From assembly GCA_019096195.1 (NCBI GenBank), contig JAGTXK010000197.1, forward strand, positions 83,039 to 147,038: DNA of 64,000 bases. The letters run 5' to 3'. Under the pieces are notes generated by a model, which was given only the letters and a program-made list of their open reading frames with translations, searched no databases and had not been told where the DNA came from. Positions 1-64,000 of the stretch are shown piece after piece; position 1 is the stretch's first letter; the number at the start of each line of letters is the position of its first letter. The position numbers and the translations under genes were made by a program. This DNA is from Boletus sp. NGJ (taxonomy: Eukaryota; Basidiomycota; Agaricomycetes; Boletales; Boletaceae).

Positions 1-2898
1 AGGGGGTCTAGGACGCTTGGAGACAGTGCAGTTTCTGCAGAATGCATCGACTTCCTCCCAATGTCCGGTGTGCGGGCTCGGGACTCGGATTCCATCAGAT
101 CGAGGAAGATGTCCTCAATCGACGTTCCCAGTATGTCGACGGACGCGATATGATAGCTTTCGGCCTCGATTTGGACTAACTGAAGCACCTTCTCGACTAC
201 GACTGAGTCCTTGGACTTAAGGTGGTACGCAGCAAGAGTGGGGGATGGCTGTGACAGCGTACACTGTGGTGCAAACTCCCGAACCCGCTCCAGGACCTCT
301 AGCGATGAGCTTACAGGATCCTTTTCGCTCATGTCATTGGAGTCGAACGTAATCTGAATGCTATAACCTTGCCCGAGGTTTGTCTTGAGTGCAACGGGCG
401 ATCCCTCGGCTACCAGTTTTCCAGGTGCAGCCAAGATGGCGATGTGGTCAGCAAGTAGATCAGCTTCATCGAGGAAGTGTGTTGTGAACACAATGGCTCT
501 GTCGTGCTTTACTGACGTCAGGGTTCTCCAGAGCGCACGACGAGACAAAGGATCGACGCCAGACGTGCACTCGTCAACGAGAACAATCTTGGAACCACCG
601 ATGAGTCCGATAGCGAGCTGGAGCTTCCTCTTCTGTCCCCCAGAAAGGGTGTTCGCATTCGAGTGTATCTTCTTTCCGAGGTCACAGTCACGCAGTAGCT
701 GTTCGTAATCATGGTCTTCGCTCGAAGAATGCGAAGAGTGCTTGATAGCGCGCCAGACCCGGAGAGTTTGGTAACATGTGAGATCCGGGAATAGAACATT
801 CTTCTGCGGCACTATCCCGAGCGTACCGCGTGGGGGGCGTTTCACCCCACCCTCAAAAGTGATGGAACCCGAGCTACGCCCTATGAGGTTCGCAATGATA
901 GACAGTGAGGTCGACTTCCCAGCGCTAACGATCCGCCATTAGACTAACCGTCCAACTTATTGCCGGTACAGACTCACCCATTAGAACCCAGCAAGACAAA
1001 TATACCAGACTTGGGGATGTCCAACGAAAGATCAGAAACGGCAGTGACCGGTCCTTTCTCACGACTGAATATGGAGGGAGTGAAGGTCTTACGGAGGTTC
1101 TTAATAGAGATGGCTACACCGCTGGGGTGCGGAGGAACTTCCTCCCGCTTTCGCCTGCGGAGACATGAAAAAAATCCACCCGTCGGCTCCTTTGCATCGT
1201 AGAGACGCCTCTCAAGTAGCGCTCCCAGGTATGGCCACAGAAATACATCAATCTGTAAATACTCATGAGAAAATGATCTAGGAGGGATGAGACAATGCTT
1301 ACAATACAGGCTATCATGATTGGGAGAAGCGTGAGGTGGTCATCTGGATCTGGCTTGAGGAGGTTGGTTGACATGAGGTGATTCTCGTAACCACATATTG
1401 CACGGGTGGCGAAGATGTAGAATCCAGGAGGGAAGATAAGGGTGAATAACGTGGCTGCTCCGGTACTGGCATGAGAGAAGACCAGTGCAAGGATCGCCAA
1501 CAGGATTGCCAAGAATGTTGCTGCCACGGCGGCGAGTTGGGGACTTTTGCCGAAAGGGGCAGCCACAAAGAAAGACCAGCTGGCAAGTGAGAAACCAAGT
1601 AGAAGATGCACCGCAAGAATTAGACCAGCATTAGTCTCTGTAAAAATACGGAAATGCCATGTCACCGCCACGACAACCCAAGCTGGAAGGTACGCCATGG
1701 ATATGCTGATATGCCATGATCTGTGAAACAAATGAAGATGGGAGAACCCTTAATGGAGGGAAAGACGAACGTACATTATGCGAGCTGAGTCGAGGAGTCC
1801 CATTGCCTTCATGTGACTAGTCAACAGATTAGCTCGCTCTCCAGTGAAAGCTCCAGGGAGCTGATAAGCGATGCCGATGTAGCAAATAAAGCTAGCATAC
1901 ATGTAAGTGCTGGCGAATGCGCATATGGTAAATGCGTACAGAGCAATGACGAGCAAATTCCGAATGCCCCTGATGTAACCTGAAAAAGGGATGAACAAAG
2001 AACACAATAGGCAGTGCAAACACCGACTCAATCTCATATTCGTGCTTTGTTGCTGATTGGTCTCTTGCGTGTATGGCCATTCCAAAGGGGTTGGGATCGA
2101 CTGCCCTGCTCTGAGAGCGATGAGCGCCTAAGATGATGGGGCTCAACATCAAGAGGTATATCGTGTACACCAAACACTACCTCATCTATTGCTAACTGGA
2201 GTGGCAGTATGCGAGTTTCAAAATCACTCGTGTGACTGTAGACGTTGATGTATACGAGACCCGCATCAGCGCTTATCGTATAGTTGATAGCAGTGGTATC
2301 TGTGGGAGTGAGAGGGAGGTAGTTGAATGCAATGCCGGCGTAACACTGCGAGATGAGGTTAAAGTTTTGTGGACAGTTGGAGGGGATGTCTGCAGGGCTG
2401 GCAACCTGTCTGACGGCGCTCATTTGGTGTTCATTAAACCCGCTGGTAATGTGCGCCATGATAGCGCTCGCTGAAGGATTCGCAGTGCCGTTCGTGTTCG
2501 TGCCGTCGGCCCATATTAAAGCCAGAGAGCCGTCAAATTGCGTGGCGAAGTTGTAAATAGGGGCGGGAGTACCCATGCCATACTGTAGTGACATTAGAAA
2601 AAGACATGTTCGAGGGCACGAAACGCACGTTGTTGGGCTTTTCGAGGAAGGTCTGGGCGACCGAAAGAAAGACTGCGAAGGATTTCAACAGGGTCTCGGG
2701 CAAAAAGGAAGGCGGACATACCTCCATAAGCGATTGGGAGCAGGAGGCAGCGGACCAAGTTGAACTGTATGACCAGTCAGACACATCATCGTCGATGGGA
2801 GACCGCCTGTGTAGACTCACGAGTTTGTGCTTGGATAGAATGATCCAGTTCTTCCAGACAAGCGCTGCAAACTGCCTGAGAAACAAACCTGGACCCAT
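1..2898 (-). CDS. ABCA-type ABC transporter, 5' part (partial, runs off left edge)
   Basis: Membrane lipid or drug transporter of the ABC subfamily A; the N-terminal half is visible. The first ATG (2898) opens MGPGLFLRQFAALVWKNW, the usual ABCA start before TM1. A large extracytoplasmic loop follows (about 2040-2590), then several hydrophobic helices (about 1250-2000), then nucleotide-binding domain 1. Walker A (LGSNGAGKST) is split by a 53-bp intron at 925-977. The signature NTLSGGQKRKLQLAIG is near 615-660, Walker B IVLVDECTSGVDP near 560-600, and the H-loop TTHFLDEAD near 460-490. Reading continues past base 1, so the second transmembrane and NBD half is not seen. Several short introns are evident, for example after KHKL, after LPIAYG and before YGMGTPAP. 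Family call is firm; substrate is unknown. Confidence 0.9.
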
Positions 2899-3537
2899 GA
2901 TGTTGCCAGTGGTCACGTCTTGTCCTCGAGGATGGAGTTAAGGACAGAACTTCATTATAGGGCCACAGCAAGGTCCCCCTAAAAACGATTAGCGACGGCA
3001 TGTTGAGTGCTGTGGGAGATAGATCTTTAATTGCCGGTCTGCGTACTCTGCGGCGGACTGTGAAGAGTCTAAAGTTGCTATTGGTGGGGCATTCATATTT
3101 TTATCAGCGCTTTACATAACGCTGGCATGCCGACGTACGCACTGCGCCGGCTGTCAGATTCAGAGGCCTCAGAGCCTTTCAGGTTGGTTTCTGCCAGTTT
3201 ATTACAACTGCCCTTGAGCGTTTTGAACCCGTGTGCCAGTGGGAGTAAAAGTGCACCGTGAGAGGTCGACACCGGCACCCCCGACTGCGGGCACCCACCG
3301 ATCTAGTTACGTTTTCCCCTCAGCGGGCTAAGGCTCATGCTTGGCTGTGCAAAGCAATGGCCCAGCCTCGGGAATGCACAGGCTCTGTGGGACCTCCTGG
3401 TTCCTGGTCACAGCCCAAAAATTAAATCATTGCACTCTCAGGTCTAGCTATACTTGCCATCCGACGGACCGACTTCGGAACGGAATACGACGTCTGATCG
3501 GGACACCGTCTTCTTCCTACCGTATTTGGCTCGCACT
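2899..3537. other. Intergenic, no gene seen
   Basis: Divergent spacer between the ABCA-type gene (-) and thioredoxin gene 1 (+), so both promoters should lie here. No convincing ORF, RNA gene or repeat was found. Confidence 0.5.
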
Positions 3538-4022
3538 ATGACGGTCACTCCTATCACATCCATTCCGGATTTTTTTTGTATCGTACGTATAAGAGCACAG
3601 GTTATAGCACCGCTCATATCGCTTCTAGATAAACAGCAACCAGGTCATTTTTATTGACTTTTGGGCAGAGTGGTGTGGATCATGCAGGGCAATCAAGCCC
3701 GTGTACGAGGGTCTATCCGACGATCGTGGTGCCGTCGCAACGTTTTACAGCGTGGATATAGACAAGCGTGATGACATTAGCCATGAGGTCCGCGTTACCA
3801 ACGTACGTTCAGATCCCCGTTACATCGCATCACACTGACAATGCCCTTGCAAAGATACCCACCATTATCGCTTTCAAGGATGGGAATCCACTTGGAACAA
3901 TAGTGGGTGCAGAACGGGACCCACTTGCTGTGCGTCTTCCCCTCGTGGACATGGAATTAGCGGATCTCTGATTTACCGTTCTATTTTAGGTGTTTGTCGC
4001 AAAACACGCTCCTATGGATTGA
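3538..4022 (+). CDS. Thioredoxin 1 (WCGSC active site)
   Basis: Small cytosolic-type thioredoxin of 108 residues. Exons are 3538-3582, 3629-3802, 3855-3929 and 3990-4022, with introns of 46, 52 and 60 bp, all GT-AG. Exon 2 carries the active site WCGSC, in which the usual Pro is replaced by Ser. Exon 3 carries the cis-proline loop IPTIIAFKDG. Both active-site cysteines are present, so disulfide reductase activity is plausible, with altered redox potential from the Pro-to-Ser change (inference). Exon 1 is 45 nt and exon 3 is 75 nt, exactly as in the four other thioredoxin genes of this window. It is convergent with the PNPOx-fold gene, leaving a 95-bp gap. Confidence 0.88.
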
Positions 4023-4117
4023 ATCTCGCCTCGTTACACCCAACCACGACGATACAATTACAGTGCTGTTGGTATTATCAAAAATACAAATGAAAGTTTG
4101 ACGGCCGACCACCTCAT

Positions 4118-4884
4118 CTACGGCACAACCAAAGTCTCCTCAAACTCGACGGAGCTCTCGTCTCTCTTGAAGAAAGTCCTCCTGTTAGGTGAAACCCCGA
4201 GCTCCAGATAGTCCACCTCAAACGGCTCAATGAGCAACAACGCAAAATTCGACAGCGCTCTCATCAAATTCTTCTCGTCCTCTTCGTTCTCCGCCTCGCC
4301 CAACTTGGGCAGCTTCACCGGCCACTTCTTCATCTCCTCCTCCCCACCTTTGAGCGGCGTACCTGGGACGGGTCTACACCACGTCGCCTTCATATGACCA
4401 CTCATCCGATCAAACATCTCCACCCGCTTCGCCTCCCAATCAAACCCCTCCTTCTCCAACTCCTCATACACAATCCCATCCCGCTCCGGATATGCTCTCC
4501 GATAATTCGGATCAGGTACGATCGACGCCCGTCCCGAGATTCGAAACTGCTCTACGGTGCTTGGCACCCAATACACGACCTCGACGAACCGTTCGCAGCT
4601 TAATTCTGTCACTTTGGGCATTCGGACGTCGGTCGTGGAGAGGATGAGTGGGAGGGTGGGGAGGGTGGATGCAGTGATGAAGGTGCGCTGGAGGAGTGAT
4701 CGCACGCGCGGCGTGCCTGACGACGGATCAACCGTGGCGAGTTGCATGACTGTCATGTTATGCATGAAGGCAGTGAGGGGGGACAAACGTCGTCAGGCCG
4801 CTCAAGCTACTGACCTGCACTGTCTTCCTTCTGTTCTTTCTTCAGAGCATTAGCGAGAGCTTCATACCATCCTTTGCGTGCCAT
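4118..4884 (-). CDS. Pyridoxamine 5'-phosphate oxidase-fold FMN-binding protein
   Basis: Split-barrel flavin-binding family (Alr4036/PNPOx-like). Exon 1 is 4815-4884 and begins MARKGWYEALANALKKE. A 65-bp intron (4750-4814) follows, then one long exon to the stop at 4118, for about 233 residues. The splice restores the family core VMQLATVDPSSGTPRVRS, which supports this start. A second block has FVEVVYWVPSTVEQFRISG, typical of the FMN-contacting strand. An acidic EENEEDEKN-type loop and RRTFF near the end match fungal relatives. Likely cytosolic. Whether it oxidises pyridoxamine phosphate or only binds FMN cannot be told from sequence. Confidence 0.85.
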
Positions 4885-5096
4885 GGCTTTTTGCTATTGG
4901 TTGGAATGGCGAAATGTCGTCGGACGTGTAATGCAGCACGGGCAAAGATTGTGGTTTGAGAAAGAGTTTGCACTGGATTATCTTATAGGATAGGGGATTA
5001 CCGATTCCGGCCCAAACGACCAGACCCAGACATTGGCATTAGCTAACTTACCACCCATAATTTAGACTAGGGACTGACAACCTCCTGTGTAATGCT

Positions 5097-8000
5097 TCAA
5101 CTCAACCCCTCCAAGTTCTCCCTAATCATCCGCACCCGCTGCTCCACCGCATCCAACACCTTGCCTATATTCGCCACCTCCGCCTGCACGTCCCCCACCG
5201 GCGCCGACGCCATCGGCACCGAAAACCCCCCACCTGCCCTCGCCCGTTCCACCGCCAACTCCTCCCATATACCCGCAATCACACCCTGCAACCACCGCTC
5301 CTTCTCCTCCGCCCGCTTCATCTCCTTCCGCCTTCCTACCTCCTCTCGATTCCCAACCAACGCCAACGTCCACACGTTACTAAACACCAGCAACACGATC
5401 ACGAACCACAGAATCGTCGTCGAGGAGGATTGTTCCCAAGCTTCTTTGACGAGCTCGAGAGCCCCCTTGGTGGATCGTGCGGCGACGTTGTAGGCACCGT
5501 CGAACGTGTCGTAGGCCCATTGCATGCCACGCCGGTTCCGATCGCGTTCTCGCGCTTTACGGGCTTCTTGGGCTGATATCGACAAGGCGGTACCTCCGAT
5601 GACTTCGGCGAGCGGCGTGATGGGTTCGACGGGGGCAACCACAGTGGGATCAAGCCCCTCCGGAATGAACTCTGCCTGATGCTCTTGAATATACATCCGC
5701 ATTGCCTTGTCCAAATCGGAATGATAGACCTTCTGCCCCTCAATCGCGGATTTTTCAATGAGACCTGGAAAGTCGGGAGTTGTTCAGTATCAGGATAGAT
5801 GAACGAAGACCGATAAATTACCCTTGATGAAACTTCTCCCGGTCCACTCCACTTGCGTCGAGACGATGACGCGAGTCGTGATGGAGCTCGCCCACATGAG
5901 ACATGTTCGGGTCTTGACCACGAAAACGCCGCCGCTCGGTACGTCCGGCGTTTTGGTACTCGTGAGCATCACCACATGGTCCTCAAAGTCGCAATGCACA
6001 GCTTCATCATGAATCTCACATTTAGTCTGTCTAGGGCCGACGCTATTGTTGAGTGGCTTAATGTACGACATGTTGCGTTGGAGAAGCTTGGAAGCTTGGC
6101 CGATGGGCGCCCAGTCCGATATTTGGACATCTGAATAACAACATTAGCATAAGGAATAGAGATTACTGCCGAGATACGTACCGTTCAGCTTTTGATCCAC
6201 CTTCATAAAATCTTTGATGAAGCCGCTCGCGAACATGAGGTTATATATTTTGTCAGGGGTGCCTGGCAGAACAGTCTCGAGTGCCAATTCGTTGAGGTGA
6301 CCGCCATTTTTTGAGCATGTACAATGAGTTACTTTGTTGGCTCCTGGGACAACACCCTCTTTCCCGCATCCTTCCGAAATAGAGATACTCGTAGCTATAG
6401 AAGTCAGGTCCCGAAGAGATGCGTTACGACTGTCTATCAGCTCGAGGGTATCCTCTGGAGGTGCATCGGGTCGTGCAAGTCGCCAGATGTTGAGGATGAC
6501 ATCATAGGTTGTATCCCGGGAAAGGAAGGATGCAAACGTGTATTTGGCTTGACGGGTCGTGATCTGTATAGCATTCGGAATGACGAACGCTGTCATCTTC
6601 TTCTCCAGCCCAGTGATCTCATATATAGGAATAGACAACTATCACAATGGGATCCATCAGAATGTGAGGCGCATCAACTGAGCGTACACGTACGTCGGTG
6701 ATCCAACCAAAGATGTTGGCGTGGAAGCATATATGATTTTCAGAAATGTATAACCGGCCTTGGATTAAAATCTCTCGTTGTAGCGCACAGCCGTAATCTG
6801 ATCATGGGTTCTAAGCGGAGCGCCTCGCAGAGATATGGATATGCTTCACCTTCAATAAGATAGTCTCCCTCGGGAATATTAGGGAAGAGTTCATGAAAGT
6901 CTGCGTTTCGCTTGCTACTGGCGACAGCGAACCCGGTGACCGGGATATCTTGTTCGTTCAAGTCTAGCTCATCACTCGACGAACCTGATTCGTCCCCACT
7001 AGAAGTAAAGGTATCTCCATCCGAGAAATCACTCCTACTTAGTGATATGTTTGGAGAGCGCGTCAGGGCAGGAGAGCGCTTCGATGCTGCTGGGTGTGGG
7101 TGTGTTTGAATGGAATGCGACGAGCCCCCCCTTGATTTGGTGCCATTCACAGAGAGCGTTGACCTTGACCCGGAGACAGGGGTAGGGAGAGGTGGTACAG
7201 GTGGTACTAGAGGCGCGTTGGACATGGGTGTTCCGGATGCTGTGTAACGACGACCAGACTGTCTGCGCCGGGGGCTCTTCTGTTTTTTTGAACTCGTCGC
7301 AGAGCGTACAGATTTAGCGTCACCGTCGCTCACCGCTCCGAGAAGCTCTTGTGATTGGGCTTTCCGGGAGGCAAATGATGCGGGAGAATCGACGACTGTA
7401 TTTGGTACTGGGACGAGAGGGTCCTCGTGGCGACCAGCTTGATGTTGAACGTCAATGACGCTGTGTCTGTCTGTCGTACTTTGGTCAGTGTTTAGGGGAG
7501 GCGGAGGCTGTGTTGTGCCGCGCATCGAACGATTGGAAGGTTTTTTTCTGACGTGCGCTTGTTGTGAATGGGAGCGCGCAGTTTGCTTGTCGAAAAAGCC
7601 TTTAAGGTTGCCTGTAGAGGAAGCAGGAGAGAGTTGACGAGGAGAACCGCTAGAGGAACCGGCAGAGTGTGATGAAACCCAGTCGGGGGCTTGGTTGGGA
7701 CGACCAGGTGTGGGTGTAAGCTCCGTCTCGTCAGATGTTATGTCACTCGTCGGACGCGCAGCAAGCGAGACCTCGTGCCTATCTGGAATATGCCGTTCGC
7801 GTTCCTGCGAGCGAACACGTCGGTGCTGTAACGACGCTTGGTGGACTTGTTCGATGGAAGGTTTGTAGCCACTGGCGTACACGGAGAGGTCTGACTCGGT
7901 TGTGCGAGGTGAAGGGGGGGTGACGCCGATTTTTACGCTGCCAGAGGAGTTTGATGAGGCAGCATCTTCATAAGGGGAGAGACGAGGAGAGGGTGGATGT

Positions 8001-8146
8001 GACATCGTTTGAAAGTGAGGGTGAGCAGGCATCGATGTGGGTGGCGATGCTACGCCTTGTTCGTCACTCGAAAACCGCCCATTGATACTCGGAGTCTGTG
8101 ATGGTGGTGTGTTTTTGACAAACTTTGAAAAGAAATTGGGCGGCAT
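5097..8146 (-). CDS. Lam/Ysp2-like sterol-transfer protein (GRAM + VASt + TM)
   Basis: ER-anchored protein of the lipid-transfer-at-membrane-contact family; relatives move sterol between plasma membrane and ER. Five exons: 8146-6850, 6797-6694, 6638-6182, 6130-5822 and 5764-5097, about 944 residues. The first ~400 residues are Ser/Pro-rich and disordered. The GRAM domain starts near residue 407 (FPNIPEGDYLIEDYGC, then ILIQGRLYISENHICFHAN). The VASt domain spans about 570-740 (ALETVLPGTPDKIYNLMF; TRVIVSTQVEWTGRSFIKG). A single TM helix (TTILWFVIVLLVFSNVW) is near 840, followed by a coiled coil. Introns are 51-57 bp and all keep frame. Domain order and TM position are the standard family layout. 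Confidence 0.92.
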
Positions 8147-8872
8147 GGGCTATTATAGATTAATGGCAGTCAGTGAGTTGCTGGCTGAACCCTGGTCGTC
8201 GCACTGACCTCTGTTCAAGCCACCGATCTGAGTGTAACCCTCGTCGTCAACGTCGTTGGATGTGTCTGGATTATTCGGCGTGAGGGGCAACGAGCATCAG
8301 ACAGCTAAGACGATGGTCACGGTCGTATGAGCTTGTCATCCACCGAAAACGGTGGTGCTTCCGTTGGCAAGCAAAACTCCGCCCTGTTACCCTGTGTATG
8401 ATGACAGAACCAACGTATCTTTGCCTCTCCCTCTGGCAGGTTGGGTTATAAAGCTCGCTCCCTTGGTTGGAACGAACGAAGAAAATTGTTGACTTTGTCA
8501 GTAACTTCCCTGGAGAATGAGCGCTAGCCTGATCAGATCGAACAGTTGCCGGACCGACGCTGGGCGTTGCGCAGCACACCCACCAACAGCATCAACGAAT
8601 CGCGATGATCACAATTTCTGTGTACCATTTCGTCAAGAATGCTTCCAAGACTCTCTGGTAGACGAAAGCAGGCGATGTCCTCTTCTACTTGAACAGTGAT
8701 TATATTGATATTGTTCCCAAGGGAGTACAGCATAAACTCTCCGAGTTAACTCCACACCCCAACGTCTTTGCTTCTTCCCCATATTAATGACATTGAACTC
8801 GTCGCGGCAGGACCGACTTTACTCCTTTCGCTTCGTCGTCAAATTTCATACTCTCGAGTGTGCTCTTTCTCC
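8147..8872. other. Intergenic divergent promoter region
   Basis: Spacer between the Lam-like gene (-) and the thioredoxin-like gene at 8873 (+). It should hold both promoters. No coding potential, RNA gene or clear motif was recognised. Confidence 0.5.
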
Positions 8873-9400
8873 ATGGCTCAAAATACTATCAACAACTTCG
8901 AGGAGTTCAATAACATAGTGAGTCTCTACAGAAGAGCCCGTCTCGCAGAAACTTTGAAGCCAAACATCACTGACAAACTGTCCCGTACTGCAGATCAACA
9001 ATGGGCGGGTCGTCGTCATCGACTTTCACGCAAGTTGGAGTGACTGCTCCCAGCTCTCGGGCCAACAGCTATCGAACTCTTCGGAAACGTTCAAGCGTCT
9101 TGGGGTGGATTTCTACAGCGTCAATATCGACGAAGCAGACGACGTCGTCCTTGAGGCTGATGTACGAGTGGTATGTAAACGCAAGCTTCCATGACAGCTG
9201 ATGGCTTGAAAATTCTGCTGTGGGGTACAGGTGCCTACCTTTATGGTTTTCAAAGACGGAAACAAGGTTGGATATGGAGAGGGCGTGGGTGCGGGGAATC
9301 TCCATGTCAGTGGATCTTTGCAACTCCATGCGTGCTGTGACCCTGGACGCGATTACAGAAACTCATGGGATCACATATGGCCGGGCAGCCTTTCAAGTAA
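8873..9400 (+). CDS. Thioredoxin-like protein with disrupted active site (WSDC)
   Basis: Thioredoxin-fold paralogue of about 112 residues. Exons are 8873-8917, 8994-9170, 9231-9305 and 9359-9400; introns are 76, 60 and 53 bp. The strand before the active site (VVVIDFHASW) and the cis-Pro loop (VPTFMVFKDGNKVG) are well kept. The active site reads WSDC, so the nucleophilic first cysteine is serine while the second remains. Classical disulfide reduction should therefore be lost, leaving a monothiol-like, chaperone or binding role (inference). Exon lengths of 45/177/75 nt match its paralogues. If the third intron is not spliced, the ORF would run to 9425 with an unrelated tail; the shared intron position favours the spliced form. 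Confidence 0.8.
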
Positions 9401-9935
9401 AGAAGTGAAATCAGTACTAGTATAGCGTGTCTGGATAGAGCACGTGATGAAAAATCAACCCCTGTCTTTCACCAGATCGATGCATGGATGAGGCATGGCT
9501 GTCAAAGAAATAATTTTTTTTATGTATCTCCATTACATGTTCTTCTTTGTAGCGGCTCGGGTACCATCGACGATATCGGTCCCACGGGTCATGAGAAAGA
9601 CCGGAGATACTCTTGATAGAGTACCTCAGGACACGGCTGGCTTCACGGGGCAACGTGGAGGACATCATGCCACTATCCTGAGCGTATGCGATCCACGCTG
9701 TTCATGACGAGCGCGAGGCGTTGCGACCCGAGGGATCAGCAAGGAACAATTATTTGATCGAATATTGATGGGGAGAAACGTCCTAATATAGTACTTGATA
9801 ATCCAAATAGGGTGTTATCCTAGTTAAAATGGGAAATTGTGTTTGTACACGAGGACATAGTTTAAACGGCTCGGCGTGCCATTCGCAGCGAGTTCACTCA
9901 CTCACTCACTTGCTCGTTCTTTCCTGCCAGGATTC
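9401..9935. other. Intergenic, no gene seen
   Basis: Region between the thioredoxin-like gene and the Ser-rich gene. A short CTCA tandem run lies at about 9895-9910, just before a possible 5'-UTR acceptor (tttcctgccag). Nothing else was recognised. Confidence 0.45.
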
Positions 9936-12900
9936 ATGCCTCTCCTTGGTGGGCTTTTTCACAAACGAAACGCCCCCTCAAGACAGGTTTTCGCCAGTGG
10001 CCCATCCACCGCAACCGAGTCCGTAGCGTCCTCGACCAGCAATAAAGATTCGACCGACGGTGACCATGTCCTCCCAGACAAGTCCCTCCCACCACCCTCA
10101 CCCATATACAACTTGTCCGCCGCAGCCTCGTCCAGCAAGCTTAAGCTCCCCTTCCGCCGCAAGGCAGCAGCTCCTCCCAAGGCAGATCCCAAAGCCACCC
10201 CCCACTCGGTCGTCTCTCTCAACGATGCACCATCTCCGTACATATCAAGTGTGACTTCCGATTCTGGTCATGGCCTCCCACCACCACCTCGCAAGTCGTC
10301 CTTCTTTGGCGTTCACCATGAATCACTCCAATCCATTCATTCTCTTCCTAACGACTCATCCAGTCGTGTCCATCATGATACCCCCAGTAGACCATCTTCC
10401 GACGTCCATAGCGAATCTCGTTCGCCCCCCGCTAGTCAAGTACACAAAAAATCTCCAGGCTTACTTTCTTGGGCCAGAGAGCGCACAAAATCCAAGCCGC
10501 TACCACCCTCTTCGGCCATGTCATCTGTACCTTCGACCAGTTCTTCCGTCAACGACTCATCGTCCTTCAATCTCAAGTCCTTTCGTCACGTTCGTGCAGA
10601 CTCTCCAGCTACTTCTCCAGAAAAATCCACACAATCTTTGTCAAATTCACTCCTCGCTCCGCCCCGCCCACGGCCGAGAGGCGATAGCGTCGCGTCTGAC
10701 TCTTCCCAAAGGATATCTGTTGCAGCATTCAGGGAAGCCCAGGCTCGCAGCCGTACCAATTCTCCCGTTCCTTCATTCCGCCCCCCCATCCACTGCGGAT
10801 ACCCTCCGCGTAGATGGCAACGGTAGGAAACGTGCCTCCACAGTTTCTGTCGTCTTGGGCACTGATTCCCCACAACCGAACAAGAACGTTGCCGCTGTAC
10901 CGAGGCTCAACCTTCGGCCCGGATCTTCCGCTCTAGACGCACCTTCGGATGATTCCGAATCAGAAGAAGATGAAGAGGTTGATAGCGATGGCGAACCCGT
11001 CCCGAAACCCGGTCGGAAACGGACAATAACACGCCGCGCCGACGAGACTCGCGCACGTTCCAATGCAGGGCACCGTTCTGTACCTAGCTCTAATAGTCAA
11101 ATCTCACACACTCGACAAGATCCTCCCAAGTCGGATCAGGCGCCGTTTACTCGGCCACGCGCTTCTGTTTCAACAAGTGCGTTGACGCCCAGCGGAGCGG
11201 CACGCAGAGCCTCAATCTTGGCAGCAACCAACTCATATTCTAATTCATATGGTAAGGCGCAAGGTTTATAATGATTATTGTGCACTTAAATCTTGTTTCC
11301 ACCAATTTAGCACAATCTAAGCACTCGTCGCGCAAACAAAAAGACGACACTGACGAGTCAACCGACTCTTCCGATATGGATTCCGAAGATATGCCTTTGT
11401 CTGATTTGGTCGCCCCACGGCGTCCTGGGAGCACAGCCTCTACTCAGTCCGGTAGCCGACCTCGGGCGCCGCCAAAGCCGCTCATCGACATCAAATCTCT
11501 GGCTGGCGGGCCACCACTGCTGACGCCTATCTTGCGGCATGAAGACTCGATCAAGAACCTTAATACGACGCGCAAAGAACAGGACGTTGAGAAGGACCAA
11601 CCGTTTTCTATCCCCGCAGTCCTCGCACTTTCTTCCCCGACTTCGCCCCCCATATCCCCATCTGCGAGTAAGCAGAATACCACGGCAGTCGACAAGGCCG
11701 CAGCTTCAGCGCATCATGATCGCAGATCTAGCAGCGACGTGCCCGCTAAAGAACCTGACCACGATGAGGATCTCATGAATGCTATTCGGTTAGTAGGCGC
11801 TCTGGATAAGGAACCCGATCAACCACCCGGGGCTTCCAATTCCTCTGTCAAGTCACCCTCTGACCGCATTGTACCTACCCCCATCCGGGAACGTGAACCT
11901 CCCACATCGTTTACCGTCCTCTCCAGACCTCCTCAAAGGCATAGTACCGTCGAGACATTGGCGTCGCTTTCACCGGCCTCGCAAACCCTCTTCAACGTTG
12001 CACCCCGCGCGCTTCCTTCACAGCCTGAAACAAGCGCTCGACAACGACCGCCAACGACGATTAATCCCACTGCTCAGAATGACAGGTCAGACGCAGTGTC
12101 TGTTTGTTCCGCTGCCAGGTCATCGACGTCGCGGAGTTCCTCTCGTTTTCCACCTGTGCCCCTTATCCATACGATACCTGACTCCCCTTCGGTCAAGGAA
12201 GATTACAAGCCCAGTCGCCCTCGCGCCACCTCACGTGCCTCCGTGGTCGAGGGTCGTTCGCACTCTCGGTCCGCTAAGCTTGCACCTGCCATGTCCTCGA
12301 CGACAAATAAAATGGTATCGCACAGATTCCAGCCATCATTGATGCCTCAACGTCCCTTTGCAAGCAACGGTTCCATCCTAGGAGAAAGCCCTGCGGGGAG
12401 CTCTACCGGTGACTCGAGCAGCGGACGTGCGCCGTTCACGCCACGGGATGGTAGTGATATTGGTGTGCGGTCAAAGGACGATGCCGGTGATGACGTGGGT
12501 TCTACGCTAAAAGCTCGGGGACATGCGAAGAAGTCGAGCGTGACGTTTGAAGATCCGCAGCCCATCCATGGTCGGGAGCGGGCAAAGACGGACCTCACCG
12601 ATGAGCAGAGAACGCGAGAACGGAGACGCAGTGAGGCCAAGGCTGCAATCGAGGTTAGCTTGTCGTCGTCGTCTGATCTCATCATTCTGATCAGCTGAAT
12701 CTTTTAGCTTGGCAAGATCGTTAATGGCCGTGGGCCGCTGGTGCACGATGACCCCGACGAAGACGCGGAGCTGCGTGGTCATAATCCAACGATCAATGTG
12801 ACGATGGAGAATGGTGCCAATGGTACGATCCAACCTGGATGGGCACCTTGGCAGCACCCCATGGCCAGTAGCGTGCCACCAATGGTTCCACCTCAATTCG

Positions 12901-13541
12901 GCAACGATCCTGCGTACCTTGCTGCACATCAACGGGCTCTTTTTATCGCGAAACAAGCGTACCAGATGGCTGTCGCGCAGCAAGCGATGCAGATGGCGGG
13001 TGAAGAATGGGAGCGCAGCTCGAATGTCGGGTTCGGGAGTGGTGGCTCGGTGTATGGAGGTGGGAGCGGTGGGAGCATCTACGGCGGAGGGGGTGGGGGG
13101 AGCGTCTACGGTGGAGGGAGTGGGGGGAGCGTGTATGGTCCTATGGGTGGCATGGCGCCGATGGGCATGATGAGTGTGCCCAACATGGGGATGCTCATGC
13201 CGCCCAGCCAATGGGGCAGAAGCTCCGTGGCCTTCCCGAGCGCCACTCCCTCTCCCTATGGTGGTATCAGCAGCTCGCAGAGTGAATATGGAGGTGCCGG
13301 AGGCTGGGGCTCACGGAGTGTCTATGGCGACTCGTTTGGGCCCTCTCCCTCTCGTCCAAACCAAGGAGGAAACGGTGTTCCTAATAGCGCTGCGAGCGCG
13401 TATGGGGGTAGCTCAAGACCTCGCGCTTGGACAGGCGTTACGCCTCCATCGACATCGTCAGGGCAGTCGACAAGAACGTCCGGGAAAACCCCAGTACGGA
13501 GTCGAGCGGCACCACCGTCGAGCTGGAAGAATAGCCGGTGA
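9936..13541 (+). CDS. Large Ser/Pro-rich disordered protein with Gly-Ser-Tyr tail (frame break)
   Basis: Family and function not recognised; about 1,160 residues. The start MPLLGGLFHKRN is chosen because a possible acceptor (ttcctgccag) lies just upstream. Most of the protein is low-complexity Ser/Pro/Arg with basic patches and an acidic DDSESEEDEEVDSDGE stretch. Two GT-AG introns (11252-11310 and 12654-12707) join cleanly (SYAQSKHSS; AAIELGKIVNGRGP). The C-terminal exon has an Ala/Gln-rich helix (AYQMAVAQQAMQMAGEEWE) followed by tandem GGGSGGSVYG-type repeats. Inside exon 1, frame changes at a C7 run (10781-10787): removing one C would join both halves. This could be a sequencing or assembly error, or a real inactivating indel. 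A decayed copy lies at 21.2-22.5 kb. Confidence 0.72.
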
Positions 13542-14170
13542 TGTCCCAACCTCGTCTCTGCATCCTGATGTTCGTGGATCGACGCTCACTGCAGTCACTC
13601 GTTTAAATAATCACTATTTCCCTAATCTCTCGCAGCATTATTTTAACACCCTTTTTTCTTTATATCCTCATCGATTTGCCCCGCTTGCTCATTCCTTTCT
13701 TTCCTATTTTTCTCAGTTCTCTTTTCACATCATGATTGGCGCAAATTTCTAGCATTGTTCTTGGACGCTCTCCATTCATTTGGCTCGATCACACACGTCC
13801 TTTTCTTTTCCCCCGCTCTCGATTTGGATGATGTTTCATTGTCGATGATCTCCTACTTTTTTTTCGATTTTGGTGGTTTTTCTGCTACTGCACACGCGCT
13901 CATTATTTCTTTCTACAAATGAGGAATGTAAGGTCGACAGGCTTATTTGTCCAGATGCGTGATTGAGGGGAAACGTGCAACAGAACGACTCGGTGATTGG
14001 GCCGTCGGTTGAGAGTACGGTGTGTCACGAGCCTGTGATGAAGTTTGGAGTTCATGGATCTACAAAGTCATCTCTATCATCACTCGTACTGATCATGCTG
14101 TGAGATACACGAACTCGACGAATTTGTGGTGAATGTTCCACTTACTCTTGGTGGTACGGTGTAGTATCGA
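13542..14170. other. 3' flank of the Ser-rich gene, no gene seen
   Basis: Pyrimidine-rich, probably 3' UTR and spacer. The same sequence, diverged, follows the decayed copy at about 22.2-22.9 kb, so the duplicated block includes this flank. Confidence 0.55.
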
Positions 14171-14450
14171 CATGCAATGCATTCAAACACCTCAATCAAT
14201 GTGTCTCGTCGTTTGTGCTTGGGCGACAGCACAACAGCCACATCGGATATCTGATCGAAAGTCTGAGGGTACCATACCCTGATTCTTCCTGGCGCTAATA
14301 TATCGTGAATTTACCAATGTAGGTGAAAGGGAAAGTGAGGCACACCGTTACATGGACCCCCGCGGCCGTGGGTTGGGATGAATTGGTGGCCTGTTGCGTC
14401 TGATGGGACGTGAGCTGACGTGACGAGGGTCATCATCACCGGAAAGAGAC

Positions 14451-14837
14451 TCACCGGGTCTGCTTCCGTTGCATCCGCAGCACCTTGTCCACCACGAGAT
14501 GCGCCTTTTTTCGGACGTTTGGGAGTAGTGGTCTTGCTGCGTGATAAGTCCCTGCATACAAAACCGAGGAACAACGAACCGTTCGCCATTTAATGATTTT
14601 GTTCCTCGCCGGCTAAGATATGTTTGACACAGCGCATTCAATCGTCCTTCAAGGAAATACACTCACCGCCATCCACGAAGGTCCCTCTTGCCTGTCGTCC
14701 ACTCTCGCTGGGGAGTGGGAAGGAGATCGACGATTGACAGGTTCGCGTGACTTTCCGGAAACTCGATCGAGCTTGTGCGGCACTGGGTCCTTGCGACTCT
14801 TCCTGAGCCTCGTCTGCAGCCACCTCTTGACCGCCAT
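14451..14837 (-). CDS. Small basic ORF of duplicon A (hypothetical)
   Basis: Not recognised. Exons 14837-14667 (171 nt) and 14612-14451 (162 nt) join across a 54-bp GT-AG intron to give about 110 residues. It begins MAVKRWLQTRLRKSRKDP, carries a Ser/Arg-rich middle ending GPSWMA, then a basic helix (LVVDKVLRMQRKQTR). Both exons have lengths divisible by three and the first exon is conserved in copy B, which favours coding. It could instead be the last exons of a longer transcript shared with the WD40 gene. Confidence 0.4.
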
Positions 14838-15086
14838 GGTGCCTTTGGATGACTCTAGATTTTCCTCTTGATGCGCCTCTGGAGGGTAGGTCGCTGGCAG
14901 GTGATCTGATGACTGTGCTACGACATGAGATGGGCCAACCGGTGGGATCTCATCCACCCGGGGCTCGGCAGAGGATGCCAGGGACAAAGACTTCAGTAGC
15001 GTCAACACGGCAGCAAGAGGAGAATAAAATAACCACCAACTTCGTCATAGTCAAATGATTGAGGGGCGGGGGTGCTCGACGGCACC

Positions 15087-16300
15087 TCAGCCTATGCTTT
15101 TGTGAGAACTCGGTTCGAGAGGGAAACGAATGAACTCGTACATCGAGGAGATCACCATCGCCGTCGGACTCGAGGTGGCTGGACTTGCCAGGATCTTTCT
15201 GATGACAGAGTCAACAAAACTCTTTGGTGACGAAATGACACGCGGTGGAGTCACGTACTTTGCTGTCGTGGCCGCTGGGTACCGACGGCCGCTCGTCTTG
15301 TTGTGGTTCCTCGTGAGTAGCTACCTATGTAGTTTGTCAATATGCAGGCAGCTCGTCCGACATGCAAGGGTCAAATACTTACATGGAATGGACCGTACGA
15401 GTCTGGGAGCACGCCGTTGAGGTGATGAACGACAATTTTTCCGTCAACTTGCCCAGTTGCGAGATAGCTATCGTCCTGGGAAATGGTGATCGACTGTATC
15501 AGATCACTTTCCTCGATGACAAGGCCTGTCTGAGAGAGTGTCGATGTGTCCAGGAACGAGATCGAATGGTCTCCAAAGGTGGCGATGAATTTGCCATTTG
15601 GGGCGAGAGCGAGAGAGTAGCTGCCACCAGGAATTTGCAATGACTCGGTGAGCTGTGACCCAGTGGACACATCAAAACAGTTGATTTTGTTGTCCTCGGA
15701 TGTGGCAAAGATTTGCTGACCATCGCTCGACCACGCAAGCGGAGTGGTTGCAGCAAGTCGGTGTGTCGTGGTTTTGATGGTGATGAGCTCGTCGCCATTG
15801 CGACTGTCGAAAATGCGGATAGAGCGATGGTAGCATGCAGTGATGATGTGTTCGCCACTTGGGGAGAACTTGACTCCAGTGACAGCATGGTCGTGCTCGA
15901 GTGGGCCAACAAGTCGCTCTCCGGTTTTGATGCTCCAAATGCTTGCATCTTTGTTAGTCCCAGTGGCAAATCGGGTCGAATCTGGAGAAATGTCCACAGC
16001 CCACACAGAGTTGCCGCTCTTCACGTCGATGACTTTTTCACGCATCTCTCCGTCCCACATGCTTGCCCCATTCTCCGTTCCATACACCATCCAATTGCCA
16101 TCTCTCGACACAGATATGGTGTACACCTCCCCTCCCGTTTCCTTTGCGACCTCTTGACCGTCTGAAAGTCGCCACCGTCGAATCCCATCGTTACTCCCGC
16201 CCAAAAGATGCTCTCCGTCAGGGTGGAACGCAACTGTGTATACATAGTCAGGGTGACCAGGGTCAAGTACTATTATTTGTTCTTCCTGAATTGTCAGCAT
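15087..16300 (-). CDS. WD40-repeat protein, copy A (intact)
   Basis: Beta-propeller protein of about 383 residues. Exon 1 is 16300-15383 and starts MLTIQEEQIIVLDPGHPDYV. A 62-bp intron follows, then exon 2 (15320-15087). Repeated WD-like blades are visible: TVAFHPDGEHLLGGSNDGIRRW, VDISPDSTRFATGTNKDASIW, VKFSPSGEHIITACYHRSIRI, LAWSSDGQQIFATSEDNKI, LALAPNGKFIATFGDHSISFL and ITISQDDSYLATGQVDGKIV. Exon 2 adds a basic Ser/Pro-rich tail. Such propellers are scaffolds for protein interactions; the partner is unknown. This is the only one of four copies with an open frame from the ATG, so it is the best candidate for a working gene. Confidence 0.78.
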
Positions 16301-16520
16301 TGTTCAGTCAAACCTCGGAGCTGCTACCCACCGGTGTTCGTCGATGACATCCTCATCAATGGTACGCAGTTGTCGGCTTTGAAGCTTTTGAAGAGTGGAA
16401 GAACCAGGTGTTTCGGTTTACTCGTGGGATGCAAACTTGCTCCATAAATATGTTCCTTATTCTCATGACATTGGTCTGTTCGCACACTGCGTCGTGTCTT
16501 TGGTGCCTATTATTACCTGG

Positions 16521-17954
16521 ATCCCAGCGGCTATATGCAACCCTCTCTACCGCGGGACCTTTCCTCCCCGACTAACCCCCACGATGGTGCGGTATCGGAC
16601 CGGTTCCATACCAATGTACAGGGTACCCAGTGGGGAAATTCTCATCGCGTATCGTGCGTTCGAGATAGAACTCGACGCGAAACAAAGATCTGTTCGTCCT
16701 ACCATCGCTGTGTCGTCTTGCTACGTCTGGCGCCTTAGCGAAACACATACTAGGGCAACTCACTTGGGCAGACACTCTTTAGGGACCAGATACCTGGGCG
16801 GCACGTCGAGGAGACGCACCGCGGTGTCAATGTTGGCGAACCTGTTGCCAACGTTCGGACCCAACGCAAGGGCGATAGAATGCACCAACGAGGATGAACA
16901 ACTGTTCGCCAGCGGTCTCGAGATGCGTTGATGCGGATGTAAAGGTGGCAAACAGTCTTGGAAGTCAAGAAGCGAATTCAATGACCTATCACCCCTTGGT
17001 GGATATCCTCATAGGACCGTATAGCGGCGGTGATCGCGTCATCGGGCCCACCCTCTATCCTCATCGGAGTATCAGGCCTCCGAACGCAACCTCGAGTAGA
17101 AACGAGACCGTACAGAGACGAAGGAACGTCTAGAAGACATGGTGGGACCGAAAGTAGTGGGACGGCAGGGGGGATATGTGCGCGGAGAGATCGTGCATTT
17201 CGGCAAAACGATGGGTACGAAGCGCACAAATCGAAATTGCTGGGTGGTGGGGATAGTTTCAGAGACTAGTTCTGTGTTTTGCTACTCACCAAGCTTTTGT
17301 TATTGACGTGTATGACGGTGTAGCACGACGGGTTGCTGCCCGGAAGCGTTTCGAAGAGAAGCATACCGCAGCACGAGAAGACAAGGCGGCTCGACGGCGC
17401 GTCGGGCGTTCGCGATACGCGAGAAGGACAAAGCGACCCGTGGACATGTTCCAACAACTTGCTAAACAACGGTTCGAATAGTCTTATCATCATACACTGG
17501 CAATACATGGCTCATCGCCAACATCCTCTTTTGTTTGCATGCGTCATCTGGTCGAAACTGAGCATCCTTCGAGCCAGCATTGACGAATAGACATGTCATG
17601 TAATCTTCTCTCGAGCCGTGTGTAGTGCCGTTTTGGCACGAGGATGGCACACCTAGTCTGAACTGTCTGGATCCCTGTCATCATAGCGCAAGAAATCGAG
17701 CATCGAAACGTTGGTGTGCTTGCCAAAGAATGAGTTGTGTGACATCCTAACACACGCTGGTCATACTCGATCAGACACTGACCTGTAATACCAACCTAGT
17801 GTCTACATGTATGATATATTACATTAAATCCCGTGGATCAATCGGTCTCGTCAGGTGTGACTGACCGACAACACAGCATCCAGGTGGGAAACGTGATCGC
17901 AAGGGTAGAGTTGCCCGTTTCTCGTTGGTGCTGATCGACTGTGAGTCCGACTAC
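16521..17954. other. Spacer between duplicons A and B, no intact gene
   Basis: Contains a diverged block (about 16540-16690) that recurs at 25700-25860 beyond copy C, and scattered short ORFs in both strands with no recognisable domain. Probably remnants of duplicated sequence. Confidence 0.45.
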
Positions 17955-18474
17955 GTAGGTGAAAGGAAAACAATGCGCACCGTGAGGTGGACCTTCCCGG
18001 CTGAGGGTTGAGATGGATTATTCGGTTGTTGCACCTAATAGGACGTGAGCAGTCATGATGAGGTCTACGTCGACAGAAAAAGACACACAGGATCTTGGTT
18101 TGGATCTGGAGCACTGTGTCCACCATGCGAGGCGTCTTCGTTCGGATGTTTGGGAGTAGTGGTCTTGCCATGCATTTATGCTGCAATATGTGATAAGTCC
18201 CTGCATACAAATCCGAGGAACAACGAACCGTTCGCCATTTAATGATTTTGTTCCTCGCCGGCTAAGATATGTTCGACACGGTGCATTCAATCGTCCTTCA
18301 AGGAAATACACTCACCGCCATCCACGAAGGTCCCTCTTGCCTGTCATCCACTCTCGCTGGTGAGTGGGATCGACGATCAGCAGACTCGCGTGACTCTCCG
18401 GAAAGTCGATCGAGCTTGTGTGACGCCGGGTCCTTGTTACCCAACCTCGTCTGTAGCCACTTCTTGACCGCCAT
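17851..18474 (-). CDS. Small basic ORF of duplicon B (hypothetical)
   Basis: Counterpart of the copy A small ORF. It starts MAVKKWLQTRLGNKDP; the first exon (18474 to about 18319) ends at the same GPSWMA splice site and the reading frame stays open after the intron. The second exon differs from copy A by an insertion (ILQHKCM) and runs on to a stop at 17851. Function not recognised. Confidence 0.33.
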
Positions 18475-20260
18475 GATGCCCTTGGATGACTCGAGATTTT
18501 CCTCTCGATATGCCTCTGGAGGGTAGGTCGCTGGCAGGTGATCTGATGACTGTGCTACGACATGAGATGGGCCAACCGGTGGGATCTCGTCCTCCTGGGG
18601 ATTGACAGAGGATTCCAGGGACAGAGACTGCAGTAGCGTCAACACGGCAGCAAGAGGAGAATAAACTAACCACCCACCTCGTCATAGTCAAATGATTGAG
18701 GGGCGGGGGTGCTCGACGGCACCTCAGCCTATGCTTTTGTGAGAACTCGGTTCGAGAGGGAAACGAATGAACTCGTACATCGAGGAGATCGCCATCGTCG
18801 TCGGACTCGAGGTGGCTGGGCTTGCCAGGATCTTTCTGATGACAGAGTGAGCAAAACTCTTTGGTGATGAAATGACATGCGGTGGAGTCACGTACTTTGC
18901 TGTCGTGGCCGCTGGGTACCGACGGCCGCTCGTCTTCCTTGTGAGTAGCTACCTATGTAGTTTGTCAATGTGAGAGGGCCAAGAAGGCACAAATACTAGT
19001 TACAAATGGATTGTCTGCAAGCACACCGTCGAGGTGACGAACGACAATTTTTCCGTCGTATCGTCCAGTCGCGAGGTAGCTACTGTCCTGAGAGATGGCA
19101 ATTGACCGTATTGCATCGTCATCAATGACAGGGCCCGTCCGAGAGAGTGTCAATGTGTCCAGGAACACAATTGAACGGTCTCCAAAGGTGGCGATGAATT
19201 TGCCATTCGGGGCGAGAGCGAGAGAGTGGATGCCACCAGGAATTTGCAATTCGGCGAGCTGTGACCCAGTGGATGCATCAAAACAGTTGATTTTGTTGTC
19301 CCTGGATGTGGCAAAGATTTGCTGATCGTCGCTCGACCACGCAAGCGGAGTGGTTGCAGCGAATTTGGGTGTGATGGTGTCGATGGTGATGAGCTTGTCG
19401 CCGTTGCGACTGTCGAAAATGCGGATAGAGCCACCCCAACAGGCAGTGGCGATGTGTTCGCCACTTGGGGAGAACTGGATTCCAGTGACAACACGGTCGT
19501 GCTCGAGTGGGCCAACAAGTCGCTCTCTGGTTTTGATGCTCCAAATGCTCGCAGCTTTGTAAGTCCCAGTGGCAAACCTTGTCGAATCTAGGGAAATGTC
19601 CACTGCCCACATCTCGTTTCTGCCCTCCACGTCGATGACCTTTTCACGCAGGTCTCCGTCCCACACACTTACCCCCTCCTTAGTCCCACAAACTATCCAT
19701 TTGCCATCTCTCGACACAGATATGCTGTACACCCTTGTTCCCGTCTGCATTGCGACCTCTTGACCGTCTGAAAGTCGCCATCGTCGAATCCCATCATCGC
19801 TCCCGCCCAAAAGATGCTTTCCGTCAGGGTGGAACGCAACTGGGTATACAATACCAGAGCGACGTCGACGGTGTCAAGTACTATCGTTTGTTTCTTCATA
19901 GATTGTCAGCATTGCTCAATCACATGCACACCTCGAGCTACCACCCACCAGTGTTCGTCCACGACATCCTCACCAATGGTACACAGTCGTCGGCTTTGAA
20001 GAGTGGAAGAACAAGGTATTTCGGTTTACTCGTGGTACGCAAATTTTTCGTTTCCTTTGTTCTCAATGTGGTCTGTTCACACACTGCCTTGTATCTTTGG
20101 CGCTTATTCTTACCTGGATCCCAGCTATCTGATCTCGTTGCGACGACCAGGTAAACAATCAACGTCTGCGAAACCTTCCGTCGTTTCCAAGCGCAGTCTA
20201 ATGTTTGTTGTATCTACGCTGCGAGGCTATTCACGACGAGTTTACAATCCGCACATATTC
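17955..20260. repeat. WD40 duplicon copy B
   Basis: Same orientation and content as copy A. The right end, around TTGTATCTACGCTGCGAGG at about 20205-20230, is shared with copies C (25360) and D (reverse complement near 62690) but is missing in A. Confidence 0.85.
18724..19912 (-). pseudogene. WD40-repeat gene, copy B (5' end disrupted)
   Basis: The blade region (19810 down to about 18990) is open and very close to copy A, with blades such as LLGGSDDGIRRW and VDISLDSTRFATGTYKAASIW. The tail exon (18948-18724) is also open. From the ATG equivalent (19912), however, the frame breaks within a few codons, and it is also shifted just before the first blade relative to copies A and D. The sequence at the end of exon 1 also differs from A. 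It could still be expressed from another start or splice form, so pseudogene status is likely but not certain. Confidence 0.6.
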
Positions 20261-21159
20261 TGCGCAAAGGCAGAAATGTGCCAGTTAGAATTCATTCTAC
20301 ATCCTGCACCTCGTCAAGATGTCCGTTGAAAAACCCAAGATACTTCATTCGCCGTTGTCTCCTACTTCATCTTGCATTTGCCACTGTCCTAGGGGAACAA
20401 ATGGTTGCTTCTAGCTTCTCTTCTCTGTGTGGTTTTAGAATTGTTTAGTAAACGATTGTCCTTAGTGCGGACACGGTACGGCGTGTGTGGTCGCGGTCAC
20501 ATCTCTCGAATACAGACTCACTCCGGTCAATTTTTATTTTTATTTCTTCCCCGGGTGTATTGAATGCTTTCTTGCCTCAGGTTGTTGCGGCATGTATGCT
20601 TGTCCCCCCAGACTTGAGAAACACCGAAACCAGTTTTGTCATGTGTTTTACCACGACAAGTATTATCTGTGGGTCCAACCAATCCATGCTCTTCCAACAT
20701 GTTCATAAACTGTTTTCGCCACCAGGAACTACCCCTTCAAACCATCCTAGTTTTGCCACCCAGTTTCCATGGCGGCTCTCGCCACAACGCATGCACGCAT
20801 TCAGGCCCAAACGCTCGAGCTCAGGCACCTGATGCTCTCAGACGTTGTTTCCCATCCCTCAGAGGTCGTTTCGAGGGGAGTTGGCAACACCTCTGACACC
20901 GTCGTCTTGTCCACTCTGTCGATCCGTCTGATCGTAAACACGCGTCATCAACGCGAGATCTATCGGCCAATGATCTCTATAGTTTGTCCCGCTGGATATC
21001 TCTCGTCATACGAAAATCACCCTGGGCTTCCTCAAATGACAGTGTGCGCTGAAGAAACAATATTTTTGTCTCCTACTTCGCCTCTAATTTGCCAATTTCT
21101 TATGGGTACAAATGATCTCCTCCAGGTACTCGTCGGTTGTCCTATAACCCAATAAATGC
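20261..21159. other. Duplicated non-coding stretch
   Basis: No intact gene. About 20560-20950 matches 26270-26720 with many differences, so both are diverged copies of one sequence lying to the right of duplicons B and C. Confidence 0.5.
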
Positions 21160-22470
21160 ACCATCTCCGCGACGTCTGATTCTGTTCACGGCCGTCGACC
21201 TTCTTGTCCGTAATGAATCACCCTCAAACATTCACCCGTTCCGCCCCGCCAGCGGCAACGAGGCGATAGCGTTGCGTCGGACTCTTCCCGAAGGATACCT
21301 GTTGCAGCATTCAGGGAAGCGCTAGCTCACAGCCATGTCAATTTCCCCGTTCCTTACCTTGGCCCTAGTTCTATTTATCAAATATCACACCCACGACAAG
21401 ATCTCCCTCACTGGCAATTGTCCAGATCAGCGTGGCCACTCAGTCAGATTGGGCCCACGAGCTTCCATTTCGACAAGTACGTTGACGCCAAGTGAAACGG
21501 CACGCTGGGTATCAATCGTGGCAGCGAACAAGTCATCTTCTAGTTCACATGGTAAGGCGCTGCTTCCTTGTACTAGACATACTCCGCCAGTTCACAAGGC
21601 CGCATCTTCAGTGTATCGTTGCAGATCTAGCAGCGACGTGAGACTTGACCGCGATAAGGATCTCGTGAATACAATTAGGTTCGTCAGCGGTTTGAATAGT
21701 GAGTCTGGTCGACCTTCCGTCAAGTCACCCTGCAGCAGCCCATCGCCAGTGGCATGACCCTGATGGGTCAATTTCAGCAACAACGATCCTCGCTAGGATC
21801 GGGTGAAGAATGGAAACGCAGCTCGAATGTCGGGTTTGGAGCAGATTTTCTGTGAACGGAGGGTGCGGGGAGAGCTATGGGATGGCACCAATGGGCATGA
21901 AGCTTCGTGGCCTTCCCAAGCGCCACTGCCTCTGTCTATGCTGGCATCAGCACTCGCAGAGCGAATATGGGGTGTCGGAGGCTGACGCACGCGGAGTGTC
22001 TCTGGCGACTTGTTTAGGCCCTCCTCCTTTCGTTCGAACCACGCGGGGAATAGTGCTGCGAGCGCGTATGGGGGTAGCTCGAGACCTCGCGCTTGGACAG
22101 GTGTTATGCCTCCATCGACATCGTCAGGGCAGTCGACAAGAACGTCCGGGAAAACCAGCACGGAGTCACCACCATCGAGCTGGAATAATGTCTCATCTCC
22201 ACCTTACACAAATCACACCTCGCATCTGCGTGTTGCTTTTCGTGGATCAACGTTGCACTCGTAATGTGTTCATTTTTTTGCCGCAACGACGGCCACCAGT
22301 GACTCGGTTTGATTATCATTATTTCTTTAATCTCTCGCAGCATGGTTTGACCACCCTTTTTAAATATCCTCATCAATTTGTCTTGCGTCGTCGTTCCTTT
22401 TTTGTGGTATTTTCTCTTCCTTGTTGATTCGCATCATGATGCATTTCTAGCATTGTTCTAGGACGCTCTC
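21160..22470 (+). pseudogene. Decayed copy of the Ser-rich gene at 9.9-13.5 kb
   Basis: Fragments in the same order as the parent: the GGCGATAGCG...GGATAC region near 21260 (parent near 10680), the alternative-exon junction near 21460-21560 (parent 11160-11260), a short piece near 21600-21740 (parent about 11690-11860), and the C-terminal block with GAGCGCGTATGGGGGTAGCTC at about 22060 (parent 13396). Large internal deletions and frame breaks remove most of the protein, and the Gly-Ser-Tyr repeat is gone. It is followed by the parental 3' flank and then by duplicon C, so gene and duplicon were copied together. Confidence 0.85.
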
Positions 22471-22938
22471 TCATTCATTTAGCTCGATCATACGTGTCCC
22501 TCTCTTTTCCCCGACTTTCTCTCGCTCTCAATCGGATCTCATGATCTTTTTGTGTCGTTTTCTGGCACTATACACCTGTCACTTTGTTTTCTCCCTATAA
22601 ACGAGGAATGTAAGGTCGTCCGGGATATTTATCTGGATGCGCTTTTCGAGGGGGAAACGGGCAGCAGAACGACTCGATAATTACGCCGTCGGTTGAGTAC
22701 GGAGTGAAGTTGGGTTCACCCGCCCGTGTTGAAGTTAGGAGGAGATCAGGTGAAGATACAGACGTCTCGGAACAAGTACACCGATGATCTATTACGAATC
22801 CATCTTGTCCAGGGGCGATCAGCTCAGGGCTTGGACTCTCGCAGGACAGGTGTATGTATCATGATTCGTACAAGTGCTGTGAGATACAGGGCTCAAAAGA
22901 CTGCGTGGTGAATGTTCCGTTTACAACGTGATATCTAC

Positions 22939-25590
22939 ATGTAATGCATTCAAATGCCTCGATCAATGTGTCTCGTCGTTTGTGCTTGGGCGACAGCACA
23001 ACAGCCACATGGGATATCTGATCGAAAATCTGAGGGTACCATACCCTGAGTCTTCCTGGCGCTAATATATCGTGAGTCTACCAATGTAGGTGAAAGGAAA
23101 GTGACGCGCACCGTTACATGGACCCCCGCGGCCGTGGGTTGGGATGAATTGTTCGCTTGTTGCGTCTGATGGGACGTGAGCTGACGTGACGAGGGTCATC
23201 ATCACCGGAAAGAGACGCACCAGGTCCGCTTCTGTTGCATCCGCAGCACCTTGTCCACCACGAGATGCGTCTTTTTTCGGACGTTTGGGAGTAGTGGTCT
23301 TGCTGCGTGATAAGTCCCTGCATACAAATCCGAGGAACAACGAACCGTTCGCCATTTAATGATTTTGTTCCTCGCCGGCTAAGATATGTTTGACACAGCG
23401 CATTCAATCGTCCTTCAAGGAAATACACTCACCGCCATCCACGAAGGTCCCTCTTGCCTGTCGTCCACTCTCACTGGGGAGTGGGAAGGAGATCGACGAT
23501 CGACAGGTTCGCGTGACTTTCCGGGAAGTCGATCGAGCTTGTGCGACGCACTGGGTCCTTGCGACTCTTCCTGAGCCTCGTCTGCAGCCACCTCTTGACC
23601 ACCATGATGCCCTTGGATGACTCTAGATTTTCCTCTCGACGCGCCTCTGGAGGGTAGGTCGCTGGCGGGTGATCTGATGACTGTGCTACGACATGAGATG
23701 GGCCAACCGGTGGCAGTATCTCGTCCATCCGGGGCTCGGCAGAGGATGCCAGGGACAGAGACTCCAGTAGCGTCAACACGGCAGCAAGAGGAGAATAAAC
23801 TAACCACCCACCTCGTCATAGTCAAATGATTGAGGGGCGGGGGTGCTCGACGGCACCTCAGCCTATGCTTTTGTGAGAACTCGATTCGAGAGGGAAACAA
23901 ATGCACTCGTACATCGAGGAGATCACCATCGTCGTCGGACTCGAGGTGGCTGGACTTGCCAGGATCTTTCTGATGACGGAGTCAGCAAAACTCTTTGGTG
24001 ACGAAATGACATGCGGTGGAGTCACGTACTTTGCTGTCGTGGCCGCTGGGTACCGACGGCCGCTCGTCTTCCTCGTGAGTAGCTACCTATGTAGTTTGTC
24101 AATGTGAGAGGGCCAAGAAAGCACAAATACTTGCATGGAATGGACCGTACAAGTCCGGGAGCACACCGTTGAGGTGACGAACGACAATTTTTCCGTCGTA
24201 TCGCCCAGTCGCGAGGTAGCTACTGTCCTGGGAGATGGCGATTGACCGTATTGCACTCGTCCTCGATGACAGGGCCCGTCCGAGAGAGTGTTCAATGTGT
24301 CCAGGAACACGATCGAAACGGTCTCCAAAGGTGGCGATGAATTTGCCATTCGGGGCGAGAGCGAGAGAGTAGCTGCCACCAGGAATTTGCAATTCGGCGA
24401 GCTGTGACCCAGTGGATGCATCAAAAGAGCTGATTTTCTTGTCCTCGGATGTGGCAAAGATTTGCTGACCGTCGCTCGACCACGCAAGCGGAGTGGCTGC
24501 AGCAAATTCGGGTGTGGTGGTGTCGATGGTGATGAGCTCGTCGCCGTTGCGACTGTCGAAAATGCGGATCGAGCGACCCCAACAGGCAGTGGCGATGTGC
24601 TCGCCACTTGGGGAGAACTGGATTCCAGTGACAGTATGGTCGTGCTCGAGTGGGCCAACAAGTCGCTCTCCGGTTTTGATGCTCCAAATGCTCGCAGCTT
24701 TGCGTAGTCCCAGTGGCCAATCGGGTCGAATCTGGGGAGACATCAACAGCCCCCACAGGGTTGTCGCTCTCCACGTCGACGACTTTTTCACGCAGCTCTC
24801 CGTCCCACACGCTTGCCCCGCTCTCAGTCCCGCACGCTATCCACTTGCCATCTCTCGACACAGATATGGCTGTACACCCTTGTTCCCGTCTGCATTGCGA
24901 CCTCTTGACCGTCTGAAAGTCGCCATCGTCGAATCCCATCGTCGCTCCCGCCCAAAAGATGCTTTCCGTCAGGCTGGAACGCGACTGCGTATACAATACC
25001 CGAGCTAGACGTTGACCGGTGTCAAGTACTATCGTTTGGTCTTCACTGAGATTGTCAGCATTGCTCAATCACATGCACGCCTCGAGCTACCACGCACCGG
25101 TGTTCGTCGACGACATCCTCACCAATGGTACACAGTCGTCGGCTTTGAAGAGTGGAAGAAACAAGGTATTTCGGTTTACTCCTGGTACGCAAAATTTTCG
25201 TTTCCTTTGTTCTCAATGTGGTCCGTTCACACACTGCCTTGTATCTTTGGCGCTTATTCTTACCAGGATCCCAGCTATCTGATCTCGTTGCGATGACCAG
25301 GTAAACAATCAACGTCTGCGAAACCTTCCGTCGTTTCCAAGCGCAGTCTAATGTTTTTTGTATCTACGCTGCGAGGCTATTCACGACGAGTTTACAATCC
25401 GCACATAGAAAATGTGGCAGTTGGAATTCATTTGCATTCTGCAAGTGGTTACCTCCTGCACCTCGTCAAGATGTTCATTGAAATTTTCAAGATGCTTCAT
25501 TCACCTGATTTCCGTTGTCTCCTACTTCATCTTGCATTTGCCGCTGTCCTGTGGGAACAAATGGTTGCTTCTAGCTTCTCTTCCAGATAC
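22939..25590. repeat. WD40 duplicon copy C
   Basis: Third unit, same orientation. Its left flank matches that of copy A (spacer after the Ser-rich gene), while its right end matches copy B, so it is a mosaic. Beyond it, 25690-25860 resembles A's right flank and 26270-26720 resembles B's. Confidence 0.85.
23858..25061 (-). pseudogene. WD40-repeat gene, copy C (multiple frameshifts)
   Basis: Same blades as copies A and B, but split among frames. Breaks occur near the start (about 25045), near 24870 (an extra C relative to B), near 24705, and near 24255-24310 (several single-base insertions). The end of exon 1 reads CAT|GCAAGT where copies A and D have GTAAGT, so the donor is GC instead of GT. 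The small ORF of this unit is also shifted (about 23545). A clear pseudogene. Confidence 0.85.
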
Positions 25591-27225
25591 TCATCGGTTT
25601 TCCCATCGGGCTTGGTGCTTTAGAAATGTCTGGGCCTCTCTTTCAACACCGGGTCACCGATCGTTGTTTCCAAAAATACGAGTCTCCGCTTAGTCCAGGG
25701 CTGGTACCCCAGCGGCTACATCCAACCCTCCTCCATCGCAGGGACCTCCCCGACCAACCCCCACGATGGCGCGGTATCGGTTCGGTTCTACACCAATATA
25801 CAGGGTTCCCAGTAGGGAAATTCTCATCGTGTATCGTGCGTTCGAGATAGATGTCCTTGTCGTGTCCAGCTCGATGCCGGAAAAGATCTGTTCGTCCTGC
25901 TGTCGCTGTGTCGCTACCATGTGTGTTTTCCACGGGTTAGCGAAATATGATTTGCTTGTGCAGATACTCCAGGGACCCACGCGGTGAAGAGACGTCTGGA
26001 AAGCCGTCGGGTTGTCGGATCATCTGGATGTGAGCTAAACGGCGACGAAAGGCCGTACGATAAATCGGACGTTATCGTATGTGGGTGCTCGTTGGCAGTT
26101 TATACGCGCATCTTTCTCTCAAATCTTGATCAGGGACACCACCATCACCGGAGATAGTGGTCTACTTTCGCTCGCAATCTCGCACAATTTATCATTCTGG
26201 GATTCTCAACGCGACGCGGGCCTTCGCCGCGTGGTTTGAGAGTTGTTTAACATGCGATCGTCTCCGGGGCGGGCATGACCCGAGGTTGTCGCGTCACGAT
26301 TTGCAAGTATGCTTTTGTCCTCCCCGACTGACAAGCACCGAGACCAATTTCGTCCACGCGTCGAACCACGACAGGTATCATGCTCGATTGGTTTCCGTCT
26401 CGTCGTCGTCCTACCCATACATTAAAGGCGCATGTTTTCGCCACCAGCAACTACCCCTTCAAACCACCATACTTATGCCACCCAGTTTCCATGGCGGTTC
26501 TCGCCACAACACATGCACGCATACAGGCTCAAACGCTCGAGCTCAGACACTTGACGCTCTCTGACGTTGCTCCCCATCCCTCGGCGGTCGTTGCGGGTGG
26601 GAGTTGGCAACACCTCTGACAGGCACGGGCGGACGCCCGTCGTCTTGCCCACCCTGCTGATCCGTTTGATCGTGGACACGCATCATCAACGCAAGATCTA
26701 TTCGCCAATGTTCGGATCCGACTCCATGCCTCGCTATAGGTTGACCTGCCGGATATCTGACCATGCGATCCCCTCCATTCATTTCACGTTTCGAGTGCTA
26801 AATGCTGTCGCGACGCCACATGTTGCAGCGATGCGATTAAATCCGACATTTCAGCGCTCGTGCGACACCTTGGCGGAAACCCCCGCCGCCGCCGCCGCCA
26901 TAGTACATACGTCCTGTTTCATTCAAACGTTTACACGTATGGTTCGTGACAAGACAGTTTTTTAATTGGCATGCCGAAAACATGGCGCAAAATGACCCAT
27001 CCTCCATACTTAGTCACAAAACCCCAAATCCAAGCTCTCTAAGTGATGTAAAGAAGATGTAGATGAAACACTGGTAAACCAAGAAAGATATGGACCAGGG
27101 AGGGAATCCCGTGTGCGTGGAAGGATTGAGAATCGGGGTTGGGTTGCGGAGAAATAGATTATTGCAGAGCGCCTTCGTGAGACATGTCGTGCAGTTCGCC
27201 ACAAATGGGGGGTACTAAGTTAGAT
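25591..27225. other. No gene recognised; duplicated fragments
   Basis: Holds diverged duplicates of 16.5-16.7 kb and 20.56-20.95 kb (see duplicons) and a short (CCG)n run at about 26884-26900. Remaining short ORFs show no domain. Confidence 0.45.
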
Positions 27226-27245
27226 GGGGGGGGGGGGGGGGGGGG
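27226..27245 (+). repeat. G20 homopolymer
   Basis: Twenty consecutive G residues downstream of the chitin synthase stop codon (27491). Seen directly; length may be affected by sequencing. Confidence 0.9.
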
Positions 27246-27490
27246 AAGAGTTGAGAGTCTGTAAACGAGTCCATGGCAAGCGAGAGAATTGAAAGGGGAA
27301 AAAAACCTCAGGTATCATATAACACGAGAGTAAAGGTGGGGTCCACGAGCAAAAAGCGTCATCCAGTCCAACCAGCATTGCAAAAGTGTACGATATCGGA
27401 TAACATCAGAGAGATAGACAGCAGGCACAGACACAGGACAGCTGATGTCGCTCAAGCGTCCAACTACGGTCGGTCCATCTACGATTGTGG

Positions 27491-30400
27491 TTAGTACCCA
27501 GCCCCGTGAGCTCCGGATTGTGGAGCGGCTGCACCGGGCGGTAGGCTGAACGCCGTCGATGAGCGTGAATACCGGTTCTGAGCTGCTTGTGACGTTGGCC
27601 GTCTTGCCGTCGGTCTCGCAACTCTACGCACTCCATCCGGACCAGGTACTGGGCCATTGTCCGATAGGCTCACGCCACGAGATTGCCGTTGATTAGGTAC
27701 ATGCGGTGGCAAGTCTTCTGGCTCCATGGCATATCCACCATACTGATCATCATAGGCAATCGCTTGCGCTTCGGAAGGCCGGAACGGATTTGGGGTCTCG
27801 CCCGGGTACTGACTTGAGATGGTAGCGTTACGAAGGACGCCGCCGTTGTTTCCAGCTGCGCGGGCGACTTGGGCATCAAACTGGGGGTAGCGCGGTACGT
27901 GGGTTTCAGAGTAGACATCCTTGTATTGATCTTGAGGGGTGGAGACCAAGCGTTGATTAGACATCGAGCCCATGTCGGAAGCGTACGCGATGTCTTCGCT
28001 CGAACGGGAAATTCCGACCGATGACGCAGAACCAACCGACGTGAGTGTCCTGTTGGTAGACAATGGAGCGGGAAGCACCAGTGGGCCACTATCGTACCGC
28101 TGCCTTGCACCACCAGGCACTGAGGGTGAAGACTCCGAAGTGGACGAATCAGGACCGCCGTTTGAAGGTGGATGGTTGATGTCAGATGTCGAAGCCATTG
28201 AATATCTGTTACTGCTCCAACAACGATCAGTTGGTTGCCCAATCGAACGGACGTGCACTCACCTCCTGTCGATCATCGAGTCGCGCGACTGTAAACCACC
28301 CTTCCAGCGACGTTCCCGTTCAAATTCCGCCCATCGCTTCATAACGATATGGGAGGAATCAAATTCGCCCTCCTTGTCGCCGTGGTCACCACCCTTGTCG
28401 CCGGCAACCCGACGCGTTTGTCCCCACGAGAAGTCGTCGAAGTGCCAAAACGCATAGGCGGGTAGAAGACCGTTCCAGATCGGAAGAGAGAGAAGATAAA
28501 TGACCATCCATCCAAGGTAAGCAACCTTGCGTGACGTGACGACGATTAGAAGACCCGGAAGACCAAGAACGAATCCCAACAGGATGAGCGGGATGAGCGT
28601 GTCAGGTCCATTGGGGATGATGGAGATGATGACAAGGTAGAGTGTGAAACTGATAGCTGCCGGTAAAACCAGTGTACCCATCAACTCCATTCCAACGACA
28701 AACTGCATCGAGAAGCAGAAAGTGCCGCAGAGATCACGGACAAGAACAAGCTCGAAGAGGTTGTGGACGGTCGAGTTGATCCAACGGCGACGCTGTGACA
28801 AGAGAACGCGGAAGGAATCAGGAACGATCGTCTTGCAGACCGCTTGGGGACAGAACATGTTCTTTCGCCGAGGGAAGGTCTTGAGCAATAGGGTAGTGAG
28901 GTACCGATCTTCACCAAGGAGGAGCAGATTCTTCTTGTGAAGCGTGTCGACCACGTTTTCTGAATAGTGCTCCACGATGTCTGGGTTGGCCAAGACAGGG
29001 ACCCAATACCCACTGTCACCTTTGGGAGCTTTGATCCTGTACATGCTGAAACAACCTGGTAAACAAGTAACACCACCAAACATAGCTTCGAATGCCTTGG
29101 TCAAATGGTGTGAGATGTAGTACTCAAAGACTTGAAACACACATGTTAGTCACCCTGTAGGTGGACGCAACATCCACGCACCTTGCATCATGGTAACGAA
29201 GTTATCAGTCTTGTTCGCGATCTTCGTCTCACCGCAGAGCCCCATAATATCAACATCCACAACCATACACGAGACCATGCGCGTCAACGAATCGGGGAAC
29301 ACCTTCGTATCGGCATCCACACAAAGCACTAGCTCATACCGATCCGGACTGACGCCTGTTGCCCTCCACATCGAGTTGAAGAACTCATACTCGAATGTCG
29401 TCATACGTTCGTCGAACATGACTTTTTGAAGGAATGCCATCAGAACGATCTGAGAATCGCGTTTACCACGGTTTCCAGGTTTCGGGTCGTTAACCTCATG
29501 TTGGTTGCCAACCTTGGCAACAAGAATCATCGGAACACGTTGCTGCTTTGTATGTTCGACCGTGGCATCGTCATAATCATAGAAACCAGCGTAGACCTTA
29601 GCCATATTGTGTCGCTTATGGCCGTCAGCGATAGCGACATACGAGTGGGGCTGAACTTCATCAGGTTGGATGACGAAATCCTTCATCATGGACAAACAAA
29701 TGTCGGGTGTTGTGAGCGTATTTCCTGCACCCTTGACCATACCGTCAGCAATGACCAAGACGAGTTTGTGGCTGTTGGGGTAATCTGTGGTGGCAAGTGA
29801 ATCGATCGTCGTTCGTAGACCTTCCACAGACTCGGAGTATGCGGTGACAAGACAGATGGTGTGGACAAGGGGGAAGTTGAATGGTTCGAAGTCGGGAGGA
29901 GGCTGGGGAACGACACCGTGAAGCGGGAAGGGGCATGGCGTATCTACAAATGACGAGCGTGCTGAAAATCCACGCATCGATGACTCAGCGACTGATGTCG
30001 TGCTCCTCGAGAAACGGTAACCAGGCGAGTCAGGAGGTGATCCCTTTCCAGGAATTCTGGGCGTCAAATATGCAGTGCTACGCTTGTTCGGCACGTCGAG
30101 CAAGCCATAGGCTGTCGGCGGGCGAGGGTTAGGGCCTTTCGGAGCATTCTCGACAGGAGTGAAACGAGAGGTAGAGGGGAATACTGAACGCTTATTGCTC
30201 TTTCCAGCGCGTAGGCCACCCTTCAAAACGTTGGGTCGGTATTGGCTTGGTGCAGGGCGGTAGATATCATTGGACCAGGCCTCGATCTCCTCAGAGCGTT
30301 GCATCCGCTGCTCGTAAGTCTCCCGAGGGAAATTGCCGAGTTTCCAAGAGTAGAACCATGAGAACAAGACGGCCATAGCGAAGCGAATGGTAACGACACC

Positions 30401-32103
30401 AACAATGAAAATGAGGGAAAGGTAGAGGACGACGGCTGAAGCAACGCAGCCAATGCTATTGCTGTCGATAAACCCAACAGTGACAATGTCCTCGAGACAT
30501 TTACCAAGCTGATGGTCGCCAGCGCGAATGAGCATCATGGTGATATCCTTTCCATTGTAGACGCCATTCGCATTCTTCATCTCGTCAAAGAGCGACGGGT
30601 AATGAACATAGGAAGTGCTCAGCCAATTAAGCAGATCAAAGTCAAGCACATAGCTATATCAGGAGGTCAATGTCAACAGGAAAAGAAACAGACAATACAA
30701 TCTTACGATTCAAACACTGCCAGGTTACGATTCGTTGCAGCAACGTCGTCCCACGTGTAGTATACCTGTCCAAGAGGCGTCATGCTGGATTGCTCTTGCC
30801 TGGCCTGTGAAGACACGTGACAATTGGTGCTATCTCCGTACCCGGTCGAGTTGACTGAAGTAGATTGTGGATTGTAGACGTTGCACGGGAAGTACCATTC
30901 CAAAGCCTCTCCAGTCCCGTTAATTGGTGATCCACTAGCCAAAGTGATGTAGCCCAAGCAGTTTTGATTGACATTCTGGAACAAAAAGCTTGCATCGTTT
31001 GACGAAAGGTTCCAGCCACCAGTAATGAGTGGGTTCGTTTGGCCATTGAATCCGGTAGCGGCGGGATGTTTGAAATTCGAGAAATCGTAGGCGTAGCCGT
31101 GAATGATCACCGAACTGTTGCTAATTTGACCCTGGAGATATCGATTCGGAGGTGTCCCACAAACTGTTTCCGTGAAGCCAAAGGTGATGAAACCGACACC
31201 AGCCATTTCCCCAAAAATGATGCTGAGTAAACCCATTTTCTCCCTCCATGCGCGCTGTTGCTCCGGGGTCCGCATACCTGATGACATCGGTGAGACCCTG
31301 TGGCACAGCAAAAGTCTAACGTCACCTACCACTTGCTCTGAGTAAAAAGGAGGGGATCCAACATGTGATGAAATAGCAATACATGAACCAACAATCCTTT
31401 GGTCCCGGTCCGATGCCATCGAGGCATTTTCTGGGATTACCATCCGGTACAGTCAACGGAGTAGTGGATAGACTGGACTGTGGACGTTTCCGGCGCAAAG
31501 TAGTAGCCCCACGCTTGAAGTGTGCAAGACCCGACTCCTGCACATCCTCCTCTCGCCCAAGCAATGATTTTCCGCGACGAAGTCTCTGCGGATAGTTCCC
31601 GGTAGCTAGGTTTCGGATTAGGCGAACAGTGTCATTTTTTTCCCCTTGAAAGATAACCTACTGGAAGGTTGCACGCCTACTTCTGCCATCTGCTCGACAT
31701 GAGTTCGATAATGCCACTGGCGATGGCCAGGTTCGATCTTTTCTCTGTCAGGTCTGACCAGACTCTTCTTCCTACCCACCATGCCACGCTCCAAAAAATC
31801 GCCAGTCTCTGCGTCTGGGTGTGGTGGAGAGAATTGGTTTTGGTACGCAGAGTGCATGGTTCGTTGACGGGGACCATCGAGAGTGCCCTGCCTGTCGCCA
31901 CGTTCAATATTCTGAAACGTGATGTTGGGTTGGGCAGAGCGAGGACTGAGTGGTGGTTGTCCATAACCATAATATGCGCCTGGAGGTGGCGACGTGGGCG
32001 GTGGTGGCGGTAACGGCTGCGAGTACGGCTGTTGGGTAGGGTAAGAGGGTGGTTGAGGACGGCTGAGTCGAGTGGGGCGTTGCTGTTGTTGCGGATAGCT
32101 CAT
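27491..32103 (-). CDS. Chitin synthase, class IV type
   Basis: Membrane glycosyltransferase making cell-wall chitin from UDP-GlcNAc. Six exons: 32103-31662, 31605-31330, 31277-30707, 30653-29182, 29130-28263 and 28211-27491, giving 1,449 residues; all phases agree. The N-terminus is Pro/Gln-rich, followed by [20 protein letters not shown], characteristic of the long class IV enzymes, and two TM helices before the extracellular loop. The catalytic Chitin_synth_2 region has [43 protein letters not shown] and the hallmark [15 protein letters not shown]. Several TM helices follow, then a Ser/Pro-rich cytosolic tail. No myosin motor, so not class V/VII. Confidence 0.95.
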
Positions 32104-35100
32104 TGCGAGACGGAGGCGCAGCGGCGGTGGGGATGGCCCGCTCGCTGGGTATTGTCGAATTGGTTGCCCGGAATATGAAAGGAGATGGTGTCAAAGGAAA
32201 AGAGCGGCGAGGTGAGAGAGACGGAGGAGGGGTGGGACTGGTGCAGGATGAAGATAGTGACGATGGGTCAATGGGAATCAACACTCATCACCAACTGGTC
32301 ATCCGCCCATGCCGTTGGATCGCAAAAAAATATCATTTTATTCTACACATCGCTGTGCGCTCTCTAGTTTACATGGTTTGTCCCTCTCAGAGCAGTGGCC
32401 AGCTCAGTGAAAAAGAAACAGAATGGATGAGGTTGGCCATTGGCCATGCGGTAGAAACGTGCAGCGTTTCAAAGTTATTGTTTTTCTAATGTTACCAAGT
32501 GTTTACCACGAACGTTTGGTTCTCATGGCGAGGGGCATGGGAACAGGCACACATCATTATTTCTGTGTCTTACCCTTTGGTCGCCCCACTAGTACACTGG
32601 CAGAGCATCTCAAATAGGGCTGTGGATATCATCTCTAGTAAGTACGTGCAGTCTACACCCTCACCGTCAGTGTCGCGGCTCAGGGTAGCATTCTTTCGCC
32701 CTTTGACACAGGCAGTTCTTTTAGGACTCCTGCGTTACTCCTGAAATCAACTGCGCGTCCCATGCACTGCCTGTTTCCCTGCGCCTGTGCAGCGCAATTA
32801 GCTCGTCGTACCGTCGGTTTCAGCAAACCGTTCGGAACGTCGGTGATTTCACATCGCCATTACTTCAGATTCACGCAACCAATCGCAAGCAACTGAGCAG
32901 GTCCGATGACATACCGGTGGCGGCGGGTGCCCATTAGACCATCGGTGCTTCCCAGGTTTATACTTGTCTGCCTTGAGTAGAACACAAAGGCAAACGAAGA
33001 CCGTCATCGCTTTCCACTATGGGCTATACAGTGGCTATCCAATAAATGCACGTAAGGGACATTCGTACCTGACAAATTAAAGCTCATCCCCTCGAAATGA
33101 CGTGTTGAACTATTCTAGTGGGCCACCGTATACACATGCGTAGATCGGGCGGTCGACGTATGCGGGGGAGTCCCTCGCTCAAGGGCAACTCAACTTCCCC
33201 CCAGTCCCGATCGCACGCGGATACGGAAACCATGACCTCAACCGTGTGCGCCCCCTCAAGCGATCGAGGTCGACCATTCAGTATGACGTGAGTGCCATGA
33301 TAAACGTGGGGTTCCCTATCTCAAATCTCGTCAAGGGTAATGAAACTGTATATGAAACAAGCAGTCCTCAAACCAGATGGGCGTTCTCATCCACCATTAC
33401 TTCTGGCATACGTTCTTCGCATGTTAGATAGACAAAACCAGCACTGACCACGAGAGTCGTTGCATCTTCCATCGTTACCCCGTGCACCTAAAAGGAAGCC
33501 ACACGTCATCCGTCCGCACCCCCGCACTCCCCCAACCTTGTTCGCCATCACGAAACGCACCATCAGGGCCTCCGAGACAATCAAAAAGGGAGTCGATTTT
33601 TGACAAACTCCGTTCATTGCCCATGATGGCGTCATGACATCACCGCCAGAAGCTGGGAACACGAAAAATACACGCGTTCCCCATGGCACAGCACGCGTCT
33701 GCCACGCGCCGCCGTTTCTCCCGCAACGTTTTCCTCCTTCGGCATAGTTTTCGAATGCGCACTTTCCTCCCCACAAAGTGTCCGAACAAGGGAGGCATCA
33801 GTTCGTACCATTATAACCAGAGTTGGTTTTGTTGTGGGTGTCAATGCGACGCTGTCACCCCACGCTTTATGCCCGTGTCGTCCTGTCCAGGCGCACGTCA
33901 TTTGCAGATGATTGGCCCGGCATTGATTCTACTTACCCCTATGATGCGCAAGAGCGCGGTCCCAATACGCGTGCTGTGAAGCCTCGGACTCGCGTGCCAC
34001 ACCACTGACACGCGACTGTGCACCCATGTGCACTCCTACCGGCTCTCCCAACCTCCGAGGTGAGAGGACCTGTGGTTCATCGCAATGGACAGGATAGACG
34101 CAAAGAATGGAGCAGAAGCCACTGCGACCAACACGTTGCCTTGAAGTCGTTTTGCACAGCTACGCCAGGACCGCCCTCAGGCTCCTATCCTTTTTCGCCT
34201 TGGTTCTCACCGACTGATCTTAATCCTTACCCACGCGGTGCCGACGAGGAAAACATCCCTGATGGGTCAACCTGCTGCTTCTCACACCGCATGCCGTGCG
34301 GACCAACACGCAAGACGGTCCTTCTGGTCGGGGAAGAAAAGCAGGGTCCTTGTGCACGCTCGCCAGTACATATCTTCGATAAGCAAAAGCGTAGGACCTA
34401 TATCTACGATATATTGCGAATGGTTTCATTTTCGTCCACCGTTCTGACGTGATAAGGATGGATCACGTGCAGTGCTGTTCATTTCGGAGTGATTGCAATT
34501 CGCACTTGGGCGCGGAAGAACCTGCCAAGTACGCTCCGAAGTCCGGACGCCACCAGGCAAGAACGCCGACGCAATCATTCGAAAGAGAAGGCAGAAAAGG
34601 GCATGTCAGATTGATATTCGGTGGATGATTGGTCTGATAAGACAGTCCTGCCTGAGTGGCAGAGAAATGACAGCGCCCATCTCCGATGAGCGGACGCGAA
34701 AGGCAAGTGTACCGCTCCCGACCCCTTGGTCGGCTATGTGCTGTCATATCGATCTGGGATAAACGTATCCAGCGTGGCGCAAGTTATCTGACCGAACGCG
34801 TTCGCATGAAAAGTCGCCAAGAGCACAGCCAGACAAGATCCAACGCGCGCGCGAGGGAGAGATAATAAACCGCCTCCGAATTGGCAAAATGATCGATATC
34901 ACATGTCGAATTTCCGAGGACGACGAGGTCCATGGTGTTTTTTCTTTCCGTTGAAAAATGGACTGCCTGAGCATTGCCATGGCCCGTTATCGATTTATCA
35001 TTCGACGTGCCTAAGGATCGTGATCTCCTCATCATGTATAGATTCCCCATTGATGTGATGTATCATTTTGATCACTCCGCAGATCGAAGCAGGGAAGCAA

Positions 35101-36196
35101 GGACGCAAAACATCCCTGGTTTTCTTCCATAACTATCACTGAATTTCAACATCAACGACTCTGCAGTGCCGAAACTAGGCCTGGCTTGGCATCCTGCGCG
35201 GGCAGTGTCAAATGAGCGGGACATGATCGTACAGTCATGAAGATGAACCAGAGGCACACCAGTGAGTGCTATAGCGAAGAGGAGACCATGAGGCGGAAGG
35301 AGCCCCGTTGGGCCTCACATTACCATCGGAGAACACGCGGTTTCCTAGAATATAATCTCGCAAGGTTCATCCTTTCCATCTGTAGTTATGCGGCACCTCA
35401 GGACCATTAAACACAAGATCAACTGACCAGCGTGGGAGTTGGATATATTCATCCGAAATGGTGGCAGTGGCATACGGCTGCGCTAGCCAAGGTCCGCGAC
35501 TCTCGTTCGTGTTTCGTGCACGATATCCAGCCCGCCGTGGAGCGGAGAGCCTGAGGAATCATACGAAAGCCAGATGGGGGGCAAGTGACATCGTGTCGCC
35601 CCATGTGAGTCTGAAACGACCGCATGTTGGGAAAACCTGAATATCAACGACATTCGACCTCTCCGAGTAATGGTCTCCTAATTTGCTGTCTGCATTAAAG
35701 TGAGACTCCGAGACCGTCTCATTGGACCGGTTTTGGAATAGATCTCGCCAAAGTCATGCCCTCGGCGATCCCATCTAGAGAGGGAACGAGGATCGGTTAT
35801 GCTGTTGTCGGTAAATGACCGAAATTGCGTCACCAAGCCAACAACGGGAACGTTCACTGGTCCAAATGATCGATGAGAGGAGTAAGCAGTCCATTGCTAC
35901 GGTCCCGCAGGTGTTGGAATGGAAAGCACGCCCATTCCGCCTGGCTTTCGCTCACATTCTCCCGCACCTCATCCTAAGAGCGATGATCTTGCTTTATTCG
36001 AATCGGGGATCCGACCAATACGTAGGTGGAGCAATTCTACACATGAGATGCCTGAAGATACTGCTGAGACACGATGTGCAGCAGTGTTGAACAAGCGAGC
36101 CGGGTATAAAATGTCGGAGAACTGAGCAACTGAGGATCAGCAAAAAAAATTACTCCTCTCTCCAACTCTCTCATCCACATACCTCCACAGCTCACA
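32104..36196. other. 4.1 kb without a recognisable gene
   Basis: Separates chitin synthase (-) from thioredoxin gene 3 (+). Short ORFs in all frames have no homology I recognise and no splice pattern joining them. No tRNA, rRNA or transposon signature was found by eye. It could hold promoters, a non-coding RNA or a decayed element. Confidence 0.4.
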
Positions 36197-36691
36197 ATGC
36201 CCGTCGTCTACATTACTTCTATGGCTGACTTCGAGTCGGTGGTAAGTCGCCCGTCCCCCGAGGCGCGATGACACCATTGAGTTCCTCATTATTAGGTCAA
36301 TGATACACGACCTGTCATTATCGAATTCTGGGCCGAATGGTGTGTAACATGCCGATCGACGACACAACTTTACGACCAGCTGGCCGCACAAAACCCAGCG
36401 GGGCAATTCTACCGACTCGATATCGAGGAGGTTCGGGAAGTCCCCCAGGCACTGGGTGTCCGAAACGTAAGTCTTGCGACACGACTCGGGAGGATCATGA
36501 AAGGGGTATTGACGACGAGGCGCGATCAGCTGCCCGCATTCAAAGTATACGTGAAAGGAGTCCAAATCGGCGAGCTTGTGGGTGCAGATCAAACCCAACT
36601 CACCGTGAGCAGATTCTTCAAAGATGATGCGCGCAACCTGACCCCTCGTGTCGTGATCTAGCGGCTCGTTTACAAGACCCTGAGCATGTGA
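36197..36691 (+). CDS. Thioredoxin 3 (WCVTC active site)
   Basis: Thioredoxin of 106 residues. Exons are 36197-36241, 36296-36466, 36530-36604 and 36662-36691; introns 54, 63 and 57 bp. The active site is WAEWCVTCR, with both cysteines kept but Gly-Pro replaced by Val-Thr. The cis-Pro loop reads LPAFKVYVKG. The exon pattern (45 and 75 nt for exons 1 and 3) matches the other copies. Without the last splice the frame would end at 36661 with a different tail, but the family pattern supports the intron. Likely redox-active with changed specificity (inference). Confidence 0.87.
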
Positions 36692-37513
36692 TCAAGCGAA
36701 TTAATAGTCTCGAGTTTGTGTGAACGAGGTCTTGTGCCGTTGTGCTATTCATAGACAGGATTGGGATTTCATGAGGGTTTAATCGTTCGCCTGTATAGAC
36801 GTGACTTACGGATGGGTTACTAGTCTGCACGATTTTTTGAACTGGATTTTCTTTGGTGTTACTTGTAATTCGATGTTTGCAGCAAAAGGATCCAGATGGT
36901 GTCCCTGGCCGGCAACGTGTCCACCAGCGTGGCGCGTGATCCAAACTCGAGGCAATGCTCCTGCTGCCCTTCATGGAACAAGAATTGGAAAACCCTCTTT
37001 TGAGGTCACCGCGCCCAGCTGTCAGACAAATTTGGTGCGAACACTGCGCACCAAGCGTTGGGAGACCTGCAAGCGCAAAGGAATATCAAATAAGAAAATG
37101 ATCCCTAGCGGAGGCGTTACCTGAATATCTACGCCTCGACTTGATGTACAATCAAGGGCATATTGGGGATCGAACGAGGTCATCTAGACTTATGATTGTG
37201 CAATTAGTATCAGGCGACCCTCCATTCCCCGCTACCTGAAATCCAGGGCCAACAACGCCGCTCAAACGAACCAAACCCAAATGATGGTGAGTTGTGGAAT
37301 GTGGGACTTGTAGAGAGCTGCCAGCGTTCAGACATTTCTAGGTTCTCTAGAGGCGCGTCTACGGTCCGAAAATGGAGCAGCGGGAGAAACCACGTTTTAT
37401 GTGTTATTTGTTTTGGACAAACATGATATTGCACGCCTTGAGGCTTTGGTGAGACGAACTGGTGGCGAGCACGAGTCCACTCTCCCCGCCAGCCATCTTC
37501 CATCGCTTCCACC
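36692..37513. other. Intergenic, no gene seen
   Basis: Between thioredoxin 3 and the WHI2-like gene, both on the plus strand. Nothing recognisable. Confidence 0.45.
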
Positions 37514-38688
37514 ATGGCGTCGGTCTCCCTATCCTCCTCTCCGATAACTCAGGTCTCTCAGCACCAAGTCCCAATTCAGTCCAATTTGCAGCCTCAGCTA
37601 CTCACGAGGCTCCTTCTCGACCTACGCGGCAGGCGCTTCTCTGTAGACAGAGAAACAATTATGAATCTCCCCGAATCCGTCCTCTTATGTCTCTTCCCGA
37701 ACGGTCTCGTCCTTAGCAGACAAAGCGCAGCCTTTACCGACAGTGGTGACAACGAGGAGGACGAGGAAGTCTACGCGGTCGATGTGGGTTTTCTCATCCT
37801 CGGGTCCCCTGCGCCCATGAATTTTCCCCCTGGCTGAACTCTATTTGGTCATAGTTCGATCCAGAGTGCTTTTCATACGTCCTGGATTTCTTTCGGAATG
37901 CGTCAGACACGTTTTATGGAACCGCAAGCTCTCCCGGCTTGTTTGCCGCCCAGCAGCATCTGCTAGATGGGTCCCCCTCCGACTTTGGTCCTTCCGCCTC
38001 TCAGAACCCACTTCTCAGTAAACAAGCTATCATCGTACTTCGAGAAGAACTCGAGTATTTCGCTATACCCCCAAGGAGCAGTAGCGCAGCTACTGACGAA
38101 CACGGCATCGCCAACCAAGCCCTTCTCGACATAAAACGTCGATGCGGACAAAATATCATGGAGAAACGAAATATCTTCACTGCGTTGCAACGCAACGTGC
38201 ACAAGGAGAATAATATCGCCGAGCAACACCTCATTGACATGTTGTGCATGAGGTAATTCAGATTGCACGAAGTAGTTGCTCGTGTCGGTTACTGACGATT
38301 TGTCACAGTGGGTTCAACCGCGACGACGAGTGGGGCTTCCGTGCCATGGAACCCTCCCGGTGCTGTATATCATCGATAGCGCTCGTGTTGCTCAAGACTG
38401 GTATTGTGCACCACCCACCGCCCCCGAGCGGCGAATATCCTGTCACAATTGACTACAACCAAATGGCGACAGCGCAAAAGTTACTTTTGTTTTGGAGGAA
38501 GCCTGCTGTACGTCTCACGTCACAATTCGTATTTCCCACTCATGGTTTCGTTCCTGCAGCGCAAATGCTGGTGGGATGGTTTGGAGGTGGATTTAGCCCA
38601 TCATGGGGAACCCACTCAGCCAGTCAAACTATGGGCAAGAAGGGTCTGGACACTCGAACTCAGCTTGGTTCGTACTTCCCTAACCTGA
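37514..38688 (+). CDS. WHI2-like BTB/POZ growth-regulation protein
   Basis: Homologue of the yeast Whi2 family, which acts with Psr phosphatases in stress and nutrient signalling (family knowledge). Exons are 37514-37783, 37855-38252, 38309-38507 and 38560-38688, about 331 residues. The BTB (K-channel T1-like) fold shows as LLLDLRGRRFSVDRETIMNL, VLLCLFPNGLVLS and FDPECFSYVLDFFRNA. The C-terminal block (GFNRDDEWGFRAMEPSRCC; KLWARRVWTLELSL) is also typical. The final intron at 38668 is optional: spliced, the protein ends LSLV; unspliced it ends LSLVRTSLT. Confidence 0.88.
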
Positions 38689-39149
38689 TTTGGCTAAGCC
38701 TAGCATGTTCATGGTGTCGTAGGTTTGACCGCGGATGTTGGAGCGGACGCTCGACAAGGCACACGTTCTTTCTTTTTCTCACTTCACGACCATAATTCAT
38801 TCCACGGTTTTATCATCTATACCCATTGTCCATGTGCAGCCTACTTTAATGATATAACGCACGCTAGCATCTTGCACTATGGGTCACTGTTTTGAACGCC
38901 ACGCGGTCGAACGCTGTGCCTTCGTCTAGCTGGATGGTGTTGTCGTACGAGATCATCGATGATCTCAAGCTGCCAACACGTTGGCAATCGTACTCGAGCA
39001 ACGCAGAGCGCGGATAACCCGATGTACCAATATCCTCGGGATGACCGGCGATAAGATAGCCATTTCAGATTCTAATCACTAATCATACATTGCCATCCCA
39101 AATTGTACGAAACGGCGAAAAACGACGATCCCAGGATCCGTCAGGTCAA
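38689..39149. other. Spacer between convergent genes with an 18-bp palindrome
   Basis: Between the WHI2-like gene (+) and thioredoxin 4 (-). It holds the perfect palindrome GAGATCATCGATGATCTC at 38949-38966; otherwise nothing recognised. Confidence 0.5.
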
Positions 39150-39667
39150 TTACAACACACTACAAGCCCGGATAAGGGTCTTTGCACAAGATCAGTCGGT
39201 GTCCCAGCAACACAGCATCGGATGTAAACACGTACCGCCAACGCGTCGCGCTTGGCGCCAACAACCTCGTCAATACGTTGCCCATTCTTGTATACATGGA
39301 ATGCGGGTATCTATTCAAGGATCAAAGCAGAACAGTAACGGTGAGCGCTTGACAAAAAGAAAGAGCGGGAAATACCCACAGATCGAATACCGGCTTTCTC
39401 GGAAACATCCGGGAGTTGGTCCGTATCGACCTTGTAAAACTCGACGCCGTCTTTGGCGTTCTCTCCCGCGAGCTTTTGATAGGTGGGAGATATTTGCTTG
39501 CATGGGCCACACCAGTCAGCGTAAAAGTCAACAAAGACGACTTTCCCGCTGTTGAGCTATGAATGGGGCTACGTGTTACCTAATCGCGCGGGCCGGATAT
39601 GTATAGAAGAGGATGTACGCACGAGTGCATCGAACTGGGCCTCGGACTCAATCTTTGAAACGGACAT
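39150..39667 (-). CDS. Thioredoxin 4 (classical WCGPC)
   Basis: Canonical cytosolic thioredoxin, 108 residues, reducing protein disulfides with electrons from thioredoxin reductase. Exons are 39667-39623, 39556-39380, 39310-39236 and 39179-39150 (45, 177, 75, 30 nt). Active site FYADWCGPCKQISP; cis-Pro loop IPAFHVYKNGQRID. It starts MSVSKIESEAQFDALV. The next gene on the same strand is a close paralogue 356 bp upstream, so the pair arose by tandem duplication. Confidence 0.93.
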
Positions 39668-40023
39668 GATGATGAAGGGTCGTAGGAGAGTGTTTCTGAA
39701 GACCTCGACGGTCGCATCACTTCTTATATCCCATCGTTTCCTGCTCATCAAGTCACATGACATCTCTGTCAGCAATGATGCCAAATGGCTTACAAAGCTG
39801 TGCTTCTCAGAAGTAGCGGTCACGTGAAGGCCTAACTATGATGTTAATGTTAATGAATGATTATCATTTAGATAAGCTCAGGTAACCGTGAAGGCACCTA
39901 CGACGTGACAATGATTCTCTTTAACTACGCATACTGATCAAATGAGGATCCTTGACTCTAAATCATACATCGGTACACCTTCTTCCACTGCTTCGATTTC
40001 CCCGGGACGCGTCAGATAAATTA

Positions 40024-40545
40024 CTACTTGCGACGAGTCTGGATAAGGGTCTGGGACAAACATCGCTCAATGTTCCAATAATACAGCATCGCCCATAGCG
40101 ACGTACCTCCAACCCAACGCGGTCGGCGCCAACAACTTGATCCAGACGCTCCTTGCCCTTGTATGCATGGAACGTGGGTATCTATCCGACGATCGAAGCA
40201 GAAGAAGGGTGGAAGAAACGAACATAAGTGGTTCGCAACGTCTATAGAAACATTTAGGGAAAGAAACGCACAGATCGAATGCCGAGTGTGCCAGCGAGGT
40301 CCGGAACTTGGTCGATATCGACCTTGTAGAACTCGACGCCGTCTTGGGCATTGTCCCCCGCGAGCCTCTCAAAAATGGGAGAGATTTGCTTGCATGGCCC
40401 ACACCAGTCAGCGTAAAAGTCGATAAAGATGATCTTGTTGCTCTCGAGCTGTGATGATGTCTTATCTAATCGCGTCGCGCTGTGAAGAGGATGTACGTAC
40501 GAGGGCGTCGAACTGGGCCACGGACGTGATTTTGCGGACGGTCAT
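40024..40545 (-). CDS. Thioredoxin 5 (classical WCGPC)
   Basis: Tandem paralogue of thioredoxin 4, 107 residues. Exons are 40545-40501, 40448-40272, 40181-40107 and 40050-40024 (45, 177, 75, 27 nt). It starts MTVRKITSVAQFDALV; active site FYADWCGPCKQISP; cis-Pro loop IPTFHAYKGKERLD. The fourth exon (TLIQTRRK) matches TLIRACSVL of thioredoxin 4, confirming the unusual last intron. Confidence 0.93.
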
Positions 40546-41117
40546 GGTGATGAAAGGTCGGAGAAGTGTTCCTGGCCCGGGAGATAGCTGGTACCACTAG
40601 GGGCTTGAGAACTGGAAGCAGCGGATTGGTCATGCCCAGTGGTGGGTGTGGCTGAGGCACAGCGGCGGCGCACGGCATCCGCGGCACTTTTTTGAAGACA
40701 ATCCCATTCTCATGAGCAGCCCAAGTTTTAAGATCACAAGCGTGTCCGATTCACTCAGTGGATCTGTGCGCAAACAAGTGGACCACCCATGGAAGATATC
40801 CGCACGACGACACCATAAGCAAAACTGCCATGCATAATAACCATGGGTTCCAATAAGTAAACGACAGGTATCTACGGCACAGGAACGAGACGACAAATTG
40901 TGATCCATGTGTATGCATAGGCGATGTCAGCGGGTGTATCTAAAATTTGGTTGCATTGCGTGTGTTTCATATTAATCCGGTGATATGCGATGGTGATGGT
41001 GGGAAAAAAAATGGAAACGTGCTTCCATGGCTGGATGAGATGATTGCGTGTGATGTGCGCAAGGTTATCGCTGCGCTTAGAGTGTAGAAAGAAAGAAAAA
41101 AAAACGGCCTCTCCCCA
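40546..41117. other. Intergenic, no gene seen
   Basis: Between thioredoxin 5 and the 3' end of the PDR transporter, both minus strand. It should include the promoter of thioredoxin 5. Several A-rich homopolymers; nothing else recognised. Confidence 0.45.
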
Positions 41118-44100
41118 TCACCGCTTAGCGTACCGCAAGAAACGCGACGCGACTGAGAAAAAAAAAGGGGAGGACATCAGGCACGCAGGGGAAACGATGA
41201 GGAAATAGTTGACTCACTGATGGTAACAATAACGTTGAAGACAAAGTATGAAAACAAAATAAACGCATCACGCCAACGAGTGTCGAATGAGATATTCAGT
41301 GGCGTGAAGAACTGGTCTCCAACCTGCTTGTCCGTCAGTCAGATCACATGGGACGCAGATATCACGAACGCGACGCACCGAGTATTGGCAGTAACGGCAC
41401 AGGGTAGTAGCGAGTGGATTATCGAGGTAACCGCCAAACGCACTGACAAAGTCTCCTGCCCAGTCCTGACAAGTCTGGTTCGCAGGGGGGTTGAAGACAT
41501 TGAATTCGTCGGAAGCACACTGGATAACCAAGCCGTGGAGTTCCGTCGACAACATGGCCGAAATTGTCCACGTATATGGTACCAGCTGGTAAAGCCAGTC
41601 TCGCCAGAAACTGGGCATAGCCGGATACGGAATAGTGACACCGCAGAACAAGGCAAGGACGATTCCGATAAACGGGTTGAAGAGGACGGCAATCTGGATG
41701 GAGGGCGATAACGCCGCGACAACCTGACCGATCGAAACGCCAAAGAGCTCCATAAAAATGACGATCAATAACTGGAAGCCAGTCCCGTTCGAGCCAGTAG
41801 CACCTTGCCCGAAGTGCATCGGGTACACCATCAGAACCCAGTACACGGTCGCGCACAGTATCGAATATGGAATTTCGCCAATGAGCTGAGCGATGGCGAA
41901 AACGTACGGAGAATATATCCGACTCGACGCCTCTCGAATAAAGGTTCCTTTGAATAATATTTAGATCAAATTTTCCGTAAAGTGCCAGTACACTTACGTC
42001 TGTTGAAGATAAACATGGGCTCAAGCTGGCTCATGATGATTGCAGGCAACACGACAACCCAGAAACTATCAGATGAAAATATGCATTAACATCGATCTTG
42101 TCCCAGGAAAAGAGGGAAAACCCACATTGCAAAGACACGATACTCTAGATCCCGAAGACTGTGTCCCAAGTCGAGGAACGACAGCGAGATGAACAACGAG
42201 AAGAATGCGTGCACAAACAACCTGCTGAAGACATAATCGGGGGAACGCCATAGCGCAGTGTTATTCCGCTTGATGACAATGCGCAGTTGGTAGTAGAAGG
42301 ACGTTGCATCTACGCAGTCAACGTTAGAAACGGTCTTTGCATCAAAGATTGACGGCGTACATGCGCGCATTTGGTTTTTCTCGGTAACAGGAGCAGCCGA
42401 GCTCTGAGCCTTGATGGCGTCGATTTCAGCGCGCATCCGCTGGTACTCGGGCGAGTCAAGCCACACATCCTTCCAATCGCGGGGGCCGGCTCTGGGAGCC
42501 AGTCCAGCACCAATCGCCTCAAGCATATATTCTGCAGGGTTTATGGTCGGAGGACAAGACGCCCCATTCTTTCCAAAGTATTCCCGAATGACTTGCGAGT
42601 CTTTGCCGATATCGCCGAAGTAGACGGTCTCTCCGCCTTGCTCCAACAACAAGAGACGATCAAAGCTCTCGAACAGCAAACTCGAAGGTTGATGGATGGT
42701 ACACAGGATGGCCTGTCCCTGATCCGCAAGTTTGCGCAAGAAACGAACTAAATTCCATGCGCTCTGTGCATCCAAGCCCGAGGTGGGTTCGTCCAAGAAC
42801 AGGAGAAGCGCAGGTTTGCTCGCCAGCTCAACGCCTATAGTGAGACGTTTGCGAGCCTCGACGCTCAAAGTAAACACGAGAGCTTCCGTAAAGTCTTGCA
42901 GTTCCAAAAGCTCAATGATTTCTTCGACATAGCTGTTCTTCTCCTCGATGGGGACCTCGGCGGGTTGCCGCAAGTACGCGGAGAAGCGCAACGCTTCCCT
43001 AACTGTGGCTGTTCCCTCGTGAACGTCCATTTGTTCAGCTATGAATAGAAATTAATAGACATCGATGGCGAGGAGCGTGAGGCACACCATAAGCAGTTCC
43101 GCGTGCAAAGTCAGCGCCAATGGGCCGGCCATCAACCAGGATATCACCCGTAACAACACCAATGTTTTTCCTTTGTGCAAGGACATCAAGACACGTTGTT
43201 TTCCCTATCACTCATGTTAAACTTGCTGCATCTCAAGGCGATGCAACGCAAACGCACCTGCGCCAGAGGCACCCATCAACGCCGTCAACGTTCCGGGTTT
43301 AACATAACCATAAACGTCGTGAAGGAGCCTTTTCGGCCCACCGGAAACAGGAACGTGATAGTTGAGATCCTCCCACGTAAACGTCCTCCTGTGAGTGTGG
43401 GTGTTGGCCCTACGACGCGCATATCAGTACCGACGGCTCCCTCGCGCCACGAGGACGCACTTGTCTTCATCACGTGACTGCTTCTGCATCTTGTCGTCAT
43501 CAAGCTTCTCGTTGCGTCGGGACTTCTTCTCGCGTTGAATTTCGTTGAGCGCCTTCGTTTCATTGTCTTCCTTGGCGTAAATATTGACCGAACTGCCAAA
43601 TGGTTTAGGCTATAAATTGTCGCAGTTTTATTTGTCAGTAAATTGAATTTATCCCGAATGTACAAAAAAGCCTCACTGATAAGTATTCAATCGCAATCAC
43701 TTGCGTGAACAAAAAGAAGATTAGGAAACCAATGATCACGACGAAATTGCGACGCCAGATGTCCGCGGCAGTGATACCGTATCCGACCTCTAGATAGTTG
43801 TTGCCAATGACAACGTCACTCCCCGCCTGTGCACCAAAGAGGGTGCAAACTTGGTTAGGGCCCAAATTGTTCCTATTACAATATGTCAGTCACTGTTGGC
43901 AGTCAAGGAGCGGGACCACATACGGGTATTTGATCATTCCGGGGCCATTCCTGGGCACGACGTAAGAACCATCGCAGATCAACGACGTGCGCATGAATTC
44001 GTTCTCCATGGCTCCAGCCCACGCATAAGCCAGGGGATTCAGGTAGCTCTATTCGCAAATGAAGAAATTTCCACGAAGAACAAAACAAAACTTACAATCC

Positions 44101-46554
44101 AAAACAGCCATCGCTTCATCTGGAACGTGGGTATCATGTACCCCGTATATTGAATCATGTTCGGGAGGAAGAACGTAGCAAGCCGGAACGCGCTATCAAA
44201 GTTGATGCACAGTAATCCAAAGGTGCGGAAGAAACCTTGCATGGCGAGATAGGTCATATAAACGAACAAGTGGAAAGTAAAGAATCCGCCAGCAGAGCGT
44301 GCCCTAAGAACAAAGTCAGGTAGGATAAAGGAAAGATTAAGGGAGGTGACCCACAAGTCCGGCATGAAATACACGATCACGTCGAAAACGAGAACCCGGA
44401 TAGCTGAGAAGGGTATATCCGAAAAGAAGTTAGCAAACACCAAGGCAGCGGGGCGGTAAAAGCCAAAGCCAATCTGCTTGTTTGCTATCGGCCGTCCTAA
44501 CATCATCGTGGGCATCTAAACAGAGTTGTTAACAAGTCAACACTTTCACGAACAATGGATGAAAGCGTACCTCGGCGAACGCTTCCAGACAGATGGTCAA
44601 GATTCCAGCAAAGATGACACCACCACGCGTGAACCCTCCCTCGGCCGTGTCAGGTAAATTCAAAAAGGCAGCCCCAACAACTAGAGCCAGTATCTAGAAA
44701 GAGAATTAAAACCAGTCCCGGTTGAAACAGACCGACTAACTGTGTCCATTCCAAAACTCGTCGTCAGTTGGAACCTATCCTGGAGTCGGACGCGGAACTG
44801 CCGAATCGTGAGTGCCTTCACTTGACCGGTGAAACCGAGCGTGTAGGGACTCTTCTGCGATACACCGCGCTTTTTGTCGGCGAGCACAGCAGCACGGAAC
44901 GTTTCTTGATCCTCTTTCTCAGTCTCCATACGGAGCTTGAATTCACCGAGAGAATGTTGGAGCTTGGCGTGGGTGGGTGAGTTACAGAAGGCATTTTCAA
45001 GACCTTCAGGGGAAGATGGCGTGTCATGCTCCGAGCGACCGTCGGCAAATTGACGTTCATTAGGGTCCGTGCACCCAGTCAGGTAGTCTGGCGTGCTTTG
45101 GCGGGGAAGGGACCGATAGCCCAAGTCCTCGAAGTACGTACGAGCCTCCGAGGTAGGTCCAAAGTACACCTGATGACCCTTGTCCAATACAAGGACCTTG
45201 TCGAATAGCTCGTAGATGCTCTCGCCAGCTTGATACCTGAAGGTAATGGTTAGTACAGACACCAACATCCGATGTTCTCGAACGTACAAGCTGACAAAGC
45301 TCGTCTGACCGAGTACGTCAGTCATGATCCGCAAACTCCTGACGAAATCCAACGCGGTGGACGCGTCGAGACCGCGAGTTGAGTTATCCCAACACTGAAT
45401 ATGGGCACGAGTCGCCATCATCTCGGCAATACTAACACGTTTCCGCTCGCCACCTGACACACCGCGAACGAATTCGTCCCCAACAAGGGTTTGATGGGTG
45501 TGCGAGATGTTGAGCATTTTCAGGAGGGCATCCTGAACCAAAGTATCAAACTCTTTTCTCGAGACGCCCGGGAGACGGCCATCCGGTCCAGGAGTCTTTG
45601 TCGAAAGAGCAAACTCCATCGTCTGAGCAACCGTCAAAGTAGATATATGGATATCACCTAGATATATAATCAAACTCAAGCAACATAACTTGGGAGGTGA
45701 GCGGCTGTACCTTCTTGATTATAGGCGACTTCTCCCTTGTAATACTTAGCCATCTCCGCAGCATCGATACCGGCATACCGAACGTCGCCTCCGACGTCAG
45801 CATATTCGCCTCGCTGGTTAGCGATGGTTTTAAGAAAGGTAGAGCATCCGGAACCAGGACAGCCCAAAACAAGACACATTTCACCAGGCTTGAGGACTCC
45901 GGATGATCTTACTCATCATCAACATGATGAAGGTTGACAACGTTCATAATACCGACGTACTTATGTAAGATGGTTCTTGTGGGCAGTCGTCGGTGAGGTA
46001 CGAAACGCATGATGCAGCTCCATAGCCAAAGGAAGGGGGTAAGGAAGAAATTAATGACGGCGTCTATGAGACAGGGGTTAGCTCAGCCGAGCAATCGCAA
46101 TTCTGCTGCAGACACACCTCCAAAAGTGTTTATGTATATCTACGTAGGGACAGTGTTAGAACAAATCGGCGAGCAGGGGGAATGAATGACTCACCTTGTG
46201 ATCGGCCCCTCCGGCGACTTTGACCTCGAGGTCCTCCCAGGTGACACCGACGTGTTTGTGATGAATTCCAGCAGCTTGGTTGGCGTCGTTTGAAGACGTG
46301 AGATATTCACGAAGGTCAAAAGGCTTATCCACTTCATCGCCCTTCTCCAAGTCACCATTATACACGGAAGCGGTTCGCGATGTCTGCTTGGATTGATCTA
46401 CGCGGGCAGCCGAATGCCTAGAGAGCTGACGTGCAAGTTCGTTGAAGGTGACCTCTGCCTTCTCGATGTCAACATAGGAAGTGTCAACCTCGAGGATTTC
46501 GACGTGTTCTGTATTGTTGGTAGTTGGTAGCGAGGTCGTTATCCCCGTGTCCAT
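41118..46554 (-). CDS. PDR-type ABC transporter (ABCG, full length)
   Basis: Plasma-membrane efflux pump of the pleiotropic drug resistance family, order NBD1-TMD1-NBD2-TMD2. It starts [22 protein letters not shown]1 has the degenerate PDR Walker [16 protein letters not shown] (about 45820-45860), signature [15 protein letters not shown] (about 45415-45460) and the TRGLDAS region. NBD2 has Walker [12 protein letters not shown], split by a 62-bp intron at 43207-43257 or nearby, signature [16 protein letters not shown] and [15 protein letters not shown] (about 42750-42860). TMD helices lie at 43650-44700 and 41270-42250. The final exon (41152-41118) gives [11 protein letters not shown] after a 65-bp intron. 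Many short introns interrupt the gene; not every boundary was resolved. Substrates unknown. Confidence 0.93.
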
Positions 46555-47530
46555 GTTGACAGTTGACTGCAGGAGTCTGAGCGTGCAGGGATTGCCATTG
46601 CGATTGCAAGTTATATAAAGGTTTGAGTCCGATATTCTCTCGCTTACAAAGTCTCTATCCGAGTCGCCGGGATATATAATTGAAGGTCGCGGGTGGTTTC
46701 ACTATAACGTTATTTTCACCAGCTGACTCAACCACTCACCACTGCGGCATTGCAGGCCAGTACTTGATTGAAAATAACTACTTGTGATTTCCAACCTTTG
46801 CGGTCCTCGACGCCCCCAAGACTCACCTTAATGCTGACCGATTGCTGACTGATGGGCCACATATCCGACTTTTCGGTCTCCGGTGAGTCGGATATCGATG
46901 ATGCTGATGCTTGCATGTTGGTGAAATGCTGTCTCCGCATTTCCCACCGGAATCGCATTGAGGTAGGTTACCAATATATCGGTGACTACCTGTGCTCGGG
47001 TACCGTGCGACCAAGTTCGCATGACTCCTCGCGAGCCATAAGGAGAATTATTAGTGCCCGTATGAGTCAATTATTTCAAGCCAAGACGACTAGAGTCAGG
47101 GTTCGGGTCCGTCGCACCAGGCAACATTGGGGCCCGGTGGGCCACGTAACAGCACCCTAAAAAAACCTGCGTACGTTTAGTGACTTGCACCGTGCGGAAT
47201 CCGGAATTATCAATTATCAAGCAACCTCATGCATTGAGCACAAGACAGGACACGAGGAAAGTGACCTCATAGAAGCACCAATGAAATAAACTGCTAGGAA
47301 AGGAGTAGCGGCGATCCCCCAAAATCCACAAGCGTCCTCCTTGACCAAAGCAATTAATCACTGACTGAATCCCAAGCCGTATAGTTACAACTGGGCTTCA
47401 CTGAAAATACGAGTCATGCCAGGTTGCCCACAAACTTTTTTAAATTCTTTCGGAAACGATTTTTGCCCAACGTAGGACTCAGGATCTATGTCGAGGGCTG
47501 CACCCCCTTCGCGGTATATGCGGCGTGGTG
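46555..47530. other. Upstream region of the PDR transporter
   Basis: About 1 kb between the transporter start and the 3' end of NOP10. Contains the inverted repeat at 46861-46895. No gene seen. Confidence 0.5.
46861..46895. repeat. 10-bp inverted repeat upstream of the PDR transporter
   Basis: ATATCCGACT (46861-46870) and its exact reverse complement AGTCGGATAT (46886-46895), separated by 15 bp, about 310 bp upstream of the transporter ATG. Could be a regulator site or hairpin; function not shown. Confidence 0.6.
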
Positions 47531-47831
47531 TTACATGGGCTTAGATGGGAGTTGAGTAGGCAAAACGCCATAGCGCTTTTTGATAGTGACACGGTGGCGA
47601 GAAAACTTGTCATCTGGGGAGAAACGAGCTATACAAGGGCAAATTTGAATCAGACCTACGAAAAGCCCAAGGCGCGAATATACCTGGATGTGCAGACTTG
47701 GTGACTCTGCTCTCATGTGTCATTTTCTGTAGAGTCATGAGCGGCGGTGACACGGCACGGATAATGTGCGGACACACCTTGAGGGTGTATACCCTGTTCC
47801 CGTTGTCGTCGAGGGTGTACATCAAATGCAT
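47531..47831 (-). CDS. NOP10: H/ACA snoRNP subunit Nop10
   Basis: Essential 64-residue component of the H/ACA ribonucleoprotein that guides rRNA pseudouridylation in the nucleolus, with Cbf5, Gar1 and Nhp2. Exons are 47831-47778, 47726-47684 and 47628-47531. The sequence is nearly invariant for the family: [19 protein letters not shown], then [17 protein letters not shown] and [10 protein letters not shown]. Length equals the usual 58-65 residues. Introns are 51 and 55 bp. Confidence 0.96.
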
Positions 47832-48000
47832 GGCTGGAGGAAGGAGAGTTGTGTAACGTCAAACTCCGCGACGACGACGATTCTCGCTCGCGCTGGATGA
47901 CCAATATTTGCGCGTATACCTCTCGTTAAGATGGCCGTTGCTTTTACATACTGACTTTTGTGTTTCTCTCCCTCACCATCCCTTCCTACACGTCTCCGCA

Positions 48001-49153
48001 ATGCTGCCCACCACTGTTGTGCTTACAGCACCAGAGACAGGAACTGTGGTTCGGCCCATTCACGCGTACTCTGAAGAGCAGGCTGCGCAGATAGAGGCAC
48101 TTCGGGAGGTAAGGTGTCCAGCCACATAGCCAGATTGATCGAACTCAGTGCTCGGTCTTCGTATCGCGTCATCATTTGCGGCCGGCCCCCATCTCAAAGT
48201 ACGCTCACTCTCTCCTCCTACCTACTTCGGATCCGTATCACACGTGGGAACTCCGATGGCTGCACAAACCCGATACCATCCCTCGTTATATGCGCGCCGC
48301 GAAATGGAAGATGCATGATGCTGAGAAGAGAATAAAATCAACTCTCGAGTGGAGACGGGAATACAAGCCCGAGCTCATTCCGCCGGACGAGGTGAGCAAG
48401 GGCGACGTGTCGTTATTACTCAGCGAAGACACCTAATTATTCCAGGTCAAGATAGAATGTAAGACCGGTAAAATGTGTGTACTACTTTTATGCGTGTTTG
48501 CGCGTGCTGAACTGACATGTGGGTACAGCCTCCTTACAGGATTCGACAAAGATGGACGCCCCATCATCTACATGCGGCCGGGGAGAGAAAATACGGAAAC
48601 CAGCCCTCGTCAGCTGAGACATCTCGTATGGTGGCTGTAGGTGGAACTGACAGCTGACTGCGCTAGTTTTGACAAGGCGCCATACAGAGAACGCGCCAAG
48701 GACATGATGCCACCGGGTCAAGAGTCCCTTGTTATCATTGTCGATTACAAAACGACCACCCTGAGTACTAATCCTCCCATATCGGTAGCGAGCAAGGCAA
48801 GTGTTTGCTCTAGGTCCCTTCTGCTAGTTTGAGCGTAACCATTGTATTCGACAGGTGCTCACAATCCTTCAACAACATTACGTCGAAACGCTGGGACGTG
48901 CTATCGTCACGAATCTTCCGCTCCTTCTCAATTTTTTTTACAAAGGGATCGCCCCTTTCCTGGATCCCGTAACCCGAGACAAGGTTGAGCCAGCGTTTGA
49001 CGTGATTTTCGAGAAATGACTCAGTTGTAATAGTTGCGCTTTAACCCGGACCTCTTTGAGCTCGTCCCCCGGTCCCAGCTCGACGCTGATTTCGGAGGTG
49101 ATTATGCGTTTGAATTCGAGTTCGAAACATACTGGACACAAATAATCGAGTAA
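48001..49153 (+). CDS. Sec14-like (CRAL-TRIO) phosphatidylinositol-transfer protein
   Basis: Lipid-binding protein of the Sec14/Pdr16 group, likely moving phosphatidylinositol between membranes. Exons begin at 48001 and include 48001-48108, 48200-48391, 48446-48474 and 48529-48631, then further exons to the stop at 49151-49153. The N-terminal helical domain has LLLPTSDPYHTWELRWL and AKWKMHDAEKRIKSTLEWRR. The CRAL-TRIO core has LLTGFDKDGRPIIYMRPGRE, WWLERAKDMMPPGQES (restored by splicing) and IIVDYKTTTL. The tail LDADFGGDYAFEFEFE is the family's end motif. Confidence 0.9.
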
Positions 49154-49640
49154 AGCACGCTTTTGTTTCGGTTTTCTCAGATGATCTGACGCGCTTTGGT
49201 AGCCACTGTGGTATCGCACCAGACGGAACAAGGTTATCTGGCTACTTTGATGGCCCTATATCTACCGGAAATGATGAACACACCCTGTCCATGGAGGAAA
49301 AGGTTCTTTGCGATGCTGAATAGTAGAGGAGGGGGTTGTGAGGGGTTGATTACATGATATGTTTGTGCATGTATAGGTGATTTGGGAGGATATGCGGCCA
49401 ACCGCAACAGCAGCTGCCAACAGACGCCACGCCATAAGTCGCCGCCTGGGATCATCAGCCACCGTTTCCGAAGCCACCGCCAAAACATACGGGGCATTCG
49501 ATAGAACATATCCTCAAGCATTGTCCACACGTCGTGGCTTGTAGTGAGATCCCTGAGCGAGTCCGTGTAAAAGAGAGATGACCCGGCAGTCAAAGCAGAC
49601 AGTGCGTAACACTCATTGCTCGTAGCGTTCCGGTCTCCCG
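49154..49640. other. Spacer, may hold 5' exons of the zinc-finger gene
   Basis: Between the Sec14-like gene and the first recognised zinc-finger exon. A Gln/Asn-containing stretch near 49400-49480 is open in one plus frame and could be a 5' exon, but I could not link it with confidence. Confidence 0.4.
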
Positions 49641-51294
49641 TTGAATCAGCCACCCGCATCATGTTGTATCCACTCCCCAATCGGATCGCAAACATCGCGT
49701 CCCTTGTGCCCACAGCCCGACCAGAAGAGGGACGCCCATAAGAAGAAGACCCAACAGCAGGACAAACCCTCCCCAAAGAAACCCTCAGAATCCACCATAT
49801 GGCCCTGCAGGATCAACGGTTGCAACAAGCAGTTTGCTAGAGAGGCTGATCTCAAGAGACATCAGCGCACGACCAAGCTTCATTCTGTGCCCGGATTGTA
49901 CGTGTTCTTCTAATCATAGGGGCACGCATACACTGACCCTCCACAGTGCTTGTCCCCAGTGTGACGCCAGGTTCACTCGTGTCCGTCTTGGCTTCTTTTT
50001 GCCTCGTGCATCCAGCTGACAACATCCCAGACCGACGCTCTTCGCAGACACCAAAAGTCGAGGTCAGTGCATGCATCTCGCCTTTCTAACTCGTTTCATC
50101 AACCCGTCTGTCAGACATAATGGGGTCGTGATCGAGCCTACAGATAGTGCAGACAGGAGGAGGTCCATGGGTGATGAGGATCCTCATTCCTCTGGTTCGC
50201 GATCAAAGAGCCGCAGTAGAACGCCCTCATCAAAGGAGAATCCCAGCGCCCCCACTTCTCTTCCCCCAACCACGGTCCCTCCAGGCGGTCCACAAAGTTA
50301 TTACCGTCAACACACATTTGCAGGCGGTGAGTGTATGCATTTTCTGGTGCGACTCCCTGATGCTAGCCTTTATAGTCATGATCCCTCCACCCGGAATGAT
50401 GGTCGATGGTCAATATTCCCCCGCCGTTGGGCTCCCTACATCTGCAGCTCGGCTACATCAAGCGAGCTGGCAATCCGCACCTCCTTGGGGCGGCGATGGT
50501 TCTCAACCACCACCTCCTCATATGATGCATCCTGGTTATCCGCAGCCCTATTACAGTGCACCACCGCAATATTATCGGCCTGGTGCCATGATGCATCCCC
50601 CTCCTGACGTCGTGGCCCATCAACAAATACCGAACGGTATTGGTTCATCAAGCAACGGCGAATCATCGTCGTCGCGCAAAGGTAGCCCCGCCATGGCCGT
50701 TGACCCCTCGCTGGATCGTGCCGGAATGGAAGACCCCTCCGAGACTGGTGATGCTGAGACCGCTGTGATCGACCCTTCGTTAGTGTCGTCCTCTGCGAGT
50801 AGTGCTGACAGTGAGTCCCGTTTTACGCATCCCAGAACCATTTATTAATGCAATGTACAATACAATAGATGGAGAGTCTTCCACGGACGGTCAAGTCTTG
50901 AGAGTACCAGAAGCAGGGCCGTCTCCTAGCTGCGGGAAACATATTTCTTCACCCAGTTCAGGCAAACCACCAAATGGGGAAGGGAACGGTAGCGAAAGCG
51001 AAGGAATCATCGTTCAAAATTTGCTTTCACCCGACCAAGACCATCCTTATTCATCTCCTCATTCAGCGCCTTTGGAGCATCCCCTCGAAATGGAACAAAT
51101 ACTCACCGAGGACGGCGAACCCATGTTAAACCCAGGTTGGTTCTTCTTCCTTATATCTTGTCTCCCTGTTGACCCTTTTTGCGCTAGCCGAGTTATTGAC
51201 GCAGGTCAGTACGAGCAACACGACCTCTACGGTACTTGATCTAATGCTCCAGATTCTGAGACAGGAGTCTCTCGCTTCTCCACCTCCTTCATAA
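49641..51294 (+). CDS. C2H2 zinc-finger transcription factor (5' end uncertain)
   Basis: Probable nuclear DNA-binding regulator. The recognised reading starts around 49641, but no good ATG is present in that frame; upstream exons are likely. Finger 1 is WPCRINGCNKQFAREADLKRH followed by QRTTKLH; finger 2, assembled over two introns, is ACPQCDARFTRTDALRRHQ. Between and after them are basic, Ser/Pro-rich and Tyr/Pro-rich stretches (HPGYPQPYYSAPPQYY) that look like activation segments. The C-terminus, spliced from short exons, reads PAELLTQILRQESLASPPPS and ends at 51294. Targets unknown. Confidence 0.82.
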
Positions 51295-51662
51295 ATGTGT
51301 ACTCTACCTCTACCCATGGTATTATATTGACATAACACTCTCATAATCTTCTTCGGGTCACAAATTTTTGGTTGGATATGTTCGTATTACAATACTTGCA
51401 CCCAGCGCGCGTGGACGCGGTGTTTCCGTAGAATGTTTTTAGACGCTCTTCACGCATGTCGATCCAGTTGAACTAATTGATATCACAGTTTGCATTCGAC
51501 CGAAGGTAACGAAAGGTCGTTCAGTGCTACATGCATGCTGTGGAGAGCTGGTGATGCGTCAACATCCAGGTAAAGATACACAAGTATCTCGCTGTTGAGA
51601 GCGAGGGTGGGAGATAGTATATGGTATGAACACAATGCTTGTCAAACTCGTATCGTAACAGA

Positions 51663-53045
51663 TCAGAGCACCTGAACCTTGGGCCATTTGAACTGGGGAC
51701 CGACCTGTTAGCAAAAAAAAAGTAAACATCAATCTCGTCCGACGGTCAAAGCAGAAAAGGCAACACACCAGCTGCACACACATGCCCCCCAACTTGTGCC
51801 CCACCTCGACACACTCAGCGAGGCTCTTCCCAGCAACGTACGCACCCAAGAACCCACCCGCGAACGCATCCCCAGCCCCGTTCGTATCCACGATCAACTC
51901 GCTCGCGATCGGCGTCACCGCAAACACCTTGGCCGGGTTCGCCCCGTCGACGAGAATGGTCGATTCAGGGCCCTGGGTGATCACGACGATGCGCGGGCGC
52001 GTAGTGTTGGCCTTGCGGTAGGTCGCGATGCCCTTGGCGATCTGGGCGATGTCGGTCGTGTCGGATTTGAGGATGGCTTTGGCGTATTCTTGGGCTTCGG
52101 ATTCGTTCCCGATGACGATGTCGGTGTAGGGGAGGACCTGCTCGAGTTGGGCGTTGAAGAATTGAAGGATGAACGGAGCGGAGAGGTTGAGGATAAAGGT
52201 CTGTGCGTGTAGGAAGGGGGATCGATGACGAGAACACGGCACGTGTGTGAGATGGGATGACAAAAGCCGGATGAAATGGACCCTCATACCTTGTTGTTCT
52301 CCGATGCGTGCTTGCTCAGCGTGAGTACTGAACTGACGCCATGCGTGAGGAAGAACCCTTCGACGTAAAACACCTTGGCACCCTGCACGAGCGGGGCAAC
52401 CGTCGCCGATGAGAGATGTGAGTCATCGAAATTTTCAGCGGCACGCAACGTTGTCACCAACGAACTAAAAAAAAGTCGACCGAATCCCTCGTGTCAACGA
52501 TCGCTGGGCCACGAGAACAAGGGTGCGCGAAAGAGGTTCCTACCGGTGGTGACCCGTGAGGACCACAGCACAAGCACCCGTCTTCGCTCCCTTCTTGACG
52601 AGATATACCTCGTCCAACCCTTCTCGCTTGTTCGCCGCCCGCAATTGCTCGGCGAGATCATCATCGCCTACACATCCCGTGTACACCACCGAGCCGGGAG
52701 GGAGGACGTACTAACATGGCATAGTCAGATCGGTCGAGAACACACGATCGTGAGTATATACTCACCGCAGCCCCACGCGCAGCGTTCTGGGACGCTCCTC
52801 CAGCGACGTACGTGACCGGGTAGTTCTTTACGATCTCCTCGTAGCTACGGTGAAACCAGTAGTCAATGATCGTGTTGATGGCGATCAAACGGGAGGATGG
52901 AAGGGTCGACGTACATGGGTTGATGCTTTTCCTCAGCGAGGATTGCGTTGTTGGCCTGGAGATCGTACTTTTTCAAGAGCTCTTCTCCGTCTCGGACCTG
53001 CACATCAAGAAGAGGGTTACCCAAACAGAAAATCTGGTACGACAT
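51663..53045 (-). CDS. Adenosine kinase (PfkB family)
   Basis: Phosphorylates adenosine to AMP in purine salvage and removes adenosine released by the methyl cycle. It starts MSYQIFCLGNPLLDVQV. Conserved blocks: VTYVAGGASQNAARGA (substrate loop), VYTGCVGDDDLAEQL, AKVFYVEGFFLTHG, DIVIGNESEAQEYAK and the anion-hole/catalytic motif DTNGAGDAFAGGFLGAYV, in which the Asp before AFAGG is the catalytic base. It ends VGPQFKWPKVQVL. Several introns of about 50-70 bp. Usual length for the family. Confidence 0.95.
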
Positions 53046-53239
53046 GGCGGGGATGGAGTGCAGGGACGTCGACGGAGAGCTGTGTGGGATCAAGGTTGTG
53101 GAAAGAGATAAGACCAGTCGCGTGGGTCGCCAATCCGGGTTCACACATCACACTAGAGGACACGAATTACCGTGGCGGCGTGGCCACGCCTCTAAGAAAC
53201 CAAACGTTATGTATTCCACAAAGCGAAGACACGAGGGTT

Positions 53240-56110
53240 GAAAGCATGGTAACAGTGACTATAAATGGAGGGAATTTTATGTATCAGCTGCATGGGTTTG
53301 AGAAAAGGTACGGACAACAATACTAGGTACGGTAATACACTGGGCGAATTGGTGGGTAAGAGCAACATTACCAGTTGCTCGAGCCTTGATAGCACACAAG
53401 TCATGGAATGCAACAGAAAAAGCAAAAGGAAGAGACTTGGTGGATGCTAAAGATGCCTTCAGTATCTGGACATCATTATCAGAAAAGAATACAAAGCCTC
53501 TGAACAAAAGAGGCTTTGCAAAGGAGGATGCAACCTTGTTATAGGGCCTGTCTTTAGATGATGAGCTCTCATCAGATGTACCATTGCTGATTTTCACTGC
53601 TCTCAGATACCCTTTCCATGCCTCATCAACATGGATTTCAATGTCTTCCAAGTTCTTTGTGAGACCAAATATTCCACTGGCCTTGGCTTGAGCAGCCTTG
53701 GCCTTTGCTGCGTGCCAAGGTCTGCTCAGGTCCAGATCTTCTTCTGGAGACTGAGTCCTGAGTTTCCTATAGTCTTGCAGAGCCTCTTCTTTCAGGTTTT
53801 CTCCTTCCTCCACCAAAACATCTAGGATAAATGGTGAGCCTTGACGTTTGTGAGGGGTCTTTTGGGGGGTATTCTTGCCACCCTTTCCCTCAGATTGCTC
53901 CAGTTTCCATGCATACCATGGCTGTTTGGCTCCCCACTGCTGCCTATCCTGGTCAAAGACAGGGAGTTTGACTCTCAGTCCAGTCTTGCTTGCATCCAAG
54001 CAAGTGGTAAATCTAGATTAGATATCAGTGATATATCCAAAGAAAAGAAATAAACTGACATATAGGCCAAATGGATGGCTTTTTGATTTCCATATCCAAA
54101 CTCATAGACTGCAGCATCATGAAACTTTGAGTAAAGCCCAACTCTTGTTTCTGCAAGTCCTAGCAAAAGGACCTTTTGGAAGGCCTGCTGTGCTTGTTTG
54201 GGCTCAAGTTTAGAAGCTCTCTTGTCAAAATCTCTAACATGCTCCACTTCTCTCTCAAAGAAGGTAGAGAGATCAGAAGGGGCTGTACAGAGATAAGAGC
54301 TTCTGAACTGCTCTACCAGTGGCTTGCACCAGTTGAGCATTACAGTATCTATGAGGGAAAAAGGATATAGAAAAATAATGCAATTTTACCTCCATCCACT
54401 TACCTCCATCATAATCTTTAAAGAAATAACTTAGTTTGTGCAAATATAATCATCAACCACTTACCTCCACCACCAAGCATGCTGGCTAAAGATTGTTTCC
54501 CTTTGACAGGGAATACAATCACATTGAAGTAATTGCTCAGCTTGGGATGAGCAACTGCTCTAACCTGTATTTCATGGTAAATCATGAATTTCAATATGTG
54601 TGAATATTCACTTTTTGAATATCTGAAGGTAGCCTTGTTGGATTTCTGGACACCTTGGATTTGTATCAATAACATATAAAAAGCCACACCATAAAACAAA
54701 CAAAAACTTACAAGAACATCTCCAAGAATGATATCAGTTTGTTCACCAGTGGTGGGATTGATGATTGGTTCAGAAGATCTGAAGTGGATTTCACCCTCTT
54801 CCAAGACACCATAAGGATCTAGAAATACAATCAGAAAAAGAGTCACAATATAAAAGATAGCTACCAGGAACAATGTAAGCTTCACATGATTCCATAACTG
54901 GAATGTGAAACCTCTCCACATATTCATTGACAACTAGAGTGATGACAGACTCTAGTTTTCGAAACAGGAGATCCAGGTTCAAAGGGTGAAAACCGGCTTG
55001 GAGAAGCTCCAGCACAGTCTCATGAAGAGTAAGAGGATGGCCAGAAAATCTCTTGTGGCTGGCATCAACCAGGGGTCCAGCCTGGTGATAATCTGGATCA
55101 CCATCACCATCACCCTCCTCATCCTCTCGACCTTGGTCATCTATAGGGATAAGCTGCCCAAGACCTAGGGCACGAGCTTGCCCTGTGAGTAGTCTTCTTA
55201 GCCTACTCACCACAATGCTGCCTGCCCTTTCCACTGCCTTCCAGACCATAACCATGGATTGAGGTTGGGTCCAATCAATAAATGACTGGATCTCCTCCCT
55301 TAAACCCAGTGCCATCAAGTCCTTCAGAACCTGAGGGTTAATTCCATTATGGCAAAGATTTATCAGGGTCTGTGATGATAACCTGCTAGGGTGGGTTACC
55401 CTGGAAGGAGCAAGGAGATCAAAAGTTCTCTGAGCTCGACCAAGCTCAGAAGTTTTCCCCAATTTAATCTTGGTTTGGGATGGTCTAATCCAGATAGTGG
55501 CAGGTCCATCTGGAATCTGCTGAAGAGGATCTGGATGTAACACCCACATCCCTTTTGAACCACCTATACGTCCTTGTACAGCAGTGGGCCTGATGCTATA
55601 CTTCATAAGCCTCATGATTCGGGTGAGAGCAGCCCCATTAATGAGGCCACACCCATCAGTAAGCACCTTCTCAGCAGGTGCTTTACCTTCCCAGTCCTTG
55701 GGGCTGACATCTAATGAAGAAGTTGTATCAGTTTGGTGGCCACACAAAGAGATTACTCACATATGTCATCTACATCTTCATGGATGATGTGTTGGGGTTC
55801 AAATTCAATGGTAGGGATAGATGTAGACAACCCCAATGCCCATCGAGTTGACCATTTACTGATTGGCTAGCAAATGTGATATTAACTTTGACTTTACTCA
55901 GAACTACACCCTTACCTGCCGGTCATTCGAGCCAAGGGGGTTGTGCCAACAAATAAAGTCCTTCAGAGATATACGGAATTGGTCTCCATCCTGGCTACTT
56001 GCAGATCTTTCGAAATCTTGATTGGTCTCTATCAAATACATGCTACCTTCCTTTGCATGAAAGGGTAGGAAGACCCTCCCACAAAGGATGAACTTGCTGG
56101 AGCTCAGCAG
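53240..56110. other. CpG-depleted block spanning most of the RdRP gene
   Basis: Counting by eye, bases 53401-55900 contain about ten CpG dinucleotides, with only three between 53401 and about 54965. A 60-base line at 56161-56220 alone has eight. The right-hand change falls inside one RdRP exon (55916-56384). The left edge is just beyond the RdRP stop codon. Neighbouring genes are CpG-rich. Confidence 0.85.
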
Positions 56111-57431
56111 GAGGCGGACATCATCACCATGCTTGTACAGGAGATCATCGGCAACGCGGACTTGGAGTATGCGACGTGAGCCGAGGTACCGAGAGAACCG
56201 GTGGGAGCGGCGAATTTCGGGCTTCTCGAGGTGTATCAAGAATCGACCGTGCGCCCGTACCAGCCGGCCGACTTGTTGGATCCGACCCCCGTACCAGCCG
56301 TCCTTGCCCTTCCACGGACCCATTCCGCCGAGTCCGCGGCCTTTGTTCTCGAGGATCGCATCCTGCTCGCGGTCATACTCGATCCTAGTAACATCATGAG
56401 TAAACGTATTGCGTCGAATAAGCCCCATGAAATGAAAAAAAATGCACCAAAGTTCTGCCGCGGACGCCGGAGGCACCTCGCGCCGTTGCATTACGGCTGC
56501 GACTGTATGTGCGGCATGGACATTGGTCCCGCGGAGTTGATGGATTTTCTCCAAGGTTAGCGAGGACCATGTCCAGCTTCCATTAGTGACACCACGTGCG
56601 ATTTCATACACCGTTCCCCAGGCGAGGTTATTTGCGTCAAGCTGGGACTGGGCCGATGCGTCGTGGGCGATGACGAAGGGGTCGAGGTCACTCCCGAACT
56701 CGGAGCTGCTGGCTTGCGGGGGGTTGCGCAACGCGCTCGCCGTGGCATGAAGCCGTTTTGCCGGTTGAGGTTGGGTAGTCGGAGAAGGAGGAGGTGAAGT
56801 CGGGCCCGGGACATCGTGCATATTGGTGGTGCGTTTAGAAGGGACAGCGACAGCGGACGCCGGACGCATAGCGATGTAGGGTGATGTCTTCATGGCACTG
56901 GTGGTAGCACCAATACTGATAACTGTAGATCGATTGATGAGTGTAGAAATGGGCCCGGAAGTTGCCCGGTCGCGGCAAGAACTCACGTTCTTCCACTGAT
57001 CGAAGGAATCAGTGTTCGGATTCAGACAAGGGTGAGAGCAGTGGAGCGTCATGGGGACGGGACCTACCCTGCATTTCCTCTGAGCTGGAATCAACGTCCA
57101 TCGGTGAAGGCGAGCGGTCTGATATCGTCGCCCTTTGGATTCTCAAAGTCCGCGTGCGCTCCGACAGGGTGACAGGAGACGTTGACAACTCGGTATCTAT
57201 CGCTGTTGTTTCCGGGCCTAAAGAATTGAGAACAGATGAGGAACATGGATGATGGGTTGGATTATCGCCAGCGATGGCGTTTGATACATACCCAGGATTT
57301 TCATTTGTTCTGCGAAGACGTCTAGTCCCTCGGAATATTCTTCTTCGTCCTCCTGTGAAAAGGGAAGAAAAAAACACAAAGTCAGCATAAATCCTCTTTT
57401 CAGGTATGGTTGCGCACGAAATCAATCGGCA
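53277..57431 (-). CDS. RNA-dependent RNA polymerase, quelling type (QDE-1/RdRP family)
   Basis: Makes double-stranded RNA from aberrant transcripts for RNA interference. Proposed exons: 57431-57417, 57352-57292, 57217-57068, 56995-56987, 56922-56448, 56384-55916, 55866-55761, 55710-54865, 54818-54712, 54653-54612, 54564-54465, 54414-54403, 54348-54060 and 54012-53277; total 3,417 nt, 1,138 residues, all phases consistent. Motifs: LTDGCGLINGAAL, SIRPTAVQGRIGGSKGMW, DPYGVLEEGEI, GDVLVSRNPTRLPSDIQK, then VIVFPVKGKQSLASMLGGG and catalytic DYDGD. C-terminal FTTCLDASKTGLRVKLP is also typical. The 12-nt exon (54403-54414) holds the catalytic core. The N-terminus is acidic and Ser/Pro-rich; the first exons are less sure, and an alternative start is ATG at 56893. 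Confidence 0.9.
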
Positions 57432-57814
57432 TGATTGTGTGGTTGATTTGAAGTTTGGAAGTAGCTTAAACGTGCGTTGATGGTAGTAGCAGTTCAAGCG
57501 AGAAGTCCCCAAAAAGGCGCTCGGAATGAGACGAAATTGTGAACCACGATTTCGCGCGCGCTTTGCGTATTGAATTTGCTGTGGCGACGAATGATATCGA
57601 TATCGATGGGTCCCAGCCTTGGTGCTTTTCTGATACAGTAGGATTCGTCGAGTCTGCAGCGAGGCACCAACTCGCAAGGTCTCAGGGCATTCATGGCATG
57701 GTGCTTGCTGTCACGCGTAAAAGCAATGTTCACAAAGGGGGCGAAAATCCAAGGACAGAAAGATAGAGATTATGTCTTATTACAAAGAGCTTACAACGAT
57801 CATAAAATAAGCGG

Positions 57815-58914
57815 TTACTTGCGTGCAAAGGTGATCTGTAGAACGGATAAGTACGAGACGAACAATCAAATAAGAAACAAGCCTTGATCTTGTTCTCTCC
57901 ATCGAGCTTGTAGTTGTGCAAAGCATCCTTGGCAACTCCTGCGCTCGTCTCGTCCATATACTCCACGAAAGCGATGTCTCGTTTCGTGGGAATGAGCCGG
58001 ACTTCGTGAAGGTTCGGATATCTGAAGAATTGCATTCAACAGACGTGGTGGGGAAATAAGGGCAAGAGGCTAACTGAGAGAAGAGTGCCATAAGTTGGTC
58101 CTTGGTGACACTTTCCGGTAGATTTTGTAGGAATAAAATTTTGTTAGGCGGGAGATATTCGTCTGGCATTTGTACAGCTTGTCGTTTGGGAGCGGGAGCC
58201 GCAGTAGTACCGTCGACTGATGACGATGGGTCAGTCAAACAGTAAAGTAAGAAGGGTGCAAGTCTACTTTCTGCAGCCAATCTCTTCGAACGAAACTTTT
58301 GCTTGAGAGGATTGGAATAGCGAGTCGTTCCTTGGTATTAGCAATGGATTAAATGTGCACAGGCAAGCGGTGAGTTTGGCATACGTTTGTGCTCGGCTCT
58401 CTGAGCTTTGTGCGCCTCGAAACTTTCAACATCCAGCCGTTTCACGACCGCGTCCGACCTCGTTCTGGCAAATGATATTTGCTGTGGCGGAGTGTTAGTA
58501 CGATGGAATCGATCGTCAACGAGAGATGTCCTACCATGGGTTTTGAGTACAGAGGAAATCCCCGGACCTCTCTCATTGCTTTGGCGGCGATCTCAGATGA
58601 TGCGAACGACACGAATGCTTGACCGCGCATCCGTAGATTGCTGTGGGCGACGACATCTAGGACTTCACCATATGATTTGAAAAGACCTCGCAAAGATGCT
58701 TTAAGTACTGTTTCGATATGGCCGTCAACTGACTAGAATGAACATTTTATCGGGAACGCTGACCGTCGACCTTTATCTTCTCGTTGAGATTTTGGATATA
58801 AAGGGTCTCTGAAGCGATTTCATCTTGCGGTGGAGGTTGGGCGGCATCGTCAGGGACTGCGGGCGCGACTTGGGCAGGAATTTGGTTTAATGGGGGAGTC
58901 TGAACGTCAGCCAT
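57815..58914 (-). CDS. U1A/U2B''-type spliceosomal snRNP protein (two RRMs)
   Basis: RNA-binding protein of the U1 or U2 snRNP. It starts MADVQTPPLNQIPAQ. RRM1 includes ETLYIQNLNEKIKVDVLKAS, LRGLFKSYGEVLDVVAHSN and RGQAFVSFASSEIAAKAM, ending QISFARTRSD. A basic linker (NPLKQKFRSKRLAAE) follows. RRM2 has NKILFLQNLPESVTKDQL, YPNLHEVRLIPTKRDIAFVE and ITFARK at the stop (57815). Exons include 58914-58764, 58707-58535 and 58481-58385. The last intron (57836-57882, 47 bp) begins GC, not GT, yet joins KIK to ITFARK in frame. One protein of this type often serves both snRNPs in fungi, so U1A versus U2B'' is not decided. Confidence 0.9.
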
Positions 58915-59250
58915 GGCGGTTGCGGTTGGGAGTCGACGAGCGCGCCTGTTTGGTCTTGATATGACAAATTTCCTCTTCTGTACATGCCACACTTCCCTCC
59001 AATTTCGGGCTCAAAAACCATGACCGTAATAGGTGGGATTTCTAACCTACATACACTATGTACAACGACCGCGCTGCGCCAGGTTTCTAGTGTTACAGAA
59101 ATCCTGAATTTTTTTTTTCTATTCCCGTGCGAAAGGTGCCGCTTTCGGGATTTGCCGTGCTTCATATGACTGCTGCGCCGACTGTCGTTGCTACTGTACC
59201 AGAGCGCTTGACTCTCGGCTGGACCACTTGTGCAAACTTACCACTTGTTC

Positions 59251-59990
59251 ATGGGGCGCTGGACGCAGTACGACGAGGTGAGCCATATTTTCACAAGGCT
59301 GTCCTGCGTCAACCGACATACCATATCTAGGACGATTACAGACTTCCCGAGGGAGTGAAGCGCATTGGCTATGATGCCGACACTGGGTGCTACTACTTTC
59401 GTGATCGGGAAGGGGTTGTGTACAAGGGTCCTGAAGGATCCGAGTTCGGAGAGTTAACCCAAAGTACCGATCTGCCGCTCGTATAGTAGACCACAACCTA
59501 ATTTTTGTTTAATAGTTACCCAACTGCCTGTCACTGTCTCTGCGGAAGCAGGCGGTGACAATGACGTCGAGGCTGCACCTGCTCGTGGTGACGGTTACCA
59601 ACCTCTTGCAGTAGATGAGGTTCGTACGCTGCTATTTGGATTGCATATGTGGCTGACCTGGACTACTCGGCTCAGCACGGCTCTCGTCATGCTCTCCGAG
59701 GAGGTGCTTATCGAACGCTTTTCCCCTTCTTCCTTATCATCGCGGTCATCCTCTTGCTCATCTGGCGGCTCGCATTTTCACCCACTCTTGCCGCACCCGC
59801 CCCTTGCCCCAGCACAACGATACCGTATATCATTCAACCTGGTGATAACTGTTGGGAAATCGCTCGTCGCTATAACTCAACCTTGGATAAATTCCGCATC
59901 GTGAATCCCAAGGTTGTTTGCAGTGATCTACACCCGGGAGACCGAGTTTGCGTCCCAGATGAAGGGTCCTCCATAAGCAGAGTCTTTTGA
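59251..59990 (+). CDS. Membrane-anchored LysM (CBM50) protein
   Basis: Predicted single-pass type II membrane protein, 192 residues, with one extracellular LysM domain; LysM binds chitin or peptidoglycan GlcNAc. Exons are 59251-59277, 59331-59463, 59516-59619 and 59676-59990. It begins MGRWTQYDEDDYRLPEG, then a tandem-aromatic stretch (GYDADTGCYYFRDREG). The TM helix is FPFFLIIAVILLLIWRLAF. The LysM domain reads IIQPGDNCWEIARRYNSTLD, then NPKVVCSDLHPGDRVCVP, with three Cys. No N-terminal signal peptide, so it is probably retained in the membrane facing the wall. Confidence 0.83.
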
Positions 59991-60364
59991 TTTCATGCAG
60001 CTGAGTGACTTTCTTGTTTCTCCACGTATATCGCCATCACTTGTACCATATCGCTTTACAAACTGGAACATTTCATCGTTAGAGCATACGTTTGGTCACA
60101 ATGCAATGCCGTGTCTCACTCGGACTGCGTGTGACGTTGAAGAGGCTAGGACGGCACTGACTAGTATGGCTACACGCGTTCCACTTTGCACAGCCACCTC
60201 GTCACATTCTCATCGTGGGAATAATTGCACAGCCATCTCGGCATGTTGAATTATCCTGGTTCCGTCCAACCTGCAACTTTCCTCGACCCCCTTACGATCA
60301 CCTGCACGAATTCACGACCCTCAGAGATATTGATAACATATTCACTTTCCGCATATTCTAACAA

Positions 60365-61124
60365 ATGGCTTTCGAAGATTGGATTCGCAAGGGACACCCC
60401 AGTAAGCTTTGTTTCTCTGCGCAGTTACCCATCTAAAACTTCCCGCAGTTGTGTTCGGATTGCTTATTGTTTTCAGCATCATCGAGGTCCGTTCGTGCCC
60501 ACTCCAGGGCTACATTCTGATCCAACCGCTCTGTAGCTGTCAATATCTGCTTTCCTCGTTGCTCAATTTGACCGACACCATAACTACTTCACTACTGATG
60601 AACGCGATCGCACCGCTTTCCTCTTGTTCGCATCCATATGGACGATTGTGCTGTCTGCGCTGTACATCTTTTTCTTCTTCACCCTGCCAGATAGCGTGAT
60701 GAACAGTATTGGATCTCATATTGGCTTGTAAGCATTATTCGGTTTCTCTTCTCGTTCAGTTGGTTGACACGGGACGTAGTTTACTCCTCACATGGATCTT
60801 CTGGACCGCAGGCGCAGCCAGTATTACTGCCGCTCTTGGCGGTGGATTGAATTGCGTGTAAGTACACATTCATGACATGGTTGATCGTTTCAAACCAGAA
60901 AACCCATAGCAACCAAACCGTGTTTGTGTATTGCGGACAGCTGAATGCCCTAGAGGGTTTCGCCTGGCTGATTTGGTAAGAAACGTCTCGAACATAATCT
61001 CACCTTGTCTTGTTTACCTCATTCTCTCAGGATTATTGTTACGTTTACAATCATCGTTGTGGCTATTCGTGGTGTGCTTGCCGCACGACGTGGTGATGGC
61101 CTCAAGGGCCCGCTTACTGTATGA
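60365..61124 (+). CDS. MARVEL-like four-pass membrane protein
   Basis: Small integral membrane protein with about four TM helices. It starts MAFEDWIRKGHP. TM1 is IVFGLLIVFSIIE; a charged loop (AQFDRHHNYFTTDERDRT) leads to TM2 (FLLFASIWTIVLSALYIFFF); TM3 is LLLTWIFWTAGAASITAALG; TM4 is FAWLIWIIVTFTIIVVAIR; the tail is short and basic. Five introns of about 50-70 bp are needed and all keep frame. Topology fits MARVEL-domain proteins, which act in membrane organisation; this assignment rests on layout rather than a diagnostic motif. Confidence 0.72.
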
Positions 61125-61402
61125 ACAGTTTTCATCGTGTCTCGCCTCCACATTACCTGTCTTTTCAAATGGAGTACCCCTTTTATCTCTTGAACCCCAT
61201 TCACACCGCGACACCCCTACCCAATCTATCCTATTGTTGATCCCTCATCCTTTACTCACGCACTATATATCTTGTGGACACCTTTCATCATTACTACCGT
61301 ATCTGACTAGTGACTTGTAACGACCTGCCTTTGTGTAGTCACATAGATGCTGTTAGAGCATTTTGTTGGCTATAGTCGTAGTGACAGGTATAGTCGACAA
61401 CC

Positions 61403-61768
61403 GTGAGGGAACAATCAGGGCCAAATTTTTGGTCAACTGTGCTTGTCTCGATGACAGCCAATGCAAACGTTGTAAATGACGCCAGTTCCTGTATGGTGGG
61501 GAGACAGTATGGACTCGTGTTGAAAGTCCCCGCTGACTGTCAACACGAACTCATACCGGAGGCGGCCAATGCCGGTGTTGTTGATCTTGATCATAACCGC
61601 ATAGCAAACAACACACGTTCCTACATGGTCGGGAGACAGTATGTATTCGTGTTGAAAGTCATTCAAGACCGTCAACCCGAGTTCATACCACCTCCTGGCG
61701 ACGGGACGACGGAGGCGACCAATGCCAGTGCTGATCTAAGCCGAGATGCGAATACAAACGCACAATAA
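61403..61768 (+). CDS. Hypothetical ORF with internal repeats
   Basis: Open frame of 121 residues without recognised domain and without a clear ATG context. It contains two ~38-residue repeats around CMVGRQYGLVLKVPADCQHE and YMVGRQYVFVLKVIQDRQPE, about 135 bp apart; a third diverged copy lies downstream at about 61775-61850, outside the frame. The repeats may be the real feature and the ORF incidental. Confidence 0.3.
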   Translation: MREQSGPNFWSTVLVSMTANANVVNDASSCMVGRQYGLVLKVPADCQHELIPEAANAGVVDLDHNRIANNTRSYMVGRQYVFVLKVIQDRQPEFIPPPGDGTTEATNASADLSRDANTNAQ

Positions 61769-62667
61769 ACAACGCCCATTCCTGTATGATGGTGAAGACG
61801 GCATGGGCTAGTGTTAAACGTCAGATCCGATTGCCAACACGAGTTCACTCTGTATCCGCGTGCAATTCATGGTAGGGGAATGGATGAGAAGTAGGTGGTG
61901 TTGAAAAACCGAGATAGAGGGAGCGGCGACTGAGACGATATGCCTGGTACTAGAATTGAAATCTTGACGTTTGGTTAGGGGACGCAGAGTCGCATGACAA
62001 GAGTACGGTTGATTTCGGACGGAGCCGGAATCGACTGTTGATGGATCTGATCAACGGACCCCAAGTCTTACCTCTGTTCGACAGGTGTAGACTACGGTTG
62101 GTCAACGCACCTCGTCTTTTGTTTTTTGCCGGTGGCGGCTGATGTCTTTTGTTCTTTATCTTCGTTCGACGGATTCGCGGCAGTTGCTAGATCCGTGCTT
62201 GGCTCAGGAAGCTGTTGAAAGACTAGCCTTGGTTAGGGGATCAGGTAGATCCTGAAGCACAGCACATACCGGTATTCCCCTAATCTTAGCTGATTCCATC
62301 AAGTCACTGACCGATGGTTGATTCTGGACACTTGGCGAGATATTTCGCGGGGACTCGGATATCAACCAAGGAATCAAGGCCAAGCCCCGTTTAACGGTGA
62401 GAACAACGAACCCTTTGGCACCTGCCCGATCGAATCTCCATCACCCGGTTCACGGCACCTTCTCGACCATTCCGGGTCAACGGCAAACGCGCTGAACATG
62501 AAGACCGATTCTTCGGGGGAATGTTGTTTTTTGAGCTCTGGTAGGCTGCGGAGGTATAGACTGAGTAGCTTATCAACGGAATCCATCGGAAAGTGTTCGC
62601 ACACTATGAAGGCAGTACTAGATGAATCGACATGTTCCGATGGGTTGATCAACGCACTGGACAAATA
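61769..62667. other. No clear gene
   Basis: An open plus frame at 62318-62677 (119 codons) has no recognised domain and no splice partners that I could join. It abuts the start of duplicon D. No RNA gene or repeat other than the third 61.8-kb repeat unit. Confidence 0.4.
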
Positions 62668-64000
62668 CGGATTGTAAACTCGTCGTGAATAGCCTCGCAG
62701 CGTAGATACAACAAACATTAGACTGCGCTTGGAAACGACGGAAGGTTTCGCAGACGTTGATTGTTTACCTGGTCATCGCAACGAGACCAGATAGCTGGGA
62801 TCCAGGTAAGAATAAGCGCCAAAGATACAAGGCAGTGTGTGAACAGACCACATTAAGAACAAAGGAAACGTAAAATTTGCGTACCACGAGTAAACCGAAA
62901 TACCTTGTTTTTCCACTCTTCAAAGCCGACGACTGTGTACCATTGGTGAGGATGTCATCGACGAACACCGGTGCGTAGTAGCTCGAGGCGTGATTGAACA
63001 ATGCTGACAATTCAGTAAGACCAAACAATAGTACTTGACACCGGTCACTCTAGACGGGTATTTGCAGTCGCTTTCCAGACTGACGGAAAGCATCTTTTGG
63101 GCGGGAGCGATGATGGAATTCGACGATGGCGACTTTCAGACGGTCAAGAGGTCACAAATGAAACGGGAACAAGGGTGTACGCTGTTTGTGTGTCGAGAGA
63201 TGGCAAGTGGATAGTTTGTGGGACTAAGGAGGGGGCAAGCATGTGGGACGGAGAGATGCGTGAAAAGGTCATCGACGTGGAGAGCGGCAACTCTGTGTGG
63301 GCTGTGGATGTCTCCCCAGATTCGACCAGATTTGCCACTGGGAATAACGAAGCTGCGAGCATTTGGAGCATCAAAACCGGAGAGCGACTTGTTGGCCCAC
63401 TCGAGCACGGCGACAATATCACTGGAGTCAAGTTCTCCCCAAGTGGCGAACACATCGCCACTGCATGCTACCATCACTCTATCCGCATTTTTGACAGTCG
63501 CAATGGTGACGAGCTCATCACCATCAACACCATCATACCCATACTCATTGTAGCCACTCCGCTTGCGTGGTCGAGCGACGGTCAGCAAATCTTTGCCACA
63601 TCCAAGGACATGAATATCAGTTCTTTTGATGTGTCCACTGGGTCACAGCTCGCCGAATGGCAAATTCCTGATGACTACGATGTCCACTCTCTCGCTCTCG
63701 CCCCAAATGGCAAATTCATCGCCACCTTTGGAGACCGTTCAATCGTGTTCCTGGACACATTGACACACTCTCGGACGGGCCCTATCATCGATGACGATGC
63801 AATACGGTCAATTGCCATCTCTCAGGACAGTAGCTACCTCGCGACTGGACGATACGACGGAAAAATTGTCGTTCGTCACCTCAACGGTGTGCTCCCGGAC
63901 TTGTACGGTCCATTCCATGTAAGTATTTGACCCTTGCATGTCGGATGACCTGCCTGCATATTGACAAACTACTTAGGTAGCTACTCACGAGGAACCACAA
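62668..64000. repeat. WD40 duplicon copy D (inverted, runs off right edge)
   Basis: Same unit as A-C in reverse orientation. It begins at the conserved TCGTCGTGAATAGCCTCGC edge, shared with B and C, and runs through the WD40 exon and the start of the tail exon (CTACTCACG at 63981). Copies A-C are 37-48 kb away on the opposite strand, so the pair is a long inverted repeat. Confidence 0.88.
63001..64000 (+). pseudogene. WD40-repeat gene, copy D (early stop, partial at edge)
   Basis: The ATG at 63001 is followed by MLTIQ and then TAA (63016-63018), where copy A has a GAA codon. The rest is open: blades LLGGSDDGIRRW, VDVSPDSTRFATGNNEAASIW, VKFSPSGEHIATACYHHSI, LAWSSDGQQIFATSKDMNI and IAISQDSSYLATGRYDGKIV. 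The exon ends with an intact GTAAGT donor at 63919 and the tail exon starts at 63981. If translation began downstream, or an upstream exon were spliced past the stop, it could still make protein. The propeller itself looks well preserved. Confidence 0.65.

Follow-up and report, generated by a model that had tools for sequence, protein, structure and literature searches.

In basidiomycetes, CpG methylation is reported in reviews to be the work of DNMT1 and DNMT5 (PMC7862722, PMC13297926). CpG-biased C-to-T decay of transposable elements is reported from basidiomycetes such as Microbotryum (PMC4352252), and CpG hypermutation in genes as well as repeats from Rhizoctonia solani AG8 (PMC4014442). 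Fungi are reported to have mostly lost gene-body methylation, apart from some exceptions (PMC13297926); it is recorded in U. reesii and M. robertsii (PMC7862722), and gene-body CpG methylation is reported in the rust Puccinia striiformis (PMC12129025). A 2026 study reports that average methylation levels do not predict CpG mutation rates (PMC12994199). Among the titles and abstract openings listed in literature searches, we found no CpG-depleted RdRP gene, or single-copy gene of any kind, in basidiomycetes. Here, we describe an RdRP gene of Boletus sp. NGJ that carries such a mark.

The gene lies in a 64-kb stretch of DNA, the whole of which was analysed (hereafter the window), from a genome assembly of 32.8 Mb in 141 contigs. 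An earlier note on this DNA had pointed to a CpG desert at 53240-56110. This segment holds 18 CpGs, and the CpG observed/expected ratio (o/e), which the note had proposed as a check, is 0.13 there vs. 0.99 in the whole window; the o/e of TpG and CpA is 1.32 and 1.27, respectively, vs. 1.14 and 1.13 for comparison. A two-boundary likelihood fit over 50001-60000 gives the desert a maximum-likelihood extent of 53384 to 56115 (likelihood ratio 256), with support intervals of 53338-53436 for the left edge and 55916-56155 for the right edge. Of the 627 cytosines between the two edges, 14 precede a G, compared with 521 of 1825 in the remainder of 50001-60000. The longest CpG-free gap in the desert measures 1115 bp (53845-54960), while the longest one found elsewhere extends over 124 bp. 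The desert is thus real, and the roughly ten CpGs that the note had counted in 2.5 kb were found as exactly ten, from 53711 to 55844. Its left limit has to be moved, however, because the fitted edge lies near 53384, in the last coding exon.

The RdRP gene is on the reverse strand. Its modelled coding sequence (CDS), including the stop codon, occupies 53277..56893, encodes 1071 amino acids in nine exons separated by introns of 46-58 bp, and was spliced by hand into a frame that is open from ATG to stop. The exons, all on the reverse strand, are as follows: exon 1 at 55916..56893, exon 2 at 55761..55866, exon 3 at 54865..55710, exon 4 at 54712..54818, exon 5 at 54612..54653, exon 6 at 54465..54564, exon 7 at 54404..54415, exon 8 at 54060..54348 and exon 9, with the stop codon, at 53277..54012. 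Exon 5 has only 42 nt and encodes VSRNPTRLPSDIQK, a stretch that ends in PSDIQK. Exon 7 is a microexon of 12 nt which, together with its splice junctions, forms the catalytic DYDGD (DxDGD motif). The open frame runs on upstream of 56893, and the true start of the gene may lie there.

The splice model is supported by the Pfam scores. The spliced protein matches the RdRP family PF05183 at residues 220-894 in one continuous hit of 340.6 bits (profile positions 6-579 of 582), while two of the six raw frames scored 112.2 and 50.4 bits and the other four found no family. The best solved relative of the spliced protein in a phmmer search is QDE-1 (PDB 5fsw_A, E 5e-39), with which both DYDGD and PSDIQKVRAV are aligned; for the CpG-normal 5′ part, a search with 199 of its residues yielded no solved relative (one match, E 0.39). 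By its PF05183 domain and DxDGD motif, the protein belongs to the cellular RdRPs of the QDE-1 type. We take the locus to be a native, intact-looking gene, and it is presumably expressed. The catalytic core with DYDGD and PSDIQKVRAV is common to this protein and QDE-1; the catalytic motif is made across a 12-nt microexon in the present gene, whose role in silencing is only predicted. The earlier note had described the low-CpG sequence as an open, spliced coding region with RdRP motifs and not simply the product of mutational decay, and both statements hold: the frame runs for 1071 codons without an internal stop, with its splice sites in place and its Pfam score high. Decay as a pseudogene is rejected on the same grounds.

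Both edges of the desert fall inside coding exons. The left edge lies in exon 9, which continues beyond it for about 107 bp, stop codon included. The right edge lies in exon 1 at residue 260, within the Pfam RdRP stretch, and is accompanied by a shoulder (55844..56115) in which five CpGs at 55844-56011 are followed by a jump to normal density inside the exon. The sharp edge inside an exon that the note had reported is therefore correct as to the exon, but it is sharp only to about 0.3 kb. Likewise, the dense jump beyond the edge was found again with a different count: nine CpGs, rather than eight, start within 60 bp (56149-56208). On the other side of the edge, codons 1-260 of the modelled CDS (56114..56893, reverse strand) are CpG-normal, with 80 CpGs in 780 bases and 24 CGN to 1 AGR arginine codons. 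With its shoulder counted in, the desert takes up 811 of the 1071 modelled codons, a share slightly larger than the two thirds first claimed. As far as CpG can serve as a proxy, the gene body is stripped and both ends of the CDS are spared. Gene-body methylation is known to spare gene ends, and the layout of the desert resembles it in this respect.

The loss of CpG is specific to its context. The control consisted of 13 stop-to-stop frames, each at least 250 codons long and taken mechanically from the parts of the window outside 53000-57800, which are not proven genes; for the fourfold-site counts, the Fisher test and the codon-use χ2, the 5′ part of the RdRP gene was added to give 14 frames. 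Before G, C makes up 0.04 of third-base C+T in the desert vs. 0.48 in the 13 control frames, while before other bases the fraction is 0.52 vs. 0.59. The latter pair of values rejects a general shift towards AT, and likewise codon choice, as the source of the desert. NCG codons account for 0.01 of NCN codons in the desert vs. 0.23 in the control frames, and the eight introns, which amount to about 400 bp together, contain no CpG. Arginine is nearly as frequent as in the control frames (5.4% vs. 6.6% of codons), but it is encoded by CGN and AGR codons at 12:32 as opposed to 222:57. The surviving CpGs are biased towards these codons: 12 of 18 lie in CGN codons, compared with 246 of the 1010 CpGs in the control frames and 5′ part (Fisher p 2e-4). 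A single transition could remove only 6 of the 18 without changing the protein, compared with 56 of the 80 CpGs in the 5′ part. Codon use in all contexts departs strongly from that of the window (χ2/df 4.99 in the desert vs. at most 2.03 in the 14 frames; 2.10 in five frames, some perhaps overlapping, of three other RdRP loci). Outside CpG contexts it is near native, with χ2/df 1.94 vs. 0.67-2.03, a value near the top of the range in the set with the largest codon count. A CpG-specific loss, survivors in arginine codons and otherwise near-native codon use are the trace expected of CpG mutation pressure under purifying selection.

The products of the loss were examined at fourfold-degenerate sites. 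The test comprised two of the four fourfold classes; the single NCG, the class after C and before G, and the non-CpG-forming class were left out. For the class after C and before G (A 16, C 2, T 30), calculation by hand indicates that both models predict about the same. One-step deamination is rejected in the two tested classes (p 9e-7 and 0.0016), as A is not dominant at third positions after C, nor is T before G. Proportional redistribution fits the same classes (p 0.25 and 0.6), i.e. lost CpGs gave way to the other bases according to their shares and not mainly to the deamination product. The excess of TpG and CpA that the earlier note had led one to expect is thus present overall, while the fourfold sites lack a simple surplus. 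A methylation process would consequently have to be old, with further turnover, or the cause would have to be another one. Three readings can be given of the redistribution, namely: old pressure followed by site turnover, selection, or sequence that had long been CpG-poor elsewhere. We prefer the first because codon use is otherwise near native.

The last of these readings corresponds to the capture of foreign sequence, in which the 3′ three quarters of the gene would derive from an organism whose genome is poor in CpG, and would have been fused to a native 5′ end. An abrupt compositional edge inside an exon and fourfold sites that look long CpG-poor are both what such a fusion would leave. 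Yet codon use outside CpG contexts stays in the native range, albeit at its upper end, and a single Pfam stretch (residues 220-894) runs across the edge at residue 260. We therefore regard the capture suggested by the earlier note as very unlikely.

In order to see how far the mark extends to other genes, we surveyed a small sample of the same genome. Three other RdRP loci have CpG o/e of 0.92-1.07, one of them with a low flank (locus L079, see below). Five Argonaute segments, taken at five of six Argonaute places, range from 0.86 to 1.10; ten kinase segments, out of 147 matches listed, from 0.66 to 1.44; and five methyltransferase loci, two of which overlap, from 0.97 to 1.13. None of these 20 gene segments and three RdRP loci carries the desert mark. 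In this small sample, the mark thus characterizes neither RNAi genes as a group nor genes at large, and the idea that it is common to RNAi genes finds no support in the CpG-normal RdRP loci and Argonaute segments. In a broader set of 257 hand-placed, non-random windows of 500 bp (136 from 22 other loci, L057-L078, and 121 from the window outside the desert; L079 is not among them), the mean CpG o/e is 0.98 (sd 0.19) and five values fall below 0.3, four of them in locus L073 and one in L074. Some of the kinase matches occur with identical scores on two contigs (C59:685153 and C127:71899; C35:236590 and C50:56528), which may reflect uncollapsed haplotypes or segmental duplications.

CpG-specific decay is present elsewhere in the genome. 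Among the best 150 of 471 reverse-transcriptase domain candidates, the stops comprise 98 TGA, 7 TAG and 3 TAA (108 in total), a surplus of TGA such as CGA-to-TGA changes would give; the 108 stops are not independent events, since related copies share them. No match on contig C14 is among these 150. Thirty fetched reverse-transcriptase loci span CpG o/e of 0.49 to 1.23, so that many elements are not decayed. The 2-kb desert sampled at L073 is a dispersed repeat with at least 76 further match segments. The C5-methyltransferase family is represented by five matches at four places, one of which adjoins a BAH domain.

Several further CpG-poor segments were encountered. The first 500 bp of L074 have CpG o/e of 0.15. 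A low block at the end of L054 (o/e 0.23) continues as L079 (C77:70001-74000), which has o/e of 0.20-0.35 over 4 kb and begins at a distance of about 1.8 kb from the RdRP match of that contig; by their motifs, its frames may belong to a retroelement, while no Pfam or PDB name was found for the L073 and L079 fragments. L056 (C81:1729000-1737000) has o/e of 0.07 over 8 kb, including about 7.6 kb with 14 CpGs near the end of contig C81. At the start of this stretch, in CpG-free DNA, is a 5.8S rRNA-like relic whose CpGs, read against a 5.8S sequence, presumably became TpG/CpA. A Tc1-type transposase (Pfam HTH_Tnp_Tc3_2) is found at L056:2235-2861 and in L095 (C114:505500-506200), with at least 39 other copies that are 97-99% identical over 282 bp. 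One 701-bp stretch with a copy of it has 0 CpGs vs. 35 expected, and in the L056 frame 11 of 11 arginines are AGR, with C/T before G at 0:25.

A search of the assembly with 53600-56200, queried in two pieces with 53384-53599 left out, gave no second DNA copy, i.e. the sequence matches only itself. No close RdRP paralogue was found either, and protein matches to the three other RdRP loci show 23-42% identity among those at E 0.15 or better. A living duplicate as the cause of the desert is therefore not supported, and the search for paralogues proposed in the earlier note gave no close one within these bounds. The hallmarks of classical RIP are likewise missing: in place of a repeated-DNA target, 53600-56200 is without a partner in today's assembly, although a former copy may have been lost, and in place of a CpA-type target and stop-laden frames, CpA o/e is raised, the loss is CpG-specific and the frame is open.

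These results bear on the view that the desert is a conversion tract or former repeat, i.e. that a duplicated or mobile segment was decayed by repeat-directed CpG mutation and then copied back, or that its other copy was lost, in which case the edges would be the ends of the former duplicate. The edges are indeed fairly sharp and lie inside exons, the sampled desert at L073 is a dispersed repeat, and the CpG-free transposase frame is multi-copy, which indicates that mobile DNA can harbour coding sequence without CpG. However, neither a second DNA copy of 53600-56200 nor a close paralogue was found in the assembly, and a burst of repeat-directed mutation would be expected to produce stop codons and the products of one-step deamination, neither of which is seen. 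Conversion with a methylated paralogue, as the note had put it, also lacks a visible donor, the other three RdRP loci being CpG-normal and distant. We consider this view unlikely.

The transposase is also relevant to selection against CpG itself. Here, the segment would have shed its CpGs to protect a silencing gene in cis, since silencing by CpG methylation has no target in DNA that lacks CpG. The redistribution seen at fourfold sites, with no excess of products, agrees with this, as does the like codon signature of the multi-copy transposase, with all of its arginines AGR and no C before G. On the other hand, the first quarter of the modelled gene is CpG-normal, so that the protection would be only partial, and the introns are equally stripped, as mutation would also give. 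We judge selection of this kind to be quite unlikely; a wider version, in which sequences that must stay expressed (the RdRP gene and the multi-copy Tc1-type transposon) were adaptively recoded to be nearly CpG-free and thereby unmethylatable, seems to us no less improbable.

The reading that we favour, and hold to be reasonably likely, is that a native RdRP gene was long exposed to CpG-specific mutation, probably through methylation and deamination, while its protein was kept by purifying selection. The inner 2.7 kb of the gene would have spent a long time in a locally CpG-hypermutable state, in which methylated CpGs would have deaminated to TpG/CpA and purifying selection would have retained the splice sites as well as the protein; ~0.8 kb at the start of the modelled CDS and ~0.1 kb at its end would have escaped. 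The agent was presumably 5-methylcytosine, and the hypermutable state appears to have been long-lived. Of the three explanations offered by the earlier note, methylation followed by selection fits best, through the CpG-specific loss, the stripped introns and the arginine-bound survivors; the surplus it would predict at fourfold sites did not appear. As a counterpoint, no other gene in the small sample has the mark, and the favoured reading does not account for the choice of the RdRP gene. The 2026 report on methylation levels and CpG mutation rates (PMC12994199) also counts against it.

If the desert is a methylation scar, it is the record of a methylated domain that had fairly sharp bounds and persisted for long within a single functional-looking gene of the silencing machinery, although fungi are reported to have largely lost gene-body methylation (PMC13297926). 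It also raises the question of whether an RNAi gene is regulated by the chromatin system that it may itself serve. A sequence-only screen for past gene methylation in fungi could look for genes that are intact and single-copy and have CpG o/e below 0.2.

In comparison with the systems described so far, the locus shares with the decay reported for Microbotryum a CpG-specific loss, in a genome that here too contains C5-methyltransferase genes and decayed repeats; that decay is reported on copies of transposable elements, whereas the present target is an intact gene with no stop, for which no second copy was found. With the reported changes in R. solani AG8, it shares a CpG bias and the involvement of coding regions, but those are SNP-level and genome-wide, while here one gene is near saturation and the other sampled genes are normal. 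To gene-body methylation as reported from other fungi, it is likened by a desert that lies inside the gene, spares both ends and includes the introns; it differs in being read from a CpG proxy, with no other marked gene in the small sample. A type of scar better known from repeated DNA thus covers three quarters of an intact RNA-silencing gene, where it was most likely left by long-lasting methylation.
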